64,000 bases of DNA from Acetobacter fallax (GTDB lineage: Bacteria; Pseudomonadota; Alphaproteobacteria; Acetobacterales; Acetobacteraceae). Of this stretch, positions 1 to 64,000 are shown one piece after another; the first letter of the stretch is position 1; each line of letters opens with the position of its first letter. The translations under genes and the position numbers were made by a program. Location of the stretch: positions 186,001 to 250,000 of the forward strand of contig NZ_WOSX01000001.1 of NCBI RefSeq assembly GCF_011516735.1. Reading direction: 5' to 3'. A model generated the notes under the pieces. The model was not told the origin of the DNA. It searched no databases and worked only from the letters and a program-made list of their open reading frames with translations.

Positions 1-847
1 TGGCATCGGCTGCGGACCACGGCGCCACAACTTTCAGGCCGGGGACGTGTGCGTACCAACTTCCGTAACACTGCGAGTGCTGAGCGCCGACGCGGGCTGC
101 GGGACCATTCGGGCCACGGAAGACGATCGGGCAGCCCATCTGACCACCGGACATATAGAGCGTTTTAGCGGCTGAATTGATGATATGATCAATGGCTTGC
201 ATCGAAAAATTCATGGTCATGAATTCAACGATTGGTTTCAGACCGGTCAGGGCGGCGCCAACTGCCATCCCGGTAAAGCCATGTTCGGTGATCGGCATAT
301 CGAGAACGCGTTTTTCACCGAATTCGTCGAGCAGACCCTGGGAGATTTTATAAGCCCCCTGGTATTGCGCGACCTCTTCACCGAGCAGAAAGACATCCTG
401 ATCCCGGCGCATTTCCAGCGCCATGGCGTCACGCAGAGCTTCCCGGACTGTAACCTCTTCAGTCTCGCCCCAGTCTTTTTCCGATTCCGATACTGATTTT
501 TCCGGGACGGCTGGTGCTGTGGTGGCTTCAGGAGCAACTTTTGCTGGCCCGGACTTTGCGGGTTCGGCCGGTGTGGCACTGGCAGCTGTCTCGGGAACGG
601 TTTCGCCTTCCTCTGTGAGAATGGCGATCGGCGTATTGACGGTAACGTTTTCCGTGCCTTCCGGCACCAGTATTTTTCCGATCACGCCGTCATCGACGGC
701 TTCCACTTCCATTGTCGCTTTATCGGTTTCAATTTCCGCGATGACATCGCCTGGCGAAACGGCATCACCTTCCTTTTTCAGCCACCGGACGAGTTTGCCG
801 TCCGTCATGGTGGGTGAAAGTGCCGGCATAAGAATCTGGACAGCCAT
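1..847 (-). CDS. pdhB: Pyruvate dehydrogenase E1 beta subunit with N-terminal lipoyl domain (partial)
   Basis: The beta subunit of the E1 component of pyruvate dehydrogenase, which decarboxylates pyruvate and passes the acetyl group to lipoate. The visible 282 codons begin with a biotinyl/lipoyl domain (about residues 1-80) carrying the lipoylated lysine in [10 protein letters not shown] (K43). An Ala/Pro/Ser-rich linker follows (about 80-130), then the E1 beta domain ([43 protein letters not shown]). The lipoyl fusion on E1 beta is typical of alphaproteobacteria. The gene starts 5 bp after the pdhA stop, so the two are co-transcribed. The C-terminus lies beyond the left edge of the window. 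Confidence 0.95.
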
Positions 848-852
848 AATAA

Positions 853-1860
853 TTACGCCTCTACGAGCACGTCTGTGTAAAGTTCGGACGGATCAGGCTC
901 CGGGCTCGTTTCTGCGAACTGGCTCGCATCGGCAACGACAGCCTTTACGTCTGTTTCAATTTTCTTCAGTTTTTCTTCCTCAATACCAGCGGCCAGCAAC
1001 TCATTACGAACATGATCGATCGGGTCGCGCTTCTGGCGGATCTCGTCGACCTCAGTGCGGGCACGATATTTCGCCGGATCGGACATTGAATGACCGCGGT
1101 AGCGGTATGTGGACATCTCAAGGAGATAAGGGCCTTTTCCGGCGCGACAATATGCGACGGCTTCTTTCGTGGCGGTGTTCACGGCGGAAACATCCATGCC
1201 ATCGATCTGCTTACCGGGAATGCCCCATGGTTCGCCGTTGCGCCATAGCTCTTTGGAAGCCGAAGCGCGTTCAACGCTGGTACCCATACCGTAGCGGTTA
1301 TTTTCGATGACGAAGACGCAGGGGAGCTTATGCAGGGCAGCAAGGTTGAAACTTTCATAGACCTGACCCTGGTTCGACGCTCCTTCACCGAAATAGGCGA
1401 TCGAAACTTCGTCGGTCCCGCGATATTTGTTTGCAAATGCGAGGCCTATTCCAAGGGCGACCTGGGCACCAACGATGCCGTGGCCACCATAAAAATTCTT
1501 TTCACGCGAGAACATATGCATTGATCCTCCCTTGCCGTGGGAGTAGCCGGTGGCGCGACCGGTCAGTTCGGCCATGACACCACGCGGATCCATGCCTGCT
1601 GCCAGCATCTGGCCGTGGTCACGATAGGAGGTAATGATTTTATCGCCCTGTTTCAGGGCAAGCTGGACACCAACGACGACGGCTTCCTGTCCGATATAGA
1701 GGTGGCAGAAGCCACCGATCAGCCCCATGCCGTAAAGCTGCCCCGCTTTCTCTTCGAAGCGCCTGATGAGAAGCATATCGTGAAAAGCATGCTCCAGTTC
1801 TGCAGTTGAGAGACCGGGATCGTTTCGCCCTTTATCGGTCACACTGGCACCGTCGTTCAT
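853..1860 (-). CDS. pdhA: Pyruvate dehydrogenase E1 alpha subunit
   Basis: The thiamine-diphosphate-binding alpha subunit of pyruvate dehydrogenase E1, about 335 aa, normal for the family. The TPP motif begins at residues 158-160 and ends with NN at 187-188, followed by [12 protein letters not shown]. The first part reads GEGASNQG rather than the usual GDG, a conservative Asp-to-Glu change at the metal-ligand position. An in-frame start 27 bp upstream exists, but the ATG at 1860 has GGAG eight bases in front of it, so I chose that one. It follows moaC on the same strand after about 80 bp, in which I see no clear terminator. Confidence 0.95.
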
Positions 1861-1941
1861 TAACCGAGCTCCATTTACACACCGCATAAGAAACCCACAG
1901 ACGCACCCGGAAAAAGTGTTCTGTCTGGTTTCCGTCTGAAA

Positions 1942-2469
1942 TCAGCCCGACTCGCCGGGCGCCACGAAAAATCCGGACCGCCCCCCGGATTTTTGCACAA
2001 GACGTATATCTCCGATACGCATCGTTCGATCCAAAGCCTTGCACATGTCGTAAACTGTTAGTGCGCAGACGGTCACGGCCGTCAGCGCTTCCATCTCAAC
2101 GCCTGTCGGACCAGTTGTTTTCGCCACAGCTTTAATTTCAATACCCGCATCATCCGGCTCAAGAGAAACCTTTAACGACGTCAGGAAAATCGGGTGGCAC
2201 AGGGGAATCAGATCTGATGTTTTCTTGCCCGCCATCAGACCGGCAATACGGGCAACTGCGATCACATCACCTTTTGGGGTGTCGCCATTCACGATGAGTT
2301 GAAGCACTTCAGGCAATATGTCGATACGGCCACGCGCCATAGCAGTTCGCTCTGTGTCTGGCTTTGCCGATACGTCAACCATTACTGCGTTGCCGGCCGC
2401 ATCAAGATGAGTCAACGACCCACCAGCCTGCATCTGGCTGACTGTGACTTTTTCTTGCGAACGAGTCAT
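1942..2469 (-). CDS. moaC: Cyclic pyranopterin monophosphate synthase MoaC
   Basis: Molybdenum cofactor synthesis: MoaC converts the product of MoaA into cyclic pyranopterin monophosphate. Family motifs are visible: [19 protein letters not shown] near the N-terminus, [27 protein letters not shown] in the middle, and [28 protein letters not shown] with [13 protein letters not shown] at the end. The length of 175 aa is slightly above average. The ATG at 2469 has GGAG nine bases upstream; a longer in-frame start at 2502 would lie almost against the trpC stop. A trpC-moaC arrangement is common in alphaproteobacteria. Its product would serve the xanthine dehydrogenase encoded at 56.7-61.5 kb, among others. 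Confidence 0.95.
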
Positions 2470-2505
2470 TATCGGACGCTCCGTAATTGCCGGTCGAAAC
2501 AACTT

Positions 2506-3357
2506 TCAGCTGTTACCAAGCAGGGCCCGGAGAGCTTCACCAGGATCGGAGCTGCGCAGGAGTGTTTCGCCAACCAGAAAACCACTCGCACCGACATCGC
2601 TCAGACGTTTAATATCCTCATGCGTCTTTATACCGCTCTCCGACACAATAATCTTATCCGGCGGCACCAGCGGTGCAAGCGTAACAGTCGTTTCCAGGTT
2701 GGTCGTGAGCGTCTTGAGGTCGCGATTGTTTATGCCAATCAGAGACGTATCAAGCACAAGCGCACGATTGAGTTCTTCCTCTGAATGAACTTCCACAAGG
2801 ACGTCCATATCCAGTCCTTTGGCGTGATCGACGAGTTCGGCAGCCTCCTCGTCTTTCAGAATAGCCATAATAAGAAGAATACAATCAGCACCGATCAGAC
2901 GGGTCTCATAAACCTGCCATGGATTGACGATAAAATCCTTACGCAAAACCGGCAACTGGCAGGCATTACGTGCTGCGACAAGATCGTCGGTCGTTCCGTG
3001 GAAGCATGAGTTCTCTGTAAGCACAGAAAGACAGGCGGCACCGGCAGCTTCGTAAGAACGCGCGATAGCAACCGGATCATAAGGATCTCGCAGCAAGCCT
3101 GCTGATGGAGATGCTTTCTTAATTTCCGCAATCAGTCCGGGTGTCAAATCAGCTGTTTTTTCTTTCAGAGCACGCCCGAAGCCGCGTGGATGAAACTCAA
3201 CCTCACGCGCTTTCGCCGAAATTTCTTTCAGATTCATCAGGGTCGAACGATGCGCTACCTCAATCCGTGTACGTGCCACAATACGATCGAGAACGTCCGG
3301 AGCAGATTCAGCAGCCGTGTAAGTAGCCGTATCCGGCACCTGAGGTGTCTCGTTCAT
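2506..3357 (-). CDS. trpC: Indole-3-glycerol-phosphate synthase
   Basis: Tryptophan synthesis: closes the ring of carboxyphenylaminodeoxyribulose phosphate to give indole-3-glycerol phosphate. A single-domain TIM barrel of about 283 aa with no fused TrpF. Visible barrel motifs are LIAEIKKASPSAG, LRKDFIVNPWQVYE, LIGINNRDLKTL and IIVSESGI. I start at the ATG at 3357 (MNETPQ); an upstream in-frame start at 3375 is possible. It follows trpD after about 120 bp, longer than the other gaps in this cluster, so a secondary promoter there is possible but I do not recognise one. Confidence 0.95.
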   Translation of the reverse strand: MNETPQVPDTATYTAAESAPDVLDRIVARTRIEVAHRSTLMNLKEISAKAREVEFHPRGFGRALKEKTADLTPGLIAEIKKASPSAGLLRDPYDPVAIARSYEAAGAACLSVLTENSCFHGTTDDLVAARNACQLPVLRKDFIVNPWQVYETRLIGADCILLIMAILKDEEAAELVDHAKGLDMDVLVEVHSEEELNRALVLDTSLIGINNRDLKTLTTNLETTVTLAPLVPPDKIIVSESGIKTHEDIKRLSDVGASGFLVGETLLRSSDPGEALRALLGNS

Positions 3358-3476
3358 CATGTTTCTATCTCGCAACCAGATGTGAATGACAACGTACTAT
3401 GATTCGTGTGCTGCGTTTTCTGCCAGGGGCATCGAAGCAGCCTGACCGGTTACTGTCGATGCGAACATCTCCAGAT

Positions 3477-4613
3477 TCAGCAACATGAGGTTTTATCTTC
3501 GACCGACGGTCTCACATGACGGGCACGGATCGCGTTAAGGACAGCCAGCGCGGCACCATTATCCAGAACATGCCCTGCTGACGAAACCAGTTCACGCAGC
3601 ACAGCGGGGACAATGGCACCATCCTTCAAGAGCGCAGCATGCCCTGCTACATGAAGTGCACAAGCCGCATTCAGTAAGACAGTATCACGATAAGGCCCCA
3701 TGGCCCCCTTAAGCAAAGCGTCAAGTGCGGAAGCATTTTCCACCGGACCGCCGCCTGCAATAGCTGAAACAGGAGCTTCAGGAAGCCCGGCCATATCAGG
3801 AGTGAGCATGATATTTAAGCGCTCACCATTTTCGAGTATCTCAATTCTGGTTGGACCAGCAAGCGTCACTTCGTCGACATAACCAGTAATCTCGCCGGAT
3901 TTCCCGTCAGAAATTTCACCACAGACACACCAGACACGCTCCGAGCCCAGCTTTTGCAGGGTATCGACTATCGGCTCCATCCATTGCGTGGCAGCCACTC
4001 CGATCAACTGCCTTTTCACGCGAGCTGGATTGGCCAGAGGCCCCACGAAATTAAAGAGCGTTCGGATACCCAGAGCTCGTCGCGCCCCGGCTGCATGGCG
4101 CATGGCAGGATGGTGATGTGGCGCAGCCAGAAAAGCCAGTCGATGGTCACGCAGATCGGCGCCAAGAACCGTCGTGTCTGAATCCAGTGAAACACCCAGC
4201 GCCTCAAGGACATCGGATGCACCGGATTTCGACGACAGGGCGCGATTGCCATGCTTGGCCACCGGCACACCGAGTGCAGCCAGAACAAAGGCTACAGCGG
4301 TTGATACATTGAGCGTTCCGTGACCGTCACCGCCTGTTCCGCAGACATCAATCGTGCCAGGGGGCACGTCGTCCACGGATTTCATCCGGGCTCGCACGGC
4401 CTTTACGGCGCCAAGCAACTCCCCGGGACGTTCACCGCGCACACGCATAGCCATGAGCAAAGCAGATATTTGTGACTCGCTGGCCACTCCATCCATGATC
4501 AGCCCAAAAACCTCTTCCGCATCCTGCTCCGGAAAAATTTTTCCCGTCGCCGCAGCAGACAGAAATTCCCGAAACCGACGGTCGTCAGGCGCCGGACCAG
4601 CAGATCCGGACAT
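3477..4613 (-). CDS. trpD: Anthranilate phosphoribosyltransferase
   Basis: Second step of the tryptophan pathway: transfers phosphoribosyl from PRPP to anthranilate. The 378 aa contain the PRPP-binding signature DVCGTGGDGHGTLNVSTA, followed by KHGNRALSSKSGASDVLEALGV and HHHPAMRHAAGARRALGIRTLFNFVGPLANPA, all standard for TrpD. A helical N-terminal domain precedes them. There is no fused TrpG; that is a separate gene 33 bp upstream. The ribosome binding site in front of the ATG is weak, which suggests translation partly coupled to trpG. Confidence 0.96.
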   Translation of the reverse strand: MSGSAGPAPDDRRFREFLSAAATGKIFPEQDAEEVFGLIMDGVASESQISALLMAMRVRGERPGELLGAVKAVRARMKSVDDVPPGTIDVCGTGGDGHGTLNVSTAVAFVLAALGVPVAKHGNRALSSKSGASDVLEALGVSLDSDTTVLGADLRDHRLAFLAAPHHHPAMRHAAGARRALGIRTLFNFVGPLANPARVKRQLIGVAATQWMEPIVDTLQKLGSERVWCVCGEISDGKSGEITGYVDEVTLAGPTRIEILENGERLNIMLTPDMAGLPEAPVSAIAGGGPVENASALDALLKGAMGPYRDTVLLNAACALHVAGHAALLKDGAIVPAVLRELVSSAGHVLDNGAALAVLNAIRARHVRPSVEDKTSCC

Positions 4614-4646
4614 CAGACTTTGACCCGATTAAAAGTCATCATCAGC

Positions 4647-5243
4647 TCAGGCTGCCCGCGACAGTTCACGCCACTGACGAGCAGCCGACATAAAGTTCTT
4701 CAGAAGATCATGGCCATACTCCGAAGCGATACTCTCCGGGTGAAACTGAACGCCATGCACAGGAAAATGGCGGTGCATCACGCCCATAATGATACCATCC
4801 TCCGTCCAGGCAGTGCGCTCAAGAACCGCCGGACACGTCGCCGGATCAATAACGAGACTATGATAACGGGTCGCCATGAACGGATCGGGCAACCCGGCGA
4901 ACACACTGGCATTCTCATGAAATACGGGACTTAGCTTTCCATGCACAGGCCTGGGGGCCCTGACCACGTCGCCACCATAAACTTTCCCTATGGCCTGATG
5001 GCCCAGACAGACACCCAGCAGCGGAATCAGTGGACCGGCAGCCCGGATGAGATCACAGCAGATACCGGCTTCGTCCGGAGTACAGGGGCCAGGCGAAAGC
5101 ACAATCGCGTCAGGCTTAAGCGAAAGCGCTTCTTCGACACTCAGCGCATCGTTCCGCCGGACATCGCAAACCTCACCAAGCTCACCGAAGTAGTGAACGA
5201 GATTGAAGGTAAAACTGTCATAATTGTCGATCAGCAGGATCAT
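4647..5243 (-). CDS. trpG: Anthranilate synthase glutamine amidotransferase subunit
   Basis: Provides ammonia from glutamine to anthranilate synthase. It is a class I amidotransferase of 198 aa. MILLIDNYDSFTFNLVHY opens the protein, the catalytic cysteine is in LLGVCLGHQAIG, and the His-Glu pair is in VQFHPESIASEYG. The open frame continues upstream, but the ATG at 5243 matches the family start exactly. It is the first gene of the trpGDC-moaC-pdhAB strand. The trpE partner is not in this window. I looked for a Trp-rich leader peptide upstream and saw none, so classical attenuation is not evident. Confidence 0.95.
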   Translation of the reverse strand: MILLIDNYDSFTFNLVHYFGELGEVCDVRRNDALSVEEALSLKPDAIVLSPGPCTPDEAGICCDLIRAAGPLIPLLGVCLGHQAIGKVYGGDVVRAPRPVHGKLSPVFHENASVFAGLPDPFMATRYHSLVIDPATCPAVLERTAWTEDGIIMGVMHRHFPVHGVQFHPESIASEYGHDLLKNFMSAARQWRELSRAA

Positions 5244-5331
5244 GACATTATGATGGCCTTCCCATCGGCTGCGGTCAAACCTTCCTGATAATCTGCACCG
5301 GCCTTTCACCCGTTCGTATGAGATCGCATCT

Positions 5332-6033
5332 ATGCCCAGAAATGAAAAACAGCACCCCTCCTCTCCCACTTCCGGAATGAATGACACGCCTCGTTCAGCC
5401 AGCCATGAACCACCAGAACAATACTCTCCCCGGAGCCACCAGGGTCAGCGCCCCCGAATCTACCTTGCCGGGGATCTTGTCTTTCGCCCTGACGCGGATC
5501 GTCTCTTCATGGAGTTGAAAAAAATTTGCGCAGATGCCGGGCTCGAAGGGGTTGCGCCCCTGGATGGACAGATCGATCTGGACGGATCCACGCCAGGTTT
5601 TGAAACCACACTTGCGATTGTTTCAGCGGATCGCAGCCTTATGGACAGCTGTGACGCCGGTCTGTTTTGTCTCGACCCTTTTCGGCGCTCGGCGGACATG
5701 GACCCTGGTACGGCTGTTGAAATCGGCTACATGGCAGCGCAGAACAAACTCCTGTGCGGATACACTGTGGACGGACGATTTTACCCTGAGAAAGTCAGGG
5801 ATTACTGGCGTGCGGCCTGGGGAAAGGAACTCAGGCCCCGGATGACGACCGGCGGCAGCGGCGGACTTGAAGATCAGGATGGCATTATCGTGCACTCAGA
5901 AGGCATGATACAAAATGGCATGACAGAGGGTTTCATTCGCCTCTCCGGCGGCACGATCAGCGTAGGTGCCACGCTTCCGGAAGCCAGTGTTCCCGCAGTA
6001 AAAGCTCTGGCGGCGGGCCTTCTCCGGGCCTGA
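5332..6033 (+). CDS. Nucleoside 2-deoxyribosyltransferase-family protein
   Basis: A 233-aa protein whose middle and C-terminal part (from about residue 43, RIYLAGDLVFRPDAD) matches the nucleoside 2-deoxyribosyltransferase fold. It has an N-terminal RIYLAG strand, the CLDPFRRSADMDPGTAVEIGYM segment carrying the likely catalytic glutamate in GTAVEIGY, and then a strand with a tyrosine motif (LLCGYTVDGR). Known members move deoxyribose between bases or hydrolyse deoxynucleotides. The first 40 residues are polar, Ser/Pro-rich and probably disordered; a second ATG at codon 16 could be the true start. It is divergent from trpG, with start codons 88 bp apart. Confidence 0.75.
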   Translation: MPRNEKQHPSSPTSGMNDTPRSASHEPPEQYSPRSHQGQRPRIYLAGDLVFRPDADRLFMELKKICADAGLEGVAPLDGQIDLDGSTPGFETTLAIVSADRSLMDSCDAGLFCLDPFRRSADMDPGTAVEIGYMAAQNKLLCGYTVDGRFYPEKVRDYWRAAWGKELRPRMTTGGSGGLEDQDGIIVHSEGMIQNGMTEGFIRLSGGTISVGATLPEASVPAVKALAAGLLRA

Positions 6034-6040
6034 ATCCGAC

Positions 6041-7327
6041 TCAGGCGCTCTTCTGAAGAATGGCAGCAAAAAAACCATCCGTCCCATTTTTTGCAGGCGT
6101 AAGAGACAACGTCGCGGAGCCACGAAACTGCTCCGGCACATCTTCTGTTTCAGGGGTCGCCAGTGAGAAGTCCTCATGACGTTTGAGAAATGCGTCGATC
6201 TGGTCGCAGTTTTCGGCGTCGAGGACAGAACAGGTTGCATAGACCAGCCGGCCACCAGGTCTTACCAGTGCAGCGGCACGGTCAAGAATCTGAGCCTGCT
6301 TGACTGTCAGTTCCGCAAGATCCTGCTCCTGGAGCCTGACGCGGGCATCAGGATTGCGTCGCCAGGTTCCTGTTCCCGTGCATGGCGCATCGACCAGAAC
6401 ACGATCGAAAGAGCCGGCACGACGTTTTGCCCATTTATCTCCTGCCGTTAACAAATGCCGTTCTACATTATGGGCACCAGCGCGGCGAAAACGCCGGACT
6501 GCGCCATCGAGACGAGGCGCTGAAACATCACAGGCTACGATATGCCCCCGATTTTGCATCGTCATTGCAATAGCCAGTGTTTTCCCCCCGGCGCCGGCAC
6601 AGTAGTCGAGCACGCGCATTTCCGGACTGGCGCCGACCATCGCAACGACAAGCTGACTGCCTTCATCCTGAATTTCGACCAGCCCATCCCTGAACGCGGC
6701 GCTCGCTGTCACCGGAACCCTGCCTGACAGGCGGAGCCCCCAGGGTGACAATGGTGTCGGCTCTGCCCGAAGACCATCGCGCAGGAGCATCTTACGGGCC
6801 GCCTCACGGTCGCCCTGCAACGTATTGACCCGCAGATCAAGAGTAGCTTCCTGTCCGAGAGTTTCCAGTTCCTTTTCCAGCTCGTTGCCAAATTTTGTCC
6901 GGAGATGAGGGAACAACCAGTCAGGAACTTCAAGGCGGACAGCATCCGGCATGGCTTCCGCAGGCTCTGCCTTCGAGAGGCTTTCAAGAGCGTGCCGCTC
7001 GTCTGGCGTCAGTGCGCCCGGTGCAAAACGACCTTCAACGAAGGCTTGCGAAACGACGCCCGGGGTGACTCCGGTCAGAATCTGTCTCACCGCGATACGC
7101 AGACGGGGCGTTACCTCGCCTCCGACGTGCCCGATCAGCCATTCTGTCCGGCGCCAGTGACGCAGAGTATCCCATACCAGAGCGGAAATCGCACGCCGAT
7201 CACCTCCACCGATAAAACGACGGTCACGAAAAAAGCTGTTCGCGACCGCATCAGCGGGCCGGCGTGGTGATGCGTCCATCTCCGTCAGCAGATCAATGGC
7301 AGCAGCAAGCCGGGCGGAGGGCGTCAT
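6041..7327 (-). CDS. rsmB: RsmB-family 16S rRNA (cytosine-C5)-methyltransferase
   Basis: A 428-aa m5C methyltransferase of the Fmu/Sun/NOL1 family, probably modifying 16S rRNA. The N-terminal helical NusB-like region (about 1-140) is followed by the catalytic domain, with the SAM motif VLDYCAGAGGKTLAIAM, motif IV DAPCTGTGTWRRNPDARVR and motif VI LVYATCSVLDAEN. The two cysteines (PC and TC) are the conserved release and nucleophile residues. It lies 72 bp downstream of guaB on the same strand. The exact target cytosine cannot be read from the sequence, so RsmB rather than another family member is an inference. Confidence 0.85.
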   Translation of the reverse strand: MTPSARLAAAIDLLTEMDASPRRPADAVANSFFRDRRFIGGGDRRAISALVWDTLRHWRRTEWLIGHVGGEVTPRLRIAVRQILTGVTPGVVSQAFVEGRFAPGALTPDERHALESLSKAEPAEAMPDAVRLEVPDWLFPHLRTKFGNELEKELETLGQEATLDLRVNTLQGDREAARKMLLRDGLRAEPTPLSPWGLRLSGRVPVTASAAFRDGLVEIQDEGSQLVVAMVGASPEMRVLDYCAGAGGKTLAIAMTMQNRGHIVACDVSAPRLDGAVRRFRRAGAHNVERHLLTAGDKWAKRRAGSFDRVLVDAPCTGTGTWRRNPDARVRLQEQDLAELTVKQAQILDRAAALVRPGGRLVYATCSVLDAENCDQIDAFLKRHEDFSLATPETEDVPEQFRGSATLSLTPAKNGTDGFFAAILQKSA

Positions 7328-7399
7328 AAATGATCCTGAGGTCCGAGAAACGAAAAGCCTGTCCGAACGCGCTGGTCAGACGCGTTCAGGAATGAACGA

Positions 7400-9283
<1,884 letters not shown>

Positions 9284-9814
9284 GTGACCACACTTCATCA
9301 CAGCAGGAGCAGGCGCGATGAACCGACCCTGCCATCAGAACGCCCGGACGCGCTGATTGGTGTCGTGCTGGACACTGCGCTTGATCCCGCGACAGATGCC
9401 CATCCGGAGCGCCGAAAAGACCGGGAACAGGCCATTCTTGATCTGTGTCAGACCGCGCATTTTCGGCCTGAGGGCCTGACTGGTCCGTTCATTCTCCATA
9501 TTTCAGTCAGCGGTCATTCAGGTCTCGTGTTCGATGTCCGCAATGAGGAGGATAATCCGCTTTACGCGCATGTCATTTCCCTTTCGCCCTTCGGACGCCT
9601 GATCAAAGACTACGCGCTGATGATCGAAAGTTTCGAACTGGCTATGGAAGAAGGCAATCGCACGAAGGTACAGGCCATCGACATGGGACGGCGAGGAGTC
9701 CATGACGAAGCCTCTGATCTGCTTATGGCGCGGCTCAACGGAAAAATTGCCATGGACAAGCCCACAGCGCGGCGACTGTTCACACTCATGTATCTGCTGG
9801 GCCAGAGACGATAA
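9284..9814 (+). CDS. UPF0262 family protein
   Basis: A 176-aa protein of the alphaproteobacterial UPF0262 family, whose function is not established. The first 25 residues are variable. The conserved part starts at LIGVVLDTALDPAT and includes RKDREQAILDLCQTAHF, GPFILHISVSGHSGLVFDVRNE and FGRLIKDYALMIESFELAMEEGNRTKVQAIDMGRRGVHDEAS. No signal peptide or membrane segment is seen, so it is probably cytoplasmic. The start is a GTG preceded by a strong GGAGGG at a spacing of 5. The next gene, cysG, begins 23 bp after the stop, so the two are probably co-transcribed. Confidence 0.85.
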   Translation: MTTLHHSRSRRDEPTLPSERPDALIGVVLDTALDPATDAHPERRKDREQAILDLCQTAHFRPEGLTGPFILHISVSGHSGLVFDVRNEEDNPLYAHVISLSPFGRLIKDYALMIESFELAMEEGNRTKVQAIDMGRRGVHDEASDLLMARLNGKIAMDKPTARRLFTLMYLLGQRR

Positions 9815-9837
9815 CATTACGGAGCCACTGATCGCCG

Positions 9838-11304
9838 ATGACAGATGCTGATCCCGGCAAAGAGCAGCAAACGCCCTGGTTCCCTGTCACGCTCCGCCTG
9901 GATGCCGCTTCAAAGGCGCTCATCATCGGAGGGGGCAATATTGCGGCGAATAAAACCAGTCTGCTGATAACAACTGAAGCGTCTGTAATGCTCATTGCCC
10001 CGGCACTGAATGAGGAGCTCACGCGGATTGCCGCAACGGGGCGTATCCGGCATCTTCCTGTTGCAGTCTCTGAGGACATTCTCAAAGAACACCTTCCTGG
10101 CAACCGACTGGTGTTCGCCGCGACGAACGACCGGGAAGTCAACCGCATGGTTGCGGCTATCGCTCGTGACATGAATATCCCTGTCTGTGCCGTCGACGAC
10201 CTGGCGCCATCGACTTTCATCACACCCGCCATAGTCCGCCGCCCACCTGTTCTGGTCGCTATTTCGACAGCCGGTGCAGCTCCTGTTCTCGCCAGACGCA
10301 TTCGTCAGCAGATTGAAGCACTTTTACCCGCACACCTGGGGCGACTGGCCCGTTTCATGCAGCGCATGCGGCCTTCAGTTGCCACCCTTCATCCGACAGC
10401 AGAAACCCGGCGACGGGTATGGGAGCATTTCCTGGACGGCGCCGGAAGTGAACAGGCACTTTCGGGTGATGATGTCAGCGCACAACATACGCTGGAGCAA
10501 CTGGCACAGGGAAACACAGGAGAGGGTGAAGTCTGGCTGGTCGGCGCAGGTCCCGGGGACGCTGATCTTCTTACATTAAAAGCGCTGCGTCTCATGCAGA
10601 ACGCGGACAGCGTGCTTTACGATCATCTTCTGCCCCCGGAGATCCTTGACCGGGTCCGGCGTGATGCCGAGCGGGTTTTTGTAGGCAAGCAACGCAGTGA
10701 CCACGCCCTTCCGCAACCCGCCATCAACAACGAACTGATCCGCCGGGCACGGGCCGGTGAGCGCGTGCTGCGCCTGAAAGGGGGTGACCCGTTTATTTTC
10801 GGACGTGGTGGCGAAGAAATCGAAGCACTGATGGCTGCGGATATCCCTTTTCGGGTCGTTCCCGGAATCTCGGCAGCCAACGGATGCGCTGCAGCGGCCG
10901 GAATCCCTTTGACACACAGAGACTGCGCGCAATCCTGTCTTTTCCTGACCGGTCACGCCCGCGCTGACGGAACTCTCGATCTGCCATGGGATACAATCGC
11001 GCGCCGTGGCCAGACCATCGTAATTTATATGGGGCTTGGCGGAATTGCGATGCTCTGTGAACGACTGGTGCAGCATGGCCTGCCGCCGGACTGGCCTGCC
11101 GCGGCTGTGGAGAAGGGCACACAGCCGGATCAGAGAGTCATCGTGGCGGACCTGCGGTCCCTTCCGGAACGTACTGCTACGGAAAAATTTCGCAGTCCGT
11201 CACTGATTATCGTTGGGGAAGTTGTGCGTCATCGCGTGATGTCGCGCTCTGTCAAACCCGCCATGTCAGCGAACGCTGGCGGCGATCCACCTGAGGTTGT
11301 ATAG
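9838..11304 (+). CDS. cysG: Siroheme synthase CysG (multifunctional)
   Basis: Makes siroheme from uroporphyrinogen III. The N-terminal half (about 1-200) is the NAD-dependent precorrin-2 dehydrogenase/ferrochelatase, with the Rossmann motif LIIGGGNIAANKT and the FAATNDREVNR segment. The C-terminal half (from about residue 228) is uroporphyrinogen-III C-methyltransferase, with EVWLVGAGPGDADLLTLKALR, LRLKGGDPFIFGRGGEE and VVPGISAANGCAAAAGIPLTHRD. The length of 488 aa fits fused CysG, with a tail of about 15 residues. Siroheme serves sulfite or nitrite reductase, neither of which is in this window. Confidence 0.95.
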   Translation: MTDADPGKEQQTPWFPVTLRLDAASKALIIGGGNIAANKTSLLITTEASVMLIAPALNEELTRIAATGRIRHLPVAVSEDILKEHLPGNRLVFAATNDREVNRMVAAIARDMNIPVCAVDDLAPSTFITPAIVRRPPVLVAISTAGAAPVLARRIRQQIEALLPAHLGRLARFMQRMRPSVATLHPTAETRRRVWEHFLDGAGSEQALSGDDVSAQHTLEQLAQGNTGEGEVWLVGAGPGDADLLTLKALRLMQNADSVLYDHLLPPEILDRVRRDAERVFVGKQRSDHALPQPAINNELIRRARAGERVLRLKGGDPFIFGRGGEEIEALMAADIPFRVVPGISAANGCAAAAGIPLTHRDCAQSCLFLTGHARADGTLDLPWDTIARRGQTIVIYMGLGGIAMLCERLVQHGLPPDWPAAAVEKGTQPDQRVIVADLRSLPERTATEKFRSPSLIIVGEVVRHRVMSRSVKPAMSANAGGDPPEVV

Positions 11305-11311
11305 CCGGATT

Positions 11312-11902
11312 ATGCTCTCGCTTTCCTCTCTGACCGCCCTCCTTCAGGTCGTGCTGATCGACATCACACTGGCTGGTGATAACGCCGTCGTTGTCGGCCT
11401 TGCCGTCAGACGCCTTGATCCGGCTCAGCGCAGAATCGCAATGCTTGTGGGTATCGGTGCTGCCGCTGTTATACGGCTGGCACTTGCTGTCGTTGCCACA
11501 AAAATGCTCGCCGTCATCGGGCTGCGTTTTGCCGGCGGTCTTTTGCTGCTCTGGGTTTGCTGGAAAATGTATCGTGAGCTCCGGACTTCGGAAGCTCGAC
11601 ATGAGGACAGCGCTCCGGCACCTGGCGCTCTTCGCAGCGCCATCACGCGTATCATTATCGCTGACCTTTCCATGAGTCTGGATAACGTGCTCGCTGTTGC
11701 CGGCGCCGCTGGCGAACATATGTGGGTGCTCGTGTCCGGCCTCGCCATCTCGGTTCTGCTTATGGCAGTCGCTGCAACACTCATCGCACGTCTGCTCGAC
11801 CGGTATCGCTGGATCGCCTGGATTGGCCTTCTGGTTGTTCTCGGTGTCGCCATTGAGCTTATCGTGGGCGGAGGCAATGAGGTTCTGGAACACATCACAT
11901 GA
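11312..11902 (+). CDS. TerC-family integral membrane protein (YjbE type)
   Basis: A hydrophobic protein of about 196 aa with some six to seven membrane segments. TerC signatures are present twice: LIDITLAGDNAVVVGLAVRRL in the first half and IIIADLSMSLDNVLAVAGAA in the second, a pseudo-repeat with acidic residues in the membrane expected to bind a divalent metal. Relatives have been linked to manganese export or to metallating secreted proteins. An upstream TTG at 11297 would overlap cysG by 8 bp; I prefer the ATG at 11312. The stop overlaps the next start (ATGA), so it is translationally coupled to the lytic transglycosylase. No yybP-ykoY manganese riboswitch is possible directly upstream because that sequence is cysG. 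Confidence 0.85.
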   Translation: MLSLSSLTALLQVVLIDITLAGDNAVVVGLAVRRLDPAQRRIAMLVGIGAAAVIRLALAVVATKMLAVIGLRFAGGLLLLWVCWKMYRELRTSEARHEDSAPAPGALRSAITRIIIADLSMSLDNVLAVAGAAGEHMWVLVSGLAISVLLMAVAATLIARLLDRYRWIAWIGLLVVLGVAIELIVGGGNEVLEHIT

Positions 11903-13866
11903 CGTGGTGCCGTTTTCGACTGCTTGCAGTCGCGACACTCGGCATCTCAGCATGTTCCGGCGCGCCGCAGGCGCAGCCTGCGGAATCAGCTGCAACATCG
12001 GCCTGGCCAACTGAACAGCAGGCAGAAAGTGCCGGACCGGTGAATGATGTTGCTGGTCGCCTGACCACCTGGCTTCAGCTGACCGGTCCGGTCGGTGCGC
12101 CTGTTCCAGCCCGGACATACGCAGATTTTCTGTCGACACGTCCGGTCTGGCCGCGATGGCACTTCATTGAAGCACGTTACCAGCAGGCCCTTGCCCGCGA
12201 ACCTGATGATACGGCTGCCGCCATCCTGTGCAGGAGACGCCCCCCGGTCAATGCCGCAGCGCTGAAGCGTTGTACCGACGTAATCGGTGCAACCGCGCAG
12301 TTGCGATCAGCGGCGCGTGCTGCCTGGCGCGACGGAGCTGACAGCATCACGGATGCCTCACTCCTGCAGTCCATGTTTGCTCCGGACCTTACTACTACGG
12401 ATAGCTGGGTACGATTTGAACGGGAAGAACGCGCCGGCCAGTTCACTGCTGCAACCCACACCATCAGCACGTTGTCGCCGGACAAGGCGCGGCTGGCAGA
12501 GGTGCGGCTGGCTTTACGCAGGAATGACCCGGAGGCAGAAGTCGGTCTTACGGCCCTCACCCCACCGGCTGACAGTGATCCGATGCTGATCATTGATCAC
12601 GCGCACTGGCTCAGGAAGGCAGAGCGTAACGACGATGCGCTTACTTTGTGGAAAACGCAGGGCTTCACGGCAGAACGAAATGCTCCGGCAACGATCCGCT
12701 CTGCCTTCTGGACAGAACGCGAGGCCCTTGCACGCACTCTCCTCGCAGGCGGACATACCCAGGATGCGTTTACGCTCGCATGCGACACAGAACAAAGCGA
12801 CGAAAACCGTAACAGGAATGCGGCTTTTCTCAGCGGCTGGATCGCATTGCGTCAGTTACATAATCCGGAACAGGCTGAAGGATTCTTCAGAAAATTAGCC
12901 GATAGCAACTCTCTTCTGAACCGAAGCGGAGGCTATTACTGGCTTGGACGCGCTCATGCAGAGGAAGGAAATACGGCGTCCGCGATAGCCGACTGGCAGC
13001 GGGCAGCGGAGTTTCCGCAGACATTCTACGGTCAGATGTCTGTCGCTGCCCTCTCGCATGCGGGAACAACATTGCTCTCGCCAGCACAATCCACGAAAGC
13101 CCTCCGGGACGCATTGCAGCGCTGGCGCGATGCCGCACAGCGCAACAGTGCCGAGGCAACCTCAACAGAGGTCCATGTTGATGGCAGCGATCTCGCACGT
13201 GCTGCCCAGATCCTCGTGTCATGGAATGATCGTCCACATGCACGCGAGTTTCTGGCACTGCTGCTGTCCCAGGATACAGAGGCCGCAGATCAGAGAGCAC
13301 TCGGAGAACTGGCTCAAAAACTGGGGCTTCCCGATATTGGTGTGGCCATTGCGCGACGGGCCAGTCAGAAAGGCATCTCCATGCCGGATATGGGGTGGCC
13401 CGCGCCGTTTTCTGAACCGCAATCAGATCTCCCTCCTGGTCTGGCGCTTGCCCTCATGCGTCAGGAAAGCAATTTCAATCCGGATGCGGTCAGTGTTTCG
13501 GGGGCTGTGGGGCTGATGCAACTCTTGCCAGGCACTGCGCGGGATATGGCCCGCGGGACCAGGACCGGGCCCGTAACAGTTTCAACGCTCTACACGCCTG
13601 CAGAGAACATTCAGCTTGGCACGGCTTACCTTGACCAGGTTTACAGGAAATTTGACGGTATCGTCCCGTACACAGCGGCAGCCTATAATGCAGGCCCCCA
13701 TCGCGTCAGCCAGTGGTTGCAAACGGGAGGTGATCCGGCGCGCACCGGGGCGGACCAGGATGCACTGATCGACTGGATCGAGCAGATTCCTTATGCTGAA
13801 ACAAGAAATTACGTAAAACGTGTCTGGGAAAGCATGGCTGTTTATGCCGTTTCGGGGCCCGCCTGA
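11899..13866 (+). CDS. slt: Soluble-type lytic murein transglycosylase, lipoprotein
   Basis: Cleaves peptidoglycan glycan strands, forming 1,6-anhydromuramic ends. The 655-aa protein starts with a lipoprotein signal (MTWCRFRLLAVATLGISAC, lipobox ISAC), so it should be anchored in a membrane facing the periplasm. A long alpha-helical region of TPR-like repeats (about 100-490) follows, as in Slt70. The SLT catalytic domain is at about 510-650: ALMRQESNFNPDAVS contains the catalytic Glu near 522, followed by GAVGLMQLLPGTARDMA, YTAAAYNAGPHRVSQWL and IPYAETRNYVKRV. It overlaps the TerC-family gene by 4 bp. Confidence 0.92.
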   Translation: MTWCRFRLLAVATLGISACSGAPQAQPAESAATSAWPTEQQAESAGPVNDVAGRLTTWLQLTGPVGAPVPARTYADFLSTRPVWPRWHFIEARYQQALAREPDDTAAAILCRRRPPVNAAALKRCTDVIGATAQLRSAARAAWRDGADSITDASLLQSMFAPDLTTTDSWVRFEREERAGQFTAATHTISTLSPDKARLAEVRLALRRNDPEAEVGLTALTPPADSDPMLIIDHAHWLRKAERNDDALTLWKTQGFTAERNAPATIRSAFWTEREALARTLLAGGHTQDAFTLACDTEQSDENRNRNAAFLSGWIALRQLHNPEQAEGFFRKLADSNSLLNRSGGYYWLGRAHAEEGNTASAIADWQRAAEFPQTFYGQMSVAALSHAGTTLLSPAQSTKALRDALQRWRDAAQRNSAEATSTEVHVDGSDLARAAQILVSWNDRPHAREFLALLLSQDTEAADQRALGELAQKLGLPDIGVAIARRASQKGISMPDMGWPAPFSEPQSDLPPGLALALMRQESNFNPDAVSVSGAVGLMQLLPGTARDMARGTRTGPVTVSTLYTPAENIQLGTAYLDQVYRKFDGIVPYTAAAYNAGPHRVSQWLQTGGDPARTGADQDALIDWIEQIPYAETRNYVKRVWESMAVYAVSGPA

Positions 13867-13867
13867 G

Positions 13868-13889
13868 ACGATCTGAACCTTCAGATCGT
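13868..13889. terminator. Perfect inverted repeat after the slt gene
   Basis: ACGATCTGAA and TTCAGATCGT are separated by CC directly after the transglycosylase stop. The 10-bp arms are perfect. There is no T-run behind it, so it may act as an mRNA 3' end or a weak terminator, or be a protein-binding palindrome. It sits between slt and mutS. Confidence 0.4.
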
Positions 13890-13946
13890 TCAGACCAGGC
13901 AAGAAGTTATGATCATCAATGAAATACCTGTGTCGGGGAGTGAATT

Positions 13947-16664
13947 TTGAAGACAGAGACTGAGCAGAACGTGCCGCTGAAAACATCCGACAGGCTCTCT
14001 CCCGATGGCGCCTCGCCTGCGATGGCTCAATGGTTTGCGCTGAAAGCGGAGAACCCGGAATTCCTTCTGTTCTTCCGAATGGGCGACTTTTACGAACTGT
14101 TTTTCGACGATGCAATTGCAGCTGCTTCAGCTCTTGATATCGCACTGACTGCCAGGGGCAATCATGCCGGAGAACCGATCGCGATGTGCGGCGTACCAGT
14201 GGCAGCCGCTCCCTCCTATCTTTCACGCCTCATTCGGCGCGGCTTCCGTGTCGCTGTCGCTGAACAGACGGCAACATCTCCATCGAAAAAAACTGGAAAA
14301 GGCAGACCGGGACCGGCCCAGAAAGGTCCCCTTCCACGGGCCGTTGTTCGTCTGGTCACGCCAGGTACGCTCACTGAGGACGAACTTCTTGAACCTGGCA
14401 GATCCAATCTGCTCGTGGCACTGGCGCAGGAAGGCAACGGACGCGGCAGCACTGATGTCCGGGGAGCGGCGTGGATCGACATTTCCACGGGACAGTTTGA
14501 AACGGCGTCCTGTAAAACGAATGATCTCGGGCATTTACTGGCCAGGCTTGATCCGGCTGAAATTCTGGCGCCCCCGGACTGCAATCTTGGTGATTACGAG
14601 GCACGGCGTCATCCCGGCGCTATACCACCTGCGGCTCACACCGCCCGGACCCGGCTGGCTGAAATTTTCAATGTTGCCAGCCTTGATGCTTTCGGCACCT
14701 TCACGGACGCTGAAGCTGCGGCAGGTCTCATGGCGGTCGAATACATCCGCCGATCGCAGGCGGGTACTATGCCGCGACTATCTCATCCCCGGCCGCAGAC
14801 CGAACAGGATACGCTGGGTCTGGACCCGGCCACACGAGCCAGCCTCGATCTGTTGCGAGCGCGGGATGGCGGAAGCCAGCACACTCTTTTTTCGGCAGTA
14901 AACCGCACCGTCACAGCAGCCGGAGCGCGGCTGCTTTCCTCCTGGATCGCAGCTCCCCTCACCAGTCCGGAACGTATCACGGCCCGGCAGGCCTGCTGGG
15001 ACTGGCTGCGGCACGACAGTGTCAGTCTTGACGCGTTACGACAGGTTCTGCGCGGCGCTCCGGATATTGACCGTGCACTGGGCCGACTGTCGGTCGGGCG
15101 GGGCCAGCCGCGTGATCTCGCTACCCTGCGGGATTCCGTCAGCGCCGCGCACAGTGCAGTCTCGGTGATTGAGGCCGTGCAACACGGGAAACGTCCCGCG
15201 CTACTGGAAACGGCACTGAAAGCCCTGCGGGGCGGCAGTCTGCTCGAACGGGAACTGGACCGTGCACTTGCGGATGAGCTGCCGCCACGCGTCGAAGATG
15301 GCGGCTTCATCGCATCAGGCTACGATGGAGAACTTGATGCTCAACGTGCCTTACGAGACGATTCGCGCCGTGTGATCGCGGCCCTTCAGAACGAGTATGC
15401 TCAGCGCTTCGGCGTAGCGAGCCTCAAAATCCGTCATCACGCACAGCTTGGTTATGTGATGGAAGTGCCATCTGCGGTCGGCGCGCGTCTGCGAACCCGC
15501 GGGGATCTCAGTTTCCGACAGGGCACGGCCAGTGCTGCCCGGTTTTCCACAGAGGAGCTCGTTGATCTCGATTCGCGAATTGCCGAAGCCACTGAGCGTG
15601 CCACTATCCGTGAGCGGCAGATTTTTACGGCGCTTATCGCCAGAGCACTTGAAGAAAAGGAATTACCCCTGCTGGCAAGAGCTCTTGCCCTTCTGGACGT
15701 CGTGCAGTCCAGTGCGAGCCTGGCAACCGGGGGAACGTGGTGCCGTAGTAAAGTCGATGACAGCATGGCGTTCGATCTCAGCGCGTGCCGGCATCCGGTC
15801 GTCGAAGCCGCGCTTGGCACCGGCACCCGTTTTACAGCGAACAGCTGCTCTCTTGAGCCCGATCATCGGGTCATGTTGCTGACAGGCCCGAATATGGCGG
15901 GCAAGTCGACTTTTCTGCGTCAGAATGCTCTGACTGTAATCCTCGCGCAGGCAGGTCTCCCGGTCCCGGCAAAAACAGCTCACATCGGCGTTGTCGATCG
16001 TCTGTTTTCGCGTGTCGGTGCGTCGGATGATCTCGCACGAGGCCGGTCAACCTTCATGGTCGAAATGACAGAAACGGCAGGAATCCTTAATCAGGCCAGT
16101 CCCCGGTCTCTTGTCGTGGTGGATGAAATCGGACGTGGAACCTCCACTCTGGATGGACTTTCGATCGCATGGGCCGTTCTGGAAACCATGCATTCGACTC
16201 TGCGCTGCCGAACGATTTTCGCCACTCATTTTCACGAACTTGCGCAACTCTCCGAGACGTTACCCCGGCTCTCGCCACATACGATGGCGGTCCGGGACTG
16301 GAAAGGGCAGGTCGTGTTTCTCCACGAAGTTGTCCCCGGCTCAGCGCGTCGCAGCTGGGGCGTGCATGTTGCCCGACTGGCCGGGGTGCCACACCCGGTG
16401 GTGGAGCGTGCCGCCCGTCTCCTGAAAGAACTTGAGCAGGATCATTCCGCCGGACAGCGCACCCTGCCACTTTTTGACGGACATCAACCGGCCGCCGATA
16501 TCGCGTGCGAGCCCGATGATCCGAGCAAAAATGTCACAAGGGACATTTTCGAGCAGGTGCTTGGTCTTGATCCTGATTCTTTGTCTCCACGGGAGGCCCT
16601 GGCCGCGCTATATCAACTAAAAAGCGTGGCACTTGAAGCCGCAGGCCATTTGACCCGACCATAG
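13947..16664 (+). CDS. mutS: DNA mismatch repair protein MutS
   Basis: Recognises mismatched bases and recruits MutL. The 905 aa cover the full family: the mismatch-binding domain begins at AQWFALKAENPEFLLFFRMGDFYELFFDDA with the Phe-x-Glu wedge motif (FYE), and the ATPase has Walker A GPNMAGKST near residue 650 and VVVDEIGRGTSTLDG as Walker B. A lysine-rich insert (SKKTGKGRPGPAQKG) follows the first domain. The start is a TTG with GGGGAG six bases upstream; the next in-frame methionine would cut into the conserved N-terminus, so the TTG is favoured. Confidence 0.97.
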   Translation: MKTETEQNVPLKTSDRLSPDGASPAMAQWFALKAENPEFLLFFRMGDFYELFFDDAIAAASALDIALTARGNHAGEPIAMCGVPVAAAPSYLSRLIRRGFRVAVAEQTATSPSKKTGKGRPGPAQKGPLPRAVVRLVTPGTLTEDELLEPGRSNLLVALAQEGNGRGSTDVRGAAWIDISTGQFETASCKTNDLGHLLARLDPAEILAPPDCNLGDYEARRHPGAIPPAAHTARTRLAEIFNVASLDAFGTFTDAEAAAGLMAVEYIRRSQAGTMPRLSHPRPQTEQDTLGLDPATRASLDLLRARDGGSQHTLFSAVNRTVTAAGARLLSSWIAAPLTSPERITARQACWDWLRHDSVSLDALRQVLRGAPDIDRALGRLSVGRGQPRDLATLRDSVSAAHSAVSVIEAVQHGKRPALLETALKALRGGSLLERELDRALADELPPRVEDGGFIASGYDGELDAQRALRDDSRRVIAALQNEYAQRFGVASLKIRHHAQLGYVMEVPSAVGARLRTRGDLSFRQGTASAARFSTEELVDLDSRIAEATERATIRERQIFTALIARALEEKELPLLARALALLDVVQSSASLATGGTWCRSKVDDSMAFDLSACRHPVVEAALGTGTRFTANSCSLEPDHRVMLLTGPNMAGKSTFLRQNALTVILAQAGLPVPAKTAHIGVVDRLFSRVGASDDLARGRSTFMVEMTETAGILNQASPRSLVVVDEIGRGTSTLDGLSIAWAVLETMHSTLRCRTIFATHFHELAQLSETLPRLSPHTMAVRDWKGQVVFLHEVVPGSARRSWGVHVARLAGVPHPVVERAARLLKELEQDHSAGQRTLPLFDGHQPAADIACEPDDPSKNVTRDIFEQVLGLDPDSLSPREALAALYQLKSVALEAAGHLTRP

Positions 16665-16705
16665 ACTTTCCTCTCCTCCGGATTTTCGAGCCAGATCTGA
16701 ACGCA

Positions 16706-19636
16706 ATGCCCAGTCTTCAAACAACTGCCCTTCCTGGCGTTTCAGATGTCCTCCATTTCGGAGCAGCCGAACCGCTATCTCCTGAAAGTCTGGCAGCCGG
16801 TCTGTCTGCCGCGCTGCTTGAGGCACGGGGAACGGCTGGTTCTATGCCGGCACGTGATATTGCCCTGGCCATTTTCCGACGTCATCTGGGTCGGTATCAG
16901 ACCGATGTACGGACGCGATTCGAAAATCGCGAACTCAAGGGCGTAGAAGCGGCCAGAGCTCTTTCAGCTTTTGCCGACGAACTCGTGAAAGCACTTGCCC
17001 GATTTGCCGGAGAGGCTCTCGGGGTCGGGCATGAACCACTCGATCAGATCGTGGTTGCAGCTACCGGAGGCTACGGCAAACGTATGCTCGCGCCCTTCAG
17101 CGACATTGATCTGTTATTTCTTACTCCTGAACATCCGTCTCGTACGATGCTTAGTCTCGTTGAATATATCCTGTATTTTCTGTGGGATATGGGACTGAAG
17201 GTTGGTCATGCGACACGGTCAATCAGCGAATGCGTATCCCAGGCTGAGCAGGATACCACCGTGCGTACAGCGCTGCTGGACGCTCGTCTGTTAATCGGAA
17301 GTTTCAGCCTCTTTGCCATGTTTGAGGCACGTTTCATTGTAGCATGCGTCGAAGCGGGCTCGGCCCGTTTTATCGCTGACAAGCGGGCTGAACGGACGGA
17401 ACGGCATCGCCGGTTTGGCGAAAGCCCCTACCTTGTTGAGCCCAATATTAAGGAAGGCCGCGGCGGCCTTCGTGACATGCAGACGCTTTACTGGATGTGC
17501 CGCTACATTTTCGGCACCCGGCATGTTTCAGATCTGCTCGCACCTGAATTCACCCGTCTTGGATTTCTGACTGAGCAGGAGGCCGCCCGTGCCCGCCGCT
17601 CGTGGGATTTTCTGTGGACTGTCCGTCTTCACCTGCATTACGTGGCTGGCCGCGGCGAAGACAGGCTGACTTTCGATATGCAGCCAGTTGTCGGCGGTCG
17701 CATGGGCTATACGCGGCATGGTCGCCAGAACGGCGTCGAACGGTTCATGCGGCATTATTTTCTGACTGTACGTGAAGTTATGCGTCTTACGCATGTGCTG
17801 GAGCCAACGATTATGCGCGTGGCCCAGGGACCCGCCGCGCATGTCATGAAGGCCGATGAGGCGATGCGTGAGGCTGGCTTTACACTGATCGACGGGAAAA
17901 TACTGCCTGATCGGGGCGTATCATGCGAAGCTACGCCCCTTAAAATGTTCGAACTTCTGGAATGGGCACGGTCCCGCCATCTCGCGCTTCATCCCCTGGC
18001 GAGGCAGCAGTTGATTCGCTGGGAGCGTAGGGCCTCTGCTCTTCGGACCAGCCCGAGAGCCGCAGAAATTTTCCTGTCTCTTCTGTGTGATGATCGCCCT
18101 GTGAAGTCCCGGCGACTGCATATTAAAGACACGAAGGATGACCTCGCAGCACATGAAATAGAGCAGAACCGCCATCTTGATCATGTGCACTGGCTCCGTG
18201 TCCTCAATGAAACCGGCCTGTGGGGAGCACTCATTCCGGAGTGGTCCCGGATCGTTGGTCAGATGCAGTTTGACACCTATCATATTTTCACTGTCGACGA
18301 GCACACGATTGAGGCCATCCGCATTCTTCGCTGCGTCGAAAATGGCTCGATGGCAGATGAAATCCCGGTTGCATATGAGCTTGCGCGGGATATCCAGTCC
18401 CGACGTGCGCTCTATATGTCGGTCATGCTTCATGATATCGCCAAGGGACGCGGCGGCGACCATTCGGAACTCGGCTCAGAAATCGCCCTTGAACTCTGCC
18501 CTAAACTTGGCCTGTCCGGCGAAGAGACCGAAACTGTTTCCTGGCTTGTTCTTCAACATCTGCTGCTTAGTCACACGGCCTTTCAGCGTGATATTGATGA
18601 TCCAAAAACCATTCTCGACGTCGCTGACGTTGTGCAGTCGCCAGAACGCCTGAGGCTGCTGCTGCTGCTTACCATCGTCGATATGCGGGCTGTCAGTCCG
18701 CGCGTCTGGAACGCCTGGAAGGCGACTCTCCTCCGGGAGCTCTATACACGCGTTGCGGAAGTTCTGGAGGGAGGGCTTGCCACTCCTGAACGTGATGTGC
18801 GCGTTGCGCACAGCAAGGCCATGCTCGCTGAACTTCTGTCGGAAGAAGGCGCTTCAAAAGCGGAGATCGACCACTTCCTTGAACTTGGCTATGCGGGTTA
18901 CTGGCTCTCGTTCGATCAGGAAACGCAGCTTCGACATGCGCGCCTGATCAGCGAAGCGGAATCCCGCTCGGCCCCCTTCGTGATCGAGACACAGCCCCTG
19001 CCCTCCCGCGGGGTCACCGAGGTCACAATTCATACTCATGATCACCCCGGCCTGTTTGCCGAAATAGCGGGGGCGATGGCGCTGGCGGGAGCATCCATCG
19101 TGGATGCGCGCATCCACACACTTACCAATGGCATGGCCCTCGACACATTGTGGATTCAGGATGCTTCCGGAGAGGCTTTTGACGAACCTCATCGTCTCGC
19201 TAAACTTTCAGCACTTGCTGAGCGCGCATTACGTAGCAATCTCGACATACAGGCAGAAATCAAAAAAAATAATCCGGTCCAGACAATGTCCCGCACGCGG
19301 GCAATTCATGTTCCGCCACGAGTCGTTCTCGATAACCGGGCTTCCAATTCTCATACAGTCATCGAAATCAACGGACGGGACAGGTCCGGACTGCTGCATG
19401 ATGTCGCCAGCGCCCTCAATGACCTGAAGCTGCAGATCGCTTCCGCTCACATCACAACGTATGGAGTCCGGGCGATTGATGTTTTCTACGTTAAAGATCT
19501 TTCAGGCATGAAAATAACAGACGAACGGCGCCTTGCTGAAATCCGTGAGCGACTTCTCGTCGGCCTCAGAAAAATCGAGGAAAAAATCAATCTCAGCCAT
19601 AGCGAGCCTGAACTGACAGCGGCTTTACCTGAATAA
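16706..19636 (+). CDS. glnD: [Protein-PII] uridylyltransferase / uridylyl-removing enzyme
   Basis: Senses glutamine and adds or removes UMP on PII proteins, controlling nitrogen assimilation. The 976 aa show the full architecture: the nucleotidyltransferase with ATGGYGKRMLAPFSDIDLLFL near residue 120, the PII-UTase helical domain with NIKEGRGGLRDMQTLYW, an HD hydrolase domain (MLHDIAKGRGGDHSELG, about 573), and two C-terminal ACT domains starting near 768 (TEVTIHTHDHPGLFAEIAGA) and 885 (VIEINGRDRSGLLHDVASA). It starts 41 bp after mutS. PII and glutamine synthetase genes are not in this window. Confidence 0.97.
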   Translation: MPSLQTTALPGVSDVLHFGAAEPLSPESLAAGLSAALLEARGTAGSMPARDIALAIFRRHLGRYQTDVRTRFENRELKGVEAARALSAFADELVKALARFAGEALGVGHEPLDQIVVAATGGYGKRMLAPFSDIDLLFLTPEHPSRTMLSLVEYILYFLWDMGLKVGHATRSISECVSQAEQDTTVRTALLDARLLIGSFSLFAMFEARFIVACVEAGSARFIADKRAERTERHRRFGESPYLVEPNIKEGRGGLRDMQTLYWMCRYIFGTRHVSDLLAPEFTRLGFLTEQEAARARRSWDFLWTVRLHLHYVAGRGEDRLTFDMQPVVGGRMGYTRHGRQNGVERFMRHYFLTVREVMRLTHVLEPTIMRVAQGPAAHVMKADEAMREAGFTLIDGKILPDRGVSCEATPLKMFELLEWARSRHLALHPLARQQLIRWERRASALRTSPRAAEIFLSLLCDDRPVKSRRLHIKDTKDDLAAHEIEQNRHLDHVHWLRVLNETGLWGALIPEWSRIVGQMQFDTYHIFTVDEHTIEAIRILRCVENGSMADEIPVAYELARDIQSRRALYMSVMLHDIAKGRGGDHSELGSEIALELCPKLGLSGEETETVSWLVLQHLLLSHTAFQRDIDDPKTILDVADVVQSPERLRLLLLLTIVDMRAVSPRVWNAWKATLLRELYTRVAEVLEGGLATPERDVRVAHSKAMLAELLSEEGASKAEIDHFLELGYAGYWLSFDQETQLRHARLISEAESRSAPFVIETQPLPSRGVTEVTIHTHDHPGLFAEIAGAMALAGASIVDARIHTLTNGMALDTLWIQDASGEAFDEPHRLAKLSALAERALRSNLDIQAEIKKNNPVQTMSRTRAIHVPPRVVLDNRASNSHTVIEINGRDRSGLLHDVASALNDLKLQIASAHITTYGVRAIDVFYVKDLSGMKITDERRLAEIRERLLVGLRKIEEKINLSHSEPELTAALPE

Positions 19637-19666
19637 AAGCTGCTTATGAAGCCCGGAGGCGTAACA

Positions 19667-20146
19667 TCAGCGCTGAAGAGCTGAGTGTTCCCTGCCGGTC
19701 GGCTGTGCCAGTTGTGACGGTCCGTAAATTTCTCTGGCACGTTTGATGAAAGCGGAAACCATCAACCGGACCGCTTCGTTGAACACAACCCCGATAGCGG
19801 CCTGAAGCAGACGTGAACGAAATTCAAAATCAACGAAAAAATCGACCAGGCATCCTTTCGGATCGGGCGTAAAAGTCCAGACGTTATTGAGATAACGGAA
19901 TGGTCCCTTTTCATAGGTCACCCGAATAACGCGAGGCCGCTCAAGCGCCACACGTGATGTGAATGTCTCGCGAAAAGGCCCGAACCCGACAGTCAGATCT
20001 GCGACGAGTTCCGTTGATGTTTTCGACACAACCCGGACATTCGTGCACCATGGCAAAAATTTCGGATAGTTTGTAACATCGGCGACAAGATCGAAAATCT
20101 GCTCAGATGTATAATTGAGCACACGACGTTCAGAATGCGTAGGCAT
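19667..20146 (-). CDS. COQ10/RatA-type START-like protein
   Basis: A 159-aa small polyketide-cyclase/START-fold protein. [52 protein letters not shown] and GCLVDFFVDFEFRSRLLQAAIGVVFNEAVRLMVSAFIKRAREIYG are the typical stretches. Relatives bind coenzyme Q and help respiration (COQ10) or have been described as the toxin-like RatA. Its start ATG shares one base with the lipA stop (TGATG), so the two are translationally coupled; lipA next to this gene is frequent in alphaproteobacteria. It converges with glnD, with only 30 bp between the stops. Confidence 0.88.
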   Translation of the reverse strand: MPTHSERRVLNYTSEQIFDLVADVTNYPKFLPWCTNVRVVSKTSTELVADLTVGFGPFRETFTSRVALERPRVIRVTYEKGPFRYLNNVWTFTPDPKGCLVDFFVDFEFRSRLLQAAIGVVFNEAVRLMVSAFIKRAREIYGPSQLAQPTGREHSALQR

Positions 20147-21153
20147 CAGAAAGCATCCGTCCGGACTGCTTGCATGGTAACAGAATCCTCTTTCTTCAAC
20201 TGCAACTCTCTTGCTGCACGAAGAGCGGCGAAATCAGCGTCAGCGTGATAAGATGAGCGGGTCAGAGGGGTGGCGGCGACCTGAAGAAATCCTTTCGCAC
20301 GCGCCATTGCCGCGTAGTCAGCGAATTCATCAGGAGTCACAAATCTGGCTACTGCTGCGTGCTTTACCGTGGGCTGAAGATATTGTCCCATGGTGATGAA
20401 ATCGATATCCGCGATACGAAAATCATCCATAACCTGTGACAGTTCGGCTTTTTCCTCTCCCAGACCGAGCATCAGACCTGATTTCGTGAAGATCGACGGG
20501 TCAAGCTGTTTAACGCGATCAAGCAGTCTGACAGACTGATAATACCGTGCTCCTGGCCGGATCGTGGTGTAGAGCCGCGGTACGGTTTCAATGTTGTGAT
20601 TGAAGACATCAGGACGGGCTGCCACGACAATTTCGAGAGCTCCTCGCTTACGCAGGAAATCAGGTGTCAGAACCTCGATCGTCGTCTCAGGCGATGCAGT
20701 CCTGATCGCTGCTATGACCTGAGCAAAATGCTTTGCTCCGCCGTCTGCGAGATCATCACGGTCTACCGAGGTGATCACGACATGGCGCAGTCCGAGTTTT
20801 GCAACAGCATCTGCAACGCGGGTCGGTTCATCCGCGTCCAGCGCGTTTGGGAGACCGGTCGTCACATTGCAGAAAGAGCAGGCCCGCGTACAGATCTCCC
20901 CCATAATCATCATGGTGGCGTGCCGCTGAGACCAGCATTCTCCGATATTTGGACAGGATGCCTCCTCGCAAACCGTGACAAGCTTATTGTCTCGCATAAG
21001 CTTGCGCGTCTCGTGGTATACGGGATGATTCGGCGCTTTAACCCGAATCCAGTCCGGCTTACGCGCAATCGGATTATCGGGCCGGTGCGCCTTCTCGGGA
21101 TGGCGCGCTGCCTGTACATTACTGCGGTGATCAATCAGAACGCGAACGCTCAT
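20146..21153 (-). CDS. lipA: Lipoyl synthase
   Basis: Radical SAM enzyme that inserts two sulfurs into octanoyl groups on lipoyl domains, such as those of pyruvate dehydrogenase (see pdhB at the left edge). From the ATG at 21153 it is 335 aa. The auxiliary cluster cysteines are C62, C67 and C73 ([12 protein letters not shown]), and the radical SAM cluster cysteines are C88, C92 and C95 (CTRACSFC). The downstream segments [18 protein letters not shown] and [10 protein letters not shown] are family hallmarks. An upstream in-frame start exists at 21210, but AGGA lies five bases before the ATG at 21153. Confidence 0.97.
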
Positions 21154-21409
21154 AGGTTCCTGTCCAGGCGCGAAATTATGTTCCTCCACAAGTGAGACGA
21201 CCGGGATCAATCGTCAAGCACTGTCTCCGCAGAGCGCGGGCAAGGTTTCGCGAGCAGACATGCAATCCTTGTCATGATACGGGTAAACATCACCGCGCCG
21301 GCTATGCGCCTTCCTGCACGTTACCGGTGACCACAAGGTGTCCGGATTTTGCGACGTGCCTTACAGGGCGGCATTCCGGACTATCATTTCAGTCAGTCCG
21401 AAGAGTTCC

Positions 21410-23635
21410 GTGACCACACAATCTCATCTCGAACGCCTTAATCCAGAACAGCGAGCCGCTATCGAGACCACTGAGGGGCCGCTACTCGTGCTTGCCGGCG
21501 CGGGCACAGGTAAGACAAGGGTTCTGACAACGCGGTTCGCGCATATTCTGCTTTCAGGCAAGGCAAAACCCTGGCAGATTCTGGCTGTTACCTTCACCAA
21601 TAAAGCAGCACGGGAGATGAGAGAGCGGATCTCCTTACTGATCGGTGAACCTGCCGAAGGGCTGTGGCTGGGCACCTTCCACGCCCTGTGTGCCCGCATG
21701 CTGCGTCGGCATGCTGAATATGTCGGGCTGAGGAGTGGTTTTCTCATCCTGGACACTGACGATCAGTTGCGACTGGTGAAGCAGGTTATCGAGCCCTGGC
21801 GGATCGACGTGAAACGCTGGCCATTGCCGGGTCTGCTTGGTGTCATTCAGCGCTGGAAAGATCGTGGCCTGACACCTGATCGCGTAACAGCCGCTGAAGA
21901 CAACGGGTATGCTGACGGGCATGCCCAGGCCATTTATGCTGCCTATCAGACCCGGCTCCGCGAGCTGAACGCATGCGATTTCGGTGATCTCATGCTCCAT
22001 ATTGTGGAGATCCTGCGCACCCGTCCGGATGTTCTTGAGCAGTATCACCGACTCTTCCGCTATATTCTCGTTGACGAATATCAGGACACAAACACAGTCC
22101 AGTATTTGTGGTTGCGCCTGCTCGCGCGACGTAATGATGCACCTTCAAATATTTGCTGTGTCGGGGATGATGACCAGTCCATCTATTCCTGGCGTGGGGC
22201 TGAGGTAGAAAACATCCTTCGTTTCGAAAAAGATTTTCCTGGTGCGAAGATCATCCGGCTTGAAAGAAACTACCGTTCGACAGCACAGATTCTTGGCGCG
22301 GCCGCAGGTCTGATCGCCCATAACGATGGACGTCTCGGGAAAACCCTCCGCCCCGGGCGGGAAGACGCTGAGGGTGAGCCTGTGCAGATTGTGAGCATCT
22401 GGGACTCGGACGCGGAAGCACGGGAAGTCTGCAAACGAATTGAAGCGCTTCGGCGTGATGACCACACTCTCCGGGAAATTGCCATTCTTGTCAGAGCAGG
22501 CTTTCAGACGCGTGCTTTCGAGGAACGGCTTGTTCAGTTTGGTATTCCTTATCGCATCGTCGGTGGTCTGCGCTTCTATGAACGTGCCGAAATTCGCGAT
22601 GCCCTCGCCTATATGCGGGTCCTTGTTAATCCGGTGGATGATCTTGCATTCGAACGCATTGTCAACGTTCCCAAACGGGGCGTCGGCACGGCCGCCCTTC
22701 AGAAGCTGCACGCCGAGGCGCGCACAGCGCGATCCGGTCTTGCGGTCGCCGTAGAAAATCTTCTGCAATCAGGCGCATTTCGTGGGAAATCTCAGGAGAA
22801 ACTTACCTCTCTGATGCAGACATTTGCGCAACATCGCCGGGTTCTTGAACGTGAGGGCCATATTGTTGCTGTTAATGGCCTCCTTGAAGACAGCGGTTAC
22901 ATAGAAATGTGGCGGACAGATAATTCACCTGACGCGCCCGGGCGACTTGAAAACCTTAAAGAACTGGTCCGGGCACTGGCGGATTTTGGCACGCTCGGAG
23001 AATTTCTCGAACACGTCGCGCTCGTGATGGATGCTGAAGGCGCAGCAGAAGAAGATCGTGTCTCCGTCATGACGCTGCATGGCGCCAAAGGACTGGAATT
23101 CGACACCGTTTTTCTGCCAGGCTGGGAAGAAGGCGTCTTTCCCTCCCAACGGACTCTCGATGAAGGTGGTGATAAAGGCCTGGAGGAAGAACGGCGGCTT
23201 GCCTACGTGGGCATTACGCGGGCACGCCATCGGGCGATCATTTTGCACGCTGCAAGTCGGCGGATTTATGCGAACTGGCAGGAATCGATGCCAAGCAGAT
23301 TCCTTGATGAACTGCCAGATGAATATGTCGAACGTGAAGGTGAGACCGCAACACGACGCGAGAGACAGGATTATTCAGGTTTCTTCCGGAGTAGCGTATT
23401 CTCTGACAGCCAGAACAGCACGATGGCTCCTCTTATCGCCAGAAAACGGCGAACCCCCGTTCATGAAGATCTCATAAGCAATACGCCTCAGATCGGTGTC
23501 GGCGCACGGGTCTTCCACCAGAAATTCGGATACGGCGTGGTGATCAGCGCTGATCACGGTGCAACTGAGGTTGCATTCGAAGAGGCCGGAACGCGCCGTG
23601 TCATGTCATCTTATCTGCAAACAGTATCTGGCTGA
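21410..23635 (+). CDS. uvrD: ATP-dependent DNA helicase UvrD/PcrA
   Basis: Superfamily 1A 3'-5' helicase for excision and mismatch repair and for removing blocks from DNA. Motifs in order: the Q motif LNPEQRAAIETTEGPLLVLAGAGTGKTRVLTTR with Walker A, ILAVTFTNKAAREMRER, GTFHALCARMLRRHA, FRYILVDEYQDTN, CCVGDDDQSIYSWRGA, RLERNYRST and VSVMTLHGAKGLEFDTVFLPG. The C-terminal module GARVFHQKFGYGVVISADHGATEVAF is typical of PcrA/UvrD. I favour the GTG at 21410 (741 aa) with GAAGAG upstream; the frame is open back to a GTG at 21338. Confidence 0.95.
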   Translation: MTTQSHLERLNPEQRAAIETTEGPLLVLAGAGTGKTRVLTTRFAHILLSGKAKPWQILAVTFTNKAAREMRERISLLIGEPAEGLWLGTFHALCARMLRRHAEYVGLRSGFLILDTDDQLRLVKQVIEPWRIDVKRWPLPGLLGVIQRWKDRGLTPDRVTAAEDNGYADGHAQAIYAAYQTRLRELNACDFGDLMLHIVEILRTRPDVLEQYHRLFRYILVDEYQDTNTVQYLWLRLLARRNDAPSNICCVGDDDQSIYSWRGAEVENILRFEKDFPGAKIIRLERNYRSTAQILGAAAGLIAHNDGRLGKTLRPGREDAEGEPVQIVSIWDSDAEAREVCKRIEALRRDDHTLREIAILVRAGFQTRAFEERLVQFGIPYRIVGGLRFYERAEIRDALAYMRVLVNPVDDLAFERIVNVPKRGVGTAALQKLHAEARTARSGLAVAVENLLQSGAFRGKSQEKLTSLMQTFAQHRRVLEREGHIVAVNGLLEDSGYIEMWRTDNSPDAPGRLENLKELVRALADFGTLGEFLEHVALVMDAEGAAEEDRVSVMTLHGAKGLEFDTVFLPGWEEGVFPSQRTLDEGGDKGLEEERRLAYVGITRARHRAIILHAASRRIYANWQESMPSRFLDELPDEYVEREGETATRRERQDYSGFFRSSVFSDSQNSTMAPLIARKRRTPVHEDLISNTPQIGVGARVFHQKFGYGVVISADHGATEVAFEEAGTRRVMSSYLQTVSG

Positions 23636-23750
23636 GGGATGGATGCCGGAAAGGCCGGCCTCTGGTATTTATTCCCCAAGCCCTGATATTCAGCTGACAT
23701 TCGTGGCCGGCTCCCGGCTGCGGGACCAGCCCACCGGGAGGATCAGCCTG

Positions 23751-24665
23751 ATGACCGTCACACGTTGCAGACATGCGACTGAACTTGAAACGATTTCCGT
23801 GACTGTACCCGAGTCAGGGGTTGAGGCTTATGAAACGGCAATCGGTCTTATCTGCACGACGGTTGGGATTTTTGAATTTGACGAAGCCGAAAAGCTCTGG
23901 CGCGTCGAAGGCGTCAAAGATGTCGGTCATGCCGAGGCAGAGTTGGCAGCGGCACTGACGATCGCAGAACTGACCAGCGGCATCGCGGCTGAACTGGAGC
24001 GATCTTATACGGAGCCCGAAGGCTGGCTGGCCCGGACCTATGAGTCGTTCCCTGAGCAGAATGTTGGTCGACGATTCACGATTCGGGGCTCTCACCTTAA
24101 TGAGCAGTCGGCCACGAATCGTATCATCATCACACTTGACGCCGGCATGGCTTTTGGCTCTGGCGAACATGGCTCCACCCGCGGATGCCTTCGGGCTCTT
24201 GAGCAGATCGCTTACAGAAATCCGCAGCATATTCTTGATCTCGGCTGCGGTTCCGGGATCCTGGCCATGGCGGCGGCGGCCCTGTTTCACCGCCATGTCC
24301 TGGCGACAGACATCGATCCCTGGTCAGTCCGCATCACAGCCGCCAATGCTGCCCGCAATGGCCTTTCCCGACTCGTCGAGGCGCGGCTCGGCAATGGCTG
24401 GTCCACTCCGCAGATACGGCGGGAAGCACCTTTCGACCTTGTTTTTGCCAACATTCTCGCCCGCCCACTCTGTTTGATGGCCAGAGACCTGGCAGCAAAC
24501 CTGGCTCCGGGCGGCACTGCTATTCTCGCGGGACTTCTGAATTCTCAGGTGCGCATGGTGCTTGCCGCGCATCACCGCTGCGGGCTTGTGCTGGAGAAGC
24601 ATCTGCACGAGGGCGACTGGGGAACACTGATATTTCGTAAACCGCTTCGGATGCACTCCTCATGA
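23751..24665 (+). CDS. prmA: Ribosomal protein L11 methyltransferase-like
   Basis: SAM-dependent methyltransferase expected to methylate ribosomal protein L11. From the ATG at 23751 it has 304 aa. An N-terminal substrate-recognition domain (ISVTVPESGVEAYETAIGLICTTVGIFEFDE) precedes a Rossmann domain with FGSGEHGSTRGCLRAL, the SAM motif HILDLGCGSGILAMAAA, ATDIDPWSVRITAANAARNG and FDLVFANILARPL. The last motif (N-I-L-A) is characteristic of PrmA. The frame is open further upstream, but GGGAGG nine bases before the ATG and homology both point to 23751. The stop overlaps the next gene (ATGA). Confidence 0.92.
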   Translation: MTVTRCRHATELETISVTVPESGVEAYETAIGLICTTVGIFEFDEAEKLWRVEGVKDVGHAEAELAAALTIAELTSGIAAELERSYTEPEGWLARTYESFPEQNVGRRFTIRGSHLNEQSATNRIIITLDAGMAFGSGEHGSTRGCLRALEQIAYRNPQHILDLGCGSGILAMAAAALFHRHVLATDIDPWSVRITAANAARNGLSRLVEARLGNGWSTPQIRREAPFDLVFANILARPLCLMARDLAANLAPGGTAILAGLLNSQVRMVLAAHHRCGLVLEKHLHEGDWGTLIFRKPLRMHSS

Positions 24666-25189
24666 GCGTTGTCATCAGGCCAGCCGAAGAATGGGACATT
24701 CCGTCAGTCCTCGAAATCACGAATCAGGCTATCCTTGATACAACGGCTCTGTGGGTCTCCAAACCGTATACGTATCAGGAACGCCTTCACTGGTTCCGGC
24801 AGCGCCGGGACGATGGCTGGCCGGTTCTGGTCGCGCATGAAGCGGGTCAGGTGCTTGGCTTTGGATCTTACGGCCCGTTCCGTTCCTACGAAGGATACGC
24901 AAAGACTGTCGAGCATTCTGTGTATGTCGCGGCAGAAGCCCGAAAAATGGGTGTCGGGCGGGCTCTCCTGGAGGCTCTCGTCGCCGAAGCCACGCAACAA
25001 TCCATGCATGTCATGATCGGAGCGATCACAGCGGATAATGTGGCGTCCGTTGCCCTGCATGAGCAGTGCGGCTTCCTTAAAGCAGGCATCCTGCCGCAGG
25101 TTGGAGCAAAAGCTGGCAACTGGCTCGATCTTCTGTTCATGTATCGTATCCTGAAGCCAGAGGCTGAAACAGCTTATGATTTCATCTGA
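24662..25189 (+). CDS. GNAT N-acetyltransferase, phosphinothricin acetyltransferase-like
   Basis: A 175-aa acetyltransferase. VVIRPAEEWDIPSVLEITNQAILDTTALWVSKPYTYQERLHWF, VEHSVYVAAEARKMGVGRALLEALVAEA with the acetyl-CoA-binding loop, and MIGAITADNVASVALHEQCGFLKAGILPQVGAKAGNWLDLLFM are characteristic of the Pat/Bar/YncA subgroup. These proteins acetylate phosphinothricin, methionine sulfoximine or related amino acids; the natural substrate here is unknown. Its ATGA overlap with prmA indicates translational coupling. Confidence 0.85.
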   Translation: MSVVIRPAEEWDIPSVLEITNQAILDTTALWVSKPYTYQERLHWFRQRRDDGWPVLVAHEAGQVLGFGSYGPFRSYEGYAKTVEHSVYVAAEARKMGVGRALLEALVAEATQQSMHVMIGAITADNVASVALHEQCGFLKAGILPQVGAKAGNWLDLLFMYRILKPEAETAYDFI

Positions 25190-25666
25190 GTCGGCGACTA
25201 CGCTCCGATAGCCGATCAATGCAGCTCTCTCTGGTAGCTTTTCGTTACGCGATGCAGTGATGATCTTCTGACGGCAGCAACCGGTTCCATGCCTGCCACG
25301 CTATTATTCGAAGACCGCAGGGGACCGCGATCGATACGGAGCAGGAAGGAACATGGCCGGTACCTTTGACGTGTTCCTTCAAAGGCTGCATCAGCCGGAA
25401 CCTTTCCTGCGGCACTGATCAGGATGGCTTCCAGGGCCTGGAAACGCGCTCACACCTATGTCCAGACCGCTGAAGGCAACCCGGGTTGCGATTCTTGTCC
25501 ACGCATGGCTTCATCGTCAGGTAGAGGATGTCGGTAACGCCCGTTACTGATACCGACGGTCAGGGCACACCATACCGACACAACCCGTTGAAGCGGCGTG
25601 GAATGACATTGTGCCGCTCCTGCTGGCGCATGCTGTTATGGAACAAAATTTATAGAAAATCGGCGC
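25190..25666. other. Gene-free region rich in inverted repeats
   Basis: About 480 bp between two convergent genes. No open frame of credible length or codon use lies here, and I do not recognise a decayed gene. The notable content is a block of nested inverted repeats at 25341-25443, described separately. The remainder has nothing I can identify. Confidence 0.5.
25341..25443. repeat. Cluster of inverted repeats, possible structured RNA
   Basis: Within 100 bp four perfect inverted repeats can be drawn: GCAGGAA (25341-25347) with TTCCTGC (25404-25410); GGAACA (25348-25353) with TGTTCC (25372-25377), extendable to 9 bp with GAAGGAACA; GGCTG (25384-25388) with CAGCC (25392-25396) around CAT; and TTCCAGG (25429-25435) with CCTGGAA (25437-25443). 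The first three are nested as a three-way junction. Either strand could be the RNA. No promoter or terminator is obvious, so a decayed mobile-element end remains possible. Confidence 0.35.
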
Positions 25667-27457
25667 CTATCCCTCCAGTCCCTGGCTCCTGACAAGACGC
25701 GCATAGAGACCGTTCGCAGCCACGAGATCAGCATGGTTACCGCATTCGATGGCCTGGCCGCCGTCCATTGCCACGACGATGTCTGCTGACCTTACCGTAG
25801 ACAGTCGATGTGCTACGACGATCGTCGTGCGACCGGTCCGTAGCTCCGCGAGCGCATCCTGAACCAGAGCCTCGTTCTCGCTGTCCAGAGCGCTGGTCGC
25901 CTCATCAAGCAGCAGCAGACGCGGGTTGCGCAGAAGCGCCCGCGCAAGTGCGACCCGCTGACGCTGACCACCGGAAAGCCTCCCGCCACCAGGACCGACT
26001 CGTGTGTCAAAACCGTTTGGAAGGTCGAGAATGAAAGCTTCCGCCGCCGCCAGACGAGCAGCCTCGCTCACCTCTCCGTCTGAGGCCGACGGGCATCCCA
26101 TCAGGATGTTCTCGCGCACCGAAACGTCAAAGAGCAGAGTGTCCTGACTCACATACGCAATCGCATCGCGGAGCGCATCCAGCCTGACGTCACGCAGATC
26201 CGCACCATCGAGAGTGATCGCGCCATCTGAAACGTCATGGAGCCTCGGGATCAGCGACAAAGCTGTAGATTTTCCAGCACCTGATGGGCCGACAAGAGCA
26301 ATTGTCATTCCAGGCTGCGCATCAAACGACAATCCCCTCAGACCCATGCGGCCATCCGGATAGCGAAAGGACACATCCCGGAACTGCAGATGCCCCTGGC
26401 CGGGCGGCAGCACGGTGGCATCTGGTCGCTCTTTTACAGCAGGGGGTTCGTCGATAACGGAAAATATCCGTGCGAGACCGGCAAGACCTTCCTGCAATGC
26501 CGCATTTAGCGCCCCAAGCGCTCTGAGCGGGCGGGATGCAAGAAGAAGCGCCGCCACAAACCCGGAAAAATCGCCCAGGGTCGCTCCACCCATCGCGGCG
26601 CGCCAGCCGGCGAATCCAAGAACCGCCGCGACAGCGGAACCACCAAGCGCCTCCAGGAGCGGATCGACTCTCGCACGTCCTCTGGTGATCTTCACAAACG
26701 CCTCGTGCAGAAGATCGAAGGAGCGATCGGCCCGCATCTGTTCGCGGTCCTCCAGACGATACACACGGACAGTGCGGGCCTGAGAAAAACTCTCAGTCAG
26801 GAGGGCGGCTGTTTCGCCAATCTGCTCCTGCACATTGCCTGAGGCACGGCGCACACGTTTGCCCAGTTTCTGGATAGGAATAGCCGCTACAGGATAAAGG
26901 AGTGCCGCGATCAGACTGAGCTCCCAGTCCATATAGACCATGGCGGCGATCAGCCCGACGACGGTCACGACGTCTCCCAGCGAGTTCACGGCCCGGACCA
27001 TCGCCTCCCGAATAGACACGGCATCGGTTGTGAAACGCGCTGCAATCGACGCGGGTGCTTCCCGCTCAATACGGGCCACATCGGTTACCATAAGGTGACG
27101 GAACATCGTGCCCTGCAGGCTACGAATGACGACGAGCACAAGCCCCTGCGTGGCCAGCGTCTGCCCGTATTGCGCAGCTGATTTCGCCAGCGTAATAGCG
27201 ACCACGAGCAGCGGGACCTGGTACAGGATGCGCTCATCATGTGTGGAAAACATATCCAGAGCCCGTTGGATAACCAGCGGATACAGCGCGGTAAGCCCGG
27301 CTGTCAGCACTGTCAGACCGATGACCGATCCAATCCGGCCGCGATGACATTTCACCTGCTCGCGCCAGAGCCGGCCAAGGAGAGTTCTGCTGTCATCAGG
27401 GAGTAATTTGCGCCCGGAGCGCGTGGCTGAAGACTGAGCTGGCGACACGACATTCAT
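25667..27457 (-). CDS. ABC transporter, fused permease and ATPase (MsbA-like exporter)
   Basis: A half-size exporter of 596 aa. The N-terminal membrane domain (about 40-330) has six segments, beginning at IGSVIGLTVLTAGLTALYPLVIQRALDMF. The nucleotide-binding domain follows, with Walker A VGPSGAGKST near 390, Q-loop AYVSQDTLLFDVSVREN, signature RLSGGQRQRVALARAL and Walker B LLLLDEATSALD, ending with the H-loop VAHRLST. It resembles MsbA, which flips lipid A-core to the periplasmic side, and lptF/lptG occur elsewhere in the window. Substrate assignment is an inference; a drug exporter is the alternative. Confidence 0.88.
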   Translation of the reverse strand: MNVVSPAQSSATRSGRKLLPDDSRTLLGRLWREQVKCHRGRIGSVIGLTVLTAGLTALYPLVIQRALDMFSTHDERILYQVPLLVVAITLAKSAAQYGQTLATQGLVLVVIRSLQGTMFRHLMVTDVARIEREAPASIAARFTTDAVSIREAMVRAVNSLGDVVTVVGLIAAMVYMDWELSLIAALLYPVAAIPIQKLGKRVRRASGNVQEQIGETAALLTESFSQARTVRVYRLEDREQMRADRSFDLLHEAFVKITRGRARVDPLLEALGGSAVAAVLGFAGWRAAMGGATLGDFSGFVAALLLASRPLRALGALNAALQEGLAGLARIFSVIDEPPAVKERPDATVLPPGQGHLQFRDVSFRYPDGRMGLRGLSFDAQPGMTIALVGPSGAGKSTALSLIPRLHDVSDGAITLDGADLRDVRLDALRDAIAYVSQDTLLFDVSVRENILMGCPSASDGEVSEAARLAAAEAFILDLPNGFDTRVGPGGGRLSGGQRQRVALARALLRNPRLLLLDEATSALDSENEALVQDALAELRTGRTTIVVAHRLSTVRSADIVVAMDGGQAIECGNHADLVAANGLYARLVRSQGLEG

Positions 27458-27568
27458 TCGCGTCCTCTACCAGCGACACCTGCCCACGCAAAGACGGCAA
27501 CACTGATGACGGCGCGAACTGAAATCCGGGATATTGGGAGATGTCGGACCATTACGCATTGAAATCAA

Positions 27569-27586
27569 TAAAAATTTTAATTTTTA
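27569..27586. promoter_or_regulatory. AT-only palindrome upstream of the ABC exporter
   Basis: TAAAAATT and AATTTTTA are separated by TT inside a markedly AT-rich 60-bp block (about 27558-27620) in an otherwise GC-rich neighbourhood. It lies upstream of the exporter start on the minus strand and just past the CCA-adding enzyme stop. It could be an UP-element-like promoter part, a terminator-like structure with T-runs in either direction, or a site for a nucleoid protein. Confidence 0.35.
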
Positions 27587-27639
27587 TCTTTTAAAACCAT
27601 TATCTTAGACAAGATTTCTTATGATCGCGTCCAGGAAAC

Positions 27640-28899
27640 TCACCTACCCGTGGCCAGTTCGTATTTCGCGAATGTAAGGCAGGCTTTTTTTCCTTCGTGA
27701 CAACCGCCGTCCAGCCACCACTGGCGGACAACGCTCAACACTTCCCCAACCCGAGGACCCGCCAGGACACCCAGAGCGACGATATCCCGGCCGGCAAGAG
27801 GAAAATGCGGTTGTTCCCGCATCTTCAGGCGACATAGTAAAGCGACCCAGTCTTCGCGGGCAATTGATGTCAGACCATGCTGTTCTGCTTCAGCCCGAGC
27901 CAGCCACGTCCGGCCCGTCAGAGAGCTACGCGGGGTGTTGGCGAGCAGGCGGGCGATGTCATCATCGTCCTTCGCGTTTTGAGGCGTCGGAATGGGATAT
28001 CCGGACATAGAAATCACCTCCGTTGCCCCGGATCGGGAGAGGCGCAGTCGGTGAACACAACGTTCGATCATATCCAGGGTGGCGCCAGCACCTTTTAGCA
28101 GCGCCGCAAGACGCAGCGATTCGTCACACGGCCCACCGCAAGCTATCAGCGATGCAAGAAGAGCGATGGCGGTATCATCCCGGCCGGTCAGTTCAGGAAA
28201 GCACTCACCCAGCACTCCACTTCGGGCCATCAGTTCGAGCATTTGCACGACATGGGGTCCGACCAGAATTCGTCGTAATTCGGCCCACACACGTTCTGCT
28301 GACAGTTTCCTCACCAGGACGGCGCAATCAGAAATTGCATCCAGAGTTTCCTGATCGGGCTCTGTACCACCAAAACGTCCCTGAAACCGAAAAAAACGAA
28401 GAATTCTAAGCGCGTCTTCCCGTATTCGCTCTCGTGCATCACCGACAAATCTTATGCGCGACATCCTCAGGTCATGCTGGCCACCAAAATAGTCATGGAC
28501 CTGCCCGTTCAATCCGCACGACATTGCATTAATCGTGAAATCCCGGCGTGCTGCGTCTTCTCTCCAGTTTCGCGTCCACGCTACCTGCGCATGGCGGCCA
28601 TCGGTCTGCTCGTCCCTTCGCAAAGTGGTAATCTCAAAGTTATTTCCCTCAATCACAGCCGTCACAGTGCCGTGCGAAAGCCCGGTGGGAATGACTTTGA
28701 TGCCACCATTCCGCAAAATTGAAGAAACCTGTTCCGGCGGCTCAGGGGTGCCAAAATCAAAATCCGCAACATCGGTATTCAGCAGAAGATCCCGAACAGC
28801 CCCACCCACGAGGCGCGCTTCGGGCAGGAATTCCCATATTTTTTTTAAGGCCGGAAAAACGGATAAGTCCTCAAGGAGTATGTGCTGCCCGTTACTCAC
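27640..28899 (-). CDS. cca: CCA-adding tRNA nucleotidyltransferase / poly(A) polymerase family
   Basis: Adds or repairs the 3' CCA end of tRNAs. The 419 aa carry the class II nucleotidyltransferase motifs ARLVGGAVRDLLL and VADFDFGTPEPP (catalytic Asp pair), followed by TLRRDEQTDGRHAQVAW, REDAARRDFTINAM and DPRGQ-type DYFGGQHDL, and then the RNA-binding segment IREDALRILRFFRFQGRFG. The start is a GTG overlapping the stop of the DUF1285 gene (GTGA), so the two are coupled. The C-terminal part is divergent, as is common in alphaproteobacterial members. Confidence 0.92.
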   Translation of the reverse strand: MSNGQHILLEDLSVFPALKKIWEFLPEARLVGGAVRDLLLNTDVADFDFGTPEPPEQVSSILRNGGIKVIPTGLSHGTVTAVIEGNNFEITTLRRDEQTDGRHAQVAWTRNWREDAARRDFTINAMSCGLNGQVHDYFGGQHDLRMSRIRFVGDARERIREDALRILRFFRFQGRFGGTEPDQETLDAISDCAVLVRKLSAERVWAELRRILVGPHVVQMLELMARSGVLGECFPELTGRDDTAIALLASLIACGGPCDESLRLAALLKGAGATLDMIERCVHRLRLSRSGATEVISMSGYPIPTPQNAKDDDDIARLLANTPRSSLTGRTWLARAEAEQHGLTSIAREDWVALLCRLKMREQPHFPLAGRDIVALGVLAGPRVGEVLSVVRQWWLDGGCHEGKKACLTFAKYELATGR

Positions 28900-29531
28900 A
28901 GGAACACGTCTTCACCATCAGAATGGTCCTCATCCTTACGGTCGCACGGGGCACGCGCGAGCGGGAAAAAAACTCCGCTGCTCCAGACACCCAGACAAGG
29001 CTCGCCACGGCAACATCCCGGTTCTGCCAGTGCGGCCAGTTCATACCAGACGGACCGCGACACCCGTGCTTCGACCGGAAACTCACCATCACCCGCACGA
29101 ACCGTCAGATACGGCGGCGATGCATTGTCACAGGCGTCAAACGGCACATCCCACCGGGCTCGCAAAGGATGATCCGGCCCGGCAACCACAACAGCATCTA
29201 CATTGGTTCTGAAACACAGCACCTGTTGACGACCTGATCCGCGCCAGTCCATTTCAATGGCGACAAAAGGAGCATCTTCTACGTCAATCGTGCCTTCTTC
29301 GACCGGCGTTCGAAGCCAGAAAACGCCATCGGCGGCACGTCGCAGCGCGGACGCAAACAGGCAGACCATTGGCTTGCGGCGAATGAGGCTGCCCTTGTAA
29401 AGCCAGGCTCCGTCTCGCCGGATCAGAAACGGCAGCTTTCCGCACTGATGCGGCGATCGTTTTACGCCTTCTGCCTGAACCTCTCCGCTGAGGCCAGACC
29501 CACATTCTTCTGGAAAACTGTCTCGCGTCAC
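28896..29531 (-). CDS. DUF1285 domain protein
   Basis: A 211-aa protein of the DUF1285 family, whose function is unknown. The conserved part includes GKLPFLIRRDGAWLYKGSLIRRKPMVCLFASALRRAADGVFWLRTPVEEGTIDVEDAPFVAIEMDW and LRARWDVPFDACDNASPPYLTVRAG. No signal peptide or membrane segment is visible. It starts with GTG and overlaps cca by 4 bp. Its partner cluster (the MoxR-type ATPase) is divergent, 94 bp away. DUF1285 next to cca and moxR is a recurring alphaproteobacterial arrangement as far as I recall, which hints at a shared role. Confidence 0.82.
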   Translation of the reverse strand: MTRDSFPEECGSGLSGEVQAEGVKRSPHQCGKLPFLIRRDGAWLYKGSLIRRKPMVCLFASALRRAADGVFWLRTPVEEGTIDVEDAPFVAIEMDWRGSGRQQVLCFRTNVDAVVVAGPDHPLRARWDVPFDACDNASPPYLTVRAGDGEFPVEARVSRSVWYELAALAEPGCCRGEPCLGVWSSGVFFPLARAPCDRKDEDHSDGEDVFL

Positions 29532-29625
29532 GATCCATTAACTCACATCTGTTTGCCTTGGCGCCATACGGATATAGGGTTGCCCCCCGGCTTGATGTAA
29601 GCCCCGGACATGTCAGACTGGACCC

Positions 29626-30684
29626 ATGACGCCAGATACAATGCCGATTCAAACGATCTCTTTCTCACCGGACGCAGGTTCCGGTTCACCGGGTCTCGCG
29701 CCGGACATAGCCGCAGCCGCCCTGCGGGCAGACCGCGTTACTGAGCAGTTACAGGCTGTCCGCCAGGAAATTGGTCAGGTTGTGTTCGGACAAAATGAGG
29801 TCGTGGAGCAGGCGCTCGTCAGTATTCTGGCCGGCGGTCATGCCTTGCTGGTTGGTGCCCCCGGGCTCGGAAAGACACTGCTCGTTACCACATTTGGAAC
29901 GGTGCTTGGGCTGGACGCACGTCGCGTGCAGTTTACGCCTGATCTTATGCCATCTGACATTACTGGCAGCGAAATCCTCGACGAAGATTCGGGTGGACAC
30001 CGTAGTTTTCGTTTTGTCCCTGGTCCGGTGTTCTGTCAGTTGCTGATGGCCGATGAGATCAATCGTGCGAGTCCACGCACGCAGTCCGCTCTGCTCCAGG
30101 CGATGCAGGAACACCGCGTCACCATAGCGGGCACAGAGTATGCGTTACCTTGTCCGTTCCATGTTCTGGCGACACAGAATCCGATTGATCAGGAAGGCAC
30201 ATATCCCCTTCCTGAGGCGCAGCTCGACCGCTTCATGCTGCAGATCCAGCTGACTTTCCCGGAAGCTTCCGACGAGCGCGCGATGCTTCTGGCGACAACC
30301 GGTGCTGCGCAGACCGCAGCCCGGCAGGTTCTGACCGTGGAGGAATTGCTTGCTGCGCAGGCAATGGTTCGCCAGTTACCGGTAGGCGACCGGATTGTAG
30401 ATGCCATTCTGACGCTCGTGCGGTCGGCTCGCCCGGAAACAACAGATGTGGCTACAGTCCGCGATGCTATCGCCTGGGGTCCGGGTCCGCGGGCTGCACA
30501 GACGCTCATGCTGGCGACACGTGCCCGGGCACTGCTTGATGGCCGGCTGTCACCGGATCTTGATGACATTGCGGCTCTCGCACGTCCCGTGCTGGCGCAT
30601 CGGATGGCGCTGAGCTTCGCCGCCAGAGCCGATTCGGTGCGCGTCGAGGACGTGATCGACAACCTCGTCGAACGTCTGGGCTGA
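29626..30684 (+). CDS. MoxR-family AAA+ ATPase
   Basis: A 352-aa chaperone-like ATPase. After a variable N-terminus, IGQVVFGQNEVVEQALVSILAGGHALLVGAPGLGKTLLVTTFG contains Walker A near residue 80. Walker B is QLLMADEINRASPRTQSALLQAMQE, and sensor 1 is FHVLATQNPIDQEGTYPLPEAQLDRFML. MoxR proteins usually act with VWA-domain partners to mature enzyme complexes or respond to envelope stress. It is followed by DUF58, BatA/DUF4159 and VWA-like genes on the same strand, the standard set of partners. The target of this system is unknown. Confidence 0.93.
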   Translation: MTPDTMPIQTISFSPDAGSGSPGLAPDIAAAALRADRVTEQLQAVRQEIGQVVFGQNEVVEQALVSILAGGHALLVGAPGLGKTLLVTTFGTVLGLDARRVQFTPDLMPSDITGSEILDEDSGGHRSFRFVPGPVFCQLLMADEINRASPRTQSALLQAMQEHRVTIAGTEYALPCPFHVLATQNPIDQEGTYPLPEAQLDRFMLQIQLTFPEASDERAMLLATTGAAQTAARQVLTVEELLAAQAMVRQLPVGDRIVDAILTLVRSARPETTDVATVRDAIAWGPGPRAAQTLMLATRARALLDGRLSPDLDDIAALARPVLAHRMALSFAARADSVRVEDVIDNLVERLG

Positions 30685-30686
30685 TT

Positions 30687-31733
30687 TTGGCTCCTGAAAC
30701 GCCGCTTACGGGACGTCGGTCCGGCATTTTTTCCCGCATCTTTTCGGGTCTGCGTAGCGGGGTTGCGCCCACGCAATCCCGTTCTGCGTTCTTTCACAAT
30801 CCGGATGATGGAATAACAGGATCAATCGCGCCACTGGCCAGTGGCGCAGCTCAGCTTGCGGCGCGCCTGCCTGGACTTGTCGTTCACGCTGAACGGATTG
30901 CCGCAACTGTCGCTGCCGGACAGCATGGCCGCCGCCGCGCAGGACCGGGCGAGACGTTCTGGCAATATCGTCCGGCGCAACCCGGAGAGCCTGTCACACG
31001 CATTGACTGGCGGCAGTCCGCGCGAAGTCACCGTGCCTATGTCAGAGAGACTGAAGCAGAAATCGCCCAGACTGTATGGCTGTGGTGTGATCTCAGTCCT
31101 TCTATGGCCTGGTCGTCATGTCCGGATGACGGCCAGACCCAACATCCACAAAAGCGAGACAGAGCAATCCTCCTTCTTCTGGCGCTCGCTACTCTTCTGG
31201 AAAATGGCGGCGAGCGAGTGGGTTTACTGACGTCTGACGGCCCGGCCATGCTACCGCCGGACGCAGGCCGTATTGCGACCAGACTGGCCCTGTCGCTAGG
31301 TACACTCGCCGGGCGTCCCTCACAGTCGCTCCCATTGGCAGCGATGCTTCCCCGATTTGCGAAACTAATTATCGCGAGCGACTTTCTCGGAGCCCGGACC
31401 GGGTTGCCGCATTTGTTTCGGCATCTTGCCGCCCGTCCGGTATCGACACAACTTTTACAGATAGTCGATCCAGCCGAACGGGATCTTCCTTATGCGGGAC
31501 GTATCCGCTTTGTGGGCACGGAAGATGAGCCTGATCTCACCCTGCCACGTGTAGAAGCTCTGAGACAGGATTACGGAAAACTCTTTTCTGAGCGGCAACA
31601 GTATCTTCGCACGCTTGCAGACGCCAGTGGTCATGCACTTCTGACGCATGTCACTGATCAGTCACCAGCGACCGCGCTGCTAACGCTCAGCAGTTCTCTC
31701 ACCGGGCAGATCCGCCCGGGGATGAGAGGGTAA
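30687..31733 (+). CDS. DUF58 domain protein (VWA-like)
   Basis: A 348-aa protein whose core is the DUF58 segment: RRRAGPGETFWQYRPAQPGEPVTRIDWRQSARSHRAYVRETEAE, followed by TVWLWCDLSPSMAW, a degenerate VWA metal site (D-x-S-x-S). The later part AKLIIASDFLGARTGLPHLFRHLAARPVSTQLLQIVDPAERDLPYAGRIRF fits the rest of the VWA fold. No clear membrane helix is seen. The start is a TTG only 2 bp after the moxR stop, so it is translated by coupling. DUF58 proteins are the usual partners of MoxR ATPases. Confidence 0.88.
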   Translation: MAPETPLTGRRSGIFSRIFSGLRSGVAPTQSRSAFFHNPDDGITGSIAPLASGAAQLAARLPGLVVHAERIAATVAAGQHGRRRAGPGETFWQYRPAQPGEPVTRIDWRQSARSHRAYVRETEAEIAQTVWLWCDLSPSMAWSSCPDDGQTQHPQKRDRAILLLLALATLLENGGERVGLLTSDGPAMLPPDAGRIATRLALSLGTLAGRPSQSLPLAAMLPRFAKLIIASDFLGARTGLPHLFRHLAARPVSTQLLQIVDPAERDLPYAGRIRFVGTEDEPDLTLPRVEALRQDYGKLFSERQQYLRTLADASGHALLTHVTDQSPATALLTLSSSLTGQIRPGMRG

Positions 31734-31737
31734 TGAA

Positions 31738-34686
31738 ATGATTTTTCATTCCCCTGCCCTCCTCGCGGCATTTGTTCTGCTTCCGGCTGTATGGTGGCTT
31801 CTGCGAGCCCACCCCCCCGCGCCTCGTACGCAGATTTTCCCTCCGATCGATCTTCTGCGCCGCCTGAAGCCGGAGCAGAACGATGCCGCCACACCACCGC
31901 TGTGGCTCCTGTTACTTCGTCTTCTGGCTGTTGCGCTTCTGATTACCGGACTGGCTGGACCGGTTCTGCCCGGTCAGCCTGTAGCGCTTCCTGGAAATGG
32001 AACGCTGCTTCTGGTAATCGATGACGGACTGATGTCAGCCTCAGACTGGGCTGAGCGAAACAACGCCGCTCATGCAGTTCTTGATGCGGCCTCACATGCC
32101 GGACGCCAGGTAATCTTTCTGCGTACTGCTCATGATGACGGCTCCGACTCCCGAACCGGCAATGCTTCGGGTCTGCTTCCTGTCGCATCGGAACGCGCCA
32201 CAACAGTGCTGGATGCGACACGGCCTTCTCCATGGAACCCTCGCCGTGCCCGGGCCGCGCAGCAGTTGCAGGCTCTCGCGAAAACAGGGACAGCAATTGG
32301 AGCAATAATTTATATAAGCGATGGTATCGCTTCATCCGGACCGAATGGAAAACAGGCCGACGATGCCTTTGCCACGGCTCTTCGCGCATCAGGTCCGGTC
32401 CGGGAAATCCGCTTTCATTCCGACAGCCCCGTCGTCCTTGTGTCCGCAAGAGATACTGTCGTCTCCCAATCCTCCGACGCTCCGGCGACCGCAGCAACCG
32501 CTTCAAAGCAGAATACACCAGGGGTCATGGCGCGTCTCGTCACTGTTGCGGCAAAGACACCTCGCAGAATGCGTATACGGGCACACAGCCAGGACGGCGG
32601 CACGCTTGCGCTGACAGATGTTACGATCCCGGCGGGAGAAGAAAGCGTTGCGGTTCCGGTTACTCTGCCTGTCGCGATGCGCAATCGCATCGATATGCTT
32701 TCTGTTGACGGCTCCCCGTCTGCCGCTGCGACACTATTGCTGGACGAAGGAGATCGTCTTCGTCCGGTTGGTCTGATCTCTACCGGAGCCAGTGACACCC
32801 CCCTGGTGGGATCATTGTTCTATCTGCGACGTGCGCTTGCTCCGACAGCTGATCTTCGTGAAGGCATTACGGCAACGCTCCTTACACAGCCTTTGTCAGT
32901 GCTGATTGCACCGGACGGTTCTCTTGCGGATGCAGATACGCGTCACCGGGTTGCTGAATGGGTGCGTAATGGCGGCACGCTCATTCGTTTTGCCGGACGT
33001 ACAATAGTGGGGCATGAAGACGAAGCCACTGAGGCTGATCAGCCGGATACGACGCTGCCAAAAGAGACCCCGGTTGAAAATACCCTTCTTCCGGTTCCTC
33101 TGATGCCGACCGCACGACAACTCGGTGGCACCATGTCCTGGGGCAAGCCGCAAAATCTCGCGGCATTTTCGTCTGACTCTCCTTTTCACGGTCTGACAAT
33201 CCCGAAGGACGTCACTGTTTCACGACAGGTTCTGGCTAAACCGGCAGCAGATCTCCCGATGCATAGCTGGGCACGGCTGGCTGACGGCACGCCTCTTGTC
33301 ACTCACGCTATGTATGGGAAAGGTGACATTGTCCTTTTTCATGTGACGCCTACTGCCGACTGGTCAGATCTGCCTCTTTCGGGCCTGTTCGTTGACATGC
33401 TTGATCGCCTCGTTGAACACGCAGCAGGTGTGGATGCTCCGGTTGATGACACCATTCTTCCGCCGGTGCTCACGCTTGACGGAGATGGTGTTCTCGGGCC
33501 ACCGCCGCCGTTTGCGCGTGGGCTTACTGCGAGCAGGTTCGGGACTGAGCCACCATCACCGGAACACCCGCCCGGTCTGTATGGCTCGCGGGCCAGTCGC
33601 CGTGCGCTTAACGTTGGTGATACTACGAGCCACCTCATCCCTGCCGTTCCGGTTGGTACGGTAACGGATCCGGCCGGGCATCGGCCTGACCGCGCTCCCG
33701 GACCTGCTCTGCTGGCCGCTGCGCTGATTCTTCTGAGTGTTGATGCAGGGCTGACCCTGTTTTTGCGGAGGCAATCTTCCCCCTGGGGCCTTACTGGTCG
33801 ACGGAATGCTGACAGGCAGAAAAGAGTGCTTCAGATATTTCTGATTACCAGCTCACTCTCCTTCTTTGTCAGGCCTGTGCAGGCTCATGCGCAGGAAAGT
33901 GGCACTTCGCAGCAGCATGCCAACGGATCTGTGGGTGAGCAAAACCCGGCTGTTCCAGGGGCGGCTCTTGAAACCCGTCTGGCTTACGTCATTACCGGAA
34001 ATAGCGAGGTCGATACTGTGTCGCGGGAAGGGCTTCAGGGTCTTTCCGGCTATGTAAACAACAGGACATCGGCTGTTCTGGGGCACCCGGACGGCGTGAG
34101 ACCGGGTATCGACAATCTTTCTTATTATCCTCTTCTCTACTGGCCGATCGTTCCCGGAACACAGACGACGCAGGTCATGACATCTGCGCTGACATCTTTT
34201 ATGGCACATGGCGGTATGATTATCATCGACACACAAGGGGTCGACACCACCGCAACTGCCGATAACGATGGTCCATCGGCAGCAGCCGGCGAAGCACCAG
34301 GCAGTGCGACAGCGCTCCGGCGCGCGACATCCGGGCTACCTGTCCCGCCACTCACCAGGCTCAACGATCATCACGTTCTCAGCCATACATTCTATCTCCT
34401 GCATGACTTTCCGGGCCGTTACGCCGGTCTGCCTGTCTGGGTCGCACGTGAAGGCGAAGCTGAAAATGACGATGTCAGTCCGGTGATTATTGGATCATCC
34501 GACTGGGCGCATGCCTGGGCCGTCGACGAGAACGGAGATACCCGCTTCGCCGTTATTCCCGGCGGCGATGATCAGCGTCGTACGGCTTATCGATTTGGCG
34601 TCAATGCCGTCATTTATGCCCTGACTGGCAATTATAAGGCTGACCAGGTCCACGTTCCGGCTATCCTGAAGCGTCTCGGACAGTGA
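31738..34686 (+). CDS. BatA-type / DUF4159 membrane protein
   Basis: A 982-aa protein. The N-terminus is the BatA aerotolerance-type membrane anchor (two hydrophobic segments, about 5-20 and 58-80: LLLLRLLAVALLITGLAG). A large extracytoplasmic region follows with a VWA-like and a GATase-like part (TADLREGITATLLTQPLSVLIAPDG...EWVRNGGTLIRFAG, about 365-425). A further membrane helix is near 660-680. A second signal-like hydrophobic stretch ending in PVQAHAQ lies near 697-717, and then the DUF4159 domain (about 740-980; LSYYPLLYWPIVPG, FMAHGGMIIIDTQG). The inner signal-like piece suggests fusion of two once-separate proteins. Role unknown; part of the MoxR cluster. Confidence 0.85.
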   Translation: MIFHSPALLAAFVLLPAVWWLLRAHPPAPRTQIFPPIDLLRRLKPEQNDAATPPLWLLLLRLLAVALLITGLAGPVLPGQPVALPGNGTLLLVIDDGLMSASDWAERNNAAHAVLDAASHAGRQVIFLRTAHDDGSDSRTGNASGLLPVASERATTVLDATRPSPWNPRRARAAQQLQALAKTGTAIGAIIYISDGIASSGPNGKQADDAFATALRASGPVREIRFHSDSPVVLVSARDTVVSQSSDAPATAATASKQNTPGVMARLVTVAAKTPRRMRIRAHSQDGGTLALTDVTIPAGEESVAVPVTLPVAMRNRIDMLSVDGSPSAAATLLLDEGDRLRPVGLISTGASDTPLVGSLFYLRRALAPTADLREGITATLLTQPLSVLIAPDGSLADADTRHRVAEWVRNGGTLIRFAGRTIVGHEDEATEADQPDTTLPKETPVENTLLPVPLMPTARQLGGTMSWGKPQNLAAFSSDSPFHGLTIPKDVTVSRQVLAKPAADLPMHSWARLADGTPLVTHAMYGKGDIVLFHVTPTADWSDLPLSGLFVDMLDRLVEHAAGVDAPVDDTILPPVLTLDGDGVLGPPPPFARGLTASRFGTEPPSPEHPPGLYGSRASRRALNVGDTTSHLIPAVPVGTVTDPAGHRPDRAPGPALLAAALILLSVDAGLTLFLRRQSSPWGLTGRRNADRQKRVLQIFLITSSLSFFVRPVQAHAQESGTSQQHANGSVGEQNPAVPGAALETRLAYVITGNSEVDTVSREGLQGLSGYVNNRTSAVLGHPDGVRPGIDNLSYYPLLYWPIVPGTQTTQVMTSALTSFMAHGGMIIIDTQGVDTTATADNDGPSAAAGEAPGSATALRRATSGLPVPPLTRLNDHHVLSHTFYLLHDFPGRYAGLPVWVAREGEAENDDVSPVIIGSSDWAHAWAVDENGDTRFAVIPGGDDQRRTAYRFGVNAVIYALTGNYKADQVHVPAILKRLGQ

Positions 34687-34693
34687 ACGCGAC

Positions 34694-36895
34694 ATGATCG
34701 TTACTTTCATCCACAGCCTTGGCTTTGCACCGCTTTTGCCGCGCTGGCTCCTGCTTATTCTTACAGGACTTTGCGCCATTGCTGTTATGGCCGGGCTGGC
34801 AGCGCATATACGTGGAACGCTTTTGCGAGGGCTGGCAGCGACAGTTGTGCTGCTCTGGCTGTCCGGACCACAGACACTGCACGAAACGCATCGTGATCTT
34901 CCCGAAACTGCGCTGGTCATCGTTGACCAGACCGACTCAATGTCGATCCGCAACCGGGCTGCTATTTCACGGGCGGCTGCGCGTATCCTTGGTGAACGGG
35001 CGCGCGACGGGCTTGCACTCCGCGTCGTCACAATCCACGGCGAACGAACAGGCGGCACACATCTGTTCGATGCTCTCTCTCAGGCTGCTGCTGATATTCC
35101 ACCGGAACAATTCGCCGGCGCTGTCATGATCACGGATGGTCAGACGCAGGATGTCCCGAATGATATTCCTGAGCGGCTGGCACCACGCGACGAACATGGC
35201 ACTATCCCGACTTTACCTCTGCATGTACTTCTGGCCGGGCATGGCGAGGAAACTGACAGACGACTCAGGATTTTGCAGGCACCGCCATACGCAATCGTCG
35301 GGCAGACAGCTTCTCTGCGCGTGCAGGTTGATGACCTGGGACCAGGCACGCACCCCGGAACGCAGGCAACTGTCACTCTGACCCAGGATGGGGGCGATAA
35401 ACTGGAGGTGCCTGTTCAGACTGGCATGCCTCAGGATATTTCACTTCCGGTCTCGCACCCGGGCGAGATTCTTGTCGGTCTTTCCGTCTCTGCGCTACCA
35501 GGCGAGGTCTCGACTGTAAACAATCAGAATGTGGTCAGCATTAACGGCGTTCGGGACCGGTTACGGGTTCTTCTGGTGTCCGGAACACCGAATCAGGGTG
35601 AGCGCGTGTGGCGCCGTCTGCTCAAGGCCGATCCGTCTGTCGATCTGGTTCATTTTACCATTCTGCGTCCCCCGGACAAGGATGATGGCACGCCGATGTC
35701 CGATCTGGCCCTGATCGCTTTTCCAGTGCAGGAGCTGTTCCAGAACAAGATCGGTCAGTTTGATCTCATCATTCTGGATGGCTTTGAAAACCGGCATATT
35801 CTTCCACCTGTCTATCTGCGCAATATCGCGCGCTATGTGCGTCGTGGCGGTGGTCTGTTTCTAATCGCCGGTCCTGAATTTACAGGCCCGAATTCGCTCC
35901 AGGATACGGTCGTAGGCGATGTTCTCCCTGCGCATGTACCGTCTCTGGCTCCTGTGGACCCCATGGAAAGTTCCGGTGGGATTGTTGTACGACGTTTCCG
36001 TCCACAACTTACGGATGAGGGACGCCGCCATCCGGTGACGGCGGAGCTGCCCGGAGCGCCGCCGCACGCGTCTGTTGATGTGCCGGACCAGCTCACGCCG
36101 GCGCGCGAAATACCAGGAGAATGGGGTCCCTGGTATCGTGCTCTGCGGCCAGATTCATCGCATGGTGAAACCTTGATGAGCGGACCGGACAAATCACCAT
36201 TGCTTATTCTGGATCATGTCGATCAGGGCCGGGTCGCGCTGCTGCTTTCCGATCAGATCTGGCTCTGGTCACGCGGGGAATATGGTGGTGGGCCACAGGC
36301 TGAATTACTGCGCCGTATCTCACACTGGCTGATGAAAGAGCCCGATCTTGAGGAAGAACGCTTGGAGGCACGGATCAGCGATGGCACACTGACCATCACG
36401 CGTCATAGTGAAACGGCCGCAGCGCTCCCGGCAATCACCGTTACGGCTCCTGATGGTGCGAAGATATCTCTGCAGTTGCATCAGATCTCTCCCGGGGTTT
36501 CGCAAACACAAACAGCTGCGGCACAGCCCGGAATCTGGCAGGCTGATGACGGCACTCATCGGGCATTCGCAGCTCCAAAACTGACAGACCCGCAGGAGTT
36601 TGCTGATCTGCGTCTTACTGCCAGCCACGTCGCATCAGTCGTTGCACGCACGGGCGGAGAAATTGGATGGCTGGGAGATAATCCTGACAAGCCTGAAGTA
36701 CCGGCCTTACAAATCGGAACCGTCCCTGCCGGAACCATGAATAGCGCGCCTGTTACGAGCGGGACATTCTCGTTTCCACAACGACATGCTCATGTGCTGA
36801 CCGGCACCAGTGCGACGCCGCTTTTGCCAGCGTGGCTGATATTGATGCTGGCCGTCCTTGCGCTGGGTTCCGGATGGTACCGCGAAAGCCGCTGA
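34694..36895 (+). CDS. Membrane protein with VWA-like and class I GATase-like regions
   Basis: A 733-aa protein with two N-terminal membrane helices (LLLILTGLCAIAVMAGLAAHI and GLAATVVLLWLSG), a C-terminal one (PAWLILMLAVLALGSGW) and a large extracytoplasmic middle. ALVIVDQTDSMSIRNR and FAGAVMITDGQTQDVPNDI resemble a VWA fold with a partly altered metal site. FDLIILDGFENRHILPPVYLRNIARYVRRGGGLFLIAGPEF is a glutamine-amidotransferase-like region without an evident catalytic cysteine. It starts 7 bp after the DUF4159 gene and ends the cluster. Function is unknown; it probably forms a membrane complex with the preceding three products. Confidence 0.78.
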   Translation: MIVTFIHSLGFAPLLPRWLLLILTGLCAIAVMAGLAAHIRGTLLRGLAATVVLLWLSGPQTLHETHRDLPETALVIVDQTDSMSIRNRAAISRAAARILGERARDGLALRVVTIHGERTGGTHLFDALSQAAADIPPEQFAGAVMITDGQTQDVPNDIPERLAPRDEHGTIPTLPLHVLLAGHGEETDRRLRILQAPPYAIVGQTASLRVQVDDLGPGTHPGTQATVTLTQDGGDKLEVPVQTGMPQDISLPVSHPGEILVGLSVSALPGEVSTVNNQNVVSINGVRDRLRVLLVSGTPNQGERVWRRLLKADPSVDLVHFTILRPPDKDDGTPMSDLALIAFPVQELFQNKIGQFDLIILDGFENRHILPPVYLRNIARYVRRGGGLFLIAGPEFTGPNSLQDTVVGDVLPAHVPSLAPVDPMESSGGIVVRRFRPQLTDEGRRHPVTAELPGAPPHASVDVPDQLTPAREIPGEWGPWYRALRPDSSHGETLMSGPDKSPLLILDHVDQGRVALLLSDQIWLWSRGEYGGGPQAELLRRISHWLMKEPDLEEERLEARISDGTLTITRHSETAAALPAITVTAPDGAKISLQLHQISPGVSQTQTAAAQPGIWQADDGTHRAFAAPKLTDPQEFADLRLTASHVASVVARTGGEIGWLGDNPDKPEVPALQIGTVPAGTMNSAPVTSGTFSFPQRHAHVLTGTSATPLLPAWLILMLAVLALGSGWYRESR

Positions 36896-36944
36896 CCTGA
36901 ATCAGTCTCTTTTGGAACTATCTTTATTTTCAGGCATTGCGTGC

Positions 36945-38363
36945 CTACTTCGCGGGGACGTCATTTTTTGGTGGCACATGGCCGCTTACACTCGCGCCTG
37001 CATTACGAGCCAGCATGGCAGCCGATGGCACAGCAAGCAAAGAGATCGCGCCCGTGACGAGAAGTCCGGCATCGAAATCGAAAGCGTTTACCTGAGTATG
37101 TCCGCAAACAATTCTCGAAACAGTGACAGCCAGCGCAGCGATGCAGATCCCGGCTGACAACATGATTTGCTGGAATGTTGAGTAGAAGCTCGTTGCAGCA
37201 CTCATTCGGCCTTCGGAAAGATCGGCGTAAGCGATTGAGTTATAAGCGGAAAACTGAACTGCCTGAATGGCTCCTGAGCATATCAGCACAATCGTTAGCG
37301 GCCAGACCGGCCATCCAGGCCTGATGGCGGCAATAAGAGTAAATGTAACGGCTGCGCTACATCCGGTCAGCATCATCACATTGCGGAATCCGAAGCGCCG
37401 AAAAAGGTGCGTCACATAAAGACGCGAGCAGATTGCCCCGACAGGCGCGGCGAAGGCCACAAGGCCACTCTGCGCAGGACTTAGCCCGAAACCGATCTGC
37501 AATAACGATGGCAACAAAAACGGCAATGCGCCAACGGCAATGCGACTTGCTGCACCTCCTATTACCGACAGCCGGAAGGTCGGAACGGTCATCAGACTGA
37601 AATCCAGCAACGGATTGGGGCAATGCCGCATATGGTGGAAATAGGCCCCGAACAGTCCCATACCAGTCAGCGACAACCCCGCAGAGAGCCAGTACGGCCG
37701 TGTATTATGACTGATCATCTCTGCACCGAAAGACATCAATGCGAGGCCGCCGCCGGCCAGCAGCATCCCCAGCCAGTCAAACGGTTTTACATTCATTTCT
37801 CTGATCTGTGGGATATGGCGCCAGGTCGCAAAAAGCCCCACCACCCCGACGGGAACATTGATGTAAAACGTCCAGCGCCACGACAGTGCCGATGTGATGA
37901 AACCACCGAGAACCGGTCCCAGCATGGGGCCAAGCGTGGCGGGTAACATCATCCACATCATCGTTTTCAGAAGCTCTGACCTTGCCACACTGCGGAGAAG
38001 CACGAGGCGTCCGACAGGCACCATCAGAGTCCCCCCGATGCCCTGAAACATCCGGCCCGCAGCGAGCATAGGCAGATTTGTCGCCTGCCCGCACAGCACC
38101 GAGCAAATTACAAACAAGGTTATAGCGGCTATCAGCGTGGTCCGGCTGCCGAATTTATCGGCAACAGCACCGGAAGCAGGAATAAAAATGGCCAGCCCGA
38201 TAATATAAGATGTCAGAGCGACAGATGCCGAGACCGGATCAACATGAAGGGACTGCGCGATTGACGGGAGAGCCGTTGCCAGAATCGTTCCGTCAAGCTG
38301 TTCCATCAACAGCAGGCTGGAAATGGTCAGGGCTATAATCTGCGATCGTCCCAAGGGTAGCAT
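36945..38363 (-). CDS. MFS exporter of the DHA2 (EmrB/QacA) family
   Basis: A 472-aa polytopic protein with about 14 hydrophobic segments, the DHA2 number. LLLMEQLDGTILATALPSIAQSL (motif D1), GAVADKFGSRTTLIAAI (motif A), LMVPVGRLVLLRS and LGPMLGPVLGGFI...WRWTFYINVPVGVVGL (motif C and the following loop) are characteristic. It probably expels toxic organic compounds by proton antiport. No EmrA-type adaptor gene accompanies it. It converges with the VWA-like gene and is divergent from the CsbD gene. Confidence 0.9.
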   Translation of the reverse strand: MLPLGRSQIIALTISSLLLMEQLDGTILATALPSIAQSLHVDPVSASVALTSYIIGLAIFIPASGAVADKFGSRTTLIAAITLFVICSVLCGQATNLPMLAAGRMFQGIGGTLMVPVGRLVLLRSVARSELLKTMMWMMLPATLGPMLGPVLGGFITSALSWRWTFYINVPVGVVGLFATWRHIPQIREMNVKPFDWLGMLLAGGGLALMSFGAEMISHNTRPYWLSAGLSLTGMGLFGAYFHHMRHCPNPLLDFSLMTVPTFRLSVIGGAASRIAVGALPFLLPSLLQIGFGLSPAQSGLVAFAAPVGAICSRLYVTHLFRRFGFRNVMMLTGCSAAVTFTLIAAIRPGWPVWPLTIVLICSGAIQAVQFSAYNSIAYADLSEGRMSAATSFYSTFQQIMLSAGICIAALAVTVSRIVCGHTQVNAFDFDAGLLVTGAISLLAVPSAAMLARNAGASVSGHVPPKNDVPAK

Positions 38364-38652
38364 GACTGGCCAGAAACCTTGTTTTCAATCTGAGCGCAAC
38401 AAAACTCCAGCCCATATCGCCCTCGGGTTCTCAACTCTGCGTTTCGATCCTGGTAGCGTCTTTCCGGAAACGGAACCAGCATCTCCGCGTTACAGAACCA
38501 GTGGACAAGGCCGGGACCTGCTACACGCATGACAACATGACTTCGCCCGGAAAAACTTGCATCCAGATGGATGTATGGTTCCAAATAGCAGTGTTGACTC
38601 CTCGCATCGGAATTCGTCTTTCTGCTGCGTCAAAAAAGAAAAGGGTAACCTT

Positions 38653-38958
38653 ATGGCTGACGATAAAATCAATCCAATCAAAGAGAAGCTGGAAGGCGCT
38701 GTCGATCAGGCTAAAGGCCACGTGAAAGACGCGGCGGGTGGTCTCACGGGTGATTCCAGCCTTCAGGCGGAAGGTAAAGTGGACCAGCTCGCGGGCATGG
38801 CACGCGAGGAATTTGCCGATCTCTATGAAGAAGGCGAAGGGCTGATCGAGAAAGGGACTACATTCATTCGTGACAAACCTCTTCTGTCACTCGGAATTGC
38901 CTGGTTCGCTGGCACCCTGTTTGGCTGGTGCCTGATGCCTCGTCGCCGGAAGGCCTGA
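38653..38958 (+). CDS. CsbD-family stress protein with C-terminal membrane segment
   Basis: A 101-aa protein. The CsbD-like part is at 1-60 (DKINPIKEKLEGAVDQAKGHVKDAAGGLTGDSSLQAEGKVDQLAG), a charged helical stretch follows, and then a hydrophobic segment (PLLSLGIAWFAGTLFGWCLM) with a basic tail RRRKA. CsbD-like proteins are typically induced in general stress; the tail helix suggests inner-membrane anchoring, as in the ElaB/YqjD type. The frame is open 96 bp upstream, but the ATG at 38653 has AAGGG in front and starts the homology. It is divergent from the MFS gene. Confidence 0.85.
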   Translation: MADDKINPIKEKLEGAVDQAKGHVKDAAGGLTGDSSLQAEGKVDQLAGMAREEFADLYEEGEGLIEKGTTFIRDKPLLSLGIAWFAGTLFGWCLMPRRRKA

Positions 38959-39040
38959 TTGCAGCCAGAAATCTGACCAGCCGGCGGTATCTGCAACGCC
39001 ACTTTCTGTTCCCGGATCCGGGTTTCCAGTAGTTTACTGT

Positions 39041-39078
39041 CATATATTTCTGCTGACGTCCGTCAGCAGAAATATATG
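39041..39078. terminator. Perfect 18-bp inverted repeat between csbD and rnhB
   Basis: The left arm 39041-39058 (ending CTGCTGACG) is the exact reverse complement of 39061-39078, separated by TC. It lies about 80 bp after the csbD-family stop and is followed by TTCATTTTGTA, a weak T-rich tail, so it may be the csbD terminator. In RNA a few central pairs would have to open to form the loop. A protein-binding palindrome is the alternative. Confidence 0.5.
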
Positions 39079-39104
39079 CTTCATTTTGTATTATACTCAG
39101 TCCT

Positions 39105-39251
39105 GACTCACAATATTTACATTCGGGCCGTCAGCCCCTGGAGCCTTCAACATAATTTTTTGTCTCTCCGACTCTTGCGTCCACCCCCCATATAATGGTT
39201 TTCCTTTCTTACGAGTCGCAGATCAAACGACTCGTCGATTCAAAGCGAGTC
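39105..39251. promoter_or_regulatory. rnhB-ccrM promoter with GANTC cluster
   Basis: GANTC occurs at 39105, 39170, 39213, 39229, 39237 and 39247. TATAAT at 39191-39196 is a good -10 box, which would put the GACTC at 39170 on the -35 position and the last four sites in the transcribed leader. Two of them form the inverted repeat ACGAGTCG (39211-39218) / CGACTCGT (39228-39235). GANTC is the target of CcrM methyltransferases. In Caulobacter the ccrM promoter is known to be repressed by methylation of GANTC sites in its leader. Confidence 0.65.
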
Positions 39252-39276
39252 GCTTGAAGACCGAGGAAGGGACGCC

Positions 39277-39909
39277 ATGCCGGATTTCACACTGGAGACG
39301 GGATATGGTGGTCGCGTGGCTGGCGTGGACGAGGCCGGTTGCGGCCCCCTCGCAGGTCCGGTCGTCGCGGCCGCTGTCGTCTTCGGTGCTGGTGTGCCCG
39401 ATGATCTTGCTTCGATCATCGACGATTCAAAAGCGATCAAACCGACACGACGTGAAGCTATTGCCCGACGCCTGACGTCTGTCCCGGGAATCGAAATCGG
39501 GATTGGTGCGGCTTCGGTCGCTGAAATTCTTCGACTAAACATTCTTCGTGCTGCCCACCTCGCAATGCGGCGTGCCGTCAATCGTCTTCCGACACCTCCT
39601 TCGCTTGCTCTTGTTGATGGCAACAAAGCTCCCGCCCTTGAGGTGCCAGTCCGTACACTGGTGGGTGGAGACGCAATCAGCCTGTCGATCGCCGCAGCAT
39701 CCATCCTGGCCAAAGTAACCCGAGACCGGATCATGGTGCGCCTTGATCTGCGCTGGCCAGGCTACGGATGGGCCCGCAATGCCGGATATGGCACGGCCGC
39801 ACATCGAACAGCCATTACCACACAGGGCTGCACGCCCCATCATCGTCGCGATTTTGGCACGGTCCGTAAACAACTTGCACTCACCATTGCCCACGGAGAC
39901 TCAGTATGA
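39277..39909 (+). CDS. rnhB: Ribonuclease HII
   Basis: Removes RNA from RNA-DNA hybrids, including single ribonucleotides and primers. The 210 aa include the active-site motif [23 protein letters not shown] near residue 15, [26 protein letters not shown] and [22 protein letters not shown], then the C-terminal [31 protein letters not shown]. The start ATG at 39277 has AAGGGA five bases upstream. Its stop overlaps the ccrM start (ATGA), so both genes form one transcription and translation unit; rnhB next to ccrM is common in alphaproteobacteria. Confidence 0.96.
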
Positions 39910-41045
39910 GCGGTGCTACCACCCCCATGGAACTGCCGCTTGACCAGATTCTGCGAGGCGAATGTATCGACGTTATGAAAATGTTACCAACAGCCAGCGT
40001 TGACTGCGTCTTTGCTGATCCACCGTATAATCTGCAGCTTCGCGGAGAGCTTCGCCGTCCTGATGATACTGTTGTAGACGGCGTCGATGATGACTGGGAC
40101 AAATTTTCAGATCTTGCAGCTTATGACCGGTTTACCCGCGACTGGCTGAGTGAGGCACGACGACTGTTACGTAAGGATGGAACGATCTGGGTCATCGGTT
40201 CATATCACAATATCTTCCGTATTGGCGCCATTCTGCAGGACCTCGGATTCTGGATCCTCAATGACATCGTTTGGCGCAAATCCAATCCGATGCCCAACTT
40301 CCGCGGTCGGCGCTTCACGAATGCTCATGAGACGCTCATCTGGGCAGCTCGCAGCCAAAACAGTCGCTATCGGTTCAACTACCAGGCCATGAAAGCCCTG
40401 AATGACGATGTGCAGATGCGGTCGGACTGGTATCTTCCCCTCTGCACTGGCGGCGAACGCCTCCGCAATGACCACGGACTGAAACTCCATCCGACGCAAA
40501 AACCCGAAAGTCTGTTACACCGCGTCCTGATCTCGTCCACATCTGCTGATGATGTCGTGCTTGATCCTTTTACGGGCACGGGCACAACTGCCGCGATGGC
40601 GAAACGCCTCCGTCGACGTTTTATCGGGATTGAACGTCATCCTGACTATGTTGAGGCTGCAATAGGTCGGGTTCGACGCGAGAAGGCTCTTCCGCTCGAT
40701 GCCATCGCCACGACGCCAATGAAACGAGAAGCACCGCGCGTACCATTCGGCAGCCTGGTCGAACGAAATTTTATTACGGTTGGAACGATTGTCTGCGATA
40801 AAAACCGTCGGATTTTTGCAACCGTTGCACCTGACGGAACATTAATCAGTGGCAGCAAACGCGGCTCGATTCACAAGCTGGGCGCCATGATGACCAGCGC
40901 GCCTTCCTGCAACGGATGGACGTTCTGGCATCTGGAGCGTGAAGGACAACTGATTCCTCTGGACGCACTGCGCAGCGAAAGCCTCGCTGCGGAAGCCGCA
41001 GAACTGATCGCCCCGTCCACGAATATCCCGATCGCCGCGCAATAA
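39906..41045 (+). CDS. ccrM: CcrM-family adenine-specific DNA methyltransferase (GANTC)
   Basis: Solitary cell-cycle methyltransferase expected to make N6-methyladenine in GANTC. The 379 aa are of the beta class: the catalytic motif [10 protein letters not shown] (about residue 38) comes first, then the target-recognition part ([27 protein letters not shown]), and the SAM motif [14 protein letters not shown] near 220. The C-terminal domain (about 280-360, [35 protein letters not shown]) is the RAMA-like extension found in CcrM and needed for DNA binding. No restriction enzyme is nearby. A GACTC lies just ahead of the ATG, next to the ribosome binding site GGAG. Confidence 0.95.
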
Positions 41046-41103
41046 AAGCCTGAACGTCGCGACGATGTGCTCTGCCTGTATCGGCGCGCAGCGACAGAGC
41101 CCT

Positions 41104-41733
41104 TTAGCTTCCCCCGAAGCCAAGGAAGCCAACGGAAGGTTGCGGACGTCCTCCTGACACATCGTAGCGCGGGTCCACAACTTTTCCGGCTCGGGATGCC
41201 TTGCCGCCTATACTCAGATACCCTGTTCCGCCCTGCATACTCACACCGGAACTCGCGACCGATGTTGTTGTCTCTCCTGGCGAAGATTCGAGACTGCGCA
41301 TCGAAAGCAGGAAAAACATGATGTCATTGCGATTAAGATCGATAGCCATATCGAGTGGCGTCTGTCCGAGCACATTATGACCACTCAGATCTGCACCGCG
41401 ATTAACTGCCTCCCTTGCACCTCCGAGGCTACCCCGATTGATTGCATCAAAAAGCGCGGAGGTCGGTTCGAGGTCCATATTAGAATGCCCCCCCTCCTCT
41501 TCATTTGACTGTGCTCCCGGAAGCGCAGCCGGCGGCGCTGCCCGCTTTGCCGCACGCCTTTCCTCAGATTTCTTGGCGGCATCTTCAGCATCGGCTTCAG
41601 CTTCCGCCTGATCCGCATCCTGGGCGTGCGCGTGACGCGGCGAGACCGTTCCGGCGGCCAGACCGCCAAGGAAAATCGCGCAAGACAGATGAAGACCAAA
41701 CCTGCGCTTCTGGACAAATCTGCGGTGGGACAT
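41104..41733 (-). CDS. Secreted ankyrin-repeat protein
   Basis: A 209-aa protein with a signal peptide (MSHRRFVQKRRFGLHLSCAIFLGGLAAGTVSPRHAHAQ, cleavage after AHA). A strongly charged Asp/Glu/Ala stretch follows (DADQAEAEADAEDAAKKSEERRAAKRAAPP), then about one and a half to two ankyrin repeats (SALFDAINRGSLGGAREAVNRGADLSGHNVLGQTPLDMAIDLNRNDIMFFLLS). The C-terminal 60 residues are Gly/Ser-rich. Periplasmic location is inferred. Function is unknown; ankyrin repeats imply a protein partner. It converges with ccrM. Confidence 0.75.
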   Translation of the reverse strand: MSHRRFVQKRRFGLHLSCAIFLGGLAAGTVSPRHAHAQDADQAEAEADAEDAAKKSEERRAAKRAAPPAALPGAQSNEEEGGHSNMDLEPTSALFDAINRGSLGGAREAVNRGADLSGHNVLGQTPLDMAIDLNRNDIMFFLLSMRSLESSPGETTTSVASSGVSMQGGTGYLSIGGKASRAGKVVDPRYDVSGGRPQPSVGFLGFGGS

Positions 41734-42262
41734 GATGCAACAATACTCCGTAGCAGATCATTTAATAAAATTTACAGGATTTTGCCAGATCCGGAAGCCG
41801 AATCTCTTTGCGGAATATCGTGGTTAAGAACTGCGAGCTAACTGAGGTTTCTCCGGGAACGAAATCGGAGGCCAGCAGGGAAATGTTACTATTTCGTTTC
41901 GGTTTGTAGGGAATTCCCTCCATTTTTCGTTTCGCGGCAACTTAAATATTCATTCATTGAACCGGATCACAGAGCATGAGAATACGCTCCGCAGGAAAAA
42001 AATATCTTTTTATTTCAATGCACAACGATGAAATCACGGCCAGTATCGCTGCTCATTTTCCTGTGCTCAGGTGACCATGACCGGCTAGTGGCGCAATCGG
42101 ATTTTACTGCTATCACGAGCGTGCCAGAGAGGTTTCTGTTTTCATGACCATGAGTTGTCATAAATAACTGAGGCCACAACTGGCACGACCATCATCCCCG
42201 CCCACAGGTCGTAAAACCGGAGCAGGGCCAGACAAAATTTGGCGGACGGAAACCGGCAGGAC
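41734..42262. other. Gene-free divergent region before the mdt operon
   Basis: About 530 bp between the ankyrin gene (leftward) and mdtA (rightward), markedly AT-richer than the genes, particularly 41740-42040. No credible ORF. It contains a 12-bp palindrome flanked by a direct 10-bp repeat (41892-41934, separate entry). Promoters for both flanking genes must lie here; I cannot point to a clear -35/-10 pair. Confidence 0.5.
41892..41934. promoter_or_regulatory. Palindrome flanked by direct repeats, candidate operator
   Basis: TTTCGTTTCG occurs at 41892-41901 and again at 41925-41934, 33 bp apart (about three helical turns), with the perfect palindrome AGGGAATTCCCT at 41908-41919 between them. 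This lies about 330 bp upstream of mdtA and 160 bp upstream of the ankyrin gene. The arrangement looks like a regulator site, but no regulator gene is adjacent. Confidence 0.35.
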
Positions 42263-43513
42263 ATGGACGAACAGAATACAGGTAACCCTCCGCTTTCGGA
42301 TCAGAAAAAACTTCCGTCCCGCAAACGCCGACGTCTCTGGGTCATTGTGGGGATGCTTTTGCTGGTAGTACTGACGATCGTATTTTTCGCGTATCGCAGC
42401 CATAAATCAGGCAGCCGGCGACAGGGAGCGACTGGGTCGGATGCTCCGCAGCCAGTTGCTGTAGAAACAGTGACGACCGGAGATATGCCGGTGGTGCTCA
42501 CTGAACTCGGCACAGTTATCCCTATCACCACTGTGACGGTTATGCCGCGCGTCGAAGGTTACCTGACCGATGTGAAGTTCATTGAGGGACAGCATGTCAA
42601 AAAAGGAGACCTGCTCGCCGTGATTGATACGCGTCCGTATGACGTGGCTCTGGCGCAGTATGAGGGGCAACTGGCTCAGGATAAGGCGCAGCTGGAAAAG
42701 GCGCGCGTCGATAATGCGCGTTATCAGAAGCTCATCAAACAGGACAGCGTGGCAGCAATGACTGCGCGGGATCAGGAGTTCACGGTCGAGCAGCTTGAGG
42801 GTACGGTGAAGGTCGATCAGGCTCTGGTCGACAATCAGAGGCTCCAGCTTGTGTATTGTCATATTGTCGCACCAGTGGATGGCCGGGTCGGCATTCGCGT
42901 GGTTGACCGAGGCAACTACATTACGGCGGGGCAGTCGGGCGGCCTTGTCATTCTGACGCAGATGCAGCCGATTTCAGTCATTTTCACTTTACCACAAGAT
43001 CAGCTTGCTCAGGTTGCTGATCGTCTGCGGGCTGTCGGCTCTTTGCCGGTCGAAGCGTGGAACAGTTCCAACACGCAGAAAATTGCGACCGGCGCAGTCA
43101 GTACACTGGACAGCCAGATCGATACCTCTACCGGCACGGTGCGTTTGCGCGCCATCTTCACCAATGAAGATGAGCATCTGTTCCCGAATCAGTTCGTTAA
43201 TGCCCGCCTTCTGGTGGACACTCTGCATAACGCAATCATTGTCCCGGGTAATGCGCTCCAGACCGGACCGAACGGGCAGTTCGTCTATGTTGTGAAGAGT
43301 GACAACACGGTCGATGTCCGTAACGTCAAGCCGGGCATTACGGACGGAACCCGAACGGTCGTCGCCAGTGGGCTCTCCGCCGGAGATAAGGTAGTCACGG
43401 ATGGGACCGATCATCTGCGTGCGGGTGCGAAGGTCACGATCCCGGCCGATCACCCTGTAGCGGACGCAGATACTGCGCAGCCTGCGCAGCGTCATCACCG
43501 CCATGCGAACTGA
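42263..43513 (+). CDS. mdtA: RND efflux membrane fusion protein, MdtA-like
   Basis: Periplasmic adaptor linking the RND pumps to the outer-membrane channel. The protein has about 416 aa: a cytoplasmic basic N-terminus, one membrane anchor (LWVIVGMLLLVVLTIVFFAY), then the lipoyl-like half motifs (TVMPRVEGYLTDVKFIEGQHVKKGDLLAVID and LQLVYCHIVAPVDGRVGIRVVDRGNYITAG) around a coiled coil (YEGQLAQDKAQLEKARVDNARYQKLIKQ), and the beta-barrel and membrane-proximal domains. An in-frame TTG 24 bp upstream is possible; the ATG at 42263 is preferred. The mdtB start follows 9 bp after the stop. Confidence 0.92.
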   Translation: MDEQNTGNPPLSDQKKLPSRKRRRLWVIVGMLLLVVLTIVFFAYRSHKSGSRRQGATGSDAPQPVAVETVTTGDMPVVLTELGTVIPITTVTVMPRVEGYLTDVKFIEGQHVKKGDLLAVIDTRPYDVALAQYEGQLAQDKAQLEKARVDNARYQKLIKQDSVAAMTARDQEFTVEQLEGTVKVDQALVDNQRLQLVYCHIVAPVDGRVGIRVVDRGNYITAGQSGGLVILTQMQPISVIFTLPQDQLAQVADRLRAVGSLPVEAWNSSNTQKIATGAVSTLDSQIDTSTGTVRLRAIFTNEDEHLFPNQFVNARLLVDTLHNAIIVPGNALQTGPNGQFVYVVKSDNTVDVRNVKPGITDGTRTVVASGLSAGDKVVTDGTDHLRAGAKVTIPADHPVADADTAQPAQRHHRHAN

Positions 43514-43522
43514 TATCCGCCA

Positions 43523-46500
43523 GTGAATCCATCACGCATCTTCATTGAGCGCCCGGTTGCCACAACGCTTCTGATGTTTGCCATTCTGATGGCGGGCCTG
43601 CTGGGCTACCATTTCCTGCCGGTCTCGGCTCTTCCTCAGGTAGAATATCCGACGATCACGGTTGAGACATTCTATCCAGGCGCGGGTCCGGATGTGATGG
43701 CGACATCCGTGACAGCCCCTCTCGAGACACAGTTCGGCCAGATGCCAGGGCTGGACCAGATGACGTCGCGATCATCAGGTGGAGCATCAGTCATTACACT
43801 CCGGTTCGGGCTGTCCATGTCGATGGATATTGCCGAGCAGGAGGTGCAGGCGGCGATCAACCAGGCCAATTCTCTGCTACCGACAGATCTGCCAGCCCCA
43901 CCTATTTATGCGAAGGTGAATCCCGCCGATACGCCAGTGCTTACTCTGGGAATCACGTCGAAAACCATTCCGCTGCCAGAAGTTGAGGACTACGTCGACA
44001 CGCGGCTTGAACAGAAAATCAGTCAGATTTCAGGCGTTGGACTGGTGACGCTATCGGGTGGGAACCGGAAGGCGATTCGCGTTCGCGTGAACATTCCGAA
44101 GCTGACATCCTATGGCGTGGATCTGGATACGCTCCGGACGACGATCGGCAACGTCAATGTCAACTCACCCACAGGAACATTCGACGGAGCGCAGCGAGCT
44201 TCCACACTACGGGTCGACGGGCAGATTACCGGGACCGACCAACTGCTGAATCAGGTGATTGCTTATCAGAATAATGGGCCGATCCGTATTCGGGATGTCG
44301 CGACTGTTGTAGTCGGAGCTGAGAACGATCAGCTTGCGGCATGGTCAAACACAACGCCGGGCCTTGTGCTCAATGTTCAGCGTCAGCCCGGCGCGAATGT
44401 CATTTCCGTTGTTGACAATATCAAGGCTGCGCTGCCGCGACTAAAGACATCGCTGCCTCCGGGCATCGACATTGTTCCGCTGACGGACCGGACCACGACT
44501 ATTCGTGCTTCGGTGGCGGATGTCGAATTCGAACTGTTTCTCGCACTTATTCTCGTCGTTGCAGTCATTTTCGTTTTTCTGCGCAATGTTCCGGCAACGA
44601 TCATCCCGAGCCTGTCTGTACCGCTCTCGATCGTCGGCACTTTTGCAGTAATGGATCTGCTGGGCTTTTCGCTTGATAATCTGTCGCTGATGTCTCTGAC
44701 GATCGCGACCGGTTTCGTGGTCGATGATGCCATCGTCATGATCGAGAACATCTCCCGCTATATCGAGATGGGCGAGGATCGTATGACAGCCGCAATGAAG
44801 GGTGCAGGTGAGATCGGTTTCACCATTATTTCGCTGACAGTTTCGCTGATCGCGGTGCTGATTCCACTCCTGTTCATGGGAGATGTGGTCGGTCGTCTGT
44901 TTCATGAGTTCGCGTTGACACTTGCCATTACGATCGTGCTGTCAGCAGTGGTTTCTCTGACCCTCGTGCCGATGATGTGCGCGCGGTTACTCTCAGAGCG
45001 CCCGCATAGCCAGGCGGATGCACACACAGCGTTCCAGCGCTGGTCAGCCCGAATGGAAGTAGCGACAGAGCGTCTGATCGCGGTATATGATCGCGGGCTC
45101 GACGTTGTTCTGGCGCATCAGCGGATTACATTGCTTGTGTTCGGTGCGACGCTTCTGCTGACTGGTTTCCTTGCCTGGGAAATCCCCAAGGGTTTTTTCC
45201 CGGTGCAGGATACGGGTGTCATTCAGGGTATTTCCGTCGCAGCACAGTCGACCTCATTTGATGCCATGAAGGAGCACCAGCAGGTACTTGCCCGTGCGAT
45301 CCTGAAAGATAAGGACGTAGTTTCGCTGTCATCGTTCGTTGGTGTCGATGGTCAGAACTCAACCCTGAACCAGGGTCGCTTTCTGATCAATCTTCGGGAT
45401 CATGATGAGCGCAGCTCCTCCGCGCAGGAAGTTGCAGCCCGACTCACTGACGAAACCGGTGGCATTGCGGGCATCCGCCTTTATCTGCAGCCGGTGCAGG
45501 ATCTGTCACTCGATACGACAGTTGCCGCCACGCAGTATCAGTTTCTGCTGGAAAATCCCGATTATAATGAGTTCAAAAGCTGGGTTCCGAAACTTGTCGA
45601 AGCGCTGCAGAAAGAGCCAGCTCTTTCTGACGTGACATCTGATCTGCAGGCTGAGGGGCTTGTGGCACGGATAACACTCGATCGTGCCACCGGAGCACGC
45701 TATTCGATCACGCCGCAAACGGTGGACAACGTGCTTTACGACTCATTCGGACAGCGCCAGATCTCCACGATTTACACTCAGTCCAATCAGTATCGTGTCA
45801 TTCTTGAAGCCGATCCGAAATTCCAGACGAAACTCGGGTCGCTCAACCAGCTCTACCTGCCAGGTGTATCCGGAAACTCCGGTGAAAGTACTTCCGGTCC
45901 AACAAGGTCTCCAACGTCAGGGCTTGTTCCGCTGGCGGCTGTGACGTCGGTTACACATGAGACAGCCCCGTTGCTGATCACCCATTTCGGTCAGTTTCCG
46001 GCGACGACGATCTCGTTCAACGTTTCGCCGGGCTATTCTCTTGGCCAGGCGACAGATATCATCGAACGTGTTGAGAAATCCGTGAGGCTGCCAGCCTCCT
46101 TCCAGACATCGTTCCAGGGAACTGCGGCGGCATTCCAGGGGTCGCTCGGCAACGAGATGTTCCTCGTCGCCGCAGCTCTCGTTGCGGTCTATATCGTGCT
46201 GGGCATTCTGTACGAGAGCTTTGTTCATCCGGTCACCATTCTCTCCACCCTGCCCTCTGCCGGCATTGGTGCACTGCTGACTCTCCGTCTGTCAGGAGCC
46301 GGGCTTGATGTGATGGGTATTATCGGCCTGGTGCTGCTGATCGGTATTGTGAAGAAGAATGCGATCATGATGATCGACTTTGCATTGGAGGCCGAGCGAG
46401 TACATGGCATGTCCTCTCTGCAGTCGATCCGGCAGGCGGCCACGCTGCGTTTTCGTCCAATCCTTATGACCACGCTGGCCGCCATGCTTGGTGCATTGCC

Positions 46501-46708
46501 GATGGTTATTTCACATGGAACCGGCTCGGAGCTGCGTCGCCCTCTTGGTCTTGCCATCATCGGTGGTTTGGCGCTTTCGCAATTTCTGACTCTGTTTACT
46601 ACCCCGGTGATCTATCTGGCACTCGACACGATGGCTCAAAAGTGGCGCGGGCGCGTGGGATCGGACATCACAGGCACGAGTCCGGAGCCGGATCATGGCC
46701 GGAGCTGA
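43523..46708 (+). CDS. mdtB: RND efflux permease, MdtB-like
   Basis: Proton-driven trimeric pump subunit of 1061 aa. It opens with the RND signature NPSRIFIERPVATTLLMFAILMAGLLGYHFLPVSALPQVEYPTI. Twelve membrane helices surround two large periplasmic loops. The proton-relay helix 4 reads LTIATGFVVDDAIVMIENISRYIEMG, with two adjacent Asp residues, and the second half contains IIGLVLLIGIVKKNAIMMIDFALEAER. The start is a GTG. A Ser/Gly/Thr/Pro-rich insertion (SGNSGESTSGPTRSPTSG, near residue 785) is longer than usual. With MdtC it probably forms a heterotrimer, as known for E. coli MdtBC. Confidence 0.94.
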   Translation: MNPSRIFIERPVATTLLMFAILMAGLLGYHFLPVSALPQVEYPTITVETFYPGAGPDVMATSVTAPLETQFGQMPGLDQMTSRSSGGASVITLRFGLSMSMDIAEQEVQAAINQANSLLPTDLPAPPIYAKVNPADTPVLTLGITSKTIPLPEVEDYVDTRLEQKISQISGVGLVTLSGGNRKAIRVRVNIPKLTSYGVDLDTLRTTIGNVNVNSPTGTFDGAQRASTLRVDGQITGTDQLLNQVIAYQNNGPIRIRDVATVVVGAENDQLAAWSNTTPGLVLNVQRQPGANVISVVDNIKAALPRLKTSLPPGIDIVPLTDRTTTIRASVADVEFELFLALILVVAVIFVFLRNVPATIIPSLSVPLSIVGTFAVMDLLGFSLDNLSLMSLTIATGFVVDDAIVMIENISRYIEMGEDRMTAAMKGAGEIGFTIISLTVSLIAVLIPLLFMGDVVGRLFHEFALTLAITIVLSAVVSLTLVPMMCARLLSERPHSQADAHTAFQRWSARMEVATERLIAVYDRGLDVVLAHQRITLLVFGATLLLTGFLAWEIPKGFFPVQDTGVIQGISVAAQSTSFDAMKEHQQVLARAILKDKDVVSLSSFVGVDGQNSTLNQGRFLINLRDHDERSSSAQEVAARLTDETGGIAGIRLYLQPVQDLSLDTTVAATQYQFLLENPDYNEFKSWVPKLVEALQKEPALSDVTSDLQAEGLVARITLDRATGARYSITPQTVDNVLYDSFGQRQISTIYTQSNQYRVILEADPKFQTKLGSLNQLYLPGVSGNSGESTSGPTRSPTSGLVPLAAVTSVTHETAPLLITHFGQFPATTISFNVSPGYSLGQATDIIERVEKSVRLPASFQTSFQGTAAAFQGSLGNEMFLVAAALVAVYIVLGILYESFVHPVTILSTLPSAGIGALLTLRLSGAGLDVMGIIGLVLLIGIVKKNAIMMIDFALEAERVHGMSSLQSIRQAATLRFRPILMTTLAAMLGALPMVISHGTGSELRRPLGLAIIGGLALSQFLTLFTTPVIYLALDTMAQKWRGRVGSDITGTSPEPDHGRS

Positions 46709-46747
46709 TGCTGCGATGTTGATCTCTTTTCAGGCTAACCTGTTGTC

Positions 46748-49700
46748 ATGAGTCCATGCCGCATCTTTATAGAGCGGCCTGTCGCGACCATATTGCTGAC
46801 GGTCGCCCTGCTGATTGCCGGAATTATCGGTTATGTGAAACTTCCGGTTTCCGATCTGCCTAACGTCGATTTTCCAGTCATTCAGGTTCAGGCACAACAG
46901 GCGGGCGGATCGCCTGAAGAGATTGCCAGTTCTGTCGCTGCACCGCTTGAGAGACGTCTTGGTGGGATCGCCGATCTGACTGAGATGACGTCGCAATCGA
47001 CTCAGAATCAGGTTCGCATCACGCTTCAGTTTTCGCTGTCACGTGACATCAATGGTGCTGCGCGAGACGTAGAAGCAGCACTGCAGGCCTCCCGGGCCGA
47101 TCTGCCGACATCACTTCGTCAGAATCCAAGTTATTTCAAGGCGAACCCGAATGGCGCGCCAATTATCATTCTCGCCCTGACTTCTCCTACCCGCACTCCT
47201 GCCGCCCTCTATGACTTGGCGAGCAACGTGTTGCAGCAACACCTTTCCCAAATTCGCGGCGTTGGGATGGTCGATATTGCCGGAAGTGCTTTACCTGCAG
47301 TGCGGGTAGAGATGAATCCACTTAAGCTGTTTCGTTATGGGATCGGCTTTGAGGACGTAAGGGCAGCCTTGTCTTCAGCAAATGCTCATGGACCCAAGGG
47401 AGTTATCGATCAGAACGGAATGCGTTTCACGCTGGATACGAACGATCAGGCACGTTCTGCACAGGCATATCGAGACCTGGTGATCGCTTACCGGAACAAC
47501 CGACCTGTCCGTCTGTCTGATGTCGCGGATGTGCATGATGGTGTCGAGGATGTCCGGAATGCCGGATTTTATAATCGCGAGCGGGCGGTGATTGCTGTCG
47601 TGTTCCCGCAGGCCGGCGCGAACGTCATTCATACGATCGACCAGATCAAGGCTGAGATGCCGATTCTTCAGACAGCCTTACCAACGGATGTATCGCTTCA
47701 TACAGCACTCGATCGATCGCTCACGATCCGGGCCTCCCTGAAGGATACTCAGACGACTCTGATCATAGGCGTTATTCTCGTTGTGCTTGTTACTCTGGTT
47801 TTCCTGCGATCAATTCGTATGACGATCATTCCGGCCATTGTGGTTCCGACGTCGATCATCGCGACGTTCGGCGTGATGAAGCTCATGAATTTTTCGCTCG
47901 ACAATATGTCGCTGATGGCACTGACGGTTTCGACTGGTTTTGTCGTCGATGATGCGATCGTCGTGCTGGAAAATATTGCCCGTTACATTGAGGAGGGAAT
48001 GCCTCCACGTGAAGCAGCTCTGAAGGGTACAGAAGAAGTTGCTTTTACGGTTCTCTCGATTTCAATTTCGCTGATTGCAGTTTTTCTTCCTATCCTGCTT
48101 CTCGGAGGTCTTGCGGGCCGATTATTCCACGAACTTGCGATGACGGTGTCAATCACCATCATGATCTCGATGCTGCTGTCTCTGTCGCTAACGCCCATGC
48201 TGGCTTCGCGTATTCTGAAGCCTGTGTCAGTTCATGCTGAAACCTCCGGATCAGAAGACAGATGGTTCAGGCGGGCGGCGTCCATGCTTGGCCGTATATC
48301 CGGGCAGGCAGTCGACAGTATGGCGAAAGGATATGAATCCAGTCTGGACGTGGCTTTGCGACACAATCGTCTTGTCCTGCTGACCCTGCCGCTTACCATT
48401 ATTCTGATGGGTGTGTTGTTCGTTGCGATGCCCAAGGGATTTTTTCCGACAGAAGACACCGGGATGCTGATGGGGCATCTTCAGGGTGACCAGTCGAGTT
48501 CATTTACGGCCATGACTCAGAAAGCTGACGCCGTGCAGGCAGCTGTTCTGAAGGAAAAAGAGGTCGAAAGCATTGCCGGATCTGTCGGTGGTGGTCGCGG
48601 CTCGGCCAATCAGGCAAACCTGTTTCTTCAGTTGAAAGACAAAAGTGAACGTGGACCCGCAGAAAATCTGATGGTGCGGATCACGAAACGGCTGAGTAAT
48701 CTTGTTGGAGCGCGGTTTTTTCTCATGCAGCCGGGCGCAGTGCGCGCAGGAGCGCGGCAGGGAAACGCCGGGTATCAGTATACGCTGGAGGGCGATACCG
48801 CATCTGAACTTTATAGCTGGACACCGAAGCTCGTTGCGGCTCTTAGCCGTCATTCGGAGATTCTCGACGTATCCTCCGATGTTCAGCAGGGGGGAGCGGC
48901 TGTTGTTGCCGCGATTGATCGCGACACGGCCTCCCGGATGCAGATCACGCCACAACTGATTTCCAACACAGTTTACGATGCGTTTGGCCAGCGGGCTGCC
49001 TCTGTCATTTATAACACGCTGAATCAGTATCGTGTCGTGATGGAGGCGGCTCCTGATTTTAGGGCGAACCCGGACACGGTCAATCAGATGTGGGTTAGTG
49101 CGGCAGGCGGCAGCGCAGGTGGAGGGACTGTTTCAAACACGATCCGTGTCCGCGCCGCAACGACGGGCTCGAGCAGCAGTAGCGAGACTGCGAGCATCAG
49201 CAGTCAGAATTTTCGTAATCAGATTGCAAACCAGCTTGCTGGTGGCTCTTCCACATCCACCGGCTCGGCCGTGTCGACAGGAAGTGAGTCAATGATTCCG
49301 ATTACCTTTATCACGGACATTTATCCGTCGCGGACGCCGCTTTCGGTCAATCACCAGGGGCAATCCGTCGCGGCGACGATTTCATTTAACCTTGCTCGCG
49401 GTGTCGCGCTTAGCCGGGCGATAGAAATTATCGGGAACGAAACTGTACGTCTCCATATGCCCACAACGATCCACGGCAGTTTCGCGGGAAATGCTGCTCA
49501 GTTTCAGCAGTCAGTCAATGATGAGCCGCTCCTGATCATGGCGGCGCTGGTCGCTGTGTATGTTGTGCTGGGAATTTTGTACGAGAGTTACGTTCATCCA
49601 CTAACCATTCTTTCAACCCTGCCGTCGGCGGGAGTAGGCGCGCTGCTTGCTCTGGAACTTTTTGGCGAGGATTTTTCGCTCATCGCTATGATCGGGGTCA

Positions 49701-50068
49701 TCCTGCTCATCGGCATCGTAAAAAAGAATGCCATCATGCTGGTTGATTTTGCGATCAATGCAGAACGGGAGACGCACTGCTCGCCATTGGACGCCATTCG
49801 CACGGCTTGTCTGCTCCGTTTCCGGCCGATCATCATGACGTCGCTGGCCGCTGCTCTTGGGGCAGCACCACTTGTCTTCGGCAATGGCTATGGCGCCGAG
49901 ATGCGGCGCCCGCTCGGTATTGCCATCGTGGGAGGGCTTCTGGTCAGCCAGGCCCTCACGCTTTACACCACACCGGTAGTTTACCTGACACTGGATCGTC
50001 TGGCGCTGCGCGTCAGGCATCGTTCGTGGAAATTACGCTCTCACCCTACTAATCCTCAGGAAGTCTGA
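46748..50068 (+). CDS. mdtC: RND efflux permease, MdtC-like
   Basis: Second RND pump subunit, 1106 aa, beginning SPCRIFIERPVATILLTVALLIAGIIGYVKLPVSDLPNVDFP. Helix 4 has STGFVVDDAIVVLENIARYIEEG, and the later GVILLIGIVKKNAIMLVDFAINAER is intact. It is longer than E. coli MdtC because of a low-complexity Gly/Ser/Thr-rich insertion at about residues 785-850 (GGSAGGGTVSNT...GSSSSSETAS...GGSSTSTGSAVSTGS) in the second periplasmic loop, at the place where MdtB has its shorter insertion. It follows mdtB by 39 bp. Confidence 0.94.
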   Translation: MSPCRIFIERPVATILLTVALLIAGIIGYVKLPVSDLPNVDFPVIQVQAQQAGGSPEEIASSVAAPLERRLGGIADLTEMTSQSTQNQVRITLQFSLSRDINGAARDVEAALQASRADLPTSLRQNPSYFKANPNGAPIIILALTSPTRTPAALYDLASNVLQQHLSQIRGVGMVDIAGSALPAVRVEMNPLKLFRYGIGFEDVRAALSSANAHGPKGVIDQNGMRFTLDTNDQARSAQAYRDLVIAYRNNRPVRLSDVADVHDGVEDVRNAGFYNRERAVIAVVFPQAGANVIHTIDQIKAEMPILQTALPTDVSLHTALDRSLTIRASLKDTQTTLIIGVILVVLVTLVFLRSIRMTIIPAIVVPTSIIATFGVMKLMNFSLDNMSLMALTVSTGFVVDDAIVVLENIARYIEEGMPPREAALKGTEEVAFTVLSISISLIAVFLPILLLGGLAGRLFHELAMTVSITIMISMLLSLSLTPMLASRILKPVSVHAETSGSEDRWFRRAASMLGRISGQAVDSMAKGYESSLDVALRHNRLVLLTLPLTIILMGVLFVAMPKGFFPTEDTGMLMGHLQGDQSSSFTAMTQKADAVQAAVLKEKEVESIAGSVGGGRGSANQANLFLQLKDKSERGPAENLMVRITKRLSNLVGARFFLMQPGAVRAGARQGNAGYQYTLEGDTASELYSWTPKLVAALSRHSEILDVSSDVQQGGAAVVAAIDRDTASRMQITPQLISNTVYDAFGQRAASVIYNTLNQYRVVMEAAPDFRANPDTVNQMWVSAAGGSAGGGTVSNTIRVRAATTGSSSSSETASISSQNFRNQIANQLAGGSSTSTGSAVSTGSESMIPITFITDIYPSRTPLSVNHQGQSVAATISFNLARGVALSRAIEIIGNETVRLHMPTTIHGSFAGNAAQFQQSVNDEPLLIMAALVAVYVVLGILYESYVHPLTILSTLPSAGVGALLALELFGEDFSLIAMIGVILLIGIVKKNAIMLVDFAINAERETHCSPLDAIRTACLLRFRPIIMTSLAAALGAAPLVFGNGYGAEMRRPLGIAIVGGLLVSQALTLYTTPVVYLTLDRLALRVRHRSWKLRSHPTNPQEV

Positions 50069-50073
50069 CGCGG

Positions 50074-51633
50074 ATGAAGACTACGATGCCCCGCCGCCCC
50101 ACCCGCCGCGCCATTCTCATACTTACGCCACTAATGTTGTCCGGCTGTATGGTAGGCCCGGATTATAAGCGTCCGGAAGCTATTATCTCTCCGAAATTCA
50201 AGGAGCTGCGTCCGGCTCCTGGATGGAATTATGCTGCACCATCTCTTGCCGCAGCGCCGAAAGGTAAATGGTGGGAGATTTATAACGACCCGCTCCTGAA
50301 TAGCCTGGAAGAACGGGTTGCCATCAACAATCAGAATGTCATCCAGTATGAAGCACGGTATCGGCAAGCCCGGGCAGCAATCAATTCTATCCGTGCCGAG
50401 CTTTATCCCACACTGAGCGGATCTTTGAGTTTCAACCGAAACAGCACAGGTCGCGGATCGCGTAATGCGTCTTCCGGTGTTCTGGTTAATTACGGTACCG
50501 GCGACACAGAGACCAGCTATACGCCATCCAACTCGACCGAAACCACTTATGGGATGGGTCCGACAGCAAGCTGGGACCTTGATTTATGGGGCGCCATCCG
50601 CCGGCAGGTTCAGGCTCAGGTCACGGAAGCGCAGGCAACTGCCGCAGACCTCGCAAATGCGGCTCTATCCTATCAGGTCCAGCTCGCCACAGCGTATTTC
50701 AATCTTCGGTATCAGGACAGTCTGAAAGATCTTCTTCATCGGAACGTAATATTTTATGAACGTTCTTTTCAGATTACCAACAATCAGTTTCAGGCTGGTG
50801 TTGCGGATCCGACCGCTGTGCTGCAGGCTCGCACGCAGCTGGAACAGACGCGTGCTCAGGAAGTCCAGGCCGGCATCGCGCGTGCGCAATATGAGCATGC
50901 TATTGCCGTCCTTGCCGGTGAGGCTCCCGCTGATCTGAACATTGCTCCCGGTATGCTGCCGCGGGCTATCCCTGCAATACCGGTTTCTGTCCCGGCGACG
51001 CTTCTTCAACGGCGACCGGACATTGCGGCGGCCGAGCGCCGTATGGAGGAGTATAATGCGCAGATCGGCGCTGCGATCGCTGCGTTCTACCCGGACGTCA
51101 AACTAACAGCTTCTTATTCCTACAGTGGTGATCCTGTTGGCGCCCTTGTTCAGGTCGCTAACCGAATATGGTCTCTTGGTGCGGCGGCAACGGAGACTAT
51201 TTTTGAAGGAGGTGCACGCACAGCCGCAGTTCACGAAGCTGACGCCAACTACAATGCTTACACCGCCACTTATCGGCAGACTGTACTGACAGCGCTGCAG
51301 AATACGGAAGATCAGTTATCCAATCTGCGTATTCTCGCTGATCAGGCGACACAGCAGGAGATCGCTCTGAATGCGGCAAACCAGGCGGTGACTGTATCGA
51401 TGAATCAGTATCTCGCTGGTACGGAGATTTACACGACCGTCATCACGGCCGAGGTAACAGCGCTGTCAAACGCTGAGACTGCGCTGGCTATCCAGCAGAG
51501 CCGGATTGTGGATTCAGTGACTCTTATCGGGGCGCTTGGTGGCGGCTGGGATGCCGCCAGCCTGCCGAGCAAAGGATCAATGCAGACGGATAATCCGTTT
51601 CTTCCATCCTTCATCCAAAAAGATAAAAACTGA
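50074..51633 (+). CDS. Outer-membrane efflux lipoprotein, NodT/OprM family
   Basis: The outer-membrane channel of the tripartite pump, 519 aa. The lipoprotein signal ends in LMLSGC (Cys near residue 26), followed by the family start MVGPDYKRPEA. The two repeats of the TolC-like fold are visible: WWEIYNDPLLNSLEERVAINNQNVIQYEARYRQARAAI and PATLLQRRPDIAAAERRMEEYNAQIGAAIAAFYPDVKLTASYSYSG. It starts 5 bp after mdtC, so mdtA-mdtB-mdtC-oprM is one operon. It converges with oprB. Confidence 0.92.
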   Translation: MKTTMPRRPTRRAILILTPLMLSGCMVGPDYKRPEAIISPKFKELRPAPGWNYAAPSLAAAPKGKWWEIYNDPLLNSLEERVAINNQNVIQYEARYRQARAAINSIRAELYPTLSGSLSFNRNSTGRGSRNASSGVLVNYGTGDTETSYTPSNSTETTYGMGPTASWDLDLWGAIRRQVQAQVTEAQATAADLANAALSYQVQLATAYFNLRYQDSLKDLLHRNVIFYERSFQITNNQFQAGVADPTAVLQARTQLEQTRAQEVQAGIARAQYEHAIAVLAGEAPADLNIAPGMLPRAIPAIPVSVPATLLQRRPDIAAAERRMEEYNAQIGAAIAAFYPDVKLTASYSYSGDPVGALVQVANRIWSLGAAATETIFEGGARTAAVHEADANYNAYTATYRQTVLTALQNTEDQLSNLRILADQATQQEIALNAANQAVTVSMNQYLAGTEIYTTVITAEVTALSNAETALAIQQSRIVDSVTLIGALGGGWDAASLPSKGSMQTDNPFLPSFIQKDKN

Positions 51634-51724
51634 AATTCATGATCCGCAAAATTAATGTTTTACAAACGGAAATATTGCCGGGCGCAATCATTTGCTGATG
51701 TTATGTGTGGGATTCAAGCCTCCT

Positions 51725-53290
51725 TCACATTAATTGAATGTGGCTTTTGAAACCTAGCAACGCTGCATCACGCAGATTACGCTGAGCGTTCGGATGCACA
51801 TAATATTCAAAAAGCGGAGTAAAAATGACGCCCGGCATAATATGAATGGCATAATTTGCCTCCATGACCATCGTATCGCGCTGCACGCCCGTTGCGTGAT
51901 TTGGCATTGTACTTCCTTCGTCCATCAGATATTGCTCAGTGAGCGACACACCTTTGGAAATCTTTGTATACGTAAATGCAAAACCCATTGTATCGTAAGG
52001 TCGTGATCGAAAGACACCCCGGTTCAGCAACGCTCCATATGCGAGATACTGTCGCAGAGATGTATGTGGATCGTTATAGATCACACCCCAAAGAGCAGTG
52101 AGACCTGAGTCCTTATCGTGATAGTGGAGGAGGCGCTGGTCGAACATTCCCCAGGTTGACCATGATGCACTTCGCGATTTCTGCTTACGATGCGTCAGCG
52201 CATAAGGCTGATCGTAAAGATCCAGAAAATTGTCATTCTGAGGCGTGCTGAAAACCTGAGCGCCAATCTTGTAATGACCAGGAAGTGTACCGCTACCAAA
52301 GACAGGTTCCCAGGCGGTTTCAACAGGTGCTGTATAACCAATAATATTGGCTCCGTTAAACTTGAAACCTGTGCGATGCTGAAAAACCTGGTAAATTCCA
52401 TCCTCAATAGGATAGAGACCTGTCTGAATATAGACAGAGCGGGCCGGACGACCGCGCACCCGGAATCCCCACGTCGAGGCAGGATATCCGGCGGCAAAAT
52501 TGGTATCGGTAATCCCTTTTGGGCGCCCACAGAAGCTCCCGTTCTGGAAATTGCAGAAGAGCGGGCTCGCCGCAAAGTCTGAAATTTCTGCCATGCGTCC
52601 GGCTGCTACGACAAAACGGCCACCGAACAGCGTTTCCTCACCATATAGATAGACCAGATGCACAACGACGTTTCCACCGCCGCCGTATGTTTCTGAAGCA
52701 TGATTAAGCCAGTCGCCGAACATGCGGTTAGCCGTTGTCCCGTACCGTCCAATCGTGACCATATGCGTTGCAAATCCCTTCCAGCCGGCGAGCTTTTCCC
52801 AGTCGATATCAAGCTGCATGGCATACTGACCGGCGTTACTTGCCCCCTGTCTGTAATTAACGAAACCCGGATTGCTACCGCGTGTGGGCGGCGTTATCGC
52901 CCCGGCAAATTCGTTTGTATTATCAACAAGAAAATTAACTCCCCTCGCCCGCAACCATGCGGATAACGGGTTAGGCACGATGACCTCCGGATGTGAAAAG
53001 GGAGGCACTGATGTTTTTGTCGTTGCGTTGGGCAGCAACGGTGTAGACACAAGCTGGCTCGGTGCTGAACCGATATCGCGATCCATGACCTGTGCATGCG
53101 CCGGAGCAGAGAAGTACGAAGACAACAGGCATGTGATTGTCGCGCCCGCGACGCGCCGGAAAGCTTCACGAGACAAAAATTTCCCGCCAGCTCTCCTGTT
53201 TCTGACAGCAGAAACTACTGGCAAAGAAACAGCATCAAAAAATGGCAACATAAACTGTTGCGAGGCAGTCTGATTCCGAATTTTTTCCAT
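51725..53290 (-). CDS. oprB: Carbohydrate-selective porin OprB family
   Basis: Outer-membrane sugar porin of about 521 aa. It has an unusually long, basic N-terminal leader before a hydrophobic signal core that ends in SAPAHAQ (near residue 70), then an N-terminal domain with a WLRARGVNFLVDNTNEFAGAITPP segment and a beta-barrel of alternating strands. The last residues are HIQLM rather than a terminal aromatic. OprB proteins admit glucose and gluconate. A TTG at 53305 would overlap gntP; I use the ATG at 53290. It directly follows gntP, so the two are co-transcribed and probably work together in gluconate uptake. Confidence 0.88.
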   Translation of the reverse strand: MEKIRNQTASQQFMLPFFDAVSLPVVSAVRNRRAGGKFLSREAFRRVAGATITCLLSSYFSAPAHAQVMDRDIGSAPSQLVSTPLLPNATTKTSVPPFSHPEVIVPNPLSAWLRARGVNFLVDNTNEFAGAITPPTRGSNPGFVNYRQGASNAGQYAMQLDIDWEKLAGWKGFATHMVTIGRYGTTANRMFGDWLNHASETYGGGGNVVVHLVYLYGEETLFGGRFVVAAGRMAEISDFAASPLFCNFQNGSFCGRPKGITDTNFAAGYPASTWGFRVRGRPARSVYIQTGLYPIEDGIYQVFQHRTGFKFNGANIIGYTAPVETAWEPVFGSGTLPGHYKIGAQVFSTPQNDNFLDLYDQPYALTHRKQKSRSASWSTWGMFDQRLLHYHDKDSGLTALWGVIYNDPHTSLRQYLAYGALLNRGVFRSRPYDTMGFAFTYTKISKGVSLTEQYLMDEGSTMPNHATGVQRDTMVMEANYAIHIMPGVIFTPLFEYYVHPNAQRNLRDAALLGFKSHIQLM

Positions 53291-53301
53291 GGAGAGCACA
53301 C

Positions 53302-54645
53302 TCAATGCACAAAAATGGAAGCGATAAGGCAGAAAATCAGCCCGAACACAGCAATCAGTGTCTCAAGAACGGACCATGTCTTCATTGTCTGGGGAACCGT
53401 TAATCCCAGATATTCTTTAATCTGCCAGAAACCGGCATCGTTCATCGGCCCAAAGGCGACCGAACCAGACCCGGTTACGAGAACCATAAGTTCTGGTGAC
53501 ACGCCCGTTGAATGTGCAAGAATAGGACCGACAATTCCGGATGCCGTCGCCATCGCAACAGTTGCGGACCCGCACGCAACGCGCACGATTACTGCCAGAA
53601 GCCAGGCAAGGACGAGCAGCGGCATATGAGCGCCGAGTGCGGCGTCAGTAATCGCCTTCGACACGCCGCTATCCACCAGAACGCGGCCAAAACCACCGCC
53701 GGCACCAATCAGCAGCATTATCAACGCCGTGGGGCCGAGACACTCATTGGTAAACCGGAGAATTGTCTCGCTGGAGAACCCGCGAGCAACACCCAGAACG
53801 TAAAACGACATCACCGTCGCGATAGCCAGTGCGATGTCGGTATTACCGATGAAATGCAGAATACTATTGGGCGTACTCTGCGGGATAGTCAGAAAATCTG
53901 CTGCTGAGCCTGCGAGCATAAGGATAACCGGCGACAGAATTGTAAATACTGTCAGGGAAAAACCAGGAAGATTGTCCGGCGTCTCTGTGTGGATAAATTG
54001 TTCGGCCAGAGGGTTCACTTCTGTAAGTGGAACACGCGCTGCGGCGAAGCGCCCGAAAATGGGGCCTGCGATAATGGCGATGGGCGTGCCTATAAGGATG
54101 CCAAGCAAGATCGTGTGACCAACATTAGCATGATAGGCGCTCACGGCGAGTAATGCCGCCGGATGCGGCGGGATCAGTGCATGGGTTACAGATAACGCCG
54201 CGCCCATCGGGAGAGCGACACGCAGCAAAGGAGTTTTCGTGCGTTCTGAAAGCACGAAAACCAGGGGAATAAGCAGGACGAAACCAACCTCGAAAAACAC
54301 AGGCAAACCGATGAGAAGACCTATCACCATCATTGCCCAGTCGATGCGATCCCGACCTGCAAGACTGGAAATTGTAATAGCGATACGATCAGCACCACCT
54401 GACTCCGCCAGCATTTTTCCGAGCATGGTGCCCAGGGCAATGACCGTGCCGACATGGCCAAGCACGTGACCTGCCCCGGCCTCGAATGAACCAACGACTT
54501 TGTCTGCGGGCATTCCGGCGACAAGGGCCATTACAACCGACGTCACAAAAAGAACGATGAACGGATTCAGACGAAAACGCGCAATCAGGACGATAACCGC
54601 ACCGATCGCCGCCGCAGCGAGAGAGATGGCAAATATTGAGCTCAT
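53302..54645 (-). CDS. gntP: Gluconate:H+ symporter, GntP family
   Basis: Inner-membrane gluconate (or related sugar acid) permease of 447 aa with about 12-14 hydrophobic segments. Family stretches visible: FRLNPFIVLFVTSVVMALVAGMPADKVVGSFEAGAGHVLGHVGTVIALGTMLGKMLAESGGADRIA, ALPMGAALSVTHALIPPHPAALLAVSAYHANVGHTILLGILIG, and near the end VRVACGSATVAMATASGIVGPIL. The ATG has GGGGAG ten bases upstream, and this SD is the 3' arm of a 9-bp hairpin (separate entry). It lies upstream of oprB and downstream of gno on the same strand. Confidence 0.93.
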   Translation of the reverse strand: MSSIFAISLAAAAIGAVIVLIARFRLNPFIVLFVTSVVMALVAGMPADKVVGSFEAGAGHVLGHVGTVIALGTMLGKMLAESGGADRIAITISSLAGRDRIDWAMMVIGLLIGLPVFFEVGFVLLIPLVFVLSERTKTPLLRVALPMGAALSVTHALIPPHPAALLAVSAYHANVGHTILLGILIGTPIAIIAGPIFGRFAAARVPLTEVNPLAEQFIHTETPDNLPGFSLTVFTILSPVILMLAGSAADFLTIPQSTPNSILHFIGNTDIALAIATVMSFYVLGVARGFSSETILRFTNECLGPTALIMLLIGAGGGFGRVLVDSGVSKAITDAALGAHMPLLVLAWLLAVIVRVACGSATVAMATASGIVGPILAHSTGVSPELMVLVTGSGSVAFGPMNDAGFWQIKEYLGLTVPQTMKTWSVLETLIAVFGLIFCLIASIFVH

Positions 54646-54656
54646 CCGGTGAGAAC

Positions 54657-54695
54657 TCCCCTTTCTGGTGAAGTGCTCAACGTCCTGAAAGGGGA
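54657..54695 (-). promoter_or_regulatory. Leader hairpin covering the gntP ribosome binding site
   Basis: In the gntP leader (minus strand) TCCCCTTTC pairs perfectly over 9 bp with GAAAGGGGA, with 21 bases between. The second arm contains the AAGGGGAG Shine-Dalgarno sequence ten bases before the gntP ATG. Folding would hide the ribosome binding site, so translation may depend on opening by a protein, temperature or another RNA pairing. Confidence 0.45.
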
Positions 54696-54786
54696 CACGG
54701 AAAGACTTATAAAGTAAACGTGATGGTAGTATTCTAACGCATATTCCGGGCGTTAAGGCATTCGGCCAAAAGCACCTGATAAAGAT

Positions 54787-54823
54787 GGGTTTCCTGCCCG
54801 CATATTGGGTCGCAGAGGAAACC
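54787..54823. terminator. Inverted repeat after gno
   Basis: GGTTTCCT and AGGAAACC are separated by 20 bases about 35 bp past the gno stop (minus strand). Read in the gno direction it is followed by CATCTTTATC, only a weak T-tail. It may separate the gno and gntP transcripts or stabilise the gno mRNA end. Confidence 0.35.
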
Positions 54824-54856
54824 GTTCAGTCAGAATGGGTGATGACCAGTATCCTC

Positions 54857-55627
54857 TTACAGGGAAACGGTAATCCCCCCATCCACCATCAGCACGTGGC
54901 CATTCACAAAACTGGATGCGTCGGAGGACAGGAAAACAGCAGCACCGACCAGTTCATCCACCTGTCCCCAACGTGCGGCAGGCGTGCGTTTGCAAAGCCA
55001 GTCTGTAAAAGCTACGTCCGCTACTAAGGCTCGATTCATTTCTGTTTCGAAATATCCAGGAGCAAGCCCGTTAATCTGCAACCCGTGACGGGCCCAGTCT
55101 GTTGCCATACCTTTGGTGAGATTTTTTACGGCCCCTTTTGTTGCGGTATAAGGTGCTATTCCGGGCCGGGCGAGCTCGCTCTGCACGGAACAGATATTCA
55201 CAATTTTGCCCCGACCGCGCGGAATCATATGGCGCGCAACAGCCTGCCCAACGAAAAATACGGCATTCAGATTTGTTGAAATCAGAGCGTCCCAGTCCGC
55301 GCGTGGAAACTGATCCAGAGGAGCGCGACGCTGGATGCCAGCGTTATTGATAAGAATATCGATGGAACCGACATCGCGTTCGATTGCATCGATACCGGCA
55401 ATGACAGCGCTCTGATCCGTTACATCGAAGGCTGCGGTTATCGCGTGCAGACCATCTTTTTCTAATATCGTTCGGGCTTGTTCCAGCCGTTCGGAATCAC
55501 GTCCGTTAAGGACGATTTCCGCGCCGTATTGCGCAAGCCCCTTTGCCAGAGCAAGACCGATGCCGCGTGAAGCACCTGTTACGAGAGCCCGCCGGCCCGA
55601 GAGGGAAAAAAGACTGGTATCTGGCAT
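54857..55627 (-). CDS. gno: Gluconate 5-dehydrogenase (SDR family)
   Basis: Cytoplasmic NADP-dependent enzyme interconverting gluconate and 5-keto-gluconate, characteristic of acetic acid bacteria. The 256 aa match the Gluconobacter Gno as I remember it over most of their length: FSLSGRRALVTGASRGIGLALAKGLAQYGAEIVLNGR (cofactor motif TGxxxGIG), ILINNAGIQRRAPL, KIVNICSVQSELARPGIAPYTATKGAVKNLTKGMATDWARHGLQINGLAPGYFETEM with the Ser-Tyr-Lys catalytic set, and LMVDGGITVSL at the end. GAGG lies five bases before the ATG. An 18-bp palindrome sits just upstream. Confidence 0.94.
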   Translation of the reverse strand: MPDTSLFSLSGRRALVTGASRGIGLALAKGLAQYGAEIVLNGRDSERLEQARTILEKDGLHAITAAFDVTDQSAVIAGIDAIERDVGSIDILINNAGIQRRAPLDQFPRADWDALISTNLNAVFFVGQAVARHMIPRGRGKIVNICSVQSELARPGIAPYTATKGAVKNLTKGMATDWARHGLQINGLAPGYFETEMNRALVADVAFTDWLCKRTPAARWGQVDELVGAAVFLSSDASSFVNGHVLMVDGGITVSL

Positions 55628-55637
55628 GTATGCCTCG

Positions 55638-55655
55638 ACTGTTTTTGGAAACAGT
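55638..55655 (-). promoter_or_regulatory. Palindrome directly upstream of gno, candidate operator
   Basis: ACTGTTTCCAAAAACAGT (minus strand) has perfect 7-bp arms around CCAA and ends 10 bp before the gno ATG, immediately ahead of the ribosome binding site GAGG. The position fits a repressor site or an mRNA hairpin. The regulator is not identified; the nearby LysR gene is one candidate, but it sits in the xdh transcript. Confidence 0.45.
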
Positions 55656-55750
55656 TTGCAGTAGCAGCCTTTTTTATCTCCTTCTCAACACGTCTCTGTG
55701 CGCGGAGGTCAGCTTAACTGAGATTTTTCTCCAGCCCTTCCGGAGCGTAT

Positions 55751-56692
55751 CTAAAATGCCTGGTCCGTACCACCACCTGTATCCCAAAGAGCTGCCCTTA
55801 CTTCTCCAATAAGCTCCTCCAGAGAGGGAGGCAGCCAGCGTGCTTCCCGAACATACACGCCAAGGTCAGTGGTAGCACCGGCGTCCTTTAGCGGGATATG
55901 CACAAGTCCCGTATTACCCGGCTCAAGCGCCAGCCAGGACTGAAAGGACACACCCGTTCCAAGAGCCACCATTCGGTTTGTCAATTCGATTGAACCTGTT
56001 TCTACGACAATCTTTAGCTGTTCACGGTAAGGGCGCAGAAACGGTTCCATGACCCATCGAAGTGACAAAGTTGGCGAAGGCAAAATCAGGGGGTACTTCA
56101 GACACTCAGCGACGGTGACGGAGGGTTTCCGGGATAATGGATGACCTGCGGGCACAATCGCGCCGATCGGGAAAGTAGCGACCGTAATCTGACGGAGATC
56201 TGGCATCGGTTCTAACGAAAATGCGATTCCGAGGTCTGTCTGGCCGCTGCTGAGAGCCCTGGCAATCATCCCGGGTGATCCTGCCTCGGCGTGGGTGACG
56301 ATACCGGGATAGCGCACCATCATGCGTTGCAGAATACGGGGAAGCAGACCGCCCATAACGCCGGCGACTGCCATCACCCCGACGCGACCTTCGTGGCCTC
56401 CCCTAAGCGCAGCAATCCGTTCATCAGTGCGACGGGCATCCTGCAGGACGGTGACAATATGACGGGCGACGATTTCTCCGGCGGCTGTCAACACCATTCC
56501 ACCGGGCAGTCTGTCAAAAAGAGGTGCCCCGATTTCGGCTTCCATCTGACCAAGTTGCCGTGTGAGCGCAGAGGGTGTGACATTCAGTCGCCGCGCGGCC
56601 TCACGAATGGAGCCGTACTCACGCACTGCATCGAAATACAGGATAGCGCGATCATGCACCCTCAAAACTTGTCCAGGTCGCCATTCTCTCAC
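55751..56692 (-). CDS. LysR-family transcriptional regulator
   Basis: A 313-aa regulator with an N-terminal winged helix-turn-helix (ILYFDAVREYGSIREAARRLNVTPSALTRQLGQMEAEIGAPLFDRLPGGMVLTAAGEIVA, about residues 17-77) and a LysR substrate domain (GRVGVMAVAGVMGGLLPRILQRMMVRYPGI...LGIAFSLEPMPDLRQITVATFPIGAIVPAGHPLS). The GTG start overlaps the xdhC stop (GTGA), so it belongs to the xdhABC operon and probably controls it in response to a purine; this is inferred from position. An alternative GTG start lies 33 bp further in. Confidence 0.88.
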   Translation of the reverse strand: MREWRPGQVLRVHDRAILYFDAVREYGSIREAARRLNVTPSALTRQLGQMEAEIGAPLFDRLPGGMVLTAAGEIVARHIVTVLQDARRTDERIAALRGGHEGRVGVMAVAGVMGGLLPRILQRMMVRYPGIVTHAEAGSPGMIARALSSGQTDLGIAFSLEPMPDLRQITVATFPIGAIVPAGHPLSRKPSVTVAECLKYPLILPSPTLSLRWVMEPFLRPYREQLKIVVETGSIELTNRMVALGTGVSFQSWLALEPGNTGLVHIPLKDAGATTDLGVYVREARWLPPSLEELIGEVRAALWDTGGGTDQAF

Positions 56693-57510
56693 AGGCTGGC
56701 TCTCTTTCCGTGCAAAAGCCGTTCAACAACTTCTGCCGCCGCAAAGGCTGCAATCACTGCGGGCCGTTTATCTCTTATTCCACGGTTTCCTATCGGACAG
56801 ACAAGACTGGCGATCCGATCTCTGGACAGACCGACCTCCCGTAATCCTCGTTCCAGCCTGAGGCGCTTTGTCACTGAACCAATCATCCCGACGTAGGCCA
56901 GGTCACCGCGTTCGAGAAGTTCTGCCACAATCACTCCATCCAGTGCATGGTTATGGGTCAGCACAAGCGCACCAGCTCCCGGCGGCGCCTCGGCCACCAC
57001 CCGTTCCCAGGATCCATCAGACACCACCTCGATACCAGCAGGAACAATTCCGAATTCTTCAGAACGTGAATCAATCCAGATCAGGCGAAGCGGAAGCAGT
57101 ACGAGCGCGGCAGCCAGCGCTCGTCCCACATGACCTGCTCCAAAAAGCAGCAGAACCGGTAAATGTATGTTTTCATTTCTGAGCTGTTCGGCAGCAAGCT
57201 CAAGGTGTTCGTCATCAAGACATTCTATTCCAACCGAGACACTGCCACCGCAACACTGTCCACTTTCAGGTCCGAGCGGAATAATGAGTTTTGCGGAACC
57301 ACCACTGTCTGCAAGCATTGAGCGAGCCTGACGGATCGCCTGCCATTCGAGTTCACCACCTCCGATTGTCCCAAGCATCCCATCAGCACTTACAAGCATA
57401 AAAGCGCCCGCTTCACGCGGCGTCGAACCGAGTGCCCGTTCGACGGTCAGCCGCGCGACAGGGATGCTCTGTTGCTGCCAGCGGCAGATGATCTCACCGG
57501 GATCATCCAT
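56689..57510 (-). CDS. xdhC: Xanthine dehydrogenase accessory protein XdhC
   Basis: Chaperone that receives and sulfurates the molybdenum cofactor and delivers it to xanthine dehydrogenase. The 273 aa include the N-terminal XdhC/CoxI stretch (IPVARLTVERALGSTPREAGAFMLVSADGMLGTIGGGELEW), LGPESGQCCGGSVSVGIE with a cysteine pair, and the Rossmann domain VLLLFGAGHVGRALAAALVLLP...VLTHNHALDGVIVAELLERGDLAYVGMIGS with LVCPIGNRGIRDKRPAVIAAFAAAEVV. It starts 9 bp after xdhB and overlaps lysR. Confidence 0.94.
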   Translation of the reverse strand: MDDPGEIICRWQQQSIPVARLTVERALGSTPREAGAFMLVSADGMLGTIGGGELEWQAIRQARSMLADSGGSAKLIIPLGPESGQCCGGSVSVGIECLDDEHLELAAEQLRNENIHLPVLLLFGAGHVGRALAAALVLLPLRLIWIDSRSEEFGIVPAGIEVVSDGSWERVVAEAPPGAGALVLTHNHALDGVIVAELLERGDLAYVGMIGSVTKRLRLERGLREVGLSRDRIASLVCPIGNRGIRDKRPAVIAAFAAAEVVERLLHGKRASL

Positions 57511-57519
57511 ATACCCTTC

Positions 57520-59985
57520 TCACGTAGTCCCTGTTGCCACACGATCTGCGGCGATTGAGCGCAGATGCTCTGCACAACGCAGGATCGTCTCAGGCGTCGC
57601 CGGTGCGTCCAGGCGCGGACAGCTGCGATAATCGTCCAGACTCGCAATGGCATCAGAAATAGCATGAAGCACTGAAAGACCATGAACAAAAGGCGGTTCG
57701 CCAACAGCTTTCGACCGGAAAATCGTTTCTTCCTGATTTGGAGCATTATCCAGAAGACGAACATTGAAGATCCGGGGGCGATCCGAGCAGCCGGGGATTT
57801 TGTAAGTGCTGGGAGCGTGCGTTCGAAGCCGCCCGGCAGAATCCCACACCAGTTCTTCCGTAGTGAGCCAGCCCGCACCCTGTACGAACGCACCTTCGAT
57901 CTGCCCTATATCGATGGCCGGGTTCAGAGACTGACCTGCATCGTGGAGGATATCGACACGTTCGATACACATTTCACCTGTCAGCGTATCGACGGCGACC
58001 TCTGAGCAAGCGGCTCCGTAAGCGAAATAGAGGAAGGGACGACCGCGTCCCGTGTCGGGATTCCAGTGGATTTTCGGTGTTTTGTAAAAGCCGTTTGACG
58101 ACAGGGAGATACGGGCGAAATAGGCGGCTTTGATGAGGTCAGAGAAAGGGATGAGGGTTTCACCTGCCTGCACACCTTCGGGTGTGAAGGCTATGTGGTC
58201 CTCCGGAACGGACCAGTGTTCGGCGGCGAATGTTACGAGCCTGGTTTTGATTTTGATGACCGCATCAAGCACGGCCATGCCGTTCAGGTCGGCGCCGGAG
58301 GAGGCGGCTGTTGCCGAAGTGTTAGGGACTTTACCGGTGTTTGTGGCGGTGATGCGGACGCGGTCGGCTTCGAGCGCGAATTCGCGCATGACGACCTGAA
58401 CCATTTTAGTATGAAGCCCCTGCCCCATTTCGCAGCCGCCGTGATTCACCTGGACGGAGCCGTCAGTGTAGACATGCACGAGGGCGCCGGCCTGGTTATA
58501 ATGAGTAGCGGTGAATGCAATGCCGAATTTGACCGGTGTCAGAGCGATGCCGCGTTTGATAAAACGGCTTTTTGTATTGAAGACTCTGATGTCTTCGCGT
58601 CGTTTTCTGTAACCGCAGTCTTCGGCGAGAGCTTTCATGATGTCCGCCGCGATGCTATCTTCGACGTTCATGTGATAGGGCGTAAGGTCTCGGTCGGTTC
58701 CGGTTTCGTAAGTATTGCACAGGCGCACATCAAGCGGATCGAAGCCGGTAGCGTAAGCGATTTCCTCGATGAGGCGCTCGGCGCCGACAATGCCTTGCGG
58801 GCCGCCGAAGCCGCGATAGGCGGTGTTGGACTGGGTGTTGGTTTTAAGGGGTTCGGAACGCAAGCGGACATCGGGATAGTAATAAGCGTTGTCTGCATGA
58901 AACAAAGCGCGGTCAGTGACAGGGCCGGACAGGTCGGCGGACCAGCCGCAGCGGGCAGCAAGCACCATATCGACGGCATGGATGCGGCCTTCGTCGTCGA
59001 AACCGACATTGTAGTCGATAACGAAGTCATGTCGCTTGCCGGTTATAGTCATGTCGTCGTCGCGGTCGAGGCGCAGTTTGGTAGCGCGACCGGTGATCGA
59101 GGCCGCGAGGGCTGCGAGGCAGGCGGGGCCGTTGGCCTGGGTTTCCTTACCGCCGAAGCCGCCACCCATGCGGCGCACCTCAACAGTGACGAGCGCGCTG
59201 GGGCAGTCGAGGACGTGGGCAATCATCAACTGAGTTTCGGTCGGGTGCTGGGTAGAGGACCAGACACACATTTCTCTGTTCTCGCCGGGCATGGCCATGG
59301 CGGCCTGACCTTCAAGGTAGAAATGCTCCTGGCCACCGACACTGAGGCTACCAGAGACGCGGCGGGGGGCTTTCCGGAGAGCGCTTTCGGCGTCCCCGCG
59401 GCTCATTGTGAGGGAGCGCCAGACAACTTCGCTGCCTGCGGCACGGGCCTGGGCGACATCGAGGATCGCGGGGAGGTCTTCGTATCCGATTTTTGCCAGG
59501 CGGACGGCGGCGCGGGCCTGAGCACGGGTTTCGGCTACGACTGCAAAGATCATCTGGCCATGATACGACACGATATCTTCGGCCAGGAGCGGTTCGTCAT
59601 GTTTGCCGACGGGGCTGACATCGTTGTGGCCAGGAATGTCCTTCGTTGTCAGAACGAGGACGACACCGGAAGCGGCACGGACAGCTCCCAGATCTATCGA
59701 CAGGATGCGGGCGTGGGCTCTCGTGCTGAGGCCGGGGGCCAGGTGCAGGAGCCCCTTGGGTTCGGGCAGGTCGTCGATATAGGTGGCGGCGCCAGAGACG
59801 TGAAGAATCCCGCTTTCGTGGCGGAGGGACTGGGATGCGCCACCGCGCACCGGTTTCAAGGATATGCGTTGAGAAACTGATCGGGCATCCAGGGCTTTGG
59901 TTTCGGCTTTTGTGCCGTCGATGACTTCGGTGGAGGGGCCTGCCATACCGGCACCGAGGTCAAAGGCGTCGCCCGGGTCAGACAT
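57520..59985 (-). CDS. xdhB: Xanthine dehydrogenase large subunit (molybdopterin-binding)
   Basis: Catalytic subunit of 821 aa that hydroxylates hypoxanthine and xanthine toward urate. It has the a/b hammerhead domain (SGILHVSGAATYIDDLPEPKGLLHLAPGLSTRAHARI), then the Moco-binding domains with VRRMGGGFGGKETQAN, NTAYRGFGGPQGIVGAERLIEEIA, VNHGGCEMGQGLHTKMVQV, NTSATAASSGADLNG and RSKAVGEPPFVHGLSVLHAI, where GEPP holds the catalytic glutamate. It overlaps xdhA by 8 bp. The coding sequence from about 58.1 kb to the end of xdhA appears GC-richer than its neighbours. Confidence 0.95.
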   Translation of the reverse strand: MSDPGDAFDLGAGMAGPSTEVIDGTKAETKALDARSVSQRISLKPVRGGASQSLRHESGILHVSGAATYIDDLPEPKGLLHLAPGLSTRAHARILSIDLGAVRAASGVVLVLTTKDIPGHNDVSPVGKHDEPLLAEDIVSYHGQMIFAVVAETRAQARAAVRLAKIGYEDLPAILDVAQARAAGSEVVWRSLTMSRGDAESALRKAPRRVSGSLSVGGQEHFYLEGQAAMAMPGENREMCVWSSTQHPTETQLMIAHVLDCPSALVTVEVRRMGGGFGGKETQANGPACLAALAASITGRATKLRLDRDDDMTITGKRHDFVIDYNVGFDDEGRIHAVDMVLAARCGWSADLSGPVTDRALFHADNAYYYPDVRLRSEPLKTNTQSNTAYRGFGGPQGIVGAERLIEEIAYATGFDPLDVRLCNTYETGTDRDLTPYHMNVEDSIAADIMKALAEDCGYRKRREDIRVFNTKSRFIKRGIALTPVKFGIAFTATHYNQAGALVHVYTDGSVQVNHGGCEMGQGLHTKMVQVVMREFALEADRVRITATNTGKVPNTSATAASSGADLNGMAVLDAVIKIKTRLVTFAAEHWSVPEDHIAFTPEGVQAGETLIPFSDLIKAAYFARISLSSNGFYKTPKIHWNPDTGRGRPFLYFAYGAACSEVAVDTLTGEMCIERVDILHDAGQSLNPAIDIGQIEGAFVQGAGWLTTEELVWDSAGRLRTHAPSTYKIPGCSDRPRIFNVRLLDNAPNQEETIFRSKAVGEPPFVHGLSVLHAISDAIASLDDYRSCPRLDAPATPETILRCAEHLRSIAADRVATGTT

Positions 59986-61474
59986 GGGCTGTCTCCGCGC
60001 GATGCGTGCGGACGGAGACGCGGACGGGGGTCTGCCCGGCGGTTTCGGCGTAAAAACGTGTCAGCAGGTTCCGGGCGACTTCCTGGCGATACCAGGAGGA
60101 GGCACGCAGGTCTGAGAGAGGTGTGAAATCCTGACTGACAGCATCACGGGCGGCGGCAAGCGCGGCTTCGTTCCAGGGGCGTCCCACGAGGGCAGCTTCG
60201 GCGGTGGCGGCACGCTTCGGGATTGCAGCCATGCCGCCAAAAGCGAGGCATGCTGTGTGGATGTGGCCGTCGCGGAGGGTCAGGGAGAAGCCTGCCATGA
60301 CGGCAGAGATATCCTGATCGAAGCGTTTAGAGATTTTATAGCCTCTGAACAGGACTCCTTCTTCGGGGACCGGCATAAAGACAGCTTCAACGAATTCATC
60401 GGGCGTGCGGTCCTGAACGCCGTAATTGATGAAAAACGCTTCGAGAGGAATGCGACGTCTCTGAACGCCGCGTCGGAGGATGAGTTCGGCGCCGGCGGCG
60501 ATCAGGAGAGGCGGGCCGTCTCCGATCGGGGAGCCGTTGGCAATATTGCCGCACAGGGTCGCGGAATTTCGTACGGGACGAGCCGCGACGCGGCGGAAGG
60601 TGTCGCGCATTTCAGGCTGTATGGCGCAGAGCGGAGCTTCAGCCTCGCTCCAAGTGACAGCGGCGCCGATTGTAACGCCTTGTGCCGTTGCTTCAATGCG
60701 TCTCAGTTCGGGTATTTGACCGATGAACACGACGTGGGGAAGTATGCGACCGAATTTTGTCACCCAGAGTCCGACATCGGTGGCACCGGCGACGATACGA
60801 GCAGCGGGGTCGGTCTGCATTGTGGCGGCAAGTTCGTCAGCGCTGGCGGGGATGGTCAGGCGACCGGCATCTGTCGCAATCACGACCCCTTCCCCGGTCT
60901 CCATCGTGGCCAGGCGTTCGGAGATCTTTGCCGTTTCCGCGTCAAATCGATCCGGCCCGGCGGCCAGCGCATGGCGCATCGCACGAATGATCGGCGCATA
61001 GCCGGTACAGCGGCAGAGATTACCGGCGAGGGCGTCGTCGATATCGGTATCGGTGACAGGTCCGTTTTTTGTTTCGGCGCGTTTACGGAACACAACCATC
61101 GACATGATGAATCCGGGTGTGCAGAAACCGCATTGCGAGCCGTGCTGCTCCACCATGGCGGTCTGGACCGGGTGCAGGGCGCCGGACGGATCGCGGAGGT
61201 CTTCCACGGTGTAAACCTGAGCCCCATCAAGCATAGGTAGAAACTGGATGCAGGCATTGACAGCCTGCCAGGTCAGGTCTTCGTCGTCGTTCGCTGTGGT
61301 GTTGCGCCGAACGACGATGATGGTGCAGGCGCCGCAATCGCCTTCATTGCAACCTTCTTTGGTGCCGGTGCGGCCACCTTTCTCACGCAACCAGTCGAGT
61401 GCCGTCATGGTCGGCGGCACGTCGTGGAGGACGATATACTCGTCGCCCAGCCAGAATCTGAGTGTGTCGCGCAT
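59978..61474 (-). CDS. xdhA: Xanthine dehydrogenase small subunit (2Fe-2S, FAD)
   Basis: Electron-transfer subunit of about 498 aa. The N-terminal plant-type ferredoxin domain has GTKEGCNEGDCGACTIIV, the second cluster domain has GSQCGFCTPGFIMSM and NLCRCTGYAPIIRAM, and the FAD domain follows (RIVAGATDVGLWVTKFGRILPHVVFIG, NSATLCGNIANGSPIGDGPPLLIAAGAELIL). The C-terminal CO-dehydrogenase flavoprotein-like part is complete. The start at 61474 has a strong GGGAGGGG; the frame is open to a GTG at 61510. A run of ten G (minus strand) lies about 50 bp upstream. Confidence 0.95.
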   Translation of the reverse strand: MRDTLRFWLGDEYIVLHDVPPTMTALDWLREKGGRTGTKEGCNEGDCGACTIIVVRRNTTANDDEDLTWQAVNACIQFLPMLDGAQVYTVEDLRDPSGALHPVQTAMVEQHGSQCGFCTPGFIMSMVVFRKRAETKNGPVTDTDIDDALAGNLCRCTGYAPIIRAMRHALAAGPDRFDAETAKISERLATMETGEGVVIATDAGRLTIPASADELAATMQTDPAARIVAGATDVGLWVTKFGRILPHVVFIGQIPELRRIEATAQGVTIGAAVTWSEAEAPLCAIQPEMRDTFRRVAARPVRNSATLCGNIANGSPIGDGPPLLIAAGAELILRRGVQRRRIPLEAFFINYGVQDRTPDEFVEAVFMPVPEEGVLFRGYKISKRFDQDISAVMAGFSLTLRDGHIHTACLAFGGMAAIPKRAATAEAALVGRPWNEAALAAARDAVSQDFTPLSDLRASSWYRQEVARNLLTRFYAETAGQTPVRVSVRTHRAETAHV

Positions 61475-62501
61475 TGCCCCTCCCTGCAAACCCGATGACA
61501 TGCCAGGCACCAGATGACCTTTCCCCCCCCCCGGAACGGACCATCGCTTCTCTGATAAAAATCAATCCTATAGCGAGGACTCTGTAAGAGCAAAGGAAAG
61601 GCGGTGAAGCAGGATCAGGGGCTGTTCTCTGTCTGCTGATTTTGAGGCGGCGGCTTCAGTGTCAGAGCCTGACAAAACAATCTGTTATAGGTCCAAAGTG
61701 TGCATGAAATATTCATTGCCTACGAATTCCCCGGTGCAGTGGGGACTGCTCATTACACCGGTGCCCACACGGTTCAGTCACTCATCGGGAAAACCTGCTT
61801 CTGTCGACAGCTTCCTGAAACGACAGAGCCTATCCGCATTTCCGGGCGGCCAACCCAGATGATTATGATCAGAATTATTCTCGCGCCACCCCCTCTCCCC
61901 TAACCACTCGTCCCATACCGAATGCGGGGTATGTGTCCTTGAGGGACAGATTACGATAAGACAGAGCCTACGGTAATTCCCACACGTGTCATCAGGGTGA
62001 GGTTTTTCCCGAATCAGTCGACGATGAGCACGAACCGTGCATGCCTTTTTTCCGCTTATCAGCACAAGGATCAAAAACGATTCCATGCCCATCAGCAATT
62101 TGTCGAGTAATCAGATTCAGAAGCCTCATTCTCGGTAAGATTTCGCCTCCGGTTTTTGATGACGGTCTGAGAGCGGCTTTTGGCCCTGACGTATTCGATG
62201 GCTAGCCAGATTCACTCGTGCGAAGGGCGGTTGACTGCGCGTCCACGCAACGAAGTGGGGCAGCCTGAAAAACCGTTACAAATCCTTCCACTGATCTGCT
62301 GCTCCATACAGTTTGCCCTTCACGGCAGAGAGAGTAGATAGGTGCCATGCTCAGTCATGTCTCTTTACGACACGTCTTCGTTTGCATCCCCGGCCGATGC
62401 AGCATTCGGACGTGCAGTCCGAACGACAAAGTCACTCCCGCTCCGATCGCGCGTGAAGTAAACGTTTATAGTGTGTCCCCATTCACAGGACCAAGCACCC
62501 T
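61475..62501. other. Gene-poor kilobase between xdhA and lptF
   Basis: About 1 kb without a credible gene; the open frames present are short, lack homology I recognise and have no convincing ribosome binding sites. Contents: the xdhA leader with a C10/G10 homopolymer at 61523-61532, two copies of GACAGAGCCTA (61822-61832 and 61960-61970), and a possible -10 box TATAGT at 62467-62472 before lptF. The rest may be decayed coding or mobile-element sequence, but I cannot identify it. Confidence 0.5.
61523..61532 (-). repeat. Ten-base homopolymer (G on the xdhA strand)
   Basis: Ten C on the plus strand, hence G10 in the xdhA leader, about 50 bp ahead of the start codon. Such tracts slip during replication. 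It lies in the non-coding leader, with a possible TATAGG -10 box about 40 bp further upstream, so length change would alter promoter or leader spacing rather than a reading frame. Confidence 0.6.
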
Positions 62502-63635
62502 GTGCTGAAACTGAAAACTTTTGATCGATATGTGCTGCATCAGCTTTTCGTGGCGCTGCTTGCAACCACTGGCGGCCTTGCCGCGCTGATTTGGCTCACT
62601 CAGTCGCTCAGATTCGTCTCACTTGTCGTCGACCGGGGCCTGTCCCTCCGGGTATTCATCGAACTGACCAGCCTGATGATCCCGTCCTTTGTGGCTGTAG
62701 TGCTTCCGATTACGACCTTCGTGGTAACACTTTTCGTCTATCATCGACTGGCAGGCGATCGGGAACTTACGGTGATGCGCGCCGCGGGGCTGTCTCCCTT
62801 TTTACTGGCCAGATCAGGTCTGATTTGCGCCACAGTCGCCATGCTTCTTACTTTCGCGCTTAACCTGTGGATCGTGCCTGTTTCCTACCGGGATTTCCGC
62901 CAGTTCGAGTTTCAGATCAGAAACAAGATGGCCGCTTTCCTTCTCCAGGAAGGTGTTTTCACCAAGTTGTCGGACGCGATGACCGTCTATGTCCGTGAAC
63001 GGGATCACACCGGGATGCTGCGCGGAATCATGGTGGAAGATGATCGGATTCCGAATAGCCGTGCAACGATCTTCGCGGAACGAGGAACAATGCTGATTGT
63101 CAACGATCAGCCCCGGGTGGTGATGTATGATGGATCGCGACAGGAAATCGACCACAAAACCGGGCGGCTTACGTTGCTCTTGTTTGACAGCAACACACTG
63201 GATCTGACGTCTTCAAAGTCTGACCAGGTACGGCCCCGTGATGCGGCGGAAATGTCCCTGCAGGAACTGATTAATCCCGATCCGAGAGAAGTGAGTGAAC
63301 GTGACAGAGGCAAGCTCGCTGTCGAAGGCTGGCGGAGAATTACATCTCCCTTCACTGCCTTCTCGTTCGCCATGATCGGCATGGTCGCGATTCTCAGGGG
63401 AGCGTTTTCGCGTCATGGCAACATCCTCAGGCCGCTCTTTGCTGTTCTCGCTGTGATCGGATTGCTCGCCCTAAATCTTCTGCTGCAAAATCTTGCCAGC
63501 CGGAATATGATCTTGATTCCGCTGATCCTTATCGAAGCCGTAGTGCCGGGAATAGTCTGTGCGCTTCTCCTCTTTGCATCTGAAGTCAGAACGGCCGGAC
63601 AGAAGATACCTTCTTCCGTTCGCCCGAACGCCTGA
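62502..63635 (+). CDS. lptF: LPS export ABC transporter permease LptF
   Basis: One of two permeases that extract lipopolysaccharide from the inner membrane and feed the Lpt bridge. The 377 aa have the YjgP/YjgQ layout: three N-terminal helices (FDRYVLHQLFVALLATTGGLAALIWLTQSLRFVSLVVDRGLS, LMIPSFVAVVLPITTFVVTLFVYHRL), ERELTVMRAAGLSP-like DRELTVMRAAGLSPFLLARSG, a periplasmic jelly-roll region (about 130-270) and three C-terminal helices. The start is GTG with AGGA about 11 bases upstream. It is followed 11 bp later by lptG. Confidence 0.93.
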   Translation: MLKLKTFDRYVLHQLFVALLATTGGLAALIWLTQSLRFVSLVVDRGLSLRVFIELTSLMIPSFVAVVLPITTFVVTLFVYHRLAGDRELTVMRAAGLSPFLLARSGLICATVAMLLTFALNLWIVPVSYRDFRQFEFQIRNKMAAFLLQEGVFTKLSDAMTVYVRERDHTGMLRGIMVEDDRIPNSRATIFAERGTMLIVNDQPRVVMYDGSRQEIDHKTGRLTLLLFDSNTLDLTSSKSDQVRPRDAAEMSLQELINPDPREVSERDRGKLAVEGWRRITSPFTAFSFAMIGMVAILRGAFSRHGNILRPLFAVLAVIGLLALNLLLQNLASRNMILIPLILIEAVVPGIVCALLLFASEVRTAGQKIPSSVRPNA

Positions 63636-63646
63636 GGCCTGTTACG

Positions 63647-64000
63647 GTGGTCGTTTCTGTCACACTGTCACTCTATATCGCGCGCCAGTTCATGCTCTCG
63701 GTTATGGCGATGACGGCATCTCTAACCGGAATCGTTTGCCTTTTTGATTTCATTGACCTTCTGCGAAGAGTTGCAACAAAACCTGATGTACCGACGAGTC
63801 TGGTGACGGAAATCGCGGGGTTACATATCCCTTATTTTTTCATGGAGATAATGCCATTCGGTGTGCTTCTCGGTGGAATTGTCTGTTTCTGGCGCCTGAC
63901 GCGCTCTTCGGAACTGGTCGTCGCCCGGGCCGCTGGCATTTCCGCCTGGCAGTTCCTGGCTGCTCCTCTCGCTTGCGCCCTGATGCTAGGGACGCTGACA
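63647..64000 (+). CDS. lptG: LPS export ABC transporter permease LptG (partial)
   Basis: The beginning of the second Lpt permease. The first 118 codons from a GTG at 63647 read LSLYIARQFMLSVMAMTASLTGIVCLFDFIDLLRRVATKPDVPTSL, then helices 2-3 (IPYFFMEIMPFGVLLGGIVCFWRLTRSSELVVARAAGISAWQFLAAPLACALML), the standard LptG pattern including SSELVVARAAGIS. GAGG lies about ten bases before the start, overlapping the lptF stop. The gene runs off the right edge. Confidence 0.9.
   Translation, partial: MVVSVTLSLYIARQFMLSVMAMTASLTGIVCLFDFIDLLRRVATKPDVPTSLVTEIAGLHIPYFFMEIMPFGVLLGGIVCFWRLTRSSELVVARAAGISAWQFLAAPLACALMLGTLT

Follow-up and report, generated by a model that had tools for sequence, protein, structure and literature searches.

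In the window, the whole 64-kb stretch of DNA that was analysed, rnhB, the gene for ribonuclease HII, is followed by ccrM, the gene for the GANTC adenine methyltransferase (Table 1). The two genes overlap by 4 bp, which bears out the linkage assumed in the original prediction, a note on this DNA that placed the rnhB-ccrM operon under methylation feedback through a cluster of GANTC sites. The ccrM product scores 620 bits against NF050803, under the cut-off of 830 for that model; the similarity to Caulobacter CcrM (6pbd, E = 5e-145), together with the N6_N4_Mtase and RAMA domains, identifies it as the CcrM ortholog that a GcrA/CcrM methylation-responsive promoter calls for. Ahead of rnhB and 3' of a gene for a CsbD-like protein lies a perfect hairpin with a weak U run, probably a terminator, and because this hairpin follows the CsbD-like gene, rnhB is probably transcribed from a promoter of its own.

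Table 1. Features of the rnhB-ccrM locus, with positions in the window
Feature	Position	Strand	Evidence or remark
18-bp perfect hairpin, terminator-like	39041..39078	+	3' of CsbD-like gene, ahead of rnhB
GANTC	39105..39109	.	not conserved; without a constant counterpart in the genus
GACTCTTGC, with GANTC as -35 of the presumed promoter of rnhB-ccrM	39170..39178	+	invariant in 42/42 except N (39/42)
TATAAT, candidate -10	39191..39196	+	genus consensus AAAAAT
Pyrimidine tract, predicted partner of the Shine-Dalgarno region	39200..39211	+	suggestive only
Leader GANTC site 1 (GAGTC)	39213..39217	.	core 42/42, N 36/42
Conserved leader hairpin, sites 2 and 3 paired with flanks	39223..39257	+	covariation, predicted folding
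Leader GANTC site 2 (GACTC), 5' arm of hairpin	39229..39233	.	five letters 42/42
GANTC in hairpin loop	39237..39241	.	restricted to the A. aceti-like clade (clade assignment tentative)
Leader GANTC site 3 (GAGTC), 3' arm of hairpin	39247..39251	.	five letters 42/42
Shine-Dalgarno region of rnhB	39263..39272	+	by eye
rnhB, ribonuclease HII	39277..39909	+	PF01351 1.8e-37; NF000595 217 bits (cut-off 167)
GANTC adjoining the ccrM ribosome binding site	39898..39902	.	not conserved, 1/44 loci
ccrM, GANTC adenine methyltransferase	39906..41045	+	N6_N4_Mtase + RAMA; Caulobacter CcrM 6pbd 5e-145

All seven GANTC positions of the original prediction (39105, 39170, 39213, 39229, 39237, 39247 and 39898) are borne out. 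The chance rate of one site per 256 bp from which it reckoned does not hold for the window, with one per 376 bp, whereas the enrichment of the cluster stands and is stronger than was estimated. The window contains 170 GANTC sites against a mean of 327 in dinucleotide shuffles, so that the motif is depleted by about half, in agreement with the under-representation of GANTC in CcrM-bearing genomes described in the available text of PMC3973325; given this window-wide depletion, the cluster is more striking than it had appeared. Between 39100 and 39276, 6 sites were observed where 0.47 were expected, no other 150-bp stretch of the window is denser, and each of 15 other N-centred palindromes taken as controls has at most 3 sites in the same interval.

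Detectable rnhB genes are present in 48 of the 49 genomes of Acetobacter. The regions upstream of 42 of these were aligned, with the exclusion of L154 (start misassigned), L155 to L158 (without the 39229/39247 pair of sites) and L159 (rnhB in two pieces); a second alignment (A2) comprises 43 rows and excludes L148, which has a one-base deletion. The 16 core letters of the sites at 39170, 39213, 39229 and 39247 are invariant in all 42 rows, against a mean identity of 0.72 in the 92 other columns of 39160-39276, although, counting against the reading that we prefer, 16 of these 92 columns are likewise at least 95% identical. The middle letter is likewise constant in all 42 rows at 39229, where it is C, and at 39247, where it is G, and varies little at 39170 (39 of 42) and 39213 (36 of 42), a constancy beyond what methylation alone requires. 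The 39229/39247 pair is kept in 44 of the 48 loci of the genus that bear rnhB and is absent from L155-L158; a pattern search of the genomes found the pair in 44 of the 49, with four matches, in three genomes, lying outside the rnhB leader. The conservation check proposed in the original prediction therefore came out in favour of these four sites and against those at 39105 and 39898, whereas 39237 proved specific to one clade that appears to be A. aceti-like. With a counterpart in 1 of 44 loci, the site at the ccrM ribosome binding site (39898), to which a regulatory part had been ascribed, was rejected as a member of the array.

Of the loci with rnhB but without the pair, three, L155, L158 and L157 (G185, G186 and G187), show no GANTC in the 300 bases ahead of the assigned start; the TTG start assigned to L157 may be an error. 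Two of these three genomes are just 1.5-1.7 Mb in size.

As originally predicted, one GANTC falls at -35, provided that TATAAT at 39191 is the -10 element. The hexamer itself is indeed present in the window, but its aligned counterparts have the genus consensus AAAAAT, and a scan of 38900-39320 with the sigma-70 promoter consensus gave no match, which counts against the preferred reading; the missing consensus might be expected of an activator-dependent promoter. The presumed promoter core contains a conserved GANTC, within GACTCTTGC, and GcrA (PF07750, above cut-off) is encoded in 48 of the 49 Acetobacter genomes, including that of the window. According to the available portions of the sources, GcrA binds methylated GANTC and acts with sigma70 (PMC3667746, PMC7403470), mutation of GANTC lowers several GcrA promoters by 60-80% (PMC3667746), and the extended GcrA motif is YGAKTCK (taken from PMC7987155). 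In the window, this extended motif is matched by leader sites 1-3 but not by the -35 site; in the wider set of 44 loci, site 1 matches in 12, site 2 in 44 and site 3 in 38. The mismatch of the -35 site and the low count for site 1 speak against the preferred reading. A full CtrA box (TTAA-N7-TTAA) within 300 bases upstream was found in none of the 44 loci, a TTAA half being present in 27, so Caulobacter-type CtrA activation of rnhB-ccrM was rejected. The near-universal presence of GcrA, the lack of a full CtrA box and a geometry resembling that of ctrA P1 jointly favour GcrA-type activation. In the accessible text of PMC4287350, the GANTC of ctrA P1 lies at -28 or -29; the Acetobacter site would lie at about -33 if transcription starts 7 bases after TATAAT. 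It should be kept in mind that ctrA P1, unlike tipF, is described in the available part of PMC3667746 as independent of GcrA and of an intact GAnTC.

For a comparison of array positions among Alphaproteobacteria, 153 non-redundant rnhB-ccrM loci were used, each with both genes on one strand at a distance within 600 bases and with the upstream region present. These comprise 66 loci in which the genes overlap or nearly touch (33 from Acetobacter and 33 others), 75 with a gap of at least 60 bases and 12 with a gap of 30-59 bases. Where the genes touch, there are 28.4 GANTC per kb ahead of rnhB, against 1.8 in coding sequence, and at least three sites fall within the 150 bp before rnhB in 57 of the 66 loci. 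Where they are separated, the gap holds 23.7 sites per kb and the stretch before rnhB 3.6; at least three sites occur in the gap of 40 of the 75 loci and before rnhB in just one, and, locus by locus, the stretch before rnhB has the higher count in 10 cases and the gap in 54, with 11 tied. The loci with intermediate gaps resemble the separated ones (24.5 per kb in the gap against 3.3 ahead of rnhB), and seven control palindromes do not exceed 4.8 per kb. Against this regularity, 14 of the 75 separated loci, many from the family of the window itself, have no site in the gap.

Judged from these sequences, the array lies throughout the class on the promoter side, either of ccrM itself or of a gene to which ccrM is joined. 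The Caulobacter ccrM leader carries two GANTC sites, and the original prediction pointed out that the array of the window is larger; such a size is not unusual, more than two gap sites being found in over half of the separated loci. Because the array sits wherever the ccrM promoter must be, the Acetobacter array is a relocated member of a class-wide family of arrays rather than an exceptionally enlarged one. For cell-cycle genes of Alphaproteobacteria, a count of predicted CcrM sites in promoters of 500 bp already exists (PMC2877005), so the class-wide ccrM count may be partly in print, although the available text of that study derives no control from the counts. An origin of the cluster by chance, or as a by-product of intergenic enrichment, could appeal to the over-representation of GANTC between genes in Alphaproteobacteria noted in the available text of PMC3973325, but four site cores invariant in 42 species and the contrast before rnhB between touching (57/66) and separated (1/75) loci make it extremely improbable. 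For the four conserved sites, such an origin is contradicted; for those at 39105 and 39898, it may apply.

The sites in the gaps are also non-randomly spaced. Two or more GANTC sites are present in the rnhB-ccrM gap of 55 of the 87 loci with gaps of at least 30, and in the spacing test on loci of this type (42 regions, 314 pairs) the distances cluster near 10, 19, 29 and 38 bp, that is, near multiples of 9.75 bp. For periods of 9.5 and 10 the mean cosine is 0.305, whereas random placements gave about 0.00 (sd 0.04) and none of 500 reached the observed value. After thinning to about 15 regions with CcrM less than 70% identical, the signal was 0.30 (0/1000); with a 75% identity cut, it was weaker, 0.16 in the draw tested (10/1000). 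Coding GANTC sites gave 0.129 from 39 pairs, and the control motifs GCNGC (36 pairs) and CGNCG (50 pairs), the only two of ten with enough pairs, gave about -0.05. Acetic acid bacteria other than Acetobacter showed 0.29 at period 10.5 (0/500, 16 regions), and the same spacing test did not reveal helical phasing in Acetobacter. Helical spacing fits proteins that read one face of the DNA, although the pattern was found by looking and not predicted.

In line with the original prediction that two of the sites form an inverted repeat, two such repeats occur among the leader sites, 39211-39218/39228-39235 (8 of 8 positions) and 39223-39234/39246-39257 (11 of 12), of which only the second has good covariation support, a feature that the prediction missed. 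In the 44 loci of Acetobacter that have both, the sites at 39229 and 39247 are inverted and 18 bp apart, and around them 10-18 of 19 tested positions pair. Among 35 distinct rows, 87.1% of the cells are paired, six pairs covary, and two-sided changes account for 45 cells, a number reached by none of 500 shuffles and falling to 6-14 when the pairing is slid; the numbers of covarying pairs (280 of 500 shuffles as high) and of pair types (317 of 500) were no better than in the shuffles. On the rnhB tree of 42 loci, 13 two-sided changes that keep pairing are spread over ten flank pairs, against 0-3 in seven slides (-4 to +3) and at most 9, with a mean of 2.1, in 300 random column pairings. On the same tree, pairing is lost 22 times and gained 20 times, which means that the outer stem lacks rigidity. 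By predicted folding, the hairpin has a probability above 0.5 in 39 of 42 leaders, a count that leaves out L154 and L159, which were folded from a misplaced stretch. The sites at 39229 and 39247 are, by covariation, the arms of a hairpin, which probably lies in the mRNA leader, with a DNA dyad as the alternative.

Several other structures were considered. The hairpin that would join 39213 to 39229, a perfect 8 bp in the window, was rejected: its covariation score was reached by 117 of 500 shuffles, and it shows 2 tree events over six flank pairs and is dominant in 2 folds; its share of paired cells is 79.5%, reached by 5 of 500 shuffles. A terminator-type attenuator was rejected as well, the leader hairpin being without a U run, and the scan of 38900-39320 lists only 39041-39078. 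The Rfam covariance models gave no hit at E<=1 in 38960-39320, and a search of the open-licence literature found no paper on RNA structure ahead of ccrM.

Outside the genus, stems of 12-18 positions (one mismatch allowed) with GANTC in both arms were detected in L084, L088, L090, L174 and L175, and in all of these except L174 the middle letters of the stem GANTC are changed to A/T. Stems better than shuffled flanks (p<=0.05) were found in 27 of 33 Acetobacter loci, 6 of 27 other loci of the overlap type and 4 of 54 gap-type loci. In L156 (G117), a 10-bp hairpin without GANTC occupies the place of the GANTC hairpin, at -52 to -25 of rnhB; 1 of 60 shuffles was as good. This locus retains GACTCTTGCG though it is without the 39229/39247 pair.

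A similar dyad, CGACTCG-N11-CGAGTCG, is present in six of eight Novosphingobium loci (L030, L039, L044, L045, L046 and L071, but not L038 or L047), directly upstream of a TTGACG box in the rnhB-ccrM gap; in four of the six, it encloses a further GANTC. The spacing is the same as in Acetobacter, with the elements in another order, and if the TTGACG box is a -35 element, the Novosphingobium dyad is outside the ccrM leader. It could therefore be argued that the inverted pair at 39229/39247 is solely a DNA dyad, the target of a regulator that binds as a dimer or in pairs, be it GcrA or some other GANTC reader, and that the RNA hairpin simply follows from the symmetry of the DNA. The 9.5-10 bp period of the spacings in the ccrM gaps and the match of site 2 (44/44) and site 3 (38/44) to YGAKTCK are compatible with this explanation. 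So is the modest bias toward wobble pairs, the expected mark of RNA: G-T cells outnumber A-C cells in the hairpin 34 to 11, or just 14:6 as tree events, but 5 of 6 slid controls by cells and 4 of 7 by events, the latter reaching 7:3 and 12:8, lean the same way, so that this excess is weak evidence for a sense-strand RNA. However, the flanks vary often and yet remain complementary (the 13 events above), unlike those of a fixed half-site, and L156 has its hairpin in the same place without GANTC. We consider the purely DNA-level explanation rather unlikely; the dyad may instead be an element of the DNA that has, in Acetobacter, come to serve as an RNA stem as well.

At the other extreme, the hairpin could be primary, a structure in the mRNA leader by which access to the Shine-Dalgarno site is gated, with the arm GANTC kept for pairing and not for methylation. 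The covariation of the flanks and the L156 hairpin are what this explanation would lead one to expect, and the pyrimidine tract preferentially pairs with its own Shine-Dalgarno region (-13.9, against -11.3 with those of other species). In the swap test, none of 2000 was as good when relatedness was uncontrolled, but the controlled test left six representatives only (54/5000), and the predicted pairing ranges from 0.13 to 1.0 between species. Furthermore, the cores of the -35 site and site 1, outside the hairpin, are equally invariant, and the class-wide arrays are mostly without such hairpins (the 4 of 54 gap-type loci above). Such a primacy of the hairpin is, in our view, decidedly unlikely.

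We lean, without great confidence, toward a reading of these sequences in which the region ahead of rnhB controls the rnhB-ccrM operon through a GcrA-type methylation-responsive promoter combined with a structured leader. GcrA, together with sigma70, would activate the promoter with GANTC at -35 when this site is methylated or hemimethylated, and the leader array would let the operon sense its own methylation. Passage of the replication fork would leave the sites hemimethylated and open rnhB-ccrM expression, whereas renewed CcrM synthesis would remethylate them and close it. In Acetobacter, folding of the leader RNA into the hairpin with 39229 and 39247 in its arms would add a level of control after transcription, probably through the access of ribosomes or the stability of the mRNA. 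One could go further and imagine that the same letters serve twice, as GANTC in the DNA and as a GACUC/GAGUC hairpin in the mRNA that mimics the target and is bound by CcrM (or GcrA), with autogenous translational control atop the methylation feedback, but this idea we regard as very unlikely to be right.

The proposed arrangement is not without parallels. As in Caulobacter crescentus, the control region of the methylase gene is thought to answer to methylation: the available text of PMC2217572 has CtrA drive Caulobacter ccrM only from hemimethylated DNA, and that of PMC3973325 calls ccrM "most probably" methylation-responsive. Unlike the Caulobacter gene, the Acetobacter array lies ahead of rnhB, the genes overlap, a covarying hairpin is found in the presumed leader and the full CtrA box is missing. 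With the GcrA-activated promoters mipZ, podJ and ctrA P1 (PMC3667746 and PMC4287350, in the parts available), the locus shares a GANTC in the promoter core and an encoded GcrA; it differs in that the presumed start is followed by several more sites. Synthetic circuits in which CcrM expression is likewise placed under methylation-sensitive binding are described in the accessible text of PMC5458116, with an engineered rather than natural zinc finger.

CcrM probably regulates the expression of its own gene at the level of DNA and, perhaps, also at the level of RNA. To our knowledge, the setting of the CcrM level has been little studied outside a few model species. The arrays near the promoter side of ccrM across the class make methylation feedback directly testable in many species, and in Acetobacter the hairpin points to a further layer of ccrM control at the RNA level.
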